In this document: in pieces, positions 1 to 48,798 of the stretch
Layout of the letters: each line of letters opens with the position of its first letter
Position numbering within the stretch: the stretch's first letter is position 1
Notes under the pieces: model-generated
What the model was told of the DNA's origin: nothing
The model's input: only the letters and a program-made list of their open reading frames with translations
Databases searched by the model: none
Assembly: GCA_035691485.1 (NCBI GenBank)
Contig: DASSIZ010000079.1
Location: 1-48,798 of the forward strand
Source: Terriglobales bacterium
GTDB lineage: Bacteria > Acidobacteriota > Terriglobia > Terriglobales > Acidobacteriaceae
DNA length: 48,798 bases
Reading direction: 5' to 3'
Made by a program: the position numbers and the translations under genes

Positions 1-247
1 GCGAATCCACTTGCGGCAAAGGCTTGCCAGTCTTGGCATTTGTCGTCATTCCCTGGAGCAAAGGCTGGACACAATCCACCAGCAGCCCGTTTCCGCTCTT
101 AGCGCCACCCTGCACGTACCCAGCACTCCGGCAGGCGGTCCTGATCTGTGCGCAAGGATTTTGCGCTGCCACCGATGCCGACAACACGACGAAACAAACC
201 GCAAGGAACATCCAGAGAGCAATGAAGCGCCGTTTGCGTGCGGTCAT
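1..247 (-). CDS. Secreted small cysteine-containing protein, 3' end outside the window
   Basis: Reading leftwards from the ATG at 247 the frame stays open to the window edge (82 codons). The N-terminus is a clear Sec signal: a basic start (TARKRR), a hydrophobic core and a cleavage-like ASVAAQ around residue 29. The mature part shows spaced cysteines (NPCAQIRTAC, later VDC) and a glycine-rich YVQGGAKSGNG stretch. A GGAGG ribosome-binding site lies 6-10 bases before the start, which makes the start convincing. I do not recognise the family. It looks like a periplasmic or exported protein with a disulfide-bonded or metal-binding core. The C-terminus is missing, so length and function stay open. 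Confidence 0.7.
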   Translation of the reverse strand, partial: MTARKRRFIALWMFLAVCFVVLSASVAAQNPCAQIRTACRSAGYVQGGAKSGNGLLVDCVQPLLQGMTTNAKTGKPLPQVDS

Positions 248-612
248 CTGCTGAACCTCCACTCACCTGTCATCCCCAGTGCGTGCCTGGGCTTATTTTG
301 CGGGGAAGTCGCCATCCGCCTTGGCGGTGGCGAAGCTCTGCGGATATTCCACATCCTGGCTTCGCCGGAACGCCGGATGCTTACCTGCAGCCGTGCGCGC
401 GGCTGGGCACGAGAAACTGCCGGCCTGTGGCACGGGGAAATTATTGTGTTGTCGGAGAACCCGGGTCGCTCACCCACGTCTTGCAGACAGGCGCGAGTCC
501 ACCTGAGCAAAGACGTGCACCCTAAGTGAGCACAAACAGCGGATGCATTCTACTTCCATGAGGGGGATTAGACAATCGGTGGCATCGCCCTTCCCGCGCA
601 AAAGTTGGGAAA
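248..612. other. Non-coding stretch, nothing certain
   Basis: No frame here has a convincing start, ribosome site or protein-like composition. The minus strand just above 247 carries the promoter side of the edge gene. A GATGACAGG stretch near 270 resembles the tail of the dispersed repeat seen at 1768-1807. A weak CTGCCGGCCTGTGGCA stem-loop at 418-435 was examined as a riboswitch and not accepted. Confidence 0.4.
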
Positions 613-834
613 CTAGCTGTCTTTCCGGTAGAGGAGATCGCGCATGGCGCGACGCCTGGCGTCGTTGGCTTCGCGCTCAGACCGGCGGTGGTCGGCGTCC
701 ATCTGCGGTTTGGGTGCCGCCTCGGCAGTTTCAGGGGTGCTGCAGTTGGGGCAGCGGTTGGCGAAACCAGGCTTGCCCGGCTTCAACTCAAACTCCTCCG
801 AACAGATAGCGCAGACCTTGATGGGATACGGCAT
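613..834 (-). CDS. Small zinc-ribbon protein
   Basis: A 73-residue protein with two CxxC knuckles, VCAICSEEF near residue 8 and RCPNCSTPE near residue 28, the spacing of a one-zinc ribbon. The rest is charged and probably helical (DADHRRSEREANDARRRAMRD), ending near KDS. Such miniproteins are common next to unrelated genes and usually have no known partner. It reads in the same direction as the rubrerythrin gene but sits downstream of it, with a gap of 64 bases. There is no strong Shine-Dalgarno before the ATG. Composition and the paired CxxC motifs argue that it is a real gene. Function unknown: a DNA-, RNA- or protein-binding adaptor is possible. Confidence 0.7.
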   Translation of the reverse strand: MPYPIKVCAICSEEFELKPGKPGFANRCPNCSTPETAEAAPKPQMDADHRRSEREANDARRRAMRDLLYRKDS

Positions 835-898
835 TCAACTATTGTAGCGATTGCCGGCGTTCTCGTGGAGCGACGATTCCTGCGAATAATTCAGTTTC

Positions 899-1462
899 TC
901 AGGAAATTTCTTCGAACTTCTCTTTCGGGTGGTGACACACCGGGCATCGCTCGAACGCGAGCTTCTCGACCGTATAGCCGCAGTTTGCGCAGACATAGTA
1001 TGCAGTCTTGCTCTTCATCTGGTCGAGATGGGTGAGTGCTTCGGTGTAAAGACGCGCGTGCTCGGTTTCTGCTTCCAGGGCATAGGAAAACGTGCGCACG
1101 GCGGCTGTGTTGTTTTGCCCTTCGGCTTCCCGAATGAAGTCGGGATACATCAGGTCGCGCTCATACTCCTCGCCGGCAATGGCGACGTTCAGGTTCTCAG
1201 CCGTGGACCTGACCACGGGCGTTTCGATGTGCGTCTGCGGCGTCCCGCCCATCTGCTTGATGACGGCCGCGTGATTCGCGGCATGGATCTGCTCGGCACG
1301 CGAGGCGGCGCGAAACAGGCTGGCAGCTCGATGAAATCCTTCCTCATCGGCCTTCTGCGCAAATGCGGCATAGCGAGCGCAGGCGTTGGATTCGCCGTTA
1401 TAAGCGGCTTGCAGGTTCTTGAGAGTGATCGTCGTAGAAGGCTTGGCAGCGACTGTAGTCAT
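899..1462 (-). CDS. Rubrerythrin
   Basis: A 187-residue non-haem diiron peroxidase-type protein. The N-terminal four-helix ferritin-like domain shows the iron-binding glutamates in their usual settings (NGESNACARY, RAEQIHAANH, AGEEYERD, EAETEHARLY). The C-terminal rubredoxin-like domain has two CxxC knuckles, CANCGY and CPVCHHP. Members of the family reduce hydrogen peroxide in the cytoplasm using electrons from rubredoxin or ferredoxin. I chose the ATG at 1462, not the upstream one at 1498, because a GGAGGAG ribosome site lies just before it and the extra 12 residues look unlike the family. It stands alone, so it is likely a separate stress or microaerobic unit. Confidence 0.93.
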   Translation of the reverse strand: MTTVAAKPSTTITLKNLQAAYNGESNACARYAAFAQKADEEGFHRAASLFRAASRAEQIHAANHAAVIKQMGGTPQTHIETPVVRSTAENLNVAIAGEEYERDLMYPDFIREAEGQNNTAAVRTFSYALEAETEHARLYTEALTHLDQMKSKTAYYVCANCGYTVEKLAFERCPVCHHPKEKFEEIS

Positions 1463-1901
1463 GTCCGTGCTCCTCCATCTGCATTGCACAGCTGTCAAAA
1501 GAGTGAACCGGCCGGACGTCGGATGCCCAACTCACTTCACAACAAGGCCGGTTTAACCTGAGCGGCCCAGGAGCCAAAAGGCCCGCTCGTGGCCAAGCCT
1601 GTCCAAAACGTCCGGTCACATTTCATGGTAGGAGCCTGCCGGGTCATGATCGCCGGAAAAGTGTCGCGGCAGGCTAAAAAGGTTTTCCCGTACCGGGACT
1701 ATGGTTGAGGTTGAATCTGTGTGGACCGCACGCCAGCGCGAACGCGCCGCCGGGCGCGTCGCCGGGATCCTTCGGCTCGGGCATTCGCCCTCGCTCAGGA
1801 TGACAGGGGTTTGCGGTTCATCTTGGCAGCAACGTACTGAGGTACTGTTTTTTTCTGTCCCGGCGAGGGGCGCCGGGCCTACCCGAAAATGTCGGAGCGG
1901 C
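1463..1901. other. Intergenic region with dispersed repeat and GC hairpin
   Basis: It holds one copy of a dispersed repeat (1768-1807), an octamer-like GTACTG doublet near 1833-1848, and a strong hairpin at 1859-1877 with arms CCCGGCG and CGCCGGG. No U-tract follows the hairpin in either direction, so it is not a clear intrinsic terminator. Open frames crossing this region are produced by the repeat and show no protein character. Confidence 0.5.
1768..1807. repeat. Dispersed 45-bp intergenic repeat, copy 1
   Basis: The segment reads GGGATCCTTCGGCTCGGG, then ATTCGCCCTCGCTC, then AGGATGACAGG. It is nearly identical to 41965-42000, and shortened or diverged relatives lie at 7368-7400, 8998-9026 and 25198-25216. 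All lie between genes. The CCTTCGGCTC and GCTCAGGATGACA halves suggest a foldable element mobilised or copied around the genome. Its function is unknown. Confidence 0.6.
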
Positions 1902-2078
1902 CTAGTGCCAGAAGGGATCGCCGATGCCGGTCGGCTTGAGGGCGGAGGAAGTCGCTTCCGCGGTGCTGTCAGGTTCTCCGGCCTGGGCGTCATGGCGCGG
2001 CGGCGGCGGAAAATCCTGGCCCGCGCAGCCGCAGGGATTCAAGGATGAATATTCAGAATGGCAATTTGGGCAAACCAT
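1902..2078 (-). CDS. 58-residue zinc-ribbon-like protein
   Basis: The protein starts MVCPNCHSEYSSLNPCGCAG, a CxxC followed by CGC, so four cysteines close together could hold one metal ion. The rest is proline-rich and low in complexity (QDFPPPPRHDAQAG) and ends DPFWH. The start at 2078 is favoured by an AGGAG ribosome site a few bases upstream. A longer in-frame start at 2276 is possible but would add an AT-rich, unlikely extension. Function not recognised; proteins of this kind are often membrane- or protein-binding adaptors. Confidence rests on the ribosome site and the cysteine cluster. Confidence 0.6.
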   Translation of the reverse strand: MVCPNCHSEYSSLNPCGCAGQDFPPPPRHDAQAGEPDSTAEATSSALKPTGIGDPFWH

Positions 2079-2232
2079 TAGAAATCTCCTGTACGGCACA
2101 CACGCCTTACCACGCCTTACATTGACAAGGGTAGGGAAACAACGCCGGCAAAGGAAATTCAAAATTTTGTTAGCGGCGATTAAGAAAAGAAATGAGCTGT
2201 AAGGGCAACGCGGACAAGAGCCGGGGACGAAA

Positions 2233-3069
2233 TCAGGCGACGCGGGGTTCGGAATGCAAGCTGAGGAACGCTTCAACCGAGTAGCGGATTTGGGTATCGA
2301 GGTTTTCGCTGAGATCGATGAGGTCGGACATCAGGTAGCTGATGTTGGCCTCCAGCAGGTGACGTTGGATGGCGGTGAGAAGAGCGCGGCGGAGGAAACG
2401 GCTCTCCTTGAGCACCATGGGCAAGGTATAGCCCTGCCGGCGGCGCTGGTGGCCGTGCTGAGTGGCGGCGGCAAGGGCGGCGTCGCTGACAACGCCGCGA
2501 TGCTCCTCCAGCATTTCAATCACCTCGGCCAGCATCACGGGAATATGGTCGGCGCGCTCCCGGTCATTCAGCGGAATGGAGTTGATCTCGGAGTCGCCAT
2601 TGCACATGGTCAGCCAGTCCTCCATCACCTCCTTTTGATATTGATGGAGCAGAGTGGCTAGCCGGAGCAGCGGACGCTGGAAGCGAGGCTGTTGGCTGCG
2701 CAGCCGCTCCTGGATATTCGAAAGCAGGGCCGGAATATTGGCCGGCTTAACAATGTAATCGTCGACCTGGTTGCGGATGGCCTCAAGCGCGGTTTCAAAG
2801 GCTGGGTAGCCGGTGATGATGATAGTGACCGCGTCAGGCTGGGTGCGGCGCATGGCGCTGACCACGGTAAAACCGTCGCCGGGCTGGCCGATGTTGAGAT
2901 CGGCGAGAAGCACGTCGAATTCTTCCTTCTGTATGCACTCCAGGGCCTCCGGAACGGTGGCGCAGGAGGTGACGTCAAAGCCATGCATGCGCAAGATGGA
3001 GGGCATGGTGATGCGGATACTCTCCTCATCGTCAACGAACAGGAGACGGGTTGGGCGGGAGGAGTCCAA
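2233..3069 (-). CDS. Response regulator with RsbRD-like C-terminal domain
   Basis: A 278-residue protein. Residues 7-125 are a receiver domain: acidic pair at FVDDEE, phosphoacceptor Asp57 in LLADLN, Thr in IIITGYP, and Lys in DYIVKP. Residues 135-270 form an all-helical domain (LLHQYQKEVMEDW, HIPVMLAEVIEMLEEH, RRALLTAIQRHLLEAN) resembling the RsbRD_N sensor fold of stressosome proteins. It has no DNA-binding domain, so output is probably by protein contact. It sits 216 bases downstream of the NarL-type regulator and in the same direction, so it may belong to the same signalling cluster. The C-terminal assignment is by pattern, not by search. Confidence 0.85.
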   Translation of the reverse strand: MDSSRPTRLLFVDDEESIRITMPSILRMHGFDVTSCATVPEALECIQKEEFDVLLADLNIGQPGDGFTVVSAMRRTQPDAVTIIITGYPAFETALEAIRNQVDDYIVKPANIPALLSNIQERLRSQQPRFQRPLLRLATLLHQYQKEVMEDWLTMCNGDSEINSIPLNDRERADHIPVMLAEVIEMLEEHRGVVSDAALAAATQHGHQRRRQGYTLPMVLKESRFLRRALLTAIQRHLLEANISYLMSDLIDLSENLDTQIRYSVEAFLSLHSEPRVA

Positions 3070-3147
3070 GGTCAGAAGTAAAACTCAGATGTAAGAAGTC
3101 AAAAATTGAGAAGCTGTTGCCAGCGCAGGTGACCTGTATCGGGGTCA

Positions 3148-3236
3148 CGAAAGTGTAGCGGCGGAATTTATCCCGCCGAATGCTGCGCCACTGTCGATCG
3201 ATAGCGCCGGCGGATTGAATTCACAGCTACACTTCC
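3148..3236. other. Hairpin region downstream of the NarL-type regulator
   Basis: An outer inverted repeat (AGTGTAGC at 3149 and GCTACACTT near 3226) encloses an inner stem GGCGG...CCGCC around 3162-3179. It lies between 3069 and 3286. It could fold in RNA as a terminator or processing site, but there is no U-run. Confidence 0.4.
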
Positions 3237-3285
3237 CCAAAGCAGCCGTGTCAGAACCAGCGCGGCAACGCCAAGCGCCCCGCCC

Positions 3286-3951
3286 CTACTGGTTGACCGG
3301 GATCTTGATGATCTTTTTCTGGATGGCGTAAGTCACCAGCTGCGCTTTGTTATGAATGTCGAGCTTGCGCATGAGGTTGAACTTGTGCGCTTCCACGGTC
3401 TTGACGCTGAGGCCCAGGAGCACTGCGATTTCCTTGACCGAATTGCCTTCGGCGAGCAGCTTCAGGATTTCGCGCTCCCGCGGGGTCAGGGTGGAGATGC
3501 GCGGACGCATCTTGGCATCGCGCACGCGGGCGCGAAAGTCCTCGACCAGCTTGCCCAATACCTGGGAACTGAGATACTTGCCGCCCTTATAAACGTCGCG
3601 CACGGCGCTGACCAGTTGCTGCGCAGGCGTGTCCTTGAGAACGTAGCCGGCGGCGCCGACTTCCAGGCACTGCACGAGATAATCCTCGTCCTCATACATG
3701 GTGAGGAACAGGACCTTGGTTTCAGGGCGATTCTTGCGGACCTGGCGCGCCGCCTCGAAAGACGAGAGGCCGGGCATGCCAATATCCATCAGCACGATGT
3801 CGGGGCGAAGCTCGCGGGCCTTCTCCACGGCATCGCCGGCGTCGGGCGATTCGCCCACGATTTCAAAATCGGATTCCCCCTCCAGCAGGCGGCGTACGCC
3901 TTGGCGGAAAAGGGTGTGGTCGTCCACCAGTAAACATTTGATCTTGGCCAT
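3286..3951 (-). CDS. NarL/FixJ-family response regulator
   Basis: A 221-residue two-component regulator. The receiver spans residues 3-120: acidic pair at LLVDDH, Asp56 in IVLMDIGMPG, Thr/Ser in LFLTMYED, and Lys in GYVLKD. The C-terminal LuxR-type helix-turn-helix runs from LTPREREILKLLAEG to KLDIHNKAQLV, with the recognition helix near LSVKTVEAH. It should bind DNA after phosphorylation by the kinase encoded just upstream (4145-5794), whose dimerisation domain is the type that pairs with NarL regulators. The gap of 193 bases between the two genes suggests co-transcription with possible internal control. Its targets cannot be read from this window. Confidence 0.93.
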   Translation of the reverse strand: MAKIKCLLVDDHTLFRQGVRRLLEGESDFEIVGESPDAGDAVEKARELRPDIVLMDIGMPGLSSFEAARQVRKNRPETKVLFLTMYEDEDYLVQCLEVGAAGYVLKDTPAQQLVSAVRDVYKGGKYLSSQVLGKLVEDFRARVRDAKMRPRISTLTPREREILKLLAEGNSVKEIAVLLGLSVKTVEAHKFNLMRKLDIHNKAQLVTYAIQKKIIKIPVNQ

Positions 3952-4144
3952 TGCCAGCTACACTCCCCAGTGACCTTGGATGCGCAAAACCTTAGTCCCG
4001 AAAAATTGATGCCGTAAGAAAACGGTACTTTTTGTTATGCGAACTTGAAGCTTTGCTTTCAGCGTGTTGCGCCGTGCTTAAATTGAGACTCGTTCCCGCC
4101 CCAACCTAAAGAAGGCTTAAGCGCTGGCACCTATCACACGCCGG

Positions 4145-5794
4145 TCAGGCTGACTCCTGGCGGCTGTCGCCGGCCACGGCGGTCAAAGCCCGGGTGTTGC
4201 GCGTCTGCAATTCTGAAGGCCCCTCCGGCTGGCGCTGGGGCGCCGGCAGGGTGACTTCAATCCTGGTTCCCACGCCTTTGGTGGAGGTCACCTTCACCGA
4301 GCCGCCAAGCATGCTGATGCGCTCGCGCATGCCGGCCAGTCCGAAGCTGCGCCCGGTGAAACCGGAGGGCTTGGACATGCCTTGGCCGTCATCCTCGATG
4401 TAAAGCCGGATCAGCGCATTTTCGCGGGTCATCTGGATGTTGGCTGCCTTGGCCTGGGCGTGCTTGGCCACGTTGTGCAGCGCCTCCTGAACAACGCGAT
4501 ACAAGGCGGCTTCGACTTCGGGCGCCAGCCGGCCAACGTCATCGGAGACAGCGACCCGGGCCTTCACCCCGGTAGTCTTAGCCAAATCCTTGGCTTCCTT
4601 GCGAATGGCGGCGATCAACCCCAGCTCCTGCAGGACTAGCGGCGAGAGACGGCCGATGATGCGGCGGATGCCTTCAATTGTGCGGTCCACGACGCCGAGG
4701 GTTTCGCGAATCTTGCCGCGGGCGCGCGCACCGGCGCTGGATTCCAGCATGCCGAGGTAAAGGCGGATGACCATGAGGGCTTGGCCGGTTTCGTCGTGCA
4801 GCTCACGGCTAATTCGCTTGCGCTCCTCTTCCTGCACGCGCAGCAGGTGGGCGGAGAGCTCGGCGATGCGGGCTTCGCGTTCGCGAAGCGCTTCCGTAAT
4901 GCGGGCGCGCTCGATGGCCAGCGCGGAGCGGTCGGCGATGGCGCGCAGCATCTCCAGTTCGGTTGGCAGCCACTGGTAGGGCTTGCCGAAGCCGATGCTG
5001 AGCACGCCGATGACTTCGCCGCTGGTCTTCAGCGGCACGCCCCAGAGGGCCTTGGCGCGGGTGCGCAGCGCCGGGTTCAGCAAGCCGTCGGAAGTATCAA
5101 GATCGGCGAGAATTGCCGGCTCGCCGGTAAGGGCGATCATGCCGGTAAAGCCGCGGCCAAGAGGAATGCTGATGTCGTCGGCCACCAGGCCATCGAGGCC
5201 GACACTGGCCTGCAGGCGAAGCTCGTTGTTCTCGTCGCGCAACATCAGTACGCCGACATTGGCGCGAAAGGTGTCACGGGTAATGCGCAATATCTGGTCG
5301 AGCAGCGCGGGCACGCTCTGGGCGTTAAGTTCGGCATCCAGGACCGAGAGCAGCGCAGCGGATTCACCCCGCTGCGCGTCAAAATATGCACCGGAGACGG
5401 CAATGAAAGTGGCGGAGCCGAACATTTCCAGCGCGGCGGTGGTTTCCATCAGTTCGCCGGGGATGAGCTGCTGCACGTGCGGCTCGCAAAGGGACTGGTA
5501 GATCTCCAGCGACCGCGCCACCGTGCGGGTGTCCACCTTGAGCTTGCTCAGACGAGTGCCGTAGTAAGTAAGGTTTTCAAAAAAGCTGCTGAAGTCTTCC
5601 TGGCAGAAAAGGGCGAAACCGGTGCCGAGATTCAGCCGCTCCAGCGCCGCCATGGCGCGGCCGTCGAGTTGGAACTCCTCGAACATTTGAGCGCGCCAGG
5701 CCGCCGTGATCGCGGCAAAGACCGGCTTCAACACGCCCGCGAGTTCCACGATGCGAGCACGATACTTGTGCCCGAGCGGCAGCATGGGTGACAC
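4145..5794 (-). CDS. GAF-domain sensor histidine kinase (HisKA_3 type)
   Basis: A 549-residue soluble kinase with no membrane segment. Residues 1-145 are an all-helical N-terminal sensor of unknown type. Residues 160-300 are a GAF domain (from VPALLDQILRITRDTF to LEMLRAIADRSALAIE). A coiled linker leads to the HisKA_3 H-box with the phosphorylated His333 in RISRELHDETG. The ATPase domain follows, with N-box EALHNVAKHAQ and G-boxes DDGQGM and FGLAGMRERI. The C-terminal 30 residues are loose tail. It most likely phosphorylates the NarL regulator encoded next. The signal may be a small cytosolic ligand, a redox cue or a gas sensed by the helical domain. That part is inference. Confidence 0.92.
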   Translation of the reverse strand: MSPMLPLGHKYRARIVELAGVLKPVFAAITAAWRAQMFEEFQLDGRAMAALERLNLGTGFALFCQEDFSSFFENLTYYGTRLSKLKVDTRTVARSLEIYQSLCEPHVQQLIPGELMETTAALEMFGSATFIAVSGAYFDAQRGESAALLSVLDAELNAQSVPALLDQILRITRDTFRANVGVLMLRDENNELRLQASVGLDGLVADDISIPLGRGFTGMIALTGEPAILADLDTSDGLLNPALRTRAKALWGVPLKTSGEVIGVLSIGFGKPYQWLPTELEMLRAIADRSALAIERARITEALREREARIAELSAHLLRVQEEERKRISRELHDETGQALMVIRLYLGMLESSAGARARGKIRETLGVVDRTIEGIRRIIGRLSPLVLQELGLIAAIRKEAKDLAKTTGVKARVAVSDDVGRLAPEVEAALYRVVQEALHNVAKHAQAKAANIQMTRENALIRLYIEDDGQGMSKPSGFTGRSFGLAGMRERISMLGGSVKVTSTKGVGTRIEVTLPAPQRQPEGPSELQTRNTRALTAVAGDSRQESA

Positions 5795-6139
5795 GACCAG
5801 AAACTCCTTAGTTCGAAGACGTTGGTGGGGTAAGGGGTGGCTACCTGGCGCCGATAACTACCTAGTAACCCGCAAACAACTGAATTGCTCGCATTTTATC
5901 CCGTTTTCGCGGGAATTAGTATCTAAGGTGTGGAAAAAAGTTATTAATTTGTAACTAGGTGATTTGCATAGGTTTAGATTGGCCGTACACCGAAAATCCA
6001 CAGTACCTGCGTACCTCAGGATCGGAGCTCGCGAAGACCACATAAGCCATCTTTCACAGTGAGCTGGTGGCTTAAATCGTAGCTGGTTTACCGAGTTACT
6101 GAGTTCCTGAACGCAAGTATGGTTTAATCCTCTGTTTCC
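5795..6139. other. Divergent intergenic region with octamer-period tracts
   Basis: It separates the kinase gene (leftward) from aroC (rightward) and must hold both promoters. Two short 8-bp-period tracts are visible: GTACCT at 6003 and again at 6011, and the units GTTTACCG, AGTTACTG, AGTTCCTG at 6086-6109. An AT-rich block at 5930-5960 may be promoter DNA. No Shine-Dalgarno precedes aroC. Confidence 0.5.
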
Positions 6140-7315
6140 ATGTTTCGTTTTTTCACCGCCGGAGAATCGCACGGGGAAGCGCTGGTGGCGTTGGTGTCGG
6201 GCGTACCGGCCGGAGTTGCCGTTGAGCAGCCGTTCCTGGATCGGGAGCTGTGGCGACGGCAGCAGGGTTACGGGCGCGGCGGGCGCATGAAGATCGAGCG
6301 CGACACGGCGCGCCTTGTCGCGGGCGTCCGGCATGGAAAAACGATCGGCTCGCCGATCGCAATTCTGCTCGAGAACAAGGATTGGAAGAACTGGCAGGAG
6401 TCGCTGCCGGTGGGCGAGGGAGACCCGGCGAAACATAAGAAGGTCAGCTCTCCGCGTCCGGGACACGCCGACCTGGCAGGCGCGCTGAAGTATAACTTCC
6501 CGGAGGCGCGGTACGTGCTGGAACGCTCGTCGGCGCGCGAGACGGCGGCGCGGGTGGCGGCGGGGGCCGTGGCAAAATTATTTTTGCGCGAACTCGGCAT
6601 TGAAGTCTGGAGCCACGTGATAGCGGTGGGAAAGGTGGCGGTGGAGCGCGAAGTGAAGTGGGAGGAAATTGCCGCACTGAGCCGTCGCGAAGAAGTTCTG
6701 CTGAACTGCGCCGATGCCGGCGTCGAGCAAAAGATGAAAGCAGAAGTGGACAAGGCAACCGATGCGCGCGACACCGTGGGCGGAGTGTTCGAAGCGCGCG
6801 CGCACAACGTCCCGCCGGGCCTGGGCACGTATGCGAACTGGGACGAGCGCCTGGACGGGCTGCTGGCGCAGGCGGTGATGTCGTTGCAGGCGGTCAAGGC
6901 GGTGGAGATCGGCAGTGGGATCACGGCGGCCGGCGCCATGGGCTCGATGGTGCACGACGAAATCGGCTACGCGAAGCAAGGCGGCGAATTCACCAGCTTC
7001 ACGCGCCAGGCGAACCGTGCCGGAGGCCTGGAAGGCGGCGTGTCCAACGGCGAGGAGATCATCGTGCGCGGGTACCTGAAGCCGATCTCGACGTTGAGGC
7101 GCCCGCTGGGGTCGGTGGATTTCCAAACCCGCGAGCCGGTCAAGGCGGCCTACGAGCGCTCCGACGTGTGCGTGGTCCCGGCGGCGGGCGTGGGGGCGGA
7201 AGCGATGATCGCGCTCACCCTGGCGCGCTGCGCGCTGGAGAAGTTCGGGGGAGATAGCATGGGGGAGACAAAGCGCAATTTTGAGGGATATGTGGAGCAG
7301 TTGAGGAGATTTTAG
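6140..7315 (+). CDS. aroC: Chorismate synthase
   Basis: A 391-residue enzyme that makes chorismate from 5-enolpyruvylshikimate 3-phosphate in the last common step of aromatic amino acid synthesis, using reduced FMN. The N-terminus FRFFTAGESHGEALVALVSG is the family signature. Further signatures are GRGGRMKIERD, RPGHADLAGALKY, the ERSSARETAARVAAGA region, AVMSLQAVKAVEIGSG and the C-terminal SDVCVVPAAGVGAEAM. The length is usual for the family. It leads a plus-strand run with def, fmt and rsmB, spaced by 95-105 bases, so these may be separate units. No strong ribosome site is seen before the ATG. Confidence 0.97.
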   Translation: MFRFFTAGESHGEALVALVSGVPAGVAVEQPFLDRELWRRQQGYGRGGRMKIERDTARLVAGVRHGKTIGSPIAILLENKDWKNWQESLPVGEGDPAKHKKVSSPRPGHADLAGALKYNFPEARYVLERSSARETAARVAAGAVAKLFLRELGIEVWSHVIAVGKVAVEREVKWEEIAALSRREEVLLNCADAGVEQKMKAEVDKATDARDTVGGVFEARAHNVPPGLGTYANWDERLDGLLAQAVMSLQAVKAVEIGSGITAAGAMGSMVHDEIGYAKQGGEFTSFTRQANRAGGLEGGVSNGEEIIVRGYLKPISTLRRPLGSVDFQTREPVKAAYERSDVCVVPAAGVGAEAMIALTLARCALEKFGGDSMGETKRNFEGYVEQLRRF

Positions 7316-7367
7316 GAATGTCATGCTGGCGAACGAATCATCTATGCGGCTGTGAAGAAACATGGAT

Positions 7368-7400
7368 CCTTCGCCGGACTGACCCCTCCTCAGGATGACA
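7368..7400. repeat. Dispersed intergenic repeat, diverged copy
   Basis: GGATCCTTCGCCGGACTG followed by CCTCAGGATGACAGC resembles the element at 1768-1807 with a changed middle. It lies in the gap before def. Confidence 0.45.
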
Positions 7401-7410
7401 GCACGCAAAT

Positions 7411-7920
7411 ATGATCTATCCCATCGTGAAATATGGCGACCCGGTGCTGGAGAAGCCGGCGGCAGAGGTCACGCAGTTCGACGCGGAACTGCAGAAGCTG
7501 CTCGATGACATGTTCGAGTCGATGTACGCCGCGCACGGAGTGGGTCTGGCGGCGCCGCAGATCGGCATCGGCAAGCGCATCGCCGTGATTGACGTCACCT
7601 TCCAGGAAGATCCGGCCGCCAAGCTGGTGCTGGTGAATCCGGAGATCATTCACACCGAGGGACGCCACCGGCAGCAGGAGGGGTGTCTCAGCCTGCCGGA
7701 ATTTCGCGAAGACGTAACCCGGCCGCGCGTGGCCACGGTGCGGGCGCAGGACGCGAAGGGAAACTGGTTCGAAAAAACCGGGGAAGACCTGCTGGCGCGC
7801 GCGCTCATGCACGAGACCGATCACCTCGACGGCAAGCTGTACATCAGCCACATCTCGGCGCTGAAACGAGACCTGATCAAGCGGAAGATCAGAAAGCTAA
7901 TCAAGCAGCGAGAATGGTAG
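7411..7920 (+). CDS. def: Peptide deformylase
   Basis: A 169-residue metalloenzyme that removes the formyl group from the N-terminal methionine of new proteins. All three signatures are present: GVGLAAPQ at residues 43-50, EGCLSLPE with metal ligand Cys92, and HETDH with ligands His134 and His138 and catalytic Glu135. The C-terminal basic helix (KRDLIKRKIRKLIKQ) is typical. It lies directly before fmt, which makes the formyl-methionyl-tRNA that starts those proteins, so the pair forms one functional unit. There is no clear Shine-Dalgarno before the ATG. Confidence 0.97.
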   Translation: MIYPIVKYGDPVLEKPAAEVTQFDAELQKLLDDMFESMYAAHGVGLAAPQIGIGKRIAVIDVTFQEDPAAKLVLVNPEIIHTEGRHRQQEGCLSLPEFREDVTRPRVATVRAQDAKGNWFEKTGEDLLARALMHETDHLDGKLYISHISALKRDLIKRKIRKLIKQREW

Positions 7921-7929
7921 GGACTGCCG

Positions 7930-8024
7930 AATTGAGTAATCCTGTAATTGGGTAATTGAGTAAAGTGAGGGCGCTGGCTGGAGCACTTTTCCCAATTACC
8001 CGATTACGCAATTACTCGATTTCC
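7930..8024. repeat. Inverted pair of octamer-period tracts before fmt
   Basis: Left arm, 7930-7969: units AATTGAGT, AATCCTGT, AATTGGGT, AATTGAGT, AAAGTGAG. Right arm, 7993-8024: units CAATTACC, CGATTACG, CAATTACT, CGATTTCC. The period is exactly 8 in both. The arms are roughly complementary, so the DNA or RNA can fold into a long imperfect hairpin. The right arm ends two bases before the fmt start codon and replaces a ribosome-binding site. Confidence 0.75.
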
Positions 8025-8026
8025 CC

Positions 8027-8995
8027 ATGGATCTGATTTTCTGTGGCACGCCGCAATTCGCCGTCCCCACGCTGCAGGCCTTGGTGGATGCCGGGCACCA
8101 TGTGCGCCTGGTGGTGACGCAACCGGACCGTCCCAGCGGACGCGGCATGGCGGTGAGCGCTCCGCCGGTGAAGCAATTGGCGCAGATGCTGGAGCTGGAG
8201 GTCGCGCAGCCGGAAAAGATCAAGAACAACCTGGAATTCCGCGCGCTTCTGGAAAAGCTCCGGCCGGAGGCGATTGTGGTGGTCGGGTACGGGCGGATTA
8301 TTCCGCAGTGGATGATCGATTTGCCGCCGCTGGGCAACATCAACCTGCACGGCTCGCTGCTGCCAAAATATCGCGGCGCCGCGCCGGTGCAGTGGGCGAT
8401 CGCGATGGGGGAACCCGTCACCGGTGTGACCACGATGCGGATTGACGCGGGCCTCGACACCGGAGACATGCTGTTGCAGCGCGAAACGCCGATCGCCCCC
8501 GAAGACACAGCGCTCACGGTGGGGCCGCGGCTGGCCGCCATCGGCGCGCCCCTGATGGTCGAAACACTGGAAGGATTGAAATTAGGATCCATTGCGCCGC
8601 GGGAGCAGGACAATGCAATGGCGACGCTGGCGCCGATTCTCAAGAAAGAAGATGGCCTGATCGATTTCCGCCGCCGCGCGCGCGAGATCTGGAACCGGCT
8701 GCGCGGGTTTCAGCCGTGGCCCGGTGCGTACACCTCCTTTCGCGGCAAGAACCTGAACGTTTGGCAAGCGCGGGAGGATCAGGAGTCAGCGGGCGCGCCC
8801 GGCGAGATCAGGGTTGAAGGCGACCGTTTGCTCGTCGGGTGCGGCGGGGGCACGGCGCTTGAACTTGTGACCGTACAGCCGGAAGGGAAGAAGCGCATGT
8901 CGGCGCGGGACTTTGTGCATGGATATCATCCGAAATCCGGAGAACCCCTGGGAACTGATGTACCCAGAGACACAGAGGCACAGAGCCAGCCATAA
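8027..8995 (+). CDS. fmt: Methionyl-tRNA formyltransferase
   Basis: A 322-residue enzyme that transfers the formyl group of 10-formyltetrahydrofolate to Met-tRNA of initiation. The N-terminal Rossmann-like catalytic domain shows IFCGTPQFAVPTL, the folate and active-site motif HGSLLPKYRGAAPVQWAI, and the DTGDML region. The C-terminal OB-like tRNA-binding domain includes RLRGFQPWPGAYT. The last ten or so residues (PRDTEAQSQP) are encoded by an 8-bp-period DNA tract with CAGAG at 8965, 8973 and 8981, so this tail seems to be an addition, not part of the ancestral domain. It follows def. Confidence 0.96.
   Translation: MDLIFCGTPQFAVPTLQALVDAGHHVRLVVTQPDRPSGRGMAVSAPPVKQLAQMLELEVAQPEKIKNNLEFRALLEKLRPEAIVVVGYGRIIPQWMIDLPPLGNINLHGSLLPKYRGAAPVQWAIAMGEPVTGVTTMRIDAGLDTGDMLLQRETPIAPEDTALTVGPRLAAIGAPLMVETLEGLKLGSIAPREQDNAMATLAPILKKEDGLIDFRRRAREIWNRLRGFQPWPGAYTSFRGKNLNVWQAREDQESAGAPGEIRVEGDRLLVGCGGGTALELVTVQPEGKKRMSARDFVHGYHPKSGEPLGTDVPRDTEAQSQP
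8961..8990. repeat. Octamer-period tract inside the 3' end of fmt
   Basis: CAGAG recurs at 8965, 8973 and 8981, an exact 8-bp step, with variable CAC/GCA/CCA filler. The tract codes for the fmt C-terminal tail and ends three bases before the stop codon. Confidence 0.65.
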
Positions 8996-9096
8996 GCAAG
9001 TTCTTCGCTGCGCTCAGCATGACATTCGTTCCGCTTTGTTCCATCTGCTTATTCACCCGTGCCTTGTTGCCCCCGTGGTAGATTTTTCCGCCGACA

Positions 9097-10428
9097 ATGC
9101 CCTCTCCCGCGCGCGAAGCCGCGTTCGACATCCTGTTCCGCGTGGAGCAGAAGGACGCGTACGCTTCCGAGTTGCTGCACTCCGAGCGTCTCGACGCGCT
9201 CTCGCCACAGGACCGTGCGCTCTGCACTGAGCTGGTGATGGGCACGCTGCGGTGGCGCTCGCGGCTTGACCTCGGCCTTGGGGCGGTTTCGTCGCAGCCG
9301 CTGGACAAACTCGATCCCGAAGTGCTGACCGCGCTGCGGCTGGGCACGTACCAGATCGCGTTTCTGCGCTTACCGGTTCGCGCGGCGGTCAACGAAAGCG
9401 TGGAACTGGTGAAGCGCGCGCGGCGGCGCTACTCGGTGCCGTTCGCCAATGCCGTGCTGCGCAAGCTCGCTGCTAAGCCCGAGCTGATGGAGCCGATCCT
9501 CTCTCCAGGACCAAAAACAGTGCTTGACCTTGCCGGGCTCTACGCGCATCCGCTTTGGCTGGCGGAACGCTGGGCGGAGCGTTACGGCATCGAGGTCGCC
9601 GAAAAAATCTGCGCCTTCGATCAGCAGCCGCCGGAAACCTCGCTGCGCTTGCGCGATCCCGCCGCTGAACAGGAACTGCTTCAAGAGGGCATCGAATTAC
9701 AGCCGGGCGCCCTGCTCACTTCCGCACGCCGCGTCAGCAAAGGGGCCATCACCCAGACGCGCGCTTTTCGCGAAGGACGCATCGCGATCCAGGACGAGGC
9801 TTCGCAACTGGTGGCGCTGCTGGTTGGCGGCGGTGAGCGGCTGCTGGACTGTTGCGCCGCTCCGGGAGGCAAGACCGCAATCATGGCGGAGCGGAATCCG
9901 GAAGCGGAGATCATCGCCGCCGACGTTCATCCGCATCGCGCTGCGTTGCTGATGGAACGCATGAGGCAATGGCCGAACGTGACGGTCATGGCGGCCAACG
10001 CCACCGAACTCGGCGTTTGCGGCCTTTTCGACGGAGTGCTCGCTGACGTTCCATGCTCCGGCACCGGCACCCTGGCACGGAACCCGGAAATCAAGTGGCG
10101 GCTGACGTCCGACGATCTGTCGGACTTGCACGGCCGCCAGGCGGCAATTTTGGGCGCGACCCTGCAGCACGTGCGTGGCGGGGGAATCATGTTGTATTCC
10201 ACCTGCTCGCTGGAGCCGGAAGAAAATGTGCAGGTGGTGGAGGAAGTATTGCAGTCGCGTCCGGACTTTCGAATCGTGGACTGCCGCGGCGAACTGGAGC
10301 GGTTGAACGATTCCGGCGAACTCGCGTGGGGGGACCTTGATTCACTGCTGGACGGGCCCTACTTGAGAACGATTCCCGGAGTGCAGCCCGGCGACGGATT
10401 CTTCGGGGCAATTCTCGCGAAAGAGTAA
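9097..10428 (+). CDS. rsmB: 16S rRNA (cytosine-967 C5)-methyltransferase
   Basis: A 443-residue RNA methyltransferase of the RsmB/Sun family. The N-terminal 140 residues are a NusB-like RNA-binding domain (PAREAAFDILFRVEQ, ELVMGTLRWRSRLD, RRYSVPFANAVLRKL). The Rossmann methyltransferase domain has LDCCAAPGGKTAIMAE for S-adenosylmethionine binding, ADVPCSGTGTLARNPE with the proton-transfer cysteine, and YSTCSLEPEENV with the nucleophilic cysteine. It follows fmt by 101 bases. The def-fmt-rsmB order is a widely conserved translation cluster. No ribosome site is evident. Confidence 0.95.
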   Translation: MPSPAREAAFDILFRVEQKDAYASELLHSERLDALSPQDRALCTELVMGTLRWRSRLDLGLGAVSSQPLDKLDPEVLTALRLGTYQIAFLRLPVRAAVNESVELVKRARRRYSVPFANAVLRKLAAKPELMEPILSPGPKTVLDLAGLYAHPLWLAERWAERYGIEVAEKICAFDQQPPETSLRLRDPAAEQELLQEGIELQPGALLTSARRVSKGAITQTRAFREGRIAIQDEASQLVALLVGGGERLLDCCAAPGGKTAIMAERNPEAEIIAADVHPHRAALLMERMRQWPNVTVMAANATELGVCGLFDGVLADVPCSGTGTLARNPEIKWRLTSDDLSDLHGRQAAILGATLQHVRGGGIMLYSTCSLEPEENVQVVEEVLQSRPDFRIVDCRGELERLNDSGELAWGDLDSLLDGPYLRTIPGVQPGDGFFGAILAKE

Positions 10429-10481
10429 TACAGGAGCTGGGGCCAGGAGGTAGTGAGCTGGGTTAGGACTTGGGACAGCAA

Positions 10482-11201
10482 TTATTTTTGGACTTCTAAT
10501 TGCACCGCGCTGCCCGCTAAGACTTTCTGCCCCGCAGTTGGTGACTGCTTGCTGACGATGTCCGTGGCGGAAGCTATCGTAGCCGGATCCTCGGGCGCGA
10601 TGTGAACGCTGCCGACGTGCAGGCCCGCCTCGGTGATGGCGCGAGTGGCGTCGGAAAGATGACGCCCGACCAGGTTCGGCATGACAAACGCCTGCGGCTC
10701 CGCTTGCGCCGCAAACAGCAAGTTGACCTTCGGCGACGCGACTCCCTTTGCCGCGGGCGGCGGAGCTTGCGCGATCACCTGGTCCTCGCCCCCGGGAATG
10801 TGAGCAATTGCCACCGTGCCCGGTTCCAAGCCGCGCCGCCGCAGGTTGATTTCAGCCGCGCGGCCGCTCTGGCCGACAACGTCGGGAATCTCTACGTGCT
10901 GCGGCCCCAGGCTTTCCGCCAGCCGCACCCGCCAACCACGGCGAACTTTTTCCCCCGCGTAGGGTTCCTGCGACAGGATGTGTCCGATAGGGATGTCGGG
11001 GCTGTAAAAGCGGCTTTCGAATTCGACCAGCAACCCGTTCTGCGCGGCGAGCCGGTCCGCCTGCGGCGGCGTCAGGCCGACAAATTTCGGCACCACCACC
11101 TCGCGCCCGTGAATGGCGATGCGCATCGCCGTCAGCCCTGACACCAGGGCGACCATGATCAACACCAGCCCGAGGAGGAGGAATCGGAAGAATCCGCGCA
11201 T
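10482..11201 (-). CDS. Membrane-anchored protein with three PASTA domains
   Basis: A 239-residue protein with one N-terminal membrane helix (residues 6-27) and three extracytoplasmic PASTA repeats of about 65 residues, starting near VVVPKFVGLTPPQADRLA, VEIPDVVGQSGRAAEINL and FVMPNLVGRHLSDATRAI. PASTA domains bind peptidoglycan fragments or beta-lactam-like ligands in kinases and penicillin-binding proteins. Here there is no kinase or transpeptidase domain, but the gene follows the penicillin-binding protein gene in the same direction (75-base gap), so it may act as a detached accessory to cell-wall synthesis. It faces rsmB tail to tail. Confidence 0.88.
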   Translation of the reverse strand: MRGFFRFLLLGLVLIMVALVSGLTAMRIAIHGREVVVPKFVGLTPPQADRLAAQNGLLVEFESRFYSPDIPIGHILSQEPYAGEKVRRGWRVRLAESLGPQHVEIPDVVGQSGRAAEINLRRRGLEPGTVAIAHIPGGEDQVIAQAPPPAAKGVASPKVNLLFAAQAEPQAFVMPNLVGRHLSDATRAITEAGLHVGSVHIAPEDPATIASATDIVSKQSPTAGQKVLAGSAVQLEVQK

Positions 11202-11254
11202 GATTGAGTGTCACGATTGTAACGCGGGCTGGAACGTCACAAGAGTGACTTGCG

Positions 11255-11276
11255 GCAGTGTACTTGAGTACTGCAG

Positions 11277-11284
<8 letters not shown>
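11255..11284. repeat. Octamer-period palindromic tract
   Basis: GTAC occurs at 11260 and 11268, and the flanks GCAG and CTGC make an almost perfect palindrome. It straddles the end of the penicillin-binding protein gene and could act as a terminator stem in either direction. It is part of the 8-bp-period tract family. Confidence 0.5.
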
Positions 11285-13505
<2,221 letters not shown>

Positions 13506-13564
13506 GGAAGTTCCGACAGGGGCGCGAGGCCCAGAATAGCACGGCGCCGAGGCGGTTGATGAGG

Positions 13565-13771
13565 CTAGGTAACCGGCATGAAAACAGGCTCCGAAAGCGT
13601 TTTCAAGAGCCTGGTAACTTGGGCGGCGGCATCGGCGCCATATGCGCCGCGAAAGATCAGCCGTTCATTGAAGAAGAGGGGACACAGGGTGAGCTCGGCC
13701 CCTTGCAACTCTGCCATCCGCTGCAAAAGCTTGAGGGGAGTCGAGCGGTAGTCCGCCCCACGAATCTTCAA
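13565..13771 (-). CDS. Small protein coupled to a degenerate receiver gene
   Basis: A 68-residue protein whose ATG overlaps the stop of the preceding gene by four bases, which argues that it is translated. The sequence (KIRGADYRSTPLKLLQRMAE...TRLLKTLSEP) looks like a compact alpha/beta fold with no motif I recognise. Its position suggests that it works with the receiver-like protein encoded at 13768-14361. It ends 59 bases before the start of the penicillin-binding protein gene, in the same direction. Confidence 0.6.
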   Translation of the reverse strand: MKIRGADYRSTPLKLLQRMAELQGAELTLCPLFFNERLIFRGAYGADAAAQVTRLLKTLSEPVFMPVT

Positions 13772-14361
13772 GGAGCGATCTCTTCCGAGGTTGATTCGGC
13801 CTGCCGCACCGCCTCGCCGAATGAAAAGGTGACCGCCGACTCCGGCAACGAAGTGAGCTGGTGAACCACGGGTCGCGGAGGATCGGCGATGGGAGTCGGC
13901 TTAACGGCGCGCGCCAAGCCCATTCTCCACGTTGCTTCCAGGAAACCGCCGCGCTGCGGCAGGGCTTCGCAAGCGGTCGCCATCAATTGACGCAGGGTTT
14001 GTTCGTAGCGTTTCGGCGCCTCGTCGAGCATGACCGGTTGCACGGAGGGAATCGCGGACAGGTACTCGGGCTTTCCCACCAGGAAGGCCACCAGTTGATG
14101 CGGACTTTCCGTCCTGATCTCGCCGCACAGTTCCTCGGCGGCGCCGTTTTCGTGGCGCAGGTCGAACAGAACCAGGTCGTAAGTGTTCGGGTGCCACAGC
14201 ATGCGCGCATCCCCGATGTGGTTGGCGCAAATCACGTCCATCCCATGTTTGCGCAGGACGTTGGCGCGCAGGTTGTTCTTGGGACTGTGGGTTACGACTA
14301 GCAGTACGCGCTTCTGGGTGGCGGAAAGACTCGAGGCTCGCACCGGGGGTGGACGCTTCAT
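13768..14361 (-). CDS. Degenerate receiver-domain protein
   Basis: A 197-residue protein. Residues 17-125 have the receiver alternation (KRVLLVVTHSPKNNLRANVL, YDLVLFDLRHENG, LVAFLVGKPEYL). Asp67 of LVLFDL is present, and a Lys in VGKPEYL could be the conserved lysine. The acidic pair that normally binds magnesium in strand 1 is replaced by TH in LLVVTHSP. It therefore probably cannot be phosphorylated in the normal way. The C-terminal 70 residues are low in structure with no DNA-binding motif. It is translationally coupled to a 68-residue protein. Function unknown. Confidence 0.7.
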   Translation of the reverse strand: MKRPPPVRASSLSATQKRVLLVVTHSPKNNLRANVLRKHGMDVICANHIGDARMLWHPNTYDLVLFDLRHENGAAEELCGEIRTESPHQLVAFLVGKPEYLSAIPSVQPVMLDEAPKRYEQTLRQLMATACEALPQRGGFLEATWRMGLARAVKPTPIADPPRPVVHQLTSLPESAVTFSFGEAVRQAESTSEEIAP

Positions 14362-14541
14362 GACTGCTCCTGTTGTTCGGATAACCGAATTCGCGTGTGG
14401 ACAGCGAAGCTTTCGGAGTGAAAGCCGCTTAATGGCGAAGGCGCAAGGATGGAGTCTGGTGTCTTCGACTTAAGTGCTACTGCCAGTATACCCGGAAAGC
14501 GCCGGGCAGGTGATTCGGTCCGGCAATTTAGGCAAATGACA

Positions 14542-14565
14542 AGCCCGGCCGGGGGCGGCCGGGCT
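14542..14565 (-). terminator. Perfect GC hairpin after the S41-family gene
   Basis: Arms AGCCCGGCCG (14542-14551) and CGGCCGGGCT (14556-14565) pair perfectly over 10 bp around a four-base loop. On the minus strand it lies about 40 bases past the stop of the gene that ends at 14605, and the next bases are TGTCATTT. A likely transcription stop. Confidence 0.65.
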
Positions 14566-14604
14566 ACATAAATCAGGGACTTAAAGCCGCGTATTCTTTT
14601 GCCG

Positions 14605-15843
14605 CTATTTTCCCGCGGTCGCTACCTTGGCGTCGCGATTTTTCAGCACTTCGATGGCGCGCTTCAGTTGTTCGTCGTTTTGCAGAGTGCGCTGCGGTTT
14701 CTTCGGCTCTTCGCCGGCGGTGGGATTGTCTTCGTCGTCGGGCAGGACGAAGTCATCGCTGTTGTCGGCGACCATGATGTTGGGAGTCACCGCCGAATCC
14801 TGGATGGCCTTGCCGGTCGGTGAATAGTATTTGGCCACGCTCAGGATGAGGGCCGAGCCATCCGGTATCTCGATCAGTTTCTGAACCGAGCCCACCCCGA
14901 AGGTCTTGTCGCCGAGCACGTCGCCACGAGCGTTTTCCAGGATGGCAGCGGCCGTAACCTCGGCCGGACCAGCGGTGCCGCGATTGACCAGGACCACCAG
15001 CGGCAGCCCGGTGACGACCTTATTCAAATCGGCGTTGAAGACCTCTTTCGGATAGCGCTGTCCCTGGAGGTAGGTGATGATCCCGTGATTCAGGAACAGG
15101 TTCGCGGTCGCGATGCCTTCCTGCATGTCGCCTTCGGAGCAATCGCGGAGGTCAAGAATGACTTTCTTGGCGCCCTTTTTCTGGTCTTCCTTCAGCTTGG
15201 CGGCGATGTCCTGCGCCTTGCCCTTGTTGAAGGCATCCACCTTGATGTAGATGATGCCGTCTTCGAAACTCTTCTCGCTGACGTCGGGAATCTTCACCGT
15301 GTTGCGCGTGATGGTGACCTTCTGCGGTTCGGCGCGGCGCGCGCGCACCACCGCGACATTCACGTTCGAACCGGGATCGCCGGCGAGCAGCGACTGGATT
15401 TCCGCCAGCGACATCTCGCGCGTCGTACGGCTTTCGATGGCCTCAAAGATGTCGCCATTCTCGATCCCCGCCTTGTCGGCAGGACCGCCCGGGATCACGG
15501 AAATCACCGCGGCGTAACCGAAGCGCTTGGAGATGGTGGCCCCGATCTGCCCCTTGGCGTCGCTCTTGCGCGTGCGGTACTGCTTGTACTCGGCCGCGGT
15601 CAGGTAGCTGGAGTTGGGATCGAGCGATTCCAGCAGGCCATGCAGGGCCCCGTCGGTCACCTGCGGGATGTTCGGTTCCTCGACGTACTCGCTGCGAATC
15701 CGGGACAACACTTCGCTATAAACGCCAAGCTGACGGTAGGCTCCGTCATTGGAGGCGGCGCGGACACCGAGTCCCCCCGCAATGGTGAACAGAACGACGG
15801 CAATGGAGACGCCGAGGATTACCGCTTTGAGTTTCTTGGACAT
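14605..15843 (-). CDS. S41 carboxyl-terminal-protease family protein with lost active site
   Basis: A 412-residue exported protein: signal or anchor segment at residues 5-30, helical N-terminal domain, PDZ domain around 98-180 (VISVIPGGPADKAGI), then the S41 fold. In active family members the nucleophile is the middle Ser of GSASASE and the general base Lys lies in TFGKG. Here the first motif reads RGTAGPAEV, with Gly292 in the Ser position, and the second reads TFGVGSVQ, with Val317 in the Lys position. The assisting Gln321 remains. By these residues it is not a working Ser/Lys protease. It may be a scaffold, a substrate-binding adaptor or a PDZ sensor. Confidence 0.88.
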   Translation of the reverse strand: MSKKLKAVILGVSIAVVLFTIAGGLGVRAASNDGAYRQLGVYSEVLSRIRSEYVEEPNIPQVTDGALHGLLESLDPNSSYLTAAEYKQYRTRKSDAKGQIGATISKRFGYAAVISVIPGGPADKAGIENGDIFEAIESRTTREMSLAEIQSLLAGDPGSNVNVAVVRARRAEPQKVTITRNTVKIPDVSEKSFEDGIIYIKVDAFNKGKAQDIAAKLKEDQKKGAKKVILDLRDCSEGDMQEGIATANLFLNHGIITYLQGQRYPKEVFNADLNKVVTGLPLVVLVNRGTAGPAEVTAAAILENARGDVLGDKTFGVGSVQKLIEIPDGSALILSVAKYYSPTGKAIQDSAVTPNIMVADNSDDFVLPDDEDNPTAGEEPKKPQRTLQNDEQLKRAIEVLKNRDAKVATAGK

Positions 15844-16063
15844 GAAGATCCGACACCTGCTGGCTGAAGTTCCATCAATATTGAGGGGAGACGGTTGCCA
15901 ATGCCCCTCATTATACCCGTGTTTTGATGCGGCAACCCTGGGGCGCGAACCCTACTATTAATCTCCGGTACACGACCCGGCGGAGGAAGCATACCGACAC
16001 CGCGCAAGGCGCTGCGTTCCAGGCCTCACGTTGGGATGCAGGGCGTTTTCCCGGGATGAGTCC

Positions 16064-16092
16064 TTGCGCCTTTTCGGCGCGGCCCATAGAAT
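16064..16092 (+). promoter_or_regulatory. Promoter of tRNA-Met
   Basis: TTGCGC at 16064-16069 and TAGAAT at 16087-16092 are separated by 17 bases, an ideal housekeeping sigma spacing. The tRNA begins 44 bases after the -10 box. Confidence 0.65.
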
Positions 16093-16135
16093 CGTAAGCG
16101 GCCCACCGCGCCGGCCCCGGCGCGGTTTCCTATGT

Positions 16136-16212
16136 GGCGGTGTAGCTCAGGTGGCTAGAGCGAGGGTCTCATAATCCCTAGGTCGTTGGTTCGAGTCCAA
16201 CCGCCGCCACCA
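16136..16212 (+). tRNA. tRNA-Met (CAT anticodon), elongator type
   Basis: A full cloverleaf can be drawn: acceptor GGCGGTG with CGCCGCC, D stem GCTC/GAGC, anticodon loop CTCATAA, T stem GTTGG/CCAAC with loop TTCGAGT, and an encoded CCA end. The anticodon is CAT. The D-arm and loop resemble the elongator methionine tRNA; the initiator type would show three G-C pairs in the anticodon stem. Base pair 31-39 is a T-T mismatch, which is tolerated. The CAT anticodon also allows the lysidine-modified isoleucine tRNA, which I consider less likely. Confidence 0.95.
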
Positions 16213-16393
16213 ATTCCAAGGACTGCGGCAATCTGCGAACTGCTCAACAAACAACGGAGCAGAACTCCCAATCACCGGTGACTGTAAAACTCGCGGCGTA
16301 GCGGAGGGGTTGGTCCTGCACGCATTGGTGTCCGGCGCGAGCCTCCGGGCGGAGACCCGCGACGGATCCAAGATCTACAAGATCTACAAAGAT

Positions 16394-16756
16394 CTAGAAG
16401 ATGTGTTCGGCGCGATCGCCTCTGAACACTATGCGCGAAAGCACTCGCGTGTTGTTGGCACTGGTCTTGTACTCAACTTCGGTCCGGCTTGCCGCGGCTT
16501 TCAGCGGCGTGAGCGAGCACTTTACCGTCGCTGCCACGGACTTGTTGCCAACCTTGGTGAATACCATCAGGTGATCGTTGCCCTTCATCTGGTGCACGAC
16601 CGTGTAATCGCCTGCCGGCACCAGGGTCTGGCCGATCATGACCGGGTCGTAAAACGTGACCTCGCGCTTATCGGAGATGCCAAATTGATTCGCCGCCATC
16701 GCCGCGGCGCTGATGATGAGAATTACCGCAACCACTAAGAATGCCGTTTTGCGCAT
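16394..16756 (-). CDS. Secreted small protein of unknown function
   Basis: A 120-residue exported protein with a signal peptide (RKTAFLVVAVILIISAAAMA). The mature part is beta-rich (REVTFYDPVMIGQTLVPAGDYTVVHQ, LMVFTKVG, SRIVFRGDRAEHIF). A VPAGDYTV-type motif is frequent in small exported acidobacterial proteins. I chose the ATG at 16756 because a signal peptide begins there; the upstream start at 16798 adds an unlikely polar stretch. A CRP/FNR-like palindrome lies about 83 bases before the start (16839-16854). Function not known. Confidence 0.75.
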   Translation of the reverse strand: MRKTAFLVVAVILIISAAAMAANQFGISDKREVTFYDPVMIGQTLVPAGDYTVVHQMKGNDHLMVFTKVGNKSVAATVKCSLTPLKAAASRTEVEYKTSANNTRVLSRIVFRGDRAEHIF

Positions 16757-16838
16757 GAATGAATGCCTGCCTTCTGGTCTCGAGAGCTTAACCTGCATAC
16801 GGACCGAATTCAGACTAGCCCAGCGCCTGAGGGGGCGC

Positions 16839-16854
16839 AGTGATGCGGGTCACA
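16839..16854. promoter_or_regulatory. CRP/FNR-family palindrome
   Basis: AGTGA, six bases, TCACA. This matches the TGTGA-N6-TCACA pattern of CRP-type regulators at 9 of 10 positions. It lies 83 bases upstream of the start of the gene at 16394-16756. Confidence 0.45.
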
Positions 16855-17172
16855 ACCGTCATTGCGAGCGGAAAAGATGCGGCGGCAACGCCAGCCGGTC
16901 ACTGGCTCTACCGCCGCAACGGAGAGAGGTGACTTATGCGCTTCCAGGCAGTGCTCTTACGTTCGGCGCTGCTCTGGCTTGGGACCAAAACGGCAGGTTC
17001 GATAAAACTGCTCTTCTCGCATTTTGCTGCACCTGCCACGTAATGAGATGGTAATTAGCCCTGCCGGCAAAACGCCAACATGCGCCAGGGTCAATGCCGG
17101 CGTCAGGGAGGGTAATTCAGCGGTTCATTCACGCCAAATAAATGAGTCCTCGCCAGATGCGGGGAATCTAGA

Positions 17173-17302
17173 TATACTGTAGCGGCTGGTGGATTTGAAT
17201 TGATCTAAGTACGTTGCTGCCGAAGCTCTGCTGAAGCACTTCCTGTCTTAGTCCCGATTTTACTTCACCGCACAATTCAACACAGAAGAGAGCAACACGA
17301 AA
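17173..17302 (+). promoter_or_regulatory. Promoter and long 5' leader of the cold-shock gene
   Basis: A good -10 box TATACT at 17173-17178 would start RNA near 17185 and give a leader of nearly 120 bases, the kind of long, foldable leader known for cold-shock genes. An AAGAGAG ribosome site precedes the ATG. No -35 box is clear. Confidence 0.45.
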
Positions 17303-17503
17303 ATGGAACAAGGAACAGTAAAGTGGTTCAACGACGCCAAAGGTTTCGGTTTTATCAGCCGCCAGAACGGTGAGGACGTATTCGTCCACCACACCGCCAT
17401 TCAGGCACAGGGATTCCGCAGCCTCCAAGAAGGGCAAGCGGTTCAATTCGATGTCAAGAAAGGCCCCAAGGGCTGGCAGGCTGAGAACGTTCAGGTTCTG
17501 TAG
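17303..17503 (+). CDS. Cold-shock domain protein (CspA family)
   Basis: A 66-residue single-domain RNA-binding protein of the OB fold. The RNP1 motif appears as KGFGFISRQ and RNP2 as DVFVHHTAI, both with the aromatic residues that stack on RNA bases. The start [14 protein letters not shown] is typical. It acts in the cytoplasm as an RNA chaperone, melting secondary structure in cold or stationary phase. It is flanked by a long leader and a strong terminator and is therefore monocistronic. Confidence 0.96.
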
Positions 17504-17526
17504 TACGGCGGTCGCAGAACCATTTT

Positions 17527-17557
17527 CGGGGTGGCTATGGCCACCCCGATTTTGTTT
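17527..17557 (+). terminator. Intrinsic terminator of the cold-shock gene
   Basis: A perfect 9-bp stem, CGGGGTGGC (17527-17535) with GCCACCCCG (17540-17548), loop TATG, followed by ATTTTGTTT. It lies 24 bases after the stop codon. Confidence 0.9.
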
Positions 17558-17725
17558 GCGCGCTAACAAAGAATCCCAGCGCGACCCAAGATGGAGTCTG
17601 GAATCGCTTGTGCCTGCGGCGGAGTCCTCCCGCTCCATCAGCACGACGGGAAAACAATTCAGGACGGCCATGATGACGAACGCCAGAGCGCCGCGCCGTC
17701 GCTGGCTGGCCCTGCCCAGTGGTGC

Positions 17726-17749
17726 TAAAATGTGTTCATGGCGAACACA
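17726..17749 (+). promoter_or_regulatory. Promoter and autoregulatory operator of the toxin-antitoxin pair
   Basis: The -10-like TAAAAT at 17726-17731 ends six bases before the antitoxin ATG, so the messenger would be nearly leaderless. A perfect 7-bp inverted repeat, TGTGTTC (17731-17737) and GAACACA (17743-17749), surrounds the start codon with a five-base spacer. Ribbon-helix-helix antitoxins bind such palindromes, and this one would block both RNA polymerase and the start. Confidence 0.6.
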
Positions 17750-18049
17750 AAAAGCGCAACCCTCAGTATCCGTCTGAAGCCGGAAATGAAGGAACGGCTG
17801 GCGAAGCTTGCCAAAGCTTCCGGCCGAAGCTCGAATTTTCTGATTTCTGACGCCGTGGAATCCTATGTCACTGACCAGGAGCGGCTGCTGGCGGAGGTGC
17901 GCCAGGGCGACCGGCAGGTCAACTCCGGACATTACATCCGGCATGAGGACATGAAGGCATGGCTGCTCTCCTGGGGAACGGACCATGAACTGCCACCGCC
18001 GAAATGCGTCTGCGGAAAGGCGCATGACGACGAGGCGCTGTGCCGGTAG
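17738..18049 (+). CDS. Ribbon-helix-helix antitoxin (CopG/ParD-like)
   Basis: A 103-residue protein. The N-terminal 50 residues form the ribbon-helix-helix DNA-binding fold: beta strand SATLSIRLKP, then helices EMKERLAKLAKASGRS and SNFLISDAVESYV. The C-terminal part (HEDMKAWLLSWG) would wrap the toxin. Family antitoxins neutralise the partner and repress their own promoter. The ATG at 17738 is the preferred start, since the operator palindrome surrounds it. It overlaps the toxin gene by ten bases. Confidence 0.88.
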   Translation: MANTKSATLSIRLKPEMKERLAKLAKASGRSSNFLISDAVESYVTDQERLLAEVRQGDRQVNSGHYIRHEDMKAWLLSWGTDHELPPPKCVCGKAHDDEALCR

Positions 18050-18324
18050 AGATCGTCTGGTCGCCACTGGCGCGGACACGGCTGCGGGAAATTCAAACAT
18101 TCATCGCCAGGGACAAGCCTGAAGCTGCCGCGAGATTGGCAACGAGAATTGTGGCGGTCGTCGAAACGCTCCGACAGCATCCGCATTTAGGGCGGACGGG
18201 CACCGAACCTTCAAGCCGGGAATTGTTAATCGGGGGAACTCCCTACCTTGTGCTCTACCGAGTGGTGGGCACTCGGGTGACCATTACTACAATCTGGCAC
18301 GGCGCGCAGCGCGGCAAGCCGTGA
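18040..18324 (+). CDS. ParE/RelE-family toxin
   Basis: A 94-residue protein beginning with GTG inside the antitoxin gene. The fold signature is present: VEIVWSPLARTRLREIQTFIARD, then the helix ARLATRIVAVVETLRQHP, HLGRTGTEPSSRELLIGG, and the last strands PYLVLYRVVGTRVTITTIWH. This matches ParE more than RelE: the PYLVLYRV and ITTIWH-type ends are typical of ParE toxins that poison DNA gyrase. Which target it uses cannot be read from sequence alone. It pairs with the upstream antitoxin. Confidence 0.9.
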   Translation: MPVEIVWSPLARTRLREIQTFIARDKPEAAARLATRIVAVVETLRQHPHLGRTGTEPSSRELLIGGTPYLVLYRVVGTRVTITTIWHGAQRGKP

Positions 18325-18366
18325 TTCGTTCGAACTGGGCGGCGCATCGTACAATGAGACGGTTCT

Positions 18367-19269
18367 ATGGCAACCACGCTGGTTCAGATCGAGGTCGGGC
18401 CGCGACGGCCTCAGCCCAAGCCGGAGTGGCTTAAAGCGCGCGCGCCCATGGGCGAGAACTACCACTCGCTGAAGAAGCTGGCGCGTGGCTTGAGTCTGCA
18501 CACGGTATGCGAGTCGGCGCAGTGCCCCAACATTGGCGAGTGCTGGAACCACCACACCGCCACCTTCATGCTGCTGGGCGATATCTGCACCCGGCGCTGC
18601 GGCTTTTGCGCTGTTCCCAAGGGACATCCCGCGCCGATCGATTTCGACGAACCCCGCCGCGTGGCCGAAGCCGTGGAGACCCTGGGTCTGAAGTACGCAG
18701 TCGTGACCAGCGTCAATCGCGACGACGACAACCTGGGCGGCGCCCGCGTTTTCGCCATGACCATCCAGGAAATCCGCAGGGTTTCGTCCGATTGCAAGAT
18801 CGAGGTCCTCATTCCCGATTTCCAGGGTCATGACGACTGCCTTGAGACCGTACTTGCAGCGCGGCCCGACATCCTGAACCACAACACCGAGACGGTCCCG
18901 CGGCTTTATCGCGTCGCACGGTCGGGAGCGCGTTACGAGCGCACGCTGCGGCTGCTGAAGCGCTGCAAGCAAATCTCTCCTTCCACGGTGAGCAAGTCAG
19001 GCCTGATGGTCGGTTTGGGCGAGACCACGGAGGAATTGCTGCAGGTGTTCCGCGACCTCGCCGAAAGCCAGGTCGATATCCTCACGGTCGGGCAATACCT
19101 GCGGCCTTCACGCGATCACCTGCCGATCGCGCGCATCGCTCGTCCGGAGGAATTCCGCTTCCTCAAAGATGAAGCCCTGAAGATGGGCTTCCGTCATGTG
19201 GAGAGCGGGCCGCTGGTCCGGTCTTCCTATCATGCGCACGAGCAGGCGGAGTCGACGGGTATTTCCTAG
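18367..19269 (+). CDS. lipA: Lipoyl synthase
   Basis: A 300-residue radical SAM enzyme that inserts two sulfurs into octanoyl groups bound to lipoyl domains. The auxiliary cluster motif is CESAQCPNIGEC (Cys48, Cys53, Cys59), the radical SAM motif is CTRRCGFC (Cys74, Cys78, Cys81), and the conserved C-terminal RSSYHAHEQ supplies the last serine ligand. Length matches the family. No lipB or lipM lies nearby. A GcvH-like protein at 37645-38319 cannot be its substrate, because that protein lacks the acceptor lysine. Confidence 0.97.
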   Translation: MATTLVQIEVGPRRPQPKPEWLKARAPMGENYHSLKKLARGLSLHTVCESAQCPNIGECWNHHTATFMLLGDICTRRCGFCAVPKGHPAPIDFDEPRRVAEAVETLGLKYAVVTSVNRDDDNLGGARVFAMTIQEIRRVSSDCKIEVLIPDFQGHDDCLETVLAARPDILNHNTETVPRLYRVARSGARYERTLRLLKRCKQISPSTVSKSGLMVGLGETTEELLQVFRDLAESQVDILTVGQYLRPSRDHLPIARIARPEEFRFLKDEALKMGFRHVESGPLVRSSYHAHEQAESTGIS

Positions 19270-19434
19270 CGCGGCTCGCCACAACGCATCCAGCGAACAA
19301 ACCCAGCCGCCGCAACTCCTAACCAGGCCGCCGTTCGCAGGACCGGCTACTCCCTCGGCGAATCACCTCATGTTCACGGGCTGAGTTTCTGATATACGAT
19401 ACCTTTTCCCAGCCAGTCCCCAGTCAGAGGGCCG

Positions 19435-20568
19435 ATGAAGGACTTTTACATCCGCGATGCAGCGCAACACGAGAACCAGGTCGTTACCACCAGTTTCGTG
19501 GTCGCCGTTAAGCAAGTGAAGCCGAAGAAAACCGGCGATCCATACCTGGCGCTGACCCTGGCCGATCGCACCGGCCACATCGATGCCAAGGTGTGGGACA
19601 ACGTGGCCGAGATCATGGGCGCGTTCGAGCAGGACGACTTCGTCAAGGTGCGCGGCCTGATCAACAAGTACAACGGGCGTTTTCAACTCACGGTGCACAA
19701 GCTCAAGAAGCTGGAGGAATCGGCTATTGATTATTCCGACTACCTGCCGAAGACCAGCAAGGACGTGGAGGAGTTGTGGCGCACGCTGTGCGATTTTGTC
19801 GCCGGCTTCACCAACCCGCACCTGAAGGCGCTGGTGGAAAATTTCATGAGCGACCCGGAAATCGCCGCCGCCTATCGCAACGCGCCGGCGGCGAAGACGC
19901 TGCATCACGCCTACATCGGCGGGCTGCTCGATCACGTGGTATCGCTATTCAAGTTGTGCGACCTGGCATCGCGCAACTACCCGCAAATCGATCGCGACCT
20001 GCTGCTGACGGGCGTGTTCCTGCACGATATCGGCAAAGTGCACGAGTTGTCGTACGCGCGCTCCTTCGCCTACACCACCCGCGGCCAGTTGCTCGGGCAC
20101 ATGATCATCGAACTGGAGATGCTGCAGGAGAAGCTGCCCCCGGGCTTTCCTCGCGAGACCAAGACCCTGCTCGAACACATGATCATCAGCCATCACGGAC
20201 AGTACGAGTTCGGCTCGCCCAAGCTGCCCATGTTTCCCGAGGCGCTGATGCTGCATTACCTGGACGACCTGGATTCGAAGATGGAGAGCATGCGGGCGCA
20301 TTTCGAAAGGGAGGCCGCGGTGGAGAGTCCGTGGACGAGCTACAACCCGTCGCTGGGCCGTCCGCTGCTCGATCCCGGCAAGTTTCTGCGTCCCAAGGCG
20401 ACGCAGGCGAAGGAAGCAGACCAGGAAGAGAACGCCGAGCCCGAGGTTGCGGTCGCGGCGGCAGCGGCGACCGAAAGTACGCCGCCGGGCGCGCCATTGG
20501 AGCAGCAAATCTCGGCGCTGCAAAACAAGTTCAAGCCCGCCGGCAACAATAAGAGAGAAGACAAGTGA
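19435..20568 (+). CDS. yhaM: YhaM-like 3'-5' exoribonuclease with OB fold and HD domain
   Basis: A 377-residue protein. Residues 10-95 form an OB nucleic-acid-binding fold (YLALTLADRTGHIDAKVWDN, FVKVRGLINKYNGRFQLTV). The HD metal-dependent phosphohydrolase domain follows: TLHHAYIGGLLDHVV, then FLHDIGKVHEL, then IISHHGQYEFG and LHYLDDLDSK. This matches YhaM, a cytoplasmic 3'-5' exonuclease acting on single-stranded RNA and DNA. It is longer than Bacillus YhaM by about 60 residues because of an Ala/Glu-rich tail. The tail ends in a four-base GTGA overlap with the BlaI-type gene, so the two are coupled. Confidence 0.88.
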   Translation: MKDFYIRDAAQHENQVVTTSFVVAVKQVKPKKTGDPYLALTLADRTGHIDAKVWDNVAEIMGAFEQDDFVKVRGLINKYNGRFQLTVHKLKKLEESAIDYSDYLPKTSKDVEELWRTLCDFVAGFTNPHLKALVENFMSDPEIAAAYRNAPAAKTLHHAYIGGLLDHVVSLFKLCDLASRNYPQIDRDLLLTGVFLHDIGKVHELSYARSFAYTTRGQLLGHMIIELEMLQEKLPPGFPRETKTLLEHMIISHHGQYEFGSPKLPMFPEALMLHYLDDLDSKMESMRAHFEREAAVESPWTSYNPSLGRPLLDPGKFLRPKATQAKEADQEENAEPEVAVAAAAATESTPPGAPLEQQISALQNKFKPAGNNKREDK

Positions 20569-20930
20569 GGGCAGGCGTACCGGCGTCCCTGGAGATTGAC
20601 TGTCTGAAGGTGTTGTGGACGCGGCCGGAGGCGAGTGTTGCCGAAGTGCGCGCCGGAATGCCTCGCCCGCTGGCTTACACGACGGTGATGACAGTGCTGG
20701 ACCGCATGTGCGCCAAAGGCCTGGTGAAGCGCCGCAAGCGCGGCCGGGCATGGTCGTACACCGCCGGGCTCGATCTGGAAACCGCGCGGGCGCAGGCGGT
20801 CAGCAGACTGGTTGCGAACCTGTTCGATGCCGACAGCCGCGCCCTGGTGCGGTACCTGCTCGGCGAGAGCGGCGGACGTCGCCGCGTCCCGGCGAGCATT
20901 TCCTCCCGGATTGACGACGAGCTGTTGTGA
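20565..20930 (+). CDS. BlaI/MecI/CopY-family transcriptional repressor
   Basis: A 121-residue winged-helix protein. The helix-turn-helix is DCLKVLWTRPEASVAEVRAGM then LAYTTVMTVLDRMCAKGLV, followed by the wing KRRKRGRAWSYTAG and a dimerisation tail. The GTG start overlaps the previous stop by four bases. Relatives are usually next to a BlaR1-type membrane protease gene, which is not seen here. It may control its own operon or a distant target. The link to a YhaM nuclease is unusual and may be only positional. Confidence 0.85.
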   Translation: MRAGVPASLEIDCLKVLWTRPEASVAEVRAGMPRPLAYTTVMTVLDRMCAKGLVKRRKRGRAWSYTAGLDLETARAQAVSRLVANLFDADSRALVRYLLGESGGRRRVPASISSRIDDELL

Positions 20931-20970
20931 AATTTGTTGAACAATTCACATACCTGACGATCGGCGGGTG

Positions 20971-21045
20971 GCCCACATTCGCGTTTCTTGCAAATGTGGG
21001 GAAGTTCCTCGGCCCATTCGCGCACGCGGGCGTGCGCGCTCCAAC
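20971..21045. repeat. 75-bp direct repeat, copy 1
   Basis: Identical to copy 2 at 71 of 75 positions. The inner stem CCACATT/AATGTGG and a second palindromic part around GCGCACGCGGGCGTGCGCGC could fold as two hairpins. Confidence 0.8.
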
Positions 21046-21159
21046 ACTGACTGCACTCTCAAATTCTGCCCTCGCTCCACTCTAAAGTCACAGCATGGAT
21101 TGTTGTTCGAACTATCCCACATTAGCTCGCCGGGCCTCGCAACGCGACCTGCGGCGGGG

Positions 21160-21234
21160 GCCCACATTCGCGTTTCTTGCAAATGTGGAGAAGTTCCTCA
21201 GCCCATCCGCGCACGAGGGCGTGCGCGCTCCAAC
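21160..21234. repeat. 75-bp direct repeat, copy 2
   Basis: The second copy, 189 bases after the first. Four substitutions: three are transitions and one is C to A. Two of them change hairpin positions, which suggests some age since duplication. Confidence 0.8.
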
Positions 21235-21274
21235 TACTGGCTGCACAGGCCACGGCGGAGAGCTTGCCGTATCT

Positions 21275-21940
21275 TCAATGTCCCGTGTGCGACCGAGCGC
21301 CGCCGGTGCGCGCCGTACCTTCGCCGGGACAAGCAGCGCCTTTCGCCGCCCACTGTTTCACGTTCGCTAAGAATTCGGTCTGCGGAATCGGAACCGGAGT
21401 CCGGTCGCCCCCCGGGTTCCATCCCCAGAGCACCAGCGGTGTGCTCATGTGCTCCACGATCCCATCAACATCGCGGCCGCCGTTTTGCGTGCGGTCCTTG
21501 AACAATTCACATAGCTGACGGTCGGTGAGTCCTTCCCAGATCATCGCCATTCCCGGAGGCGGCAGGTGCCAATCGGGCGCTCCCGGCGGCGTATGCCGTC
21601 CTTCGACGTTCTGGTCCTGGTGGCAGGTGCTGCACTTCACCGCGGCGATGCCGTCCCCGTCCGGACCACGGCGCACGTTCATGGTGTGCCGATGACTGTC
21701 ATCTCCCTGTCGCGGAAAATCTCCGCGAGAATGGCAGTTCATGCATCGGGGGTGATGGAGGACCGGCAGGATAGCCTGGAAAGCCGCTGCAGCCGCACCA
21801 TCGTCGCGCGGCGCAGTTGCGTACACTCGCTGACCTTGGGCGCGTTCCTGGTCCGCTGCGACCGTGCGGATCGCGAACAACATTGCCAGCGAGACCACAC
21901 TGGCTGCGGCCAAAGCGACACTGCAAGCACGTCGGCTCAC
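21275..21940 (-). CDS. Exported diheme cytochrome c-like subunit
   Basis: A 221-residue protein with a signal peptide (SRRACSVALAAASVVSLAM) and two haem-binding motifs, CMNCH near residue 66 and CSTCH near residue 104. The first lies in RCMNCHSRGDFPRQGDDSHRH, the second in AVKCSTCHQDQNVEG. The gene overlaps the Mo-subunit gene by four bases and should be co-translated. Its likely job is to take electrons from the molybdenum dehydrogenase in the periplasm and pass them to the respiratory chain. The C-terminal 20 residues look unstructured. Confidence 0.88.
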   Translation of the reverse strand: MSRRACSVALAAASVVSLAMLFAIRTVAADQERAQGQRVYATAPRDDGAAAAAFQAILPVLHHPRCMNCHSRGDFPRQGDDSHRHTMNVRRGPDGDGIAAVKCSTCHQDQNVEGRHTPPGAPDWHLPPPGMAMIWEGLTDRQLCELFKDRTQNGGRDVDGIVEHMSTPLVLWGWNPGGDRTPVPIPQTEFLANVKQWAAKGAACPGEGTARTGGARSHTGH

Positions 21941-24237
21941 GCTGCGACTCCTCGACCGGCGCTGGACAGCGCCGCCCGGACGCGTTCAGGCGTAAATGGT
22001 ACTTCCCGCAGGCGGACGCCGGTCGCGTCGAAGATTGCGTTCCCGATCGCGGCGGAAACGACGGTGATGGCATTTTCTCCCGCTCCGGTAGCCGGCACAC
22101 CTGTGCGGTTCAGCAGGACGATCTCGATCGAAGGGACCTCCATGCCGAGATACAAACTGGGGTAGCTCTCCCAATCCGTCGAGGTAACCCGCACGTCGTC
22201 CCACTTGACCTCTTCTACGAGCGCGCGGCTCATGCCCTGGAGAATGCCCCCCTCGCTTTGGTTGCGGACTCCATCCGGGTTGGAAATCGGGCCGCAATCC
22301 ATCGCCGCGACAAATCGGCGCGGCTGAACTTCTCCGCTTGCCAGGTCAACTGCTACATCCGCGATCAGCGCGACGTAGCCGTTGTTGCCTTCATAGACGA
22401 CGCACGCGACTCCCCGTCCGCTGGCGATGCCGTTTTTCGCCGCATTCGGCGAAGGACGCTTCTCCCATTGGGCCGCCTCGGCGGCGGACTTGAGGACCGC
22501 GATAAGGCGTTCGTCTCGGAGATGCTGCACCCGGAATGCCACCGGGTCAGCATGGGCGCGCGCGCTGAGTTCGTCCATGAAACACTCGTGCGCAAACGTG
22601 TTCTGGATGCGGGACGGAGAGCGCAACGGGCCGGTGAAGAATGGCGATGCGACGGTATGCGAGAGAACGCGCTCGCTACGAATGGTGCCGGCCCCGCCAC
22701 AGGCGCCGCCGATGCAGCCCGCCACATAGGACGGCGCGGCGTTACTGCGGTTGCGCAGTTGACCGGTTGGTTCCGAAGCGGTACGCGGAGTGACGGCCTC
22801 CGCGGGGTAGCCGAGGAGTTCTCCCGTAATCACATTTCCCGGGCGGTCATATCCGGGTCGGCCGCCTTTCGAGGTCATCCAGTTCTCGCACTCCCAGGCA
22901 ACAATGGTTCCGCCGTCGAGGGCGGCACGCTGCTCCACGACCGCCGCAGAACCGAAGTTTTCCCACGCCATTTCATCTTCACGCGAGAGTTGGACGCGGA
23001 CCGGCTTGCCGACGGCCTGTGACAAAATTGCCGCATCGAATGAGGCGACATCGGCGCCGTTCAGTCCATAGCACCCGGACCCGCGCACGTAGATGACCCG
23101 CACACTGTCCAGCGGTAAGCCAATAAGCTCGGCGACAATGCTCCGCGTCGGATACACCGACTGGGTTGCCGACCATACTGTCGCAGCGCCGGGCTTAACC
23201 TCGGCCACAGCGCAGGAAGGACCCAGCGAGCCGTGCATCTGGTAGGGATAGACATACCTGGCCCGCACCACGGTGCCCGCCGCTGCCAGTCGCTGCTCGA
23301 CATCCTTGGAGTCAACCACCAGAACGTCGCGAGAGGGCTGGTTGCGCAAACTGTCGCAAAACGTTTTCTGCGGCGGCAGCCCGGCGCCGGGCTTCCAAGT
23401 CACCTTCAAATGGCGCGCTGCTGCGATTGCTTGCGCCTGCTTTTCCGCAACAACTCCCACGAAGTTATTGCGCACGACGATCTTTACTACCCCGGGAAGC
23501 CGGCCTACTGAACCCTCATCCAGGCCGGCTACCGTGGCGCCCACCGAGGGCGGACGCACCACCCGGCCGTGCAGCATTCCGGGCACGCGCACGTTGTGCA
23601 CAAACTCGAATTGCCCGGTCATGAGCGCGGCCCTGTCCAGCGCTGGGACCGGCTTACCCAATACCTTCCATTCCGCCGGTGGTCGTCGCTTCGCCGCCTT
23701 GCTCAACGTCATGTTAAATCGGTGGCTTCCGATGAGTTCCTGATACGTCACGCGCCGTCCTGACTTGCTGCTGACCACGCCATCCGCAACCGTGAGTTGA
23801 TCGGCTTTCTCCTCGAAGCGCTGTGCCGCCATGCTGACGAGTGCTTCTCGCGCTGTGGCCGCCGCCTGGGCCAGGTTGGAGTCGTTGAAATTCGTCGGCG
23901 TGGACTGGCTCCCCGACGTTGTTCCCTCATCCGGGCAGACGGAGGTGTCGCACTGGACCAGCCGCACGCGGCTTAGCGGCACACACAATTCTTCGGCGAC
24001 GAGTTGCGTCTGCGCCGTGAACATTCCCTGGCCCATATCGCACTTGCCCGTATATGCCGTTACCGTTCCGTCGCCGCCGACCGCCAGCCAGGAGTCCAGC
24101 CTTGCAGGATCAATGTGGGAGGGATGAGCGCCGAACGGGCCTTGTGCAAGGGCAAACGGCGGCGCCACCGACACCGCACCGAAGGTCACCACCAGCGCGC
24201 CCGACGCTTTCAGGAAGTCACGCCGCGAGACGCTCAT
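21937..24237 (-). CDS. Molybdenum hydroxylase large subunit, isoquinoline-oxidoreductase type, Tat-exported
   Basis: A 766-residue protein of the xanthine dehydrogenase family. The chosen start (24237) yields a twin-arginine signal SVSRRDFLKASG, and the ATG overlaps the 2Fe-2S gene stop by four bases. Motifs include the molybdopterin-binding GKCDMGQGMFT, the VRGSGCYGLNGADV loop, and the active-site glutamate in GAGENAITVV (about Glu721). The substrate is unknown: aldehydes or N-heterocycles are typical. With no FAD subunit and a cytochrome c subunit next in the operon, it is a periplasmic dehydrogenase that feeds cytochromes. Confidence 0.92.
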   Translation of the reverse strand: MSVSRRDFLKASGALVVTFGAVSVAPPFALAQGPFGAHPSHIDPARLDSWLAVGGDGTVTAYTGKCDMGQGMFTAQTQLVAEELCVPLSRVRLVQCDTSVCPDEGTTSGSQSTPTNFNDSNLAQAAATAREALVSMAAQRFEEKADQLTVADGVVSSKSGRRVTYQELIGSHRFNMTLSKAAKRRPPAEWKVLGKPVPALDRAALMTGQFEFVHNVRVPGMLHGRVVRPPSVGATVAGLDEGSVGRLPGVVKIVVRNNFVGVVAEKQAQAIAAARHLKVTWKPGAGLPPQKTFCDSLRNQPSRDVLVVDSKDVEQRLAAAGTVVRARYVYPYQMHGSLGPSCAVAEVKPGAATVWSATQSVYPTRSIVAELIGLPLDSVRVIYVRGSGCYGLNGADVASFDAAILSQAVGKPVRVQLSREDEMAWENFGSAAVVEQRAALDGGTIVAWECENWMTSKGGRPGYDRPGNVITGELLGYPAEAVTPRTASEPTGQLRNRSNAAPSYVAGCIGGACGGAGTIRSERVLSHTVASPFFTGPLRSPSRIQNTFAHECFMDELSARAHADPVAFRVQHLRDERLIAVLKSAAEAAQWEKRPSPNAAKNGIASGRGVACVVYEGNNGYVALIADVAVDLASGEVQPRRFVAAMDCGPISNPDGVRNQSEGGILQGMSRALVEEVKWDDVRVTSTDWESYPSLYLGMEVPSIEIVLLNRTGVPATGAGENAITVVSAAIGNAIFDATGVRLREVPFTPERVRAALSSAGRGVAA

Positions 24238-24701
24238 GCTCTCCTCGTGTCGGCATACTTGCGAATCGCCCGCATCATGCGGAAGTGAGCGAAGCAGCGG
24301 CACATCACGCCGCCGAGCGCGGCGCGCATTTCTTCGTCACTGGCATTGGGTTTCTCGTCCAGGACAGCTTTTGCGGTGAGAATCACGCCGCTCAGGCAAA
24401 AGCCGCACTGCGCCGCTCCTTCATCGATGAATGCTTGTTGGATGGGGTGAGGTTTCTCCGGCGTGCCCAGGCCTTCCAGGGTCGTCACCTCGTCGTGGCC
24501 CACCGCGCTCACCGGCATCACGCAAGAACGCACCACCTGGCGGCGCACGATGACGCTGCACGAGCCGCATTGCGCCATGCCGCACCCGAACTTGGGCCCG
24601 CGCAACCCAAGCTCGTCGGCCAAAACGAACAACAATGGTGTGGAGGGATCTACGTCTACCTCGTGGACGCTGCCATTCACTTTGAGAGTGATCTTGCTCA
24701 T
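24234..24701 (-). CDS. 2Fe-2S subunit of molybdenum hydroxylase (IorA-like)
   Basis: A 155-residue electron-transfer subunit with two 2Fe-2S clusters. The plant-ferredoxin-like N-terminal cluster has CGMAQCGSC plus a later Cys in VVRSCVMP. The helical C-terminal cluster has CGFC and CRC in GGVMCRCFAHF. It has no signal peptide and would be carried out of the cell with the Tat-tagged large subunit. It is first in a three-gene operon whose junctions all overlap by four bases. Confidence 0.95.
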   Translation of the reverse strand: MSKITLKVNGSVHEVDVDPSTPLLFVLADELGLRGPKFGCGMAQCGSCSVIVRRQVVRSCVMPVSAVGHDEVTTLEGLGTPEKPHPIQQAFIDEGAAQCGFCLSGVILTAKAVLDEKPNASDEEMRAALGGVMCRCFAHFRMMRAIRKYADTRRA

Positions 24702-24915
24702 CGCAACCGCGCGCCTTGGAAGCGCTCCAATTTCGCCGCTCTCTTGGATGCGCGTCGCACGAAACAGGACAAGCCGAGATGGCTGCTTTAACGAATCACT
24801 GCAACGGCGGGGCTAGCGTGATCGCGGCAACCGCGACCCTAATCGCGAAGTTTGTCTGATCGAGCGAAATCGGATGGAAGCGCTACGGTTTCGCCTTACC
24901 CGGAGGAGATTTTGG

Positions 24916-24987
24916 AGGCGCGGGTCGGAATCGAACCGACGCATAAAGGTTTTGCAGACCTCTCCCTTACCACTTGGGTACCGCGCC
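24916..24987 (-). tRNA. tRNA-Cys (GCA), copy 1
   Basis: Cloverleaf: acceptor GGCGCGG/CCGCGCC, D stem CCC/GGG, anticodon loop CTGCAAA (GCA), T stem GTCGG/CCGAC, discriminator T and an encoded CCA (24913-24915). The D stem differs from copy 2 by a compensated change. The anticodon stem has one G-T pair. All parts look functional. Confidence 0.93.
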
Positions 24988-24990
24988 TCA

Positions 24991-25006
24991 ACTTGGATAC
25001 CGCGCC
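24991..25006 (-). pseudogene. 5' fragment of tRNA-Cys, abutting copy 1
   Basis: GGCGCGGTATCCAAGT matches the first 16 bases of a tRNA-Cys and then breaks off at TTGAG. It lies directly upstream of tRNA-Cys copy 1. A second fragment at 25266-25282 breaks at the same point, so the two share an origin. Confidence 0.7.
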
Positions 25007-25108
25007 GCTGATTGCAAGCATAGACGGTCTCGGTCCGGCAGTCGAGGCTCGCGGCCAAACCGCGGTAATCTACTCGCCGCGAACCGGTAACTTGCGGAAA
25101 GGTACTGG

Positions 25109-25179
25109 AGGCGCGGGCCGGAATCGAACCGGCGATAGAGGTTTTGCAGACCTCGGCCTTACCACTTGGCTACCGCGCC
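25109..25179 (-). tRNA. tRNA-Cys (GCA), copy 2
   Basis: Acceptor GGCGCGG/CCGCGCC, D stem GCC/GGC, anticodon stem GAGGT/ACCTC with loop CTGCAAA, T stem GCCGG/CCGGC, T discriminator and encoded CCA (25106-25108). This is the cleaner of the two copies. Confidence 0.95.
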
Positions 25180-25197
25180 CCAATTACGCTCGAACAA

Positions 25198-25216
25198 GAT
25201 CCTTCGCCTGCGGCTC
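25198..25216. repeat. Dispersed intergenic repeat, partial copy
   Basis: GATCCTTCGCCTGCGGCTC, the left part of the element at 1768-1807, then AGGATTTCGC. It is truncated and lies between tRNA genes. Confidence 0.4.
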
Positions 25217-25265
25217 AGGATTTCGCTTGCGGGCTCCCGCTCCGCTCACGCCCGCAAAGCGGCTC

Positions 25266-25282
25266 AACTTGGCTACCGCGCC
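25266..25282 (-). pseudogene. 5' fragment of tRNA-Cys between tRNA-Gly and tRNA-Cys copy 2
   Basis: GGCGCGGTAGCCAAGTT equals the beginning of tRNA-Cys copy 2 and then continues with GAGCCGC. The break point is identical to that of the fragment at 24991-25006. Confidence 0.7.
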
Positions 25283-25372
25283 TCTTCCTGAAGTGCTGGA
25301 ATCCTACCGGCGCCCAGAGAACGGCGCCATCGCGCGAAACCCTCGCCAGCAGCGAGGGTCGGATGCAAATAC

Positions 25373-25447
<75 letters not shown>

Positions 25448-25548
25448 TCGCGTTTCGATTATAGCGAACGCCGGAAAACCGGGTCAAACAAGCGCAATCG
25501 AGACAAGTCACCTACGCAACCAATGCACCGCGCAAAAGAACGGCCCCG

Positions 25549-25648
25549 GTATCTCAGTACTCCGCACGTTAGTACGTAGTACCTCCGATCTACACTGCAG
25601 CGAAATTTCAGACGTACTGAGCGACTGAAATGCTGACATACTGAGCGC
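25549..25648. repeat. Octamer-period tracts before the symporter gene
   Basis: ACTGA-type units occur at 25616, 25624, 25632 and 25640, an exact 8-bp step. A second group around 25549-25585 repeats AGTAC. The tracts fill the space between the tRNA-Gly gene and the symporter start, where no Shine-Dalgarno is seen. Confidence 0.6.
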
Positions 25649-25665
25649 ACCGGATCTCACCGCAA

Positions 25666-27594
25666 ATGACTTTCACTTTTCTCGACTGGGCCGCCATCCT
25701 CGCCTACCTCGGCATCACCCTTGTCCTTGGCCTCTACTTTCGCAGCCGCTCCGGCAAGAGCGTCGACGACTACTTCGTCTCCGGCCGCAACGTGAACTGG
25801 TGGCTTGCCGGCACCTCGATGGTCGCCACAACCTTTGCCGCCGACACGCCCCTGGTGGTTACCGGGTTGGTGTACCGGCAGGGCATCAGCGGCAACTGGC
25901 TGTGGTGGAGCTTTCTTTTCTCCGGGATGATGACCGTCTTCCTCTTCGCCCGCCTGTGGCGCCGCTCCGGCCTGCTCACCGACGTGCAATTCGCCGAGAT
26001 GCGGTACAGCGGCAAGCCCGCCGCCTTCCTGCGCGGCTTTCGCGCCCTCTACCTTGGCCTGCTGATGAACTGCATCATTCTCGGCTGGGTCACCAAGGCC
26101 ATGACCTCCATTGTCAGCGTCACCCTCGGCGGCACGCCCATGCTCAACTCGGTCAGCCGCGCGCTCTCCCCGCTCGGGTCGTTGTGGTCGGGACCCGATG
26201 GCGCCGCGCTCGCCGTCTGCGTGCTCTTCTTAATTCCTTTCACCGGCCTCTATGTAGCGCTGGGCGGCCTCTGGGGTGTGCTCTGGACTGACCTGTTTCA
26301 ATTCGTATTAAAGATGACCATCGTCATCGCCGTCGCCGTCTATGCCGTGCGCGCCATCGGCGGCATGGACGTCATGCTCGCCCGACTGCAGGCGATGCAG
26401 TCCTCCACGCCGAACTCCGGCAGCCCCATCGCTCTCTTTCCTGATTTCTCCCGCGGACTGACCGCGGAAGTTCTGTGGATGTACCCGGTCATCACCTTCC
26501 TGGTGAACATTGCGCTGCAGTGGTGGGCGTTCTGGTACCCGGGCGCGGAGCCCGGCGGCGGCGGCTACATCGCGCAGCGCATCTTCAGCGCCAAGGACGA
26601 GCGTCACGGCCTGTTGTCCGTTCTCTGGTTCAACGTCGCGCATTATGCCGTGCGCCCGTGGCCCTGGATCATCACCGGGCTCGCAGTCATCGTTTTGTAT
26701 CCCGGCCTCGCCGAGCCGGAAAAGGGATACATGATGGTGCTCAACCAGCACCTGCCACACGCCTTCCGTGGCATTGCCATCGCCGGATTTCTGGCCGCCT
26801 TCATGTCCACTGTCGCCACCCAGCTGAATTGGGGCGCGTCCTACCTGGTCGCGGATTTCTACCGGCGCTTCCTCCGCAAGAGCGCATCCGAGCGCCACTA
26901 TGTCATCGCGTCGCGCCTTGCCACCGTGTTGCTGGTCATTGCCTCGGCGTGGATTTCGGTACAGCTGACATCCATCGGAGGCGGCTGGCAGGTTGTGCTT
27001 GAGATCGGCGCCGGCACCGGCCTGGTCTACCTGCTGCGCTGGTACTGGTGGCGTATTAATGCTTGGAGCGAGATTTCCGCCATGGCGACCTCGCTGCTCG
27101 TCAGCCTGCTTTTGAACTGGAAAGGACTGTGGCGGTCACTCACCGGCAGCGACACCCTGTTTGCCGGCAGCGGCCCGGTCGTATTCGCCAAGACCGCCCT
27201 CACCACCACCATCATCACTACCGTGGCATGGATTACGGTCACGCTGCTGACCAGTCCGGAACCCGAGCCCGTGCTGGTTTCCTTCTATCGCAAGACCCGG
27301 CCCGATGTTCGCGGCTGGCAACCGATCGCGCGCCTCACCCCCGAGGTCCACCCGAATCGCGACCTGGGTCGTAACCTGATCGCCTGGCTACTGGGCTGCG
27401 CCATGGTTTACCTGGCACTGTTTGGCTTGGGAAAACTGATCCTCAATCAGCCGGGGCTCGGCGTCGTGCTGCTCATCGGTTCCGTAATCTGCGCTGTTCT
27501 TCTGTATCTCGAGCAATCCCGCCGCGGATGGGGAGCGGAGCAGGAAGCCGGGTCGGCAAAGTCGCAACCGGCAGCAAAGGTCTACCAAAATTAG
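25666..27594 (+). CDS. Sodium:solute symporter family protein
   Basis: A 642-residue membrane protein with about 13 hydrophobic segments. The N-terminal LDWAAILAYLGITLVLGLYF, the SVDDYFVSGRNVNWW loop and the unwound ATTFAADTPLVVTGL segment are typical of the solute:sodium symporter superfamily, with Na+ site residues in the last. The rest carries further helices such as IALQWWAFWYPGAEPGGGGYIAQR. The substrate is not shown by sequence; sugars, amino acids or organic acids are possible. The next gene (a secreted M28 peptidase) starts 10 bases later, so the pair may import products of peptide digestion. Confidence 0.9.
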   Translation: MTFTFLDWAAILAYLGITLVLGLYFRSRSGKSVDDYFVSGRNVNWWLAGTSMVATTFAADTPLVVTGLVYRQGISGNWLWWSFLFSGMMTVFLFARLWRRSGLLTDVQFAEMRYSGKPAAFLRGFRALYLGLLMNCIILGWVTKAMTSIVSVTLGGTPMLNSVSRALSPLGSLWSGPDGAALAVCVLFLIPFTGLYVALGGLWGVLWTDLFQFVLKMTIVIAVAVYAVRAIGGMDVMLARLQAMQSSTPNSGSPIALFPDFSRGLTAEVLWMYPVITFLVNIALQWWAFWYPGAEPGGGGYIAQRIFSAKDERHGLLSVLWFNVAHYAVRPWPWIITGLAVIVLYPGLAEPEKGYMMVLNQHLPHAFRGIAIAGFLAAFMSTVATQLNWGASYLVADFYRRFLRKSASERHYVIASRLATVLLVIASAWISVQLTSIGGGWQVVLEIGAGTGLVYLLRWYWWRINAWSEISAMATSLLVSLLLNWKGLWRSLTGSDTLFAGSGPVVFAKTALTTTIITTVAWITVTLLTSPEPEPVLVSFYRKTRPDVRGWQPIARLTPEVHPNRDLGRNLIAWLLGCAMVYLALFGLGKLILNQPGLGVVLLIGSVICAVLLYLEQSRRGWGAEQEAGSAKSQPAAKVYQN

Positions 27595-27604
27595 GGTTCG
27601 CCAA

Positions 27605-28447
27605 GTGGTTATGCGCGGTGCTTTTTTTCTTCTCATTCTGGCGCTCTCGCCTGGCGCGTCCGCCCAGAGCATCGAATTCAAGCCGGTTCCACGCGAGGTG
27701 ATCGAGGCCAGGCTGCAACAATATGGCGGCAAAGACGAACAACGCGAAGACTCGATCAAACACCTGTTTGCTGATGCCGGGTGCGAGGGACGCATCTCCG
27801 AGCAAGCGGTGAAAGGCTCGAAGCTGCCGAATGTGATCTGCATCCTCCCGGGCAATGGCGACAAGACCATCATCGTGGGCGCGCATTTCGACCACGTGTC
27901 TGCCGGCGACGGGGTGGTGGACAATTGGAGCGGTGCGTCCCTGCTGCCGTCGCTCTATGAAGCCGTAAAGCTCCGGCCCCGGAAACACACTTACATTTTC
28001 ATCGCGTTTACGGATGAGGAAAAAGGCGAAGTGGGTTCTCACTTCTACGCGCACCACATGACCAGGCAAGAGGTTGCCGGCACCGATGCCATGGTGAATA
28101 TGGACACGCTTGGCCTCGGTCCAACCGCCATCTGGGCGAGTCATTCGGACCGGAAGTTGTATGGCGCGATCGTCTTCCTTGCCGGCCGGATGAATCTGCC
28201 CGTCATGGGGGTGAATGTCGAAGCGGTGGGCAGCACCGACTCCGAGCAGTTTGCCGCGCGCAAGATTCCGCGCATTACCATCCATTCCCTGACCCAGGAA
28301 ACGTGGAATGCGCGCATACTGCACACGTCAAAAGACAAGCTTTCTGCTATTCACTTGGACGATTACTACCAGACGTACCGCCTGATCTGCGCTTATCTCG
28401 CCTTTCTCGATGACGTCCTTGGTGTGCCTGCTGCCCAAACACAGTAG
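27605..28447 (+). CDS. Secreted M28-family metallopeptidase
   Basis: A 280-residue protein with a signal peptide (RGAFFLLILALSPGASA). Zinc-binding residues are all found: HFDH (HxD), DGVVDNWSGAS with Asp, the catalytic and metal glutamates in FTDEEKGEVGS, Asp in NMDTLGLG, and His in ITIHSLTQET. These define a di-zinc aminopeptidase. The GTG at 27605 or the ATG at 27611 may start it; the second gives a cleaner signal peptide. It follows the symporter by 10 bases. A periplasmic peptide trimmer is the best guess. Confidence 0.9.
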   Translation: MVMRGAFFLLILALSPGASAQSIEFKPVPREVIEARLQQYGGKDEQREDSIKHLFADAGCEGRISEQAVKGSKLPNVICILPGNGDKTIIVGAHFDHVSAGDGVVDNWSGASLLPSLYEAVKLRPRKHTYIFIAFTDEEKGEVGSHFYAHHMTRQEVAGTDAMVNMDTLGLGPTAIWASHSDRKLYGAIVFLAGRMNLPVMGVNVEAVGSTDSEQFAARKIPRITIHSLTQETWNARILHTSKDKLSAIHLDDYYQTYRLICAYLAFLDDVLGVPAAQTQ

Positions 28448-28505
28448 GCATCCAACTGCAGTCCGGAAAACGCACTGAGACGACGGTCGATTGCGTTGCA
28501 AACAC

Positions 28506-28551
28506 TTCAGGGTTTCAAAGCTCACCTGCTGGTGACCTCTGAAACCCTGAA
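28506..28551. terminator. Large hairpin terminator between convergent genes
   Basis: Perfect 12-bp arms TTCAGGGTTTCA and TGAAACCCTGAA at the ends, and a second inner stem TCACC/GGTGA in the loop. It lies between the M28 gene (ending 28447) and the receiver gene (ending 28581) and can stop transcription from both sides. Confidence 0.75.
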
Positions 28552-28580
28552 TGGCAAGGAAAAGCCTGCCGCGCGTGAAA

Positions 28581-29075
28581 CTACTGAATTCCGGCCGGCA
28601 TGAGTGGCTTGGGAGAGGCCGCCGACTTCGGCTTGGCCAGCAGGCCGCGAACTTTCGCCACCACCACGCCCGACACTGCGCCAACCAGCCCCATGCTGCG
28701 GCCTCGCGTCACCGGAGCTGCGTCAATCATCTGCTCGATGTGTTGCACTAGTTCGGCGGTTGGTCCGCCCTTGGTGACAAATACGTCAATGCAATCTTTC
28801 GGCGCCTCTGGCGGCAGCCACGGCAGGGCCGACAGGATCAGCACCGGAACTCCGGCGCGCAAGCTTTTCATCTTTTGCGCCACCTGCCCGCCGTTCATCT
28901 CCGGCATTTCGTAATCGAGCACGACCGCATCCACCTGGTGAGTGCGGAAATACAACAAGCCCGCCTTGGCGCTGGTGGCTGTAGTCACGCGGAAACCACG
29001 CGTCTGCAGTAGTAGCTTGCGCACCAGCAGGCTTTGCTCGTCATCATCGATACAAAGGATCTCTCGTTGCCGCAT
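28581..29075 (-). CDS. Single-domain response regulator with hydrophobic C-terminus
   Basis: A 164-residue protein. The receiver (residues 1-118) has acidic residues in CIDDDEQS, phosphoacceptor Asp54 in VVLDYEMPEMNG, Ser in LILSALPW and Lys in VFVTKGGP. The remaining 45 residues include a hydrophobic stretch SMGLVGAVSGVVVAKV that could be a membrane-associating helix. No DNA-binding domain is present. A clear AAGGAG ribosome site precedes the ATG. It is an orphan, not next to a kinase gene. Confidence 0.85.
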   Translation of the reverse strand: MRQREILCIDDDEQSLLVRKLLLQTRGFRVTTATSAKAGLLYFRTHQVDAVVLDYEMPEMNGGQVAQKMKSLRAGVPVLILSALPWLPPEAPKDCIDVFVTKGGPTAELVQHIEQMIDAAPVTRGRSMGLVGAVSGVVVAKVRGLLAKPKSAASPKPLMPAGIQ

Positions 29076-29367
29076 CGTTCTCCTTTGGCAGGGCCCGTCT
29101 TTGCGGTAGACGTGCCAGTTGGGGACACTGCCCGGCTTCCCGAGACAGTGGGGCGAACACAGGCCTTAGAAGCACCTTCCCTGCCACGACAGCGGTGCAT
29201 TAGGTTCAATTACTTAGGTCTAGCCCTGTGCAGATTCTTCGCGGAAGTTTTTACGCAGTATGGCGAAATATGGCAGGGATTCGCTAAGTGTGAAAAGAAT
29301 TGCAGTTCCCGTCAATACAAGGACTTGTGTGGCACGGGTCTTTGACCCGTGTATTTCCGACTTTTGT
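29076..29367. other. Intergenic region with small hairpin
   Basis: Contains a hairpin at 29333-29351, CACGGGTC/GACCCGTG with a three-base loop. It lies just past the gamma-glutamyltransferase-like gene stop on the minus strand and could end that transcript. Nothing else was recognised. Confidence 0.45.
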
Positions 29368-31164
29368 TCACCACGCTCCCGCCCACCTGTGCCCCCGGAC
29401 GTCTGCCCCGGCCTTGATCACCTTGTTCTCAGAGTCGTACACGATCATGGTCGGCGAACTCGAGTTCTGCCAGTCGCCTTGCAGAATTAGCTTGTGGCCC
29501 AGCGCGCGCAACTCTTCCATGGTGGACTGCGGGAACCGGCTCTCCACTTGTAACCCCAGCGGATTGTCGCCGTGATCGTCGAATGAACTGTACATCGCCA
29601 CCGAGTTGAAGCGCGGCGCTTCCACTGCGTCCTGCGGCTGCATTCCGAATTCAACGATGTTGAGGAAAACCTGCAGCAGTGTCTGGTCCTGGCTGTCGCC
29701 CCCGGGCGTGGAGAACGCCAGCCACGGCGCGCCCTTTTTCAGCGCGATGGTCGGCGTCAGCGTGATCCGCGGCCGCTTGCCCGGCCCGATCTGGTTGGGA
29801 TGTCCCGGCGTCAGCACGAACGCCTGCGCGCGCTGCGTCAGCGGAATGCCGGTATCGGCGGCCATCATGGCGGGAATCCAGGCCCCACTCGGCGTTGCCG
29901 AAAACATGTTTCCGGCTTCATCGATCACGTTGACGCACGTCGTGTCCTGGTGTTCGGCGTTGCGGTCGCGCAGCCGCGCCTTGGCGAACTCCACCGGCGC
30001 CTCAGCTTTTAACCGCAGCGGATCGCCCACGCGGTGCTCCGGCGACGCCCGCCTGCTGTCGATCAACCCGCGCCGCACGTTCGCATATTGCTTCGAGATC
30101 AGTTGCTCGGGAATGCTCGACTGTTGCGGGTCGCCGTAGTACGCGTCGCGATCGGCGTATCCCAGCTTCATCGCTTCCACCACGGTGTGCACGTAGCGCG
30201 CGGAGTTGTGTCCCAGGCTGCGCAGGTCGAACGCCTCCAGCAGATTCAGGTTCTGCAGAAAAACCGGCCCCTGGCTCCAGTAGCCGACCTTGTAAACGTC
30301 CACGCCACGATAGCTGGTGGTCAGCGGCTTCTCCACCTGCGCGTGGAACATCTTGAGGTCCCGTTCTCGCAGCAGGCAGCCGTTTTCTTCGCAGTATTTG
30401 CCGATTTTTTTTGCGATTGGACCGCGGTAGAAAAAGTCGCGCACCGCATCGATCGCTCCGGCGCGCTTCTTCCGCTTCGCTCTCCTCTCCGCGTCGGCCA
30501 TGGACTTGAGCGTCTTCGCCAGCTCCGGCTGCGGCCACACCGCTCCCTCCGCCACCGCCTTGTCCTTGGGCTTGTACACGCGCTCCGACGTTGGCCACTT
30601 CACGTAGGTCGGTTCGTGCTGTTTCAGTGTGCCGGCCAGCCGCTGGTCGGCCGGGAATCCTTTCGCCAGCTCGATCGCCGGCTCAATCACCTCGCTGAAG
30701 CTCATCGTCCCGAATTCCTTCAGCGCCACCAGCAGCCCGTCAATCATTCCCGGGACGATCGCGCTCAGCGGCCCGTATGCCGGGATAATCCCGTTCTTCC
30801 CAGCGATCATCACCGGAAACGGTCCGCGCCGCGCATCGTTCGGATTCAAATTCAGAAAAAAGGTCGCGGTTGCCAGTTGCGGCGCGACGCCACAGCCGTT
30901 GATCGCTGCCACCGGCTTGCCTTTCACCTTGACCAGGATCGGAACTTCGCCGCCCAGCCCGCAGCTCGCCTGCTCCACCACCGCCGCTGCGAACACCGTG
31001 GCAACACCCGCGTCCACCGCGTTGCCACCTTTCTGCAGCATTCGCATTCCCGCCTCGACCACCAGCGGATGCCCCGCCGCCACCACGCCCCTGCGCCCCA
31101 TTACCTGCGGCTTCAGCGTGGAAGGCGCAAAGCTGTGCGGAGTGTACTTTTCGGTCTCAGCCAT
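29368..31164 (-). CDS. Gamma-glutamyltransferase-like N-terminal nucleophile hydrolase
   Basis: A 598-residue cytoplasmic protein (no signal peptide). The fold signatures VAAGHPLVVEAGMRMLQKGG, GKRPRITLTP and STPGGDSQD are those of the family that self-cleaves before a catalytic Thr; here Thr408 in DTTCVNV. The Arg that binds the substrate alpha-carboxylate in true enzymes (RETAP) is replaced: INGCGVAP has Cys91 there. The protein is therefore unlikely to use gamma-glutamyl donors such as glutathione. It may be an acylase of a related class. A start with a GGGAGACGAG-type ribosome site is clear. Confidence 0.85.
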   Translation of the reverse strand: MAETEKYTPHSFAPSTLKPQVMGRRGVVAAGHPLVVEAGMRMLQKGGNAVDAGVATVFAAAVVEQASCGLGGEVPILVKVKGKPVAAINGCGVAPQLATATFFLNLNPNDARRGPFPVMIAGKNGIIPAYGPLSAIVPGMIDGLLVALKEFGTMSFSEVIEPAIELAKGFPADQRLAGTLKQHEPTYVKWPTSERVYKPKDKAVAEGAVWPQPELAKTLKSMADAERRAKRKKRAGAIDAVRDFFYRGPIAKKIGKYCEENGCLLRERDLKMFHAQVEKPLTTSYRGVDVYKVGYWSQGPVFLQNLNLLEAFDLRSLGHNSARYVHTVVEAMKLGYADRDAYYGDPQQSSIPEQLISKQYANVRRGLIDSRRASPEHRVGDPLRLKAEAPVEFAKARLRDRNAEHQDTTCVNVIDEAGNMFSATPSGAWIPAMMAADTGIPLTQRAQAFVLTPGHPNQIGPGKRPRITLTPTIALKKGAPWLAFSTPGGDSQDQTLLQVFLNIVEFGMQPQDAVEAPRFNSVAMYSSFDDHGDNPLGLQVESRFPQSTMEELRALGHKLILQGDWQNSSSPTMIVYDSENKVIKAGADVRGHRWAGAW

Positions 31165-31278
31165 CTCGTCTCCCTCAATAGAAAATTGGCCACGGAGAGC
31201 ACAGAGGAAAGATTTAGGAAAAGCAAAGTTTACCGCACGAATTGCTTCCGAGGGATTTTGCGGATTGTGTGGCTAATT

Positions 31279-32013
31279 CTAGAAGGCGATCCTAGTTAGG
31301 ACCGCCAACAGCACGAACCCGGAAATCAATCCCAGGCTTGGCGATTTCGAATCCGACTGCGCGTGGCTCTCCGGAATCAGCTGGTCCGACGCCACGAAGA
31401 TCATCGCCCCCGCCGCCAGCGCCATGCCGAACGGCATCATGCCGTCCAACGTTCCCGCGAACCAGACGCCTACCGCGGCTGCCAGCGGTTCCGTCAATCC
31501 CGAGAGCGACGCCCACGCGATCGCTTTGGGCCTCGAGAAACCCGCCGCGCGCAGCGGCATGGCAACCGCCAATCCTTCAGGAATGTTTTGGAGAGCGATG
31601 GCGATGGCCACGATCAGGCCCATGCCCCTGGTCCCGCCACCGAAGGCGACTCCGATCGCCAATCCCTCCGGGACGTGATGCAGCGTGAGCGCCGCCGCCA
31701 TCAGCAGTCCCAGGCTCTTGCTTTTCCCGGTAAGTTGCGGCGCGAAGTGCGGCTCCAGGTGAGGCACTGCCAGTTCCAGCAAGTACACGAGCAGCGCGCC
31801 GCACAATAATCCCAGCGTCGCCGGCACGATGCCTTTTTGCGACAGCGCCGGCCACAGCAGCGTGATCGAGCCCGCTGCCAGCATTACGCCGGCTGAGAAG
31901 CCCAGCAGTGTGTCGTACAGACGGCGCGAAATCCGCGGCAGCAGTGCGATCATCACGCCGCCCAGCCCGGTCGCCAGTCCCGCCAGCAAACTTGCTATCA
32001 GCGCCGCTTTCAT
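31279..32013 (-). CDS. ZIP-family divalent metal transporter
   Basis: A 244-residue, eight-helix membrane protein. The paired metal-binding helices carry the signatures LHHVPEGLAIG and LQNIPEGLAVA. The variable loop between helices 3 and 4 is short (FAPQLTGKSK). ZIP proteins bring Zn, Fe or Mn into the cytoplasm. The ATG at 32013 is chosen over an upstream TTG at 32043, since the latter adds a polar stretch. It lies downstream of the 2-oxoacid oxidoreductase genes in the same direction with a gap of 87 bases, so it could be the last gene of that unit. Confidence 0.88.
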   Translation of the reverse strand: MKAALIASLLAGLATGLGGVMIALLPRISRRLYDTLLGFSAGVMLAAGSITLLWPALSQKGIVPATLGLLCGALLVYLLELAVPHLEPHFAPQLTGKSKSLGLLMAAALTLHHVPEGLAIGVAFGGGTRGMGLIVAIAIALQNIPEGLAVAMPLRAAGFSRPKAIAWASLSGLTEPLAAAVGVWFAGTLDGMMPFGMALAAGAMIFVASDQLIPESHAQSDSKSPSLGLISGFVLLAVLTRIAF

Positions 32014-32072
32014 GAAGCGAAATCCATTTCTAATTTCCGACAAATACGCCCGGCATCTCGAAGCCGGGCGCG

Positions 32073-32100
32073 CTAACTCCTGGCTACTAACTACTAGCCC

Positions 32101-32107
<7 letters not shown>
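32073..32107. repeat. Heptamer-period tract at the oxidoreductase stop codon
   Basis: CTAACTC, CTGGCTA, CTAACTA, CTAGCCC, CTAGTAC: five units with an exact 7-bp step. The last one contains the stop codon of the beta-gamma fusion gene (32101-32103). Confidence 0.75.
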
Positions 32108-33546
<1,439 letters not shown>

Positions 33547-33615
33547 CGCTCGCCTCCGTCTTGCGTAGCGACGGAATTGTTTCCGTCGTGATCGGCAGAA
33601 TGAACTCCGCGCTAC

Positions 33616-34668
33616 CTATGCTTCAATCCCTACGTACTCCAGCATCTGCGCGTGCACTTCCTCCACCGACGGCACGTTGCCGCCGATCCTGGAATACAGC
33701 TCCACCGGCACGCGCCCGTTGATGGCCAGCTTCACGTCTTCCACCATCTGCCCGGTGCTCATCTCCACCGTGAGCACGGTCTTGCAGCGCGTCGCCGCCT
33801 CCGCCAGCGCCTTCGACGGGAACGGCCACAGCGTGATGGGGCGGAACAAGCCCGCCCGCACGCCCTGCGCCCGAGCTTCATCCACCGCCGAGCGCAGCAC
33901 TCGCGAGACAATTCCGTACCCGACCAGCAGGATCTCGGCATCGTCGGCGCGATAGGTCTCGTGCCGCGGCTCCATCTGCTGTGCCAGCTTGTATTTCTGC
34001 TCCAGCTTGCGCTCGTGTTTTTCCAGGTCGTCCGGCTCCAGGTAGATGGAGGTGATCAGGTTCTGCTGCGTCTCCGGCGTACCTTTGACCGCCCACGGTT
34101 TTTCCGGCAGCTCGACCGGTTGCTCTTCCAACTCGATCGGCTCCATCATTTGCCCGACAAAGCCGTCGGTCATCACGATCACCGGGTTGCGATAGCGGTC
34201 GGCAAGATCGAATGCCAGCCTCGTCAGGTCCGCCATCTCCTGCACCGAAGCCGGCGCCAGCACCAGGTTGTGATAGTTGCCGTGTCCGCCGCCCTTGACC
34301 ATGGCGAAATAGTCGCTCTGCTCCGGCGCAATGTTCCCCAACCCCGGGCCGCCGCGCACCACGTCCACGATCACGCACGGCAGTTCCGAGCCGCACAGGT
34401 AGGAAATCCCTTCCTGCATCAGGCTCAAGCCCGGCCCCGACGAAGCCGTCATCACGCGCACGCCCGTCGACGCCGCGCCATACACCATGTTGATGGAAGC
34501 GACCTCGCTCTCGGCCTGCACGAAGGTCCCGCCCACCTGCGGGATGTACAGGGCGGCGTATTCCGCGATCTCGCTCGCCGGGGTGATCGGATATCCGTAG
34601 TAGGCGCGGCATCCTGCCAGCACCGCTCCCTTCACCACCGCCACGTTGCCTTTACATAGCTGCCGCAT
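33616..34668 (-). CDS. 2-oxoacid:ferredoxin oxidoreductase, alpha subunit
   Basis: A 350-residue protein, the pyrimidine-binding subunit of the thiamin enzyme ([42 protein letters not shown]) with the C-terminal transketolase-like domain ([30 protein letters not shown]). The GYPITPASE and SSGPG motifs fit the VorA/KorA branch. A GGAGG ribosome site stands before the ATG. The gene overlaps delta by 17 bases and precedes the beta-gamma gene by 69. Confidence 0.95.
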
Positions 34669-34918
34669 GACTGGCCTCCGCTGCGCGCGGCGCCGCCGGC
34701 ATCCGGTAGACCGTGATTGCTCCCGGTTCCGGGCAGCAGTAGAAACAGATTCCGCACCCGCTGCACCCTTCGCCGGCGTATCGGGCCGGATGTGCTCCGT
34801 AGGCGTTCAACTCCGGCGTCAGGGACAGGCAAGCCGTCGGGCACGAATCCACGCAAAGGCCGCAGCCCTTGCACTCTTCGGTGTTGATTCTCACATCGCC
34901 GCGCGATATCACCGCCAT
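34652..34918 (-). CDS. 2-oxoacid:ferredoxin oxidoreductase, delta subunit (2[4Fe-4S] ferredoxin)
   Basis: An 88-residue ferredoxin domain protein with [12 protein letters not shown] and [12 protein letters not shown], each carrying four cysteines for a cubane cluster. It hands electrons from the thiamin site to ferredoxin. The start has GAGAGGTGAACC as a ribosome site. It overlaps the alpha gene by 17 bases. The gene order delta-alpha-beta-gamma is usual for the VOR class. Confidence 0.93.
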
Positions 34919-34946
34919 GGTTCACCTCTCTATTAACGGACATAGC

Positions 34947-35017
34947 GGGCTTTCGGCTCCCGGTTCTGGGCTTTCGGGCCAAACACCCGATCACCCATGG
35001 CCGATAGCTGATAGCCC
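34947..35017. repeat. Heptamer-period tracts between CoA-transferase and ferredoxin genes
   Basis: First group at 34947-34981: GGGCTTT, CGGCTCC, CGGTTCT, GGGCTTT, CGGGCCA. Second group at 34997-35017: ATGGCCG, ATAGCTG, ATAGCCC. All steps are exactly 7 bases. Confidence 0.7.
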
Positions 35018-35034
35018 GAAACGGATAACCCTTC

Positions 35035-36363
35035 CTAGCCCACTCCGACCGGCGCCACGTGGTTCTTCTGCAGCCACTTCGTCCGCTCGCAATACTCGAA
35101 CAACTGGTCGCGGAACTTGGGGTGCGCAATCGAGATCAGGGCCTGCGCCCGCTCCCGGATTGTCTTCCCGTGCAGGTACGCGACCCCGTACTCGGTCACC
35201 ACGTAACGAATCAGCCCGCGCGAAGTCACCACGCCCGCGCCCGGATCCAGCATCGGCGCGATCCGCGACACGGTGTCGTTTTTCGCCGTCGAGGGCAACG
35301 CGATGATCGGCTTGCCGCCCTTCGCCCGCGACGCTCCCCGCAGAAAATCCACCTGCCCGCCGATCCCGCTGTAGAAGTAGGTCCCGATCGAATCGGCGCA
35401 TACCTGGCCGGTCAGGTCCACCTGCAGCGCCGAATTGATGGCGATCATTTTCTCGTTGCGCGCGATCTGCAGCGGGTCGTTGGTAAAGGCATTGGGGCGG
35501 AACTCGAAGGCGGGGTTCTCGTTCACGTAATCGAACAGCCGCTTGCTGCCAAGCACGAACGAGACTACGACCTTGCGTGGCAGCAGCGTCTTGCGCCGCC
35601 CGGTCACTACGCCGGCTTCCATCAGCGCGATGATGCCGTCGCCCACCAGTTCGCTGTGCACGCCAAGGTCCTGACGGTCGGTCAAGAACGGCATCACGGC
35701 GTCGGGAATCCCGCCAATGCCGGTTTGCAGCGTCGAGCCGTCTTCGATCAGCGTGGCGACGTGCTTCGCGATGGCGCGGTGCGTGGCGGTGATTTCTACC
35801 TTCGGCGTCTCGCAGAGCGGCCGCGAAGTCTCCACGAAGGCGTCGATCTGGTCAACGTGCAGGAAGCTGTCGCCGTAAGTGCGCGGCATCTGGTCGTTAA
35901 CTTGCGCCACCGTGAATTTCGCGCAACGCGCCGCCGTCATCGTCGTGTCCACGCCCACGCCCAGCGAGCAGAAGCCGTGCGCGTCCGGCATCGATACCTG
36001 GATCAGCGCCACGTCGGGACGCAATTGCCCGTTTTCCATGAGCGCTTCGATCTCGCTCAGGAAAACCGGCGTGTAATCGGCGCGGCCGTCATTCACCGCC
36101 TCGCGGCAGTTTCCGCCGATGAACATGGCGTTGTGCCGAAAGTGGCCTGCCATCTCCGGCTTGACGTATGGCGCCGTGCCCATGGTCATCAGGTGAATGA
36201 TTTCCACGTCGCGCACGAAGGGCGCCCGCTCCATCAGCGCTTCCACCAGTACCTCCGGCTCGGCGCATCCCGGATGGATGTAGACCCGCATTCCCGATTC
36301 CACGCAGCGCACCGCATCGCCCGCGGTCATCAGCTTGCGCTTGTAATTAACGTGCCATGACAT
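35035..36363 (-). CDS. Acetyl-CoA hydrolase / CoA-transferase family protein
   Basis: A 442-residue protein. Family signatures include the N-terminal glycine-rich CoA domain (RVYIHPGCAEPEVLVEAL), GGIPDAVMPFLTDRQDLGVH, the catalytic glutamate Glu238 in HSELVGDG, and the C-terminal DFLRGASRAKGGKPIIALPS and YGVAYLHGKTIRERA. Members form a covalent glutamyl-CoA thioester while moving CoA between acids or hydrolysing acetyl-CoA; the 4-hydroxybutyrate CoA-transferase subgroup is closest by eye. It overlaps the RsbRD-like gene by 17 bases, with the ribosome site GAGGTG inside that gene, so the two are coupled. Confidence 0.93.
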   Translation of the reverse strand: MSWHVNYKRKLMTAGDAVRCVESGMRVYIHPGCAEPEVLVEALMERAPFVRDVEIIHLMTMGTAPYVKPEMAGHFRHNAMFIGGNCREAVNDGRADYTPVFLSEIEALMENGQLRPDVALIQVSMPDAHGFCSLGVGVDTTMTAARCAKFTVAQVNDQMPRTYGDSFLHVDQIDAFVETSRPLCETPKVEITATHRAIAKHVATLIEDGSTLQTGIGGIPDAVMPFLTDRQDLGVHSELVGDGIIALMEAGVVTGRRKTLLPRKVVVSFVLGSKRLFDYVNENPAFEFRPNAFTNDPLQIARNEKMIAINSALQVDLTGQVCADSIGTYFYSGIGGQVDFLRGASRAKGGKPIIALPSTAKNDTVSRIAPMLDPGAGVVTSRGLIRYVVTEYGVAYLHGKTIRERAQALISIAHPKFRDQLFEYCERTKWLQKNHVAPVGVG

Positions 36364-36817
36364 GGGTCACCTCGGGCTGCAGTTTTCCGGTCGCCTTTTC
36401 ATATCCCTGCGCCGCGTAGTACATGGCGCGGTCGAAAAACTGCTCCAGCAGCTCCATGATCTCCAGTTCGCCGAACACTTCCTTCGGCTTCTCGACCCTC
36501 GCCTCCTGCTTCACAAAATCCCACAGGTGCTCGCGCGTCATGATGATGGCGTACATCAACTCGCTCAGCAGCACGCCCTGCCGCTCGCGCGCCATGCCGA
36601 TCTCGATGTATCGTCGCGCCACGTCTTCTTCCCGCTTGCCCTGCACCCACTCGCCCAGGTGGTCGTATATTTCGTAGACGCGCTGCCGGAATTCCTCCCG
36701 GGGCACGCGCTTGAAGCCTTCGCACTTCTCGCAGGCTTGCAGCTTCATCAGCATGGTCTCGGCCAGGCGGTCGGAATTGTTCTCGATCAGTTGCACCAAC
36801 GCCTCGGCTACTGACAT
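36347..36817 (-). CDS. RsbRD-like helical protein B
   Basis: A 156-residue all-helical protein. Segments VAEALVQLIENNSDRLAETM, EEFRQRVYEIYDHLGEW, DVARRYIEIGMAR, LLSELMYAIIMTREHLWDFV and ELEIMELLEQFFDRAMYYAA give the amphipathic pattern of the RsbRD_N sensor fold. It is a tandem paralogue of the upstream gene with the same helix order. A KC(E/P)xFxRVP motif with an invariant Cys is common to both. The start (36817) is chosen for its AAGGAG site. There is no output domain. It is coupled to the CoA-transferase gene. Confidence 0.85.
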   Translation of the reverse strand: MSVAEALVQLIENNSDRLAETMLMKLQACEKCEGFKRVPREEFRQRVYEIYDHLGEWVQGKREEDVARRYIEIGMARERQGVLLSELMYAIIMTREHLWDFVKQEARVEKPKEVFGELEIMELLEQFFDRAMYYAAQGYEKATGKLQPEVTHVMAR

Positions 36818-36848
36818 CGCATTTCTCCTTCCGGCCCTGGTTGCTGGC

Positions 36849-36880
36849 GCCCACATCGGCCTGCTTCAGCCAATGTGGAG
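36849..36880. repeat. Hairpin between the two RsbRD-like genes
   Basis: GCCCACATCGGCC and GCCAATGTGGAGC flank a short loop. The same CCCACAT...ATGTGG type appears at 20971, 21160 and, weaker, at 37513-37545. It may act as an RNA-stabilising stem in the polycistron. Confidence 0.45.
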
Positions 36881-36887
36881 CCCGCGT

Positions 36888-37352
36888 TCACCGCGCCAGG
36901 ACGTGATCCTTCTCCGCCTCTTTGGCGGACTCTTCATAACCTACGGCCGCGTAGTACATGGCCTTGTCGAAGAACTGCTCCAGCAGTTCCATCATTTCCA
37001 GTTCGCCGAATATTTCCACCGGCTTGTCCAGGTTGGCTTCGTGCTTCAGGTAGTTCCACAGGTGTTCACGGGTCAGCACGATGGCTTCCATCAACTGGCT
37101 CAGCGGCACACCCTGCTTTTGCCGTCGGCTTCCGATCTCGAAGTAGCGCCGGGCGACGTCTTCTTCCTTCTTGCCCAGCAGCCATTCGCCGAGGTGGTCG
37201 TAAATTTCGTAGACACGCTGCTCGAATTCCTGGGCTGGAACCCGCGTGAAGTCCGGGCACTTGCCGGATTCGCGGAGTTTGGCCAGCAGGCTCTTTGCCA
37301 GCCGGTCGGCGTGCGTTTCAATCAGCCTTACTAAGCGATACGCCAGCAACAT
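36888..37352 (-). CDS. RsbRD-like helical protein A
   Basis: A 154-residue all-helical protein and the first gene of the operon. It starts LLAYRLVRLIETHADRLAKSL and continues with EEFEQRVYEIYDHLGEWLLGK-like helices matching its neighbour. The region SGKCPDFTRVP holds a Cys found also in protein B. A perfect AAGGAGG ribosome site lies before the ATG. As there is no STAS, kinase or DNA-binding domain, it may act as a ligand sensor that touches the enzymes encoded downstream or a stressosome-like complex. Such stand-alone doublets are rare to my knowledge. Confidence 0.85.
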   Translation of the reverse strand: MLLAYRLVRLIETHADRLAKSLLAKLRESGKCPDFTRVPAQEFEQRVYEIYDHLGEWLLGKKEEDVARRYFEIGSRRQKQGVPLSQLMEAIVLTREHLWNYLKHEANLDKPVEIFGELEMMELLEQFFDKAMYYAAVGYEESAKEAEKDHVLAR

Positions 37353-37561
37353 AACCGCCTCCTTCGATCAAGGCTTGGCGGCGCCGAGCGTGCCCGCATG
37401 CCGCGGGCGCCGTCTCTCCAGGTCCGCTCTTCCTGGAGCGAGGCGTGTCTTGAGCACGCGTCCGGTTCACCAAGACGGTTTCCATAATGGGTGCCAGGCG
37501 TTTCTGCTTCCGGGCCCACATCTCTTAACTGCAAAGTGTGGGCTGGCACCGCGTTTTTAGC

Positions 37562-37577
37562 CGTGATAGTCGTCACA
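37562..37577. promoter_or_regulatory. CRP/FNR-type box 1
   Basis: CGTGA, six bases (TAGTCG), TCACA: 9 of 10 matches to the CRP consensus TGTGA-N6-TCACA. The start is 22 bp from the start of box 2. Confidence 0.6.
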
Positions 37578-37583
37578 ATCTCC

Positions 37584-37599
37584 CGTGATATAGCTCACG
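37584..37599. promoter_or_regulatory. CRP/FNR-type box 2
   Basis: CGTGA, six bases (TATAGC), TCACG: a symmetric palindrome. Both boxes have the same six-base spacer and lie two helical turns apart, which places both proteins on the same face of the DNA. Confidence 0.6.
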
Positions 37600-37644
37600 A
37601 TCTGCCTGTGCAGCACTTGTGCCTTGCCTGCGTTCCCGACTCTG

Positions 37645-38319
37645 CTAGCTGAGGAAGAACTCCCGCGCCAGTTCCGTCCAGTTCTGGTCCGGCATCTGCG
37701 CCGTCAGGTTATCCATCGCCACGCCGCCGTCCTGCGCCAGCGCGCCCAGCGCTGCCGGGACCCGCTTCTGCAACCGGTTCGCCGCTTCTTCCGTCCACCA
37801 CCGCGCCAGCCCGCCGCTCATCAGGTTGCGGAAGTTCGTCTTCGCATCCGGCGACTGCACCGTGACCAGCCAGCCTTCCCCGTAGGGATCCTTGCGTGCC
37901 AGTTCCGGGTTCTGCACCAGGGCATCGTTGATGTCCGCCACGCTTCCCTCGATCGGCGACAGCATGTCCACCTTGGCGCCGTCGCGGTACATGCTGATCA
38001 GCTTCTGGCCCTGCCGGATCCATTGCCCGCGCTGCGGCAGCGAGACCCGTTCCACCTTGCCCATTAGCTTGCTGGCGAAATCATCCACGCCCACGCGTAC
38101 CAGGCTCGGGCTCTCACTCAGCGCCCAGGTGTGACCGGGGTGAAACCGCAGGTGCTCCGGCACCTGGAACCCGCCCACCAGGCTCGGCTGCAACTGCGTC
38201 GCTGTCTCGCGCGCCACTGCCACCGCCGGCTGTACCGCGATCTGCACCTGCTTCTTGCTGAAGAAATGATCGATAAGCAGGAAGATGATGAATGTCGAGA
38301 GAACCAGGATGACTGTCAT
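37645..38319 (-). CDS. Membrane-anchored GcvH-like protein without the lipoyl lysine
   Basis: A 224-residue protein. Residues 3-19 are a membrane helix (VILVLSTFIIFLLIDHF). Residues 55-157 have the glycine-cleavage H-protein fold: FHPGHTWALSES, VGVDDFASKLMGKVERVSLP, SPIEGSVADINDALVQNPEL, DPYGEGWLVTV. In H-protein the lipoyl lysine lies in ESVKAAS; the ungapped counterpart here is YRDGAKV, with Gly114 at that place and a lysine two residues on. It probably carries no lipoyl group. It lies directly upstream of the regulated operon. The C-terminal helix (WWTEEAANRLQKRV) is extra. Confidence 0.8.
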   Translation of the reverse strand: MTVILVLSTFIIFLLIDHFFSKKQVQIAVQPAVAVARETATQLQPSLVGGFQVPEHLRFHPGHTWALSESPSLVRVGVDDFASKLMGKVERVSLPQRGQWIRQGQKLISMYRDGAKVDMLSPIEGSVADINDALVQNPELARKDPYGEGWLVTVQSPDAKTNFRNLMSGGLARWWTEEAANRLQKRVPAALGALAQDGGVAMDNLTAQMPDQNWTELAREFFLS

Positions 38320-38739
38320 ATGCGTGCCTCGGCTGGCCTTCGATTTCCGGGCTCCCCGTCGCGGGCGCCTGTGCTTGTTTCGGGCCGTTCGCCACTCTCT
38401 TCTAAGGCAATCGCCATGCCATGAGGCGCCGTGCCGGTTGGAATCTCAGCAACATGTCCGTATGTATCGCGAAACGATGGATTTGCAGTGATAGTCAGGC
38501 GATGGTTAGAAATCTGCTGATGTTTTTTGCAGCGGAGCTTTGAGGACCTTTTCAGCAGTGATTTCAGCGGGCGAATCGATCGTAGCGCGCGGCATGCCCA
38601 TGGCTCGTGCGGAATCAATGGCTTACAAGATTGTCGTGGCCGCTGGTTTCTTTTACATCACCTGTTGCATATTGCCGCATCCGCAGAGCTCGACCTTGAA
38701 AGTTAGCCGTTAGCCCTCTCTTAATTTTAGGAGGTGTCC
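38320..38739. other. Intergenic region, no gene recognised
   Basis: It holds promoter DNA for the GcvH-like gene, a short heptamer doublet TTAGCCG/TTAGCCC at 38703-38716 and nothing else I can support. A frame on the minus strand overlapping the GcvH-like start is not protein-like. Confidence 0.4.
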
Positions 38740-39405
38740 TTATTGTTCTGCCTGTCCTCTGACCACCAGCGCAATCGGCACCGGCTTGCCGTCCTGCGTT
38801 TTGACCGCGCCAGCGAAAACCTGGAAGCCGTCAGGACTCTGATACGTGCGCGGGACATCGCCAGTGTCCGTCGCAAGCAGCACAAACGCCGCAGGATGGT
38901 TTGTCCCCGCAACCTGAGCGCTCAACTTCACCAGCTGTGCGAAGTCATACGCGGTCGTGGGATCGACATCGGTGCTTGCCGGGAGCAGCAGCACGAAGTC
39001 TCGTGTCGGCGCCACGCCCATGTGGTTGCCGTCCTCCGGTAGTTGTTCATAGCGCATGGTGTAAAAGCCGGGCCGGATCGTCTGGCCGCGAAAGTCGCTT
39101 CCGCTGCCGGGGAATTGGATCACGCCGACCAGCGTCGATTCCGCCATCTCGGGATACGCCGCGCCTCTGACGGCCGCAACCTTGCCAACGGGCAGCGACT
39201 TGCGCAGCCAGATCTGGCACAGCACGCTGCCGTCGGGCCGCACCAGCTTCGCGCCCGTTGGATCGAGCGCCGATCGGATTGCAGCCGGAACCGCAGCATC
39301 GCCGCCGGGCGCCGGCGCCTTCTCCAGCTTGGCTTGCGGGAACGCGGGCAGCGAGGAAACGCAGAGGGCGAGAGCACATAAAGAAGAGAATCTGCGGCTG
39401 TGCAT
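38740..39405 (-). CDS. Exported protein of unknown function
   Basis: A 221-residue exported protein. The signal peptide is RRFSSLCALALCVSSLPAFPQ. The mature part looks beta-rich with a conserved-looking core: FRGQTIRPGFYTMRYEQLPEDGNH followed by MGVAPTRDFVLLLPAS. Such sequences recur in Acidobacteria as secreted proteins of unknown role. A CRP/FNR-like palindrome lies at 39442-39457, about 45 bases before the start codon. No lipobox or enzyme motif was seen. Confidence 0.8.
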   Translation of the reverse strand: MHSRRFSSLCALALCVSSLPAFPQAKLEKAPAPGGDAAVPAAIRSALDPTGAKLVRPDGSVLCQIWLRKSLPVGKVAAVRGAAYPEMAESTLVGVIQFPGSGSDFRGQTIRPGFYTMRYEQLPEDGNHMGVAPTRDFVLLLPASTDVDPTTAYDFAQLVKLSAQVAGTNHPAAFVLLATDTGDVPRTYQSPDGFQVFAGAVKTQDGKPVPIALVVRGQAEQ

Positions 39406-39441
39406 GACGGGTTCAGTCTAGCGCGTCGAGCGGATTGTCAA

Positions 39442-39457
39442 CGTGACGCTGATCACT
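39442..39457. promoter_or_regulatory. CRP/FNR-family palindrome
   Basis: CGTGA, six bases (CGCTGA), TCACT. It lies in the upstream region of the exported protein gene at 38740-39405. The GTGA-N6-TCAC core matches all positions. Confidence 0.45.
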
Positions 39458-39464
39458 GCTCACA

Positions 39465-39565
39465 AATTGCGGAATCGGTAACTGCGGAACTGCGGAATTG
39501 AAAAATGAGTCTGCCCCGGTATTTTCAATGACCCGATTCCGCGGTTCGGCAATCACGCAATCGGC
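39465..39565. repeat. Inverted pair of octamer-period tracts
   Basis: Left arm 39465-39503: AATTGCGG, AATCGGT (7 bases), AACTGCGG, AACTGCGG, AATTGAAA. Right arm 39526-39565: CAATGACC, CGATTCCG, CGGTTCGG, CAATCACG, CAATCGGC. The right arm has five units at exactly 8 bp and touches the stop codon of the next gene. The two arms are largely complementary. Confidence 0.8.
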
Positions 39566-40291
39566 TTAGTCGCCGGACGCGTGATGCGGTGCCACCGGTA
39601 CGCCGCCAACCGCGAACGTGCCCACAAAGGCGCTGCGGCGGTCGTGCGCGGACCAGGTCTCGCCCAGCGCCGGACCTCGGTATTCATCGGTCAGGGCCAC
39701 TGCCGGCATGGAGTGAGCGGTTGCGGTCAACGGCGGATAGAACGTCACCTCGTTGCCGCAAAAGTGATCGTTCTCGTTAATGGGACGCGTCTGCACGACC
39801 GCGAACTGTCCGGCGCGCAGCAGGGCACGGCCGTGGTGTTCCGCGGACATGGCCAGCTCCACCGGCGCGGCGATCACGTTGTCCACGTTTTCGAGCAGCT
39901 GTCCGCCCATGTGACGGGCAAAGCTGACCAGCGCCTGGCGCTGCGCGGGCGTGGCCTGTTCGTCCACGATGAGCACCGATTTCGCCGGATACGGATTCTC
40001 GTAAGGATCGCCGAGAGTGGCCTTGGCGCGCACGGCGGCGGCGATGGCGAGACCGTCGAGTGCGACGCCATTCCACGAGCCGTGGCGAACGCGCCAGCCG
40101 AGGATGGCCTCATTGCCGGTAAGGCCAACTTCGCCGTTGGCGAAGCACTGCCCGGTATAAATGTCGGCGGAACGGGTCTCGATGTAATCGCCGGCAATTT
40201 GCTGCGCCACAGCGGGCGCGGTCATGAATGCAGCCATCATCAAAAGCGCGACGGAGAACAAAGCGAGCTTTCTCACGGCAGAACTCCTCAC
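39566..40291 (-). CDS. Exported protein similar to DUF1326-type proteins
   Basis: A 241-residue exported protein with a long signal peptide (to about residue 30, AVAQQ). The mature start IAGDYIETRSADIYTGQC and the middle ALDGLAIAAAVRAKATLG... SVLIVDEQATPAQRQALVSFARHMGGQL resemble the DUF1326 pattern, including the xDExATxxQR core. Function unknown; a stress- or metal-related role has been proposed for similar proteins, but nothing in this sequence proves it. The identification is by pattern only. Confidence 0.75.
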   Translation of the reverse strand: MRSSAVRKLALFSVALLMMAAFMTAPAVAQQIAGDYIETRSADIYTGQCFANGEVGLTGNEAILGWRVRHGSWNGVALDGLAIAAAVRAKATLGDPYENPYPAKSVLIVDEQATPAQRQALVSFARHMGGQLLENVDNVIAAPVELAMSAEHHGRALLRAGQFAVVQTRPINENDHFCGNEVTFYPPLTATAHSMPAVALTDEYRGPALGETWSAHDRRSAFVGTFAVGGVPVAPHHASGD

Positions 40292-40408
40292 CCAAGAGGG
40301 ATGTTCTAATTTTACCCGCGGGCAGAGCTGCTCGCTATCGCGCCGGGCCCAACGCGAGGGACGAATAGCAGTCGCGCGTCGAGCGCAATCCTGCTACTTT
40401 CTTGCGCC

Positions 40409-40741
40409 ATGAAGCTGAAGACCATTTACCTGGCATTGTGTTGCTTCGGGGCGGTGTTGCCGTATTGGCAATTTGTGCCGTGGGTGGCGGCGCATGGCCT
40501 GGACGCCAGGCTGCTGATCGAGGAGCTGTTCGCGAACCGGATCAGCGCATTTTTCGGTGCGGATGTGATCGTTTCGGCGGTCGTGCTCCTGGTGTTCATC
40601 CAAGGGGAGGGCGGTCGAGCCGAAATCCGTCACCGCTGGCTGGCGGCGCTGGCGACGCTGGCAGTCGGGGTGTCGCTGGGACTGCCGCTGTTCCTGTACC
40701 TGCGTGAGCGGCAGCAGCAGAAAATCACCTTTGAGTCTTAG
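40409..40741 (+). CDS. Small membrane protein, DUF2834-like
   Basis: A 110-residue protein with three membrane helices: TIYLALCCFGAVLPYWQFVP, FFGADVIVSAVVLLVFI and LAALATLAVGVSLGLPLFLY. The pattern, including ISAFFGADVIVSAVVL, matches DUF2834. Function is unknown. No Shine-Dalgarno is visible before the ATG. It diverges from the DUF1326-like gene. Confidence 0.8.
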   Translation: MKLKTIYLALCCFGAVLPYWQFVPWVAAHGLDARLLIEELFANRISAFFGADVIVSAVVLLVFIQGEGGRAEIRHRWLAALATLAVGVSLGLPLFLYLRERQQQKITFES

Positions 40742-40850
40742 ACGTTATCCACCCCTCGGTCTCGTGCTCCGTCAAGGTTGAACAGGCCAGGTAAACTGCG
40801 ACAAGCCTCTTGTAAATTGTCATAGTAGCTTCTTAAGTGCAGCGACTGAC

Positions 40851-41633
40851 CTACCGCGTTGCGAGGAATAAGGTCCCCTTAGTTCCTCCTGCAGCCGTTC
40901 CGCCAAATAACAGCTGCCGTGTCGTGTTGTTGGAGAGCAGGTAAGTGATGCCGATCCCAGTGGCGGTCTGCCCGGGCAGCAGGCACGCGCTGGTGTTAGC
41001 AAATGTCAGTGTAAGCGTAAAAAAATTCTTAGCGCCGTCAGCTACAAGCGTTCCCGAAAACGTGCAGCCGAGATTGGAGCCGCTGAGCGTGCCGTTGGAA
41101 GCTATCGTGACCGTTGCGCTACTTCCATCCAACAAGTTCCCCGACCACGTACCGGTGATCGCAGATAAACTTGCCGGCATATTGAAGTTGAATTGAGAGG
41201 TGGGAATCGAATTGCCCGTGAATGTCGCTGTTACTCCACTCTCCACAAGTGAACCATTCAGGCTCGTACCCGGAACATAGGTAGCTGTCAGGCTTCCAGT
41301 GCTCGTTAGCCCTGTGTAATAAAAATCTGTCACACTGGCCGTATAAGCTCCGTTCTTAGAGGTGCCTTGGCCGGTTATCATTCCGGAAATCAAAAAGAGG
41401 TTTCCGGTAGTCGTACCATAGATTGCAAAGTAACTGTCGTTAGGCAGCACGATGCTTTCAAAGGACGAGCCTGTCGGCGACGTGGATGACCCCGAATAGA
41501 CTCCCTGCGCTTGCCCAGTCGTGCTTTGTGTGGTTGAACTGGAACTGCTGCTACTAGAGCTGCTGTTACTGGAACTCCCACCACAGCTTGCCAAGAGGCA
41601 CACGACTCCTAGTAATCCTATTAGTCGTCTCAT
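40851..41633 (-). CDS. Lipoprotein with poly-serine linker
   Basis: A 260-residue lipoprotein: signal peptide RRLIGLLGVVCLLASC with lipobox LLASC, so Cys17 should be acylated. A run of serines follows (residues 20-33) as a flexible linker, then a threonine/glycine/serine-rich beta domain (GTTTGNLFLISGMITGQG, ATVTIASNGTLSGSNLG). Codon use is visibly lower in GC than its neighbours, with many act, agt and tct codons. It looks like a surface lipoprotein of unknown binding partner, possibly recently acquired. Confidence 0.8.
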   Translation of the reverse strand: MRRLIGLLGVVCLLASCGGSSSNSSSSSSSSSSTTQSTTGQAQGVYSGSSTSPTGSSFESIVLPNDSYFAIYGTTTGNLFLISGMITGQGTSKNGAYTASVTDFYYTGLTSTGSLTATYVPGTSLNGSLVESGVTATFTGNSIPTSQFNFNMPASLSAITGTWSGNLLDGSSATVTIASNGTLSGSNLGCTFSGTLVADGAKNFFTLTLTFANTSACLLPGQTATGIGITYLLSNNTTRQLLFGGTAAGGTKGTLFLATR

Positions 41634-42118
41634 TGAAAAAACTCTCCAAGCAGAGTCTTGTTTATCTCGCTCCGGCGAAACAAAATATTCACGTCGCCAT
41701 GCAAGCGGTTGCTTGCATCACACCACGCCTGTCAGTGACCGTCAATTGTTATCAGGCGGTTCAACTTTGGATTCAGTTCCAAATTGGGAATCAGCTGGTT
41801 TGTGAAGCCGCACTGCCACGTTGCACAAAGACGGCAAGGCTGGGAAAAAACTTTGTTTGGGTCTTACGATATGCGCTGTTCACGCTCTTTGACTATCGTG
41901 GCTTGGCATCACGTTCGTAACTCGCCTTTTGATGGTGGTGTTCGCGCGCGCGAACGCGGGGTCCTTCGGCTTGGGCGTTCGCCCTCGCTCAGGATGACAA
42001 TCAACGGATCTGCACATATTTGCCATCACCCGGGGTGAGTTGCGATTGTTCATGACTGAATTTCGGACATAAACGCCTTGCGATTCGCGTTTTGCCCAGC
42101 GTTGCTCGGCGGCGGTTG
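41634..42118. other. Intergenic region with dispersed repeat
   Basis: The best copy of the 45-bp dispersed repeat (41965-42000) lies here with a TTCGCGCGCGCGAA palindrome just before it. Upstream is the AT-richer promoter of the lipoprotein gene. No gene is supported. Confidence 0.5.
41965..42000. repeat. Dispersed 45-bp intergenic repeat, copy 2
   Basis: GGGTCCTTCGGCTTGGGCG, then TTCGCCCTCGCTC and AGGATGACAATC. It agrees with the copy at 1768-1807 at nearly all positions. Confidence 0.65.
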
Positions 42119-43348
42119 TCAGTGTGCGATGAAGAATTCGTTCCAGCCGTGGGCGCCGGAACCGGCGCCAGGGACGGAAGAGATGCCGAGGGCGTCCATA
42201 GTAAAGCGCAGCGTGTTTTCGTGCTGCCCGAAGGTGGAAGAGCGGTAGCCCGGCTTCGACCATGCCGGGCTGACGAAGACGATGGGGACTTTGCCGCCGC
42301 CGTTGCTGTTGTCGGAATCGGATTCGTCGAACCAGACGATGAGCACGCCATCGGCGCGGAAGGCGGGATCGGCGAGCAGCGCCCCAATGTTGGCTTGCAG
42401 CCACTGGTCGGCGACGGCTTCACAGGCGTCGATACCGTTCGGACACTCGTGCGCGTCGTGGTCAATGTTGGGCACAACGAAGCTGTACTGCGGAAGTTTT
42501 CCGGCGCCGAGGTCGGAGCCGAACTGGGCAAAGGGCACGATGTCGGCCTTGGCCATCGCCGCGTCATTCTGCACATCGGAGAAAAAAGTGAACGGGTTGT
42601 GACGCCGGACGTAGAGCCCGGTGTCGCCGCCCAGGTATCCGGCCGAGGGCAGGTCCTCGGCATAGGAGCGCCAGGATTTGCCGGCGGAGTTGAGGCGGCG
42701 GACGACGTTGTCGGCGGTGACCACGCCGCTGAAGCCGTCGTCGTTGGTGATGATCTGGCCGGTGGTCAGCATGAAGTAATTGCCGATCGACGGATGCGTG
42801 TTGGCGTAGTAGTTGGTGCCCAGGCCGTAGCTGGAGATGAGCGAATTCAGGTACGGCATGGCCGAAGTGTTGCCGACCACGGTGGAGTAGTTCTTGTTTT
42901 CCAGGGCAACAATCACAACGTGTCCGAAGGCGAAGCCGGGGGCCGGTGGCGGCGGAGGAGGAGGCGCACTGGTAACGGTCACGGCGATGGACGAGGTGGC
43001 GCTGCCGCCGGCGCCGGTGGCGGTCGCGGTATAGGTAGTGCTGGAGGAGGGCGTAACCGTAATTGATCCTGAGGCCGCCAGGCTCAAACCGCCGGGCTGA
43101 ATGGTGACCGAGGTGGCGTTGGTGGTGGTCCAGGAAAGGACGGAGCTTTGGCCGGCGGTGATGCTGGCGGGGCTGGCGCTGAGGTGCACGGCTGGCGCAG
43201 GCGTGGAGGGCGGCGCAGAGCCGGGAGGCGTGGTGGAAGCGGGCGGAGCGGTGGTTTGGGTGGAGGCGCTGCCGCCGCAGGCGGTCATCGCCGACGTCAT
43301 TGCGATGACTAGAAGAAAGACCAACTGGTGCCCGTGTTCGGCCCTCAT
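42119..43348 (-). CDS. Secreted phosphoesterase-family lipoprotein with Ig-like domain
   Basis: A 409-residue protein. A signal peptide with lipobox-like MTAC (Cys near 24) is followed by a Pro/Thr/Ser linker, then an Ig-like or bacterial big-domain region (HLSASPASITAGQSSVLSWT to VTVTSA), a proline run, and a C-terminal phosphoesterase domain: HVVIVALENKNYSTV, PYLNSLISSYG, NIDHDAHE, IVWFDESDSDN and FGQHENTLRF. These motifs match the acid phosphatase/phospholipase C-like family (PF04185). It should act on phosphate esters outside the cell. The start at 43348 was chosen over 43354 for its ribosome site. Confidence 0.88.
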   Translation of the reverse strand: MRAEHGHQLVFLLVIAMTSAMTACGGSASTQTTAPPASTTPPGSAPPSTPAPAVHLSASPASITAGQSSVLSWTTTNATSVTIQPGGLSLAASGSITVTPSSSTTYTATATGAGGSATSSIAVTVTSAPPPPPPPAPGFAFGHVVIVALENKNYSTVVGNTSAMPYLNSLISSYGLGTNYYANTHPSIGNYFMLTTGQIITNDDGFSGVVTADNVVRRLNSAGKSWRSYAEDLPSAGYLGGDTGLYVRRHNPFTFFSDVQNDAAMAKADIVPFAQFGSDLGAGKLPQYSFVVPNIDHDAHECPNGIDACEAVADQWLQANIGALLADPAFRADGVLIVWFDESDSDNSNGGGKVPIVFVSPAWSKPGYRSSTFGQHENTLRFTMDALGISSVPGAGSGAHGWNEFFIAH

Positions 43349-43529
43349 GACCATTCCTGAGATGCTGATAGAACACGCCGGGAGCGCTGGGGAAAGTAAG
43401 AAGGAAGCAGGCAGAAGCTAAGAAGAAGTGAGAAAGGAAAAAAAGCGGGCGAGCCGGGGGAAGCTCGCCCGCGCCAGGGGAGGGTGCGAGCCGGGTTGCA
43501 GGCAATCGACCCGCGACCCGGGGGGAGGG

Positions 43530-43853
43530 TTAAGCGGCCTTGCCCTTGACGATGCGGTGAGTCGTCGAGGTGTCCACGTTGAAGGTCTGGACCTTCGGCG
43601 GTGTTTCCATCAGCGACGAAAGAATGTCGGTGACATTGTGAAACTGCTCGCGGTTATAGCGCTCGGCATCCTGCTCGGATTGCCAGAAGCTGAGGGCGAG
43701 GACGCGGTCGGGCTCGGTGAGGGAGACCAGGGTGATCTCATCAACGAAGCCCGGTTGCTTGCTCAGGATCGGCAGGACCTTGTCGTTGATGTTGTTGGTG
43801 AGGTCGCGCGACTTGCCCGTCTTGGTGCGAATTTCGACCACTCTTGTGAACAT
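43530..43853 (-). CDS. ABM-domain (antibiotic biosynthesis monooxygenase-like) protein
   Basis: A 107-residue ferredoxin-like dimeric alpha-beta barrel protein. Strands and helices follow the ABM pattern: FTRVVEIRTKTGKSRDLTNNI, then KVLPILSKQPGFVDEITLVS, PDRVLALSFWQSEQDAERY. The start at 43853 is fixed by AAGGAGGATCGC immediately upstream. Family members include monooxygenases and many small-molecule-binding proteins with unknown jobs. The last 20 residues (FNVDTSTTHRIVKGKAA) form an unusual tail. It is monocistronic. Confidence 0.85.
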   Translation of the reverse strand: MFTRVVEIRTKTGKSRDLTNNINDKVLPILSKQPGFVDEITLVSLTEPDRVLALSFWQSEQDAERYNREQFHNVTDILSSLMETPPKVQTFNVDTSTTHRIVKGKAA

Positions 43854-44216
43854 GCGATCCTCCTTCCGGAAGACTAGTCGCCGCGGTGGAAAACGATCAG
43901 CCACAGCGGGCGCCGCGGAACAAGTCGGAAGGAAGATGAAGTTAGAACGGAAGACTGCGCTCTTGGAGAGCCAATGCGCGATCCCATCCTACAACTCAGC
44001 TTTTCGTCCTTACGTCTTGTAGACCCCGGTGCCGATGCATGGAAAACGCGTGGTCGACCATCGCCGTCGGCGGCGGCAGGTTTGGGCCGATGTCGAAAAC
44101 GCTACGCCCGGAAAACGGCGAGGTCAATGCCGGGGATTGGTGCAAAGGACCCCCGGGGCTACACAATCTGGCGCCGCTGCGCGGCTGCACTAACCTCTAA
44201 CTCCTAACTTCAGCCC
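43854..44216. other. Intergenic region, no gene recognised
   Basis: It contains a CCCCCGGGGC palindrome at about 44144-44158 and a heptamer-period tract at 44190-44217 ending at the stop codon of the next gene. No frame has a ribosome site and protein-like composition. Confidence 0.45.
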
Positions 44217-44217
44217 T
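44190..44217. repeat. Heptamer-period tract at a stop codon
   Basis: CTAACCT, CTAACTC, CTAACTT, CAGCCCT: four units with an exact 7-bp step, directly touching the stop of the gene at 44217-44441. Confidence 0.75.
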
Positions 44218-44441
44218 CATTCGCACTGGCCGGTCCCATGGCAGGCGCGAATGGGCGAGGCGCACAGCGAAGGCTCGGCGTTCATGCCATCAGGACCGAC
44301 GCAGGTTTGTGTGTACATGCACCAGAAGTTGTGGTCGGTGCCGGCCTGCGCGGAGGGATCAGGTTCGGAGAGCACGAATTGGCCCTTCCAGCGCAGGGCG
44401 GGACAGAGGTTGGGGTGAAGTGTGAGGTTGCAGTTGGTCAT
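44217..44441 (-). CDS. Small cysteine-rich protein
   Basis: A 74-residue protein with nine cysteines in NLCPALRWKGQFVLSEPDP, DHNFWCMYTQTCVGPDGM and SLCASPIRACHGTGQC. The WKGQFV...FWCxxTQTxxGPDG pattern looks conserved, as I remember it from several Acidobacteria proteins. The ATG at 44441 is preferred over the longer frame from 44525, since that one would translate an octamer tract (44483-44512). No signal peptide is seen. It might bind a metal or use disulfides. Confidence 0.55.
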   Translation of the reverse strand: MTNCNLTLHPNLCPALRWKGQFVLSEPDPSAQAGTDHNFWCMYTQTCVGPDGMNAEPSLCASPIRACHGTGQCE

Positions 44442-44482
44442 GAAATTCGCTCGCTGACTCGGCGTTTCACTCGCACAAGCAT

Positions 44483-44512
44483 ATTGCCGAACTGCGGAAT
44501 CGGGTAATAGCA
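44483..44512. repeat. Octamer-period tract before the small cysteine-rich gene
   Basis: ATTGCCGA (44483), ACTGCGGA (44491), ATCGGGTA (44499), then ATAGC. The same unit ACTGCGGA is used in the tract at 39465-39503. Confidence 0.65.
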
Positions 44513-44519
44513 TTCTTCG

Positions 44520-44617
44520 TGGCACGGCTAACGCCGTGCCCTTCCCAAGTTCCTAATAGCATCATGGCACGCTAAAGCCGTGCCCTTCCCAAGCTCCTAA
44601 CCCCTAGCTCCTAGCCA
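44520..44617. repeat. GGCACGGC...GCCGTGCC direct repeat and heptamer tract
   Basis: Two hairpin-forming copies start near 44521 and 44565: GGCACGGC TAAC GCCGTGCC and GGCACGCTAAA GCCGTGCC, each followed by CTTCCCAAG(T/C)TCCTAA. The last ends in a heptamer tract CTAACCC, CTAGCTC, CTAGCCA (44597-44617) that includes the stop codon of the FAD subunit gene. Confidence 0.7.
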
Positions 44618-45597
44618 CTGTTTTTTGCCGCCCGCAAAATTGCGCGCTTTATGGCTACTTCCGTCAAGCGGATCTTGTAGCCGTTCTTGCCGAGGTTTTT
44701 GGCGGGCCTGACGGCGGCGCTCGCCGCCGCCGCAGCCGTCTGCTCATTCAGTGGTTGGCCGACGAGGGCCTGGCGCGCCTCATTCGAAATCCACGGCACC
44801 GGCGCAACGTGGCCGAGCACGATCATGGCATTCCTTACTTTGTTGCCGTCCATGGCGAGCGCAACCGAAGCGGTCGCGAGCGGCCAATCGAACTCCGCCT
44901 TTTGGCGGACTTCGTACTGCGCAGTGCGCGCACCCGACGGAGGAGGCACGGTGATCTCGACAATCATTTCGTTGGGGCGAAGGTCGTGCTCGCGCTCGCT
45001 CTCCGACTTCGGAATGACGAAGAAGCGGTCCAGCGGCACTTCGCGATCGCCGTTCGGTCCATGAATTTTGACGCGCGCGCCGCCGGCAATGAGCGCGGGC
45101 GCGATGCTCGAGGGCGAAACGAAATACGCGGGGCCATCATTGCCGAGGATGGCGTGATAGCGGTTGTCACCGGCGGTGACCAGCGACTTGCCGTTCTGCC
45201 GGCCGAGCAGTCCGAAGCCATTGCGGAAATACCAGCAGCGCGGGCGCTGGCAGAGATTGCCGGCCATGGTCGCCAGGTTGCGGATCTGGGGGCTGGCGGC
45301 GTCGTCGGTTACGCGGGCCAGGGTCGGGTAGTACTTGCGGACGTCGGCATGGTCGGCGAAGTCGGCAATGCGCACCAGGGCGCCGATCCGTAGCCCGGCG
45401 CGCGCGTTGTAGCTGATGGAGTCCAGGCCGGTGATTTGCTTCACGTTGACCAGCCGGCGCGGGGAGATAATGTCGTCCTTCATGAGCGCCAGCAGGTCGG
45501 TGCCGCCGGCAAGCAGTTCGGCGTCGCTCCAGTTGTTTCCGAGAAGGCCGACGGCCTGCTGCGCAGACTTAGGAGTGGCGTATTCGAAAGCTTTCAT
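44611..45597 (-). CDS. FAD-binding subunit of molybdenum hydroxylase (CoxM/YagS-like)
   Basis: A 328-residue protein. The N-terminal FAD-binding part has LLGNNWSDAELLAGGTDLLALM and NLATMAGNLCQRPRC; the C-terminal CO-dehydrogenase flavoprotein domain ends the fold. In PaoB (YagS) relatives a loop after the RCWYFRN-like motif has extra cysteines that bind a 4Fe-4S cluster. Here RCWYFRN exists but the following CNKREPGSGC-type stretch is replaced by GLLGRQNGKS, so the cluster is probably lost. It ends a three-gene operon (ATGA overlap with the large subunit). Confidence 0.9.
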   Translation of the reverse strand: MKAFEYATPKSAQQAVGLLGNNWSDAELLAGGTDLLALMKDDIISPRRLVNVKQITGLDSISYNARAGLRIGALVRIADFADHADVRKYYPTLARVTDDAASPQIRNLATMAGNLCQRPRCWYFRNGFGLLGRQNGKSLVTAGDNRYHAILGNDGPAYFVSPSSIAPALIAGGARVKIHGPNGDREVPLDRFFVIPKSESEREHDLRPNEMIVEITVPPPSGARTAQYEVRQKAEFDWPLATASVALAMDGNKVRNAMIVLGHVAPVPWISNEARQALVGQPLNEQTAAAAASAAVRPAKNLGKNGYKIRLTEVAIKRAILRAAKNSG

Positions 45598-47987
45598 GCG
45601 GCGCCTCCTTTGTTTTCCAGCGCGGCAAGCACGCGGTCGGGAGTGAGGGGCAGGAAAGGCACGCGCACGCCGATGGCATTGTCCACGGCGTTGGAGATCG
45701 CCGCGCCGGGCGAGATCACGGGTGGCTCGCCAAGCCCGATGACGCCGCGCTCGTCATACCCGGGGCCGGTCATCATGTGGACGACGAGCTCGGGAATGTC
45801 ACCGTAGCCTGCCAGGCGGTAGAACTCCAGATTCGGGTTCAGCATGCGGCCGGTAGTGGGGTCCATGATCTTTTCTTCGAAGAGGGCGTAAGTGATCCCC
45901 ATGATGAGCGCGCCGTAGCACTGCGATTCGGCGGTCTTGAGATTGATGATCAGGCCACAGTCCTGCACGGCCACGATCTTGTTCACCTTGACGATGCCGG
46001 TTTCGACGTCGACAGAGACGTCGGCCATTTGCACGCCACCGACACCGCTGCTGGTGAGGTCCGGTGGCTTCGACGCGTCCGGATTCTTGCCATTGGCGGT
46101 GACGCCGGTGGCGCCGAGCATGGAGCAGGCTTTTTTCCAGGTCACGCTCTTGCCGTTGCTGCCCTTGACGCGGATGGTGCCGTACAGGGCTTCGAGTTGG
46201 TCGGGCTGCGCGCCAAGCGCAGGAGCAACCTTGGCGAGTAGCTGGTTGAGCGCGTCCACGGCGGCGCGCCGCGATTCGGAGGCGACAGCGCCGATGGTGG
46301 TGGAACCGCCGGAGCCGCCGTCGTGCGGAAAATTCGTGTCGCCGATCTTGAGCGTGATCGCGTCCAGGGGCAGGCCAAGCGTCTCGCCGATAACCATCGC
46401 GATGGCGGTGCGGGTGCCGGTGCCCAGGTCCTGCGTGCCGCTGCGGTATTCGACCGTGCCGTCGGGATGTATGGTCAGGTCGCCGGCGCCGTTGTGTCCG
46501 CGGCCGCCCCAGGTGTGAATGGAGAGGCCGAGGCCTTGCTTCAGCGGGCCGGAAGCCTTGTCGCCGCGCGGATGCCAGCGCTTCTTCCAGCCCATGAGCT
46601 CGTCCGCCTTCTTAAGCTCGGCTTCGTAAACGTTGGCGCGCGGCGTGTACGACAGGTTTTTCATGAAGACGTCGTAGGGATCCATGCCGAGGCGGGCGGC
46701 GAGATCGTCGATGGCGCACATGGTGAGGACCGCGGCCTGCGGGTGGTTGGGCGCGCGCCACGCGCGCGCCGGGCCGATATTGGTGGCGACAGAGATGTGC
46801 TGCTTCCGCTGGTTGGGAATCTCGGTGAAGATGTACGGAATCGGCGGCATGTTTCCGCCAAGCGGGCCGCCGGTACCCCAGGATTGCGAGTCCCACCCGA
46901 TGATCGTGCCGTCTTTCTTGGCCGCCAGCTTGACGCGCGCGTAGGCGGAGGGACGGGCGCCGGCGACTTCGAGTTCGGCGCGGCGGTCGAGGAATATTTT
47001 TACCGGAGCGCCACCGGCTTTCTTCGATAACTGCGCCGCGGCGAGACTCCAGCGGTCGGCGGAGAACTTGCTGCCGAAGCCGCCGCCAACATGCTGCTGC
47101 TGGTTGCGGATGTTGGACGCCGAGATGCCCACGCCTGCGCCGCTCAGGGCTTGCGCGAGCTGGTCGGGAATGCCGGAGACGTTTTGCGTGGAGACCTGGG
47201 TTTCCAGGTGTTCAGCGTCGGGCCAGTGCACCACCACACCATGCGCTTCCAGGCAGCAATGGGTGATCACCGGCACGCCATAGATTCCTTGGCTGATGAC
47301 CTCGGCGGACTGGAATGCCTGCTCGGGATTGCCCTTATCTTCGGATGAAGTTTTCTTGTAGGGCGAGACAGCGTTTTCCGCGGGCTTAACCGGCGCTGCC
47401 TGTAAGGTCTTGATCAAGTCCTCGCCGACGCCGTTATCGCGCAACCGCTTCACAAATTCAGGCGTGACCCGGAAGGAAATACCGCGCGTACGCACCAGCT
47501 CCGCAATCTGCGATTCATTCACCCGGTATGCGCCGCCGACCGGGGTGGTCAGCCTGGTGATCAGTTCGTCCATGCCGAGCGGCCCGGCTGTTTCCCCGGC
47601 GCCCTTGGGTTCGGTCTCATCGTCGACGAAGTGCGGCAGCACGTCGTACTGGACCTTGATGGCGCGGAGAGCGTCTTCGGCAGTGCGCTCGTCTACGGCG
47701 GCGACGGCGACGATCTCGTCACCCGCCCACTTGATCTCCTTGCCTGGGCCTTGCAACACCTGCACCGCCTTTACGCCAGACATGGCTTCGGCGCCACTCG
47801 TGTCAACCGCGGTGACCTTGGCATGAGGATGCGGCGAGCGCAGGATGGCGCCGGCGAGCATGCCCTTGGGATTCTGGTCGTAGGTGTACTTGGCGCGCCC
47901 GGAGACTTTGACGGGGCCGTCAAGGCGCGCCTGGCGCGTTCCGATCAAGGTGCGATGTTGCGCATCGGGCCACTGGTAATCCGCCAT
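45594..47987 (-). CDS. Molybdenum hydroxylase large subunit (YagR/PaoC-like) with helical insert
   Basis: A 797-residue Mo-containing subunit. Motifs are the VNESQ...AFQSAEV region, HTWGGRGHNGAGDLTI, and the active-site glutamate in GLGEPPVIS (Glu754). The start at 47987 has GAGGAG. Between residues 135 and 212 an extra segment interrupts the usual first domain: a helical motif LVRTRGISFRVTPEF then KRLRDNGVGEDLIKTL, a module seen as a repeated unit in other Acidobacteria proteins. The product should oxidise aldehydes or purine-like compounds. There is no signal peptide; export depends on the small subunit. Confidence 0.92.
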   Translation of the reverse strand: MADYQWPDAQHRTLIGTRQARLDGPVKVSGRAKYTYDQNPKGMLAGAILRSPHPHAKVTAVDTSGAEAMSGVKAVQVLQGPGKEIKWAGDEIVAVAAVDERTAEDALRAIKVQYDVLPHFVDDETEPKGAGETAGPLGMDELITRLTTPVGGAYRVNESQIAELVRTRGISFRVTPEFVKRLRDNGVGEDLIKTLQAAPVKPAENAVSPYKKTSSEDKGNPEQAFQSAEVISQGIYGVPVITHCCLEAHGVVVHWPDAEHLETQVSTQNVSGIPDQLAQALSGAGVGISASNIRNQQQHVGGGFGSKFSADRWSLAAAQLSKKAGGAPVKIFLDRRAELEVAGARPSAYARVKLAAKKDGTIIGWDSQSWGTGGPLGGNMPPIPYIFTEIPNQRKQHISVATNIGPARAWRAPNHPQAAVLTMCAIDDLAARLGMDPYDVFMKNLSYTPRANVYEAELKKADELMGWKKRWHPRGDKASGPLKQGLGLSIHTWGGRGHNGAGDLTIHPDGTVEYRSGTQDLGTGTRTAIAMVIGETLGLPLDAITLKIGDTNFPHDGGSGGSTTIGAVASESRRAAVDALNQLLAKVAPALGAQPDQLEALYGTIRVKGSNGKSVTWKKACSMLGATGVTANGKNPDASKPPDLTSSGVGGVQMADVSVDVETGIVKVNKIVAVQDCGLIINLKTAESQCYGALIMGITYALFEEKIMDPTTGRMLNPNLEFYRLAGYGDIPELVVHMMTGPGYDERGVIGLGEPPVISPGAAISNAVDNAIGVRVPFLPLTPDRVLAALENKGGAA

Positions 47988-48004
47988 GGATGCTCCTCGT
48001 AGTC

Positions 48005-48037
48005 TCAGTCGGTCAGTCTGTCAGTCGTCGTGTCTGT
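48005..48037. repeat. Octamer-period tract inside the 3' end of the 2Fe-2S gene
   Basis: TCAGTC at 48005, 48013 and 48021 with an exact 8-bp step. The first copy includes the stop codon. Confidence 0.7.
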
Positions 48038-48664
48038 CGCTTGATCGGAGAGTTGTGCGGTGGAACGGTTTCCTGTCATCTGCGCGATGGCGCCGCGTAT
48101 CCCGAAGTAGGTACCGCAGCGGCAGAGGTTTCCGCTCAACCCTTTGACCACCTGCTCGCGATTCGGATTGGGGCTCTTCTTCAGCAGCGCGTAGCTGGCC
48201 ATGACGAAGCCCGGGGTGCAAAAGCCGCACTGCTGCGCGTCGTTGGCGACGAAGGCGTGCTGCACCGGGTTCAACGCCTCGCCGGCAGTAATGCCCTCGA
48301 CCGTGGTGATGTTCCTGCCTTGGGCGTCGATAGCGAGCACGGAGCAGGCATATACCGGTCGATCGTCGAGCAGCACGGTGCAGGACCCGCACTCGCCTCG
48401 GTCGCAGACGCGTTTGGCGCCAGTTAAGTCGAAATTGTCGCGCAGGGCCTCCAGCAACGTGACCCGCGGTTCCAGATCGGCGGTGTATTTCTTGCCGTTG
48501 ATGGTGAGCGCGATGGGCGTCTTGCCCGGGCCGTAAACCGGGACCTCTTCGCCGTTGACCTTAAGCACGGTGGGCCCCACGACCGCGGGGACACTCACCG
48601 TGATGGCGGAAATCTTCAGGAACTCGCGGCGCGAGACGCCGGATTTAGGGTCATCGTCGGACAT
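48005..48664 (-). CDS. Tat-exported 2Fe-2S subunit of molybdenum hydroxylase (YagT/PaoA-like)
   Basis: A 219-residue protein. A twin-arginine signal SRREFLKISAITVSVP is followed by a plant-ferredoxin-like cluster (CDRGECGSC and later YACSV) and a helical cluster (CGFC, CRC in GNLCRCGTYF). It is the first gene of the operon and carries the complex to the periplasm. Its last residues TDTTTDRLTD are encoded by an 8-bp-period tract (TCAGTC at 48005, 48013, 48021), hence a repeat-derived tail. A GGAGGTAACG ribosome site precedes the ATG. Confidence 0.94.
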   Translation of the reverse strand: MSDDDPKSGVSRREFLKISAITVSVPAVVGPTVLKVNGEEVPVYGPGKTPIALTINGKKYTADLEPRVTLLEALRDNFDLTGAKRVCDRGECGSCTVLLDDRPVYACSVLAIDAQGRNITTVEGITAGEALNPVQHAFVANDAQQCGFCTPGFVMASYALLKKSPNPNREQVVKGLSGNLCRCGTYFGIRGAIAQMTGNRSTAQLSDQATDTTTDRLTD

Positions 48665-48685
48665 CGTTACCTCCGGTTGGAGTCG

Positions 48686-48713
48686 ATGGTCGTTAGCTGA
48701 TGGTCGATAGCAG
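48686..48713. repeat. Heptamer-period tract upstream of the molybdenum hydroxylase operon
   Basis: ATGGTCG, TTAGCTG, ATGGTCG, ATAGCAG with an exact 7-bp step. The units are close to those at 34997-35017. It lies 22 bases before the start codon of the 2Fe-2S gene and may be part of the messenger leader. Confidence 0.65.
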
Positions 48714-48798
48714 CGTTGCGAGACAACTTCAGAAACGGAAAGTATAATCGGCGGGCAAACAAAAGCGAAAGTCGCGGCGGGACGAATGGCGCCGGCGC

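Follow-up and report, generated by a model that had tools for sequence, protein, structure and literature searches.

Do two small sensor-like genes that lie in tandem beside a CoA-transferase gene, and whose products carry no output domain, belong to an undescribed kind of system, and on what would they act? The question is raised by a minus-strand locus in the window, i.e. the whole stretch of 48,798 nucleotides of Terriglobales DNA analysed here. Most work on non-heme globin sensors has dealt with those built into stressosomes, kinases or regulators, and few of their ligands are, to our knowledge, established. Among open-licence papers, none joined RsbRD with Acidobacteri, DsrT with RsbR, or RsbR, globin, sensor domain and stand-alone, and none relevant was found for DsrT with globin. 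The pair adds a further branch to a sensor type that is already known and does not amount to a new kind of system. The explanation that we prefer as a whole, in which the family consists of trans-acting metabolite sensors and the neighbouring enzymes are the target here, has in our estimate a probability of roughly 40%.

The gene pair and its predicted fold

The initial annotation described two tandem small paralogues without an output domain, and both were recovered as co-oriented open reading frames (ORFs) on the minus strand. Copy A (P0002, 36888–37352) encodes a putative stand-alone non-heme globin-fold sensor of 154 amino acids and copy B (P0001, 36347–36817) a paralogue of 156 amino acids, the two being 63% identical. 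Ribosome-binding-like stretches precede both ORFs (AGGAGG for copy A, AGGAGA for copy B). A mechanical ORF list also offers a start at 36856 for P0001, giving 169 amino acids, and the 156-residue form is preferred because the ribosome-binding-like stretch precedes its start. Copies in a sister genome are 79–80% identical to the window pair, and dN/dS is 0.06–0.25 in 12 of 12 orthologue pairs, indicating purifying selection on P0001 and P0002; for these reasons we regard both ORFs as real genes. Relatives of P0002 were absent from a plasmid collection at E 1e-3 and none was confirmed in viral contigs, which argues against a mobile or phage origin.

The AF2 model of copy A (pLDDT 87.4, pTM 0.82) is closest to two solved stand-alone sensors. 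VIA-align 2 places pXO1-118 (3pmd; Z 16.9, 143 residues, rmsd 2.8) and pXO2-61 (3pmc; Z 16.0) at the top, Foldseek ranks 3pmc first with no E-value below 0.001, and the family profile matches pXO2-61 with E 7.3e-6 over positions 10–143. Likeness to the RsbR N-terminal fold is also seen (2bnl, TM 0.61/0.72 in Foldseek; 3zta, Z 13.2 in VIA), and globin-coupled sensors and phycobiliproteins come next after the two Bacillus sensors; that a family is missing from the VIA list carries no weight here. The expected type of sensor fold, without an output domain and linked to metabolic genes, is supported.

The label “RsbRD_N-like” holds for the predicted fold, which is of the RsbR N-terminal type, but not for the Pfam scores. 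Against RsbRD_N (PF14361, cut-off 24.3 bits) P0001 scores 13.1 bits, P0002 has no match at E ≤ 1, and two of four scanned relatives reach 20.2 and 20.6 bits; the cut-off is passed by a Nudix-fused relative (31.5 bits) and, in six-frame searches, by G100, G102 and G095. The best weak match of both copies is HisK_N (PF09385; 15.8 and 14.9 bits, cut-off 24.4), which gives 13.7–19.4 bits in the four scanned relatives, all below the cut-off. No Pfam or NCBIfam model matches P0001 or P0002 above its cut-off, and the Pfam scan found no STAS output domain in either. Judged from the predicted structure and the profile comparisons, both proteins almost certainly have a globin fold and are members of a so far unnamed family of non-heme globin-fold sensors that stand alone. 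Stand-alone RsbRD-type domains had been thought unusual, a view at odds with the small size of 62 of the 63 family copies (142–242 amino acids as longest ORFs) and with the stand-alone RsbRD_N protein that the same genome encodes within a dsr operon.

G74, R77, F127 and G138 are present in all 63 copies, and no His or Cys is conserved family-wide among them. His occupies any one alignment column in at most 35 of the 63, and this absence of a conserved proximal histidine suggests a non-heme family. The motif KC[EP]xFxRVP, for which an invariant cysteine had been claimed, is common to both window copies, but it occurs in no other of the 63, a looser form is confined to the eight doublet copies, and Cys32 is found in only 10 (the eight doublet copies, L011 and L074). 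Cysteine-based redox sensing is thereby ruled out as a family trait, and the residue cannot serve as a redox-sensor mark beyond one clade. CxxC is present in six of the eight doublet copies and also in L085, and CxxC-based redox sensing is possible for the doublet clade.

The doublet reflects one recent duplication within the window's clade, with single copies elsewhere; in the tree, the copy-B clade comprises four rows with support 100/99. As only 4 of 59 loci have it, the doublet is not supported as the unit that it first appeared to be. Divergence between the paralogues is lowest in core helix H (residues 113–140), where the identity of 0.84 between copies compares with 0.84 and 0.88 within them; this fits a kept dimer surface.

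Genomic context and distribution

The ORF at 35035–36363 (minus strand) encodes a member of the acetyl-CoA hydrolase/CoA-transferase family (Pfam AcetylCoA_hyd_C, 224 bits), whose best NCBIfam match, butyryl-CoA:acetate CoA-transferase (TIGR03948), reaches 288 bits and lies below the cut-off of 675. Its physical overlap with the sensor genes, noted at the outset, amounts to 17 nt shared with the end of P0001; the same overlap is found in L003 and L043 and, by alignment, in L044. Further minus-strand genes encode a small ferredoxin-like protein with two CxxCxxCxxxC groups (34652–34918), recognised by translation and missed by gene calling, the alpha subunit of a 2-oxoacid:ferredoxin oxidoreductase of the VorB family (33616–34668; NF005507, 543 bits, cut-off 399) and, in one ORF, the beta and gamma parts of such an enzyme (32101–33546; TPP_enzyme_C and POR domains). 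Homologues of the ferredoxin-like gene lie at the same place in L005, L008, L043, L044 and L075, and the L008 copy matches Fer4 families.

Upstream, 292 nt separate P0002 from the minus-strand gene of a GcvH-like protein with an N-terminal hydrophobic segment (37645–38319; GCV_H, 69.7 bits), a putative member of the transcript. Such a gene lies 5′ of the sensors in all four doublet loci (the window, L003, L043 and L044) and in no other of the 59. The gap makes it plausible that the sensors begin an operon, as initially proposed, but a consensus scan of 31000–39500 found no sigma-70-type promoter. Terminator-like sites number 11 in 8.5 kb compared with 6.6 in shuffles, and none is used as evidence; a hairpin pattern from the upstream region is found at two places in the own genome, one counted on both strands.

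Of 396 Acidobacteriota genomes, 60 have a match to the family profile, which is strong in 51, and a scan of genome contigs that finds close relatives only returned nine loci, all with acidobacterial titles. At 19 of 59 loci a CoA-transferase gene lies within 450 nt on the same strand; by chance, such adjacency would be expected in roughly 0.04 of 51 genomes, an estimate that ignores relatedness and operon bias. The other 40 loci have no CoA-transferase within that distance, and their neighbours include a HemW-like radical SAM protein, UvrB, PilZ, LysE and Glyco_hydro_3. The window's side of the tree comprises 18 loci, and seven of these likewise have no CoA-transferase within 450 nt and have varied neighbours. 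Scatter next to unrelated genes, which had been named as a reason to reject the initial reading, is thus seen in part, and it counts against control of the CoA-transferase as a general role. Sensor and CoA-transferase occur in two arrangements whose sensors do not form one clade (AU p 6e-6), which means that the link arose on two or more occasions or has often been lost. Alanine dehydrogenase lies beside the CoA-transferase in L049, L051, L055 and L058, and in L006 a Glu/Leu/Phe/Val-type dehydrogenase is encoded two genes downstream. For comparison, 20 CoA-transferase regions were taken from genomes in which no sensor adjoins this gene. In 17 of them the called genes included a recognisable CoA-transferase, five having both Vor genes and seven alanine dehydrogenase, and the called genes of all 20 were free of the sensor. 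Such operons therefore also exist without it, a point against direct control of their enzymes.

Related domains are found in other settings too. The one reported behind a receiver at 2233–3069 (minus strand; Response_reg, 72.1 bits) was confirmed as a distant relative, with an RsbRD_N score of 24.3 bits, just at the Pfam cut-off, and a profile comparison with the family at E 6.6e-5 (score 38.5; 10 column-shuffled controls ≤17.8). A second protein of the same genome aligns with this receiver–RsbRD_N protein over residues 7–272. The stand-alone RsbRD_N protein of the dsr operon occupies the dsrT place, and it is named DsrT for this position, no DsrT model having been used. Its profile resembles that of the family weakly (E 0.006, score 24.7, 10 shuffles ≤17.6 in a local run; E 0.3 with another setting), so the two are not called one family; its model resembles the RsbR N-terminal domain with Z 10.7, below the trusted level for helical proteins, and its best Foldseek E-value is 0.26. 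Fusions to epimerase-family proteins occur in L181, L182, L184, L185 and L186, those of L181 and L182 (other Acidobacteriota) being tandem domains on an epimerase-like enzyme; L085 has a fusion to a Nudix protein and L183 an RsbRD_N-GAF-HisKA_3 kinase. These fused domains are distant, at 14.6–50 bits, where 2412 shuffled sequences reached 6.4.

Proposed mode of action and its alternatives

Because they have no output domain, the sensors would act in trans by protein contact. As in other globin sensors, they would probably form dimers through the long helices at their C-termini, and a small metabolite, apolar or anionic, would probably occupy the heme position. The most likely target here would be the neighbouring CoA-transferase and ferredoxin-linked 2-oxoacid oxidoreductase. 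The genes for both enzymes are present, and together they could convert a 2-oxoacid, presumably from amino-acid breakdown, into an acyl-CoA and then the free acid, a route that the sensors may regulate. Direct action on enzymes is supported indirectly by the fusions that join related domains to proteins of the epimerase family and to a Nudix protein, and by a CoA-transferase association that arose two or more times or was frequently lost; we consider direct control of the neighbouring enzymes plausible, if somewhat short of even odds. A more specific form is unlikely: here the duplicated pair would be a heme-less globin switch, an obligate heterodimer that attaches to the CoA-transferase and tunes its activity in response to the acid or acyl product of 2-oxoacid oxidation. 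If true, it would represent a globin-fold allosteric module for central metabolism, built from separate subunits here and from tandem domains of epimerase-like proteins in L181 and L182.

The best surviving alternative, to which we give a distinctly smaller but still appreciable chance, is that the proteins are trans-acting kinase modulators like SkiA (pXO2-61), competing with or signalling to a histidine kinase or other regulator with a similar sensor domain and so affecting gene expression, with the operon position merely co-expressing sensor and pathway. pXO1-118 and pXO2-61 are the nearest proteins in structure and sequence, and passages of PMC5862856 liken SkiA to a sporulation kinase's sensor domain and state that overexpressing SkiA lowered sporulation, an effect suppressed when the kinase was deleted. 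A histidine kinase gene follows the sensor after 69 nt in L083, the L183 kinase carries a related domain, and the own genome has the output-less receiver–RsbRD_N protein and the second one aligning with it. Against this, a search of the own genome with the family profile, in which 9 of 13 candidates were scored and more distant sensors would be missed, returned three stand-alone genes but no kinase, and kinases beside the sensor are few among the annotated part of the neighbours, namely that of L083 and, in both L058 and L059, a cluster of the Ser/Thr kinase type.

We think it improbable that the pair, instead of sensing, helps to assemble the CoA-transferase or oxidoreductase or forms a structural part of it, the globin fold being retained as a scaffold for binding. 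Gene overlaps such as that of 17 nt are common for co-translated partners, and the fusions to enzymes would suit this role; however, the same operon types lack the sensor gene in other genomes, and in all seven genomes of family f4 the sensor lies downstream, by coordinates 284–444 nt from the CoA-transferase match. Membership of a stressosome-like partner-switching complex, as an RsbR without its STAS half, is very unlikely: the fold is shared with the RsbR N-terminal domain and the own genome has 19 STAS matches, one of them (contig C65) about 7 kb from the second receiver–RsbRD_N-like protein, but the two contigs with PF14361 matches (C79 and C107) have no STAS match, the scanned part of the neighbours holds no STAS gene, and HATPase_c_2 (RsbT-type) occurs only inside the L083 histidine kinase. 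Kinship with heme or bilin proteins (phycobiliproteins, photoglobins or globin-coupled sensors), some of which fill the structure lists after the two Bacillus sensors, can be dismissed almost entirely, since each of the bilin motifs C.RD, C.QD and RGMC given in parts of PMC10151467 occurs in 0 of 63 copies and no His column exceeds 35 of 63.

The preferred reading, that of metabolite sensors acting on neighbouring enzymes, concerns a stand-alone family that lacks a good family model and has strong matches in 51 of 396 Acidobacteriota genomes. In two lineages the sensor adjoins one enzyme type, and more distant relatives are fused to enzymes. A defined neighbour provides a concrete partner candidate and narrows the candidate ligands to a few classes (2-oxoacids, acyl-CoAs, short and branched acids), making sensor, ligand and target approachable together, and the same logic would apply to the DsrT-like protein.

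Comparison with known systems

pXO2-61 (SkiA) and pXO1-118 of Bacillus are likewise stand-alone, of similar length and of the same predicted fold over nearly the whole chain, and the profile match to pXO2-61 spans the FFD-YY-Y end of helix H. Stranzl et al are said to have described, in 2011, a fatty-acid ligand for both Bacillus proteins. Their identity to the window family is only 12–16%, and pXO2-61 is a plasmid gene that, according to passages of PMC5862856, acts on a sporulation kinase, whereas the window family consists of Acidobacteriota genes, some in metabolic operons and paired in one clade. The RsbR N-terminal domains (Pfam Rsbr_N, RsbRD_N) share the fold, but the window pair has no STAS domain and its Pfam scores are below cut-off.

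The DsrT-type protein of the same genome is also small, without an output domain and inside an energy-metabolism operon. It differs in belonging to a separate sequence family (E 0.006) and a different operon, the window pair adjoining CoA-transferase and Vor genes, not dsrM. The function of DsrT is called unknown in part of PMC11406059 and is thought to be regulatory in an excerpt of PMC13047784. MabR, a PucR-type regulator, has an N-terminal non-heme globin sensor fold with an antiparallel two-helix dimer interface, as described in sections of PMC11617747, but in addition GGDEF-like and HTH parts, where the window proteins have no output part. Finally, photocobilins combine a globin with a B12 domain, and portions of PMC10979010 report that stand-alone forms altered, in vitro, how active a separate enzyme domain was; the window proteins resemble them in standing alone and differ in having neither a B12 domain match nor a bilin motif.

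The sensor pair and its family

Two co-oriented tandem paralogues that overlap a CoA-transferase gene, as described in the initial annotation, are present on the minus strand of the window. Copy A (154 residues, 36888–37352) and copy B (156 residues, 36347–36817) are spaced by 31 or 70 nt depending on the start chosen for copy B, and the end of copy B shares 17 nt with the CoA-transferase gene directly after it (35035–36363). These are followed, on the same strand, by a small ferredoxin absent from the gene calls (34652–34918), a VorB-family 2-oxoacid oxidoreductase alpha subunit (33616–34668) and a fused beta/gamma subunit (32101–33546). Upstream, also on the minus strand, lies the gene of a GcvH-like protein whose hydrophobic N-terminal segment may anchor it in the membrane (37645–38319). 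Such a gene precedes the pair in all four doublet loci, and a distant GcvH-like protein (33%) is found ahead of the Vor genes in the sensor-less locus L102.

Pfam yielded sub-threshold matches only (HisK_N and RsbRD_N for one copy, HisK_N and Rsbr_N for the other), and an NCBIfam scan of both copies gave no match. The alignment of their unnamed family, here called C0, matches the solved stand-alone Bacillus sensor pXO2-61 (SkiA; 3pmc) over profile positions 10–143 (E 7.3e-6). The AlphaFold model is all-helical (pLDDT 87.4, pTM 0.82); Foldseek, with every E-value at or above 0.001, ranked 3pmc first (E 0.0074, TM 0.69/0.79), and VIA-align 2 placed pXO1-118 (3pmd; Z 16.9, 143 residues, rmsd 2.8) and 3pmc (Z 16.0, 131 residues, rmsd 2.3) ahead of heme globin-coupled sensors (Z ≤ 14.9) and the RsbR-type domain 3zta (Z 13.2). 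G74, R77, F127 and G138 are invariant in all 63 C0 copies, while the best histidine column reaches 35 and the best cysteine column 10 of the 63. Profile match, predicted fold and the lack of an invariant histidine thus point to copies A and B being stand-alone non-heme globin sensors. A redox role of the cysteine finds no support beyond one clade.

A single-protein query matched 29 of 199 Acidobacteriota genomes and the C0 profile 60 of 396, 51 of them above 120 bits and nine weakly (22–35 bits). The neighbourhood set, comprising 48 of the 51 strong genomes (without G224, G232 and G387) and nine further contigs, holds 59 loci with 63 copies, which are non-independent owing to near-identical pairs (e.g. 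L003/L044, L007/L008, L049/L051) and to two genomes that each contribute two loci. By longest ORFs, 62 copies span 142–242 residues; the remaining one (338 residues) is a Nudix fusion. Because the doublet is present in four of the 59 loci and its eight copies form one set in the tree (support 99/100; copy B subset 100/99), the pair is a young, retained duplication, and the doublet as a system, the initial proposal, finds no support beyond one clade. Across these four loci, dN/dS was 0.06–0.25 in all 12 orthologue pairs, indicating purifying selection on both sensor genes. The same genome carries a third C0 copy (contig C77; L042:9577–10020, minus strand) after S-adenosylmethionine synthetase and S-adenosylhomocysteine hydrolase genes; L074 carries a related copy, and both share a CYTH-domain neighbour.

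Linkage to CoA-transferase genes

A CoA-transferase gene lies within 450 nt of the sensor on the same strand in 19 of the 59 loci. On the window side of the tree the sensor is upstream of the CoA-transferase, touching or almost touching it, in 11 linked loci; seven others have none within 450 nt (L006, L009, L010, L011, L042, L073, L074), with L010 carrying one 4.4 kb downstream of the sensor. In f4, one of the anonymous family labels of the genome search (the window belongs to f1), all eight loci are linked with the sensor downstream, and outside these two groups the link occurs in none of 33 loci. Whole-genome searches placed the link by coordinates in 13 genomes; G127 joins them through an incomplete CoA-transferase at the end of a contig. 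Six of seven sensor-bearing f1 genomes have the link, the seventh (G257) being without a CoA-transferase match at E 1e-60, and the f4 genome G118 (86% complete) has a CoA-transferase and no sensor match. Forcing the 23 linked sensors into one group was rejected (AU p 6e-6, for groups defined by gene context rather than by the tree, which has long branches), suggesting either two or more origins of the link or an ancient link lost in many lineages.

A further 20 CoA-transferase regions came from genomes in which no sensor is adjacent. The CoA-transferase was recognised in 17 of them (all except L100, L101 and L109), both Vor genes in five and alanine dehydrogenase in seven; no sensor gene was found among the called genes of the 20 regions. 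Hence, these enzymes can do without the sensor. Neighbours at other C0 loci vary between lineages (HemW-like radical SAM protein, UvrB, PilZ protein, LysE transporter, Glyco_hydro_3). Universal stress proteins lie near the sensor in L006 and L010 (one cluster; domain scan on the L006 copy) and, as an Nramp-Usp protein, in L055.

Fused relatives and proposed mode of action

The nine weak profile matches comprise five C-terminal domains on epimerase-family (SDR) proteins, one domain at the N-terminus of a kinase and three stand-alone proteins. Two SDR proteins bear two tandem C-terminal sensor-like domains (L181:1747–3390, minus; L182:986–2932, plus), and SDR fusions with a single such domain are found in acidobacteria of other families (L184, L185, L186, L191–L195); in L191–L195, five relatives of the L182 protein, the domains score 14.6–27.1 bits against a maximum of 6.4 bits for 2,412 shuffled sequences. 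Distant as they are, these domains show that a sensor of this type can be carried by an enzyme. A Nudix protein with a zinc ribbon is fused to a C0 sensor domain (L085:8745–9761, plus).

The established points are the family, the predicted fold type, the common orientation and the 17 nt shared with the CoA-transferase gene, the kept duplication and the recurrent CoA-transferase linkage. The sensors would dimerise through helix H, the region least altered between the copies; the pocket would take up a ligand, and the sensor would act through protein contact. Seven differences between copies A and B are fixed, five of which alter charge (positions 9, 20, 41, 44, 86) and might allow distinct partners or a favoured heterodimer.

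Direct control of the local enzymes by the sensors has moderate support. The linkage to CoA-transferase genes and the fusions to enzymes lead us to favour it (probability roughly 0.4), by a narrow margin, over modulation of a kinase, which is somewhat less likely. A stand-alone globin-bearing photoreceptor described in PMC10979010 altered, in vitro, the activity of a separate enzyme domain. SkiA works via a kinase according to PMC5862856, and in L183 the sensor-like domain forms the N-terminus of an RsbRD_N-GAF-HisKA_3-HATPase kinase. In L083, a histidine kinase gene (8208–9368, minus) lies 69 nt behind the gene of a stand-alone sensor; under kinase modulation, the two products could be partners.

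Comparison with stand-alone RsbRD_N proteins

RsbRD_N had been taken to be normally fused, a premise contradicted by the same genome, where the stronger of the PF14361 matches, at 52 bits, falls on a stand-alone protein (contig C107, L070:9220–9804, minus; protein L001:1339–1785, minus). The window also encodes a receiver-RsbRD_N protein without further domain (2233–3069, minus); a protein of the same genome (contig C65:18134–18934) is 47% identical to it over residues 7–272, has no PF14361 match and has a STAS gene some 7 kb from its own. Relatives are present in other members of the bacterial family.

The stand-alone RsbRD_N gene is flanked by dsrC and dsrM; dsrK lies behind these genes and dsrB ahead of them. 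By the gene order dsrTMKJOP given in PMC13047784, this is the dsrT position; dsrM is found in 14 of 30 PF14361-derived loci (L001, L120–L148), from 14 genomes. The predicted model of the stand-alone RsbRD_N protein is closest to the N-terminal non-heme globin of RsbR (Z 10.7, a score that is not decisive). DsrT could belong to the sensors of the non-heme globin type, a statement not found in the open-licence literature on DsrT with globin or RsbR. Compared by profile with this dsr-operon protein, the window sensors form a separate family.
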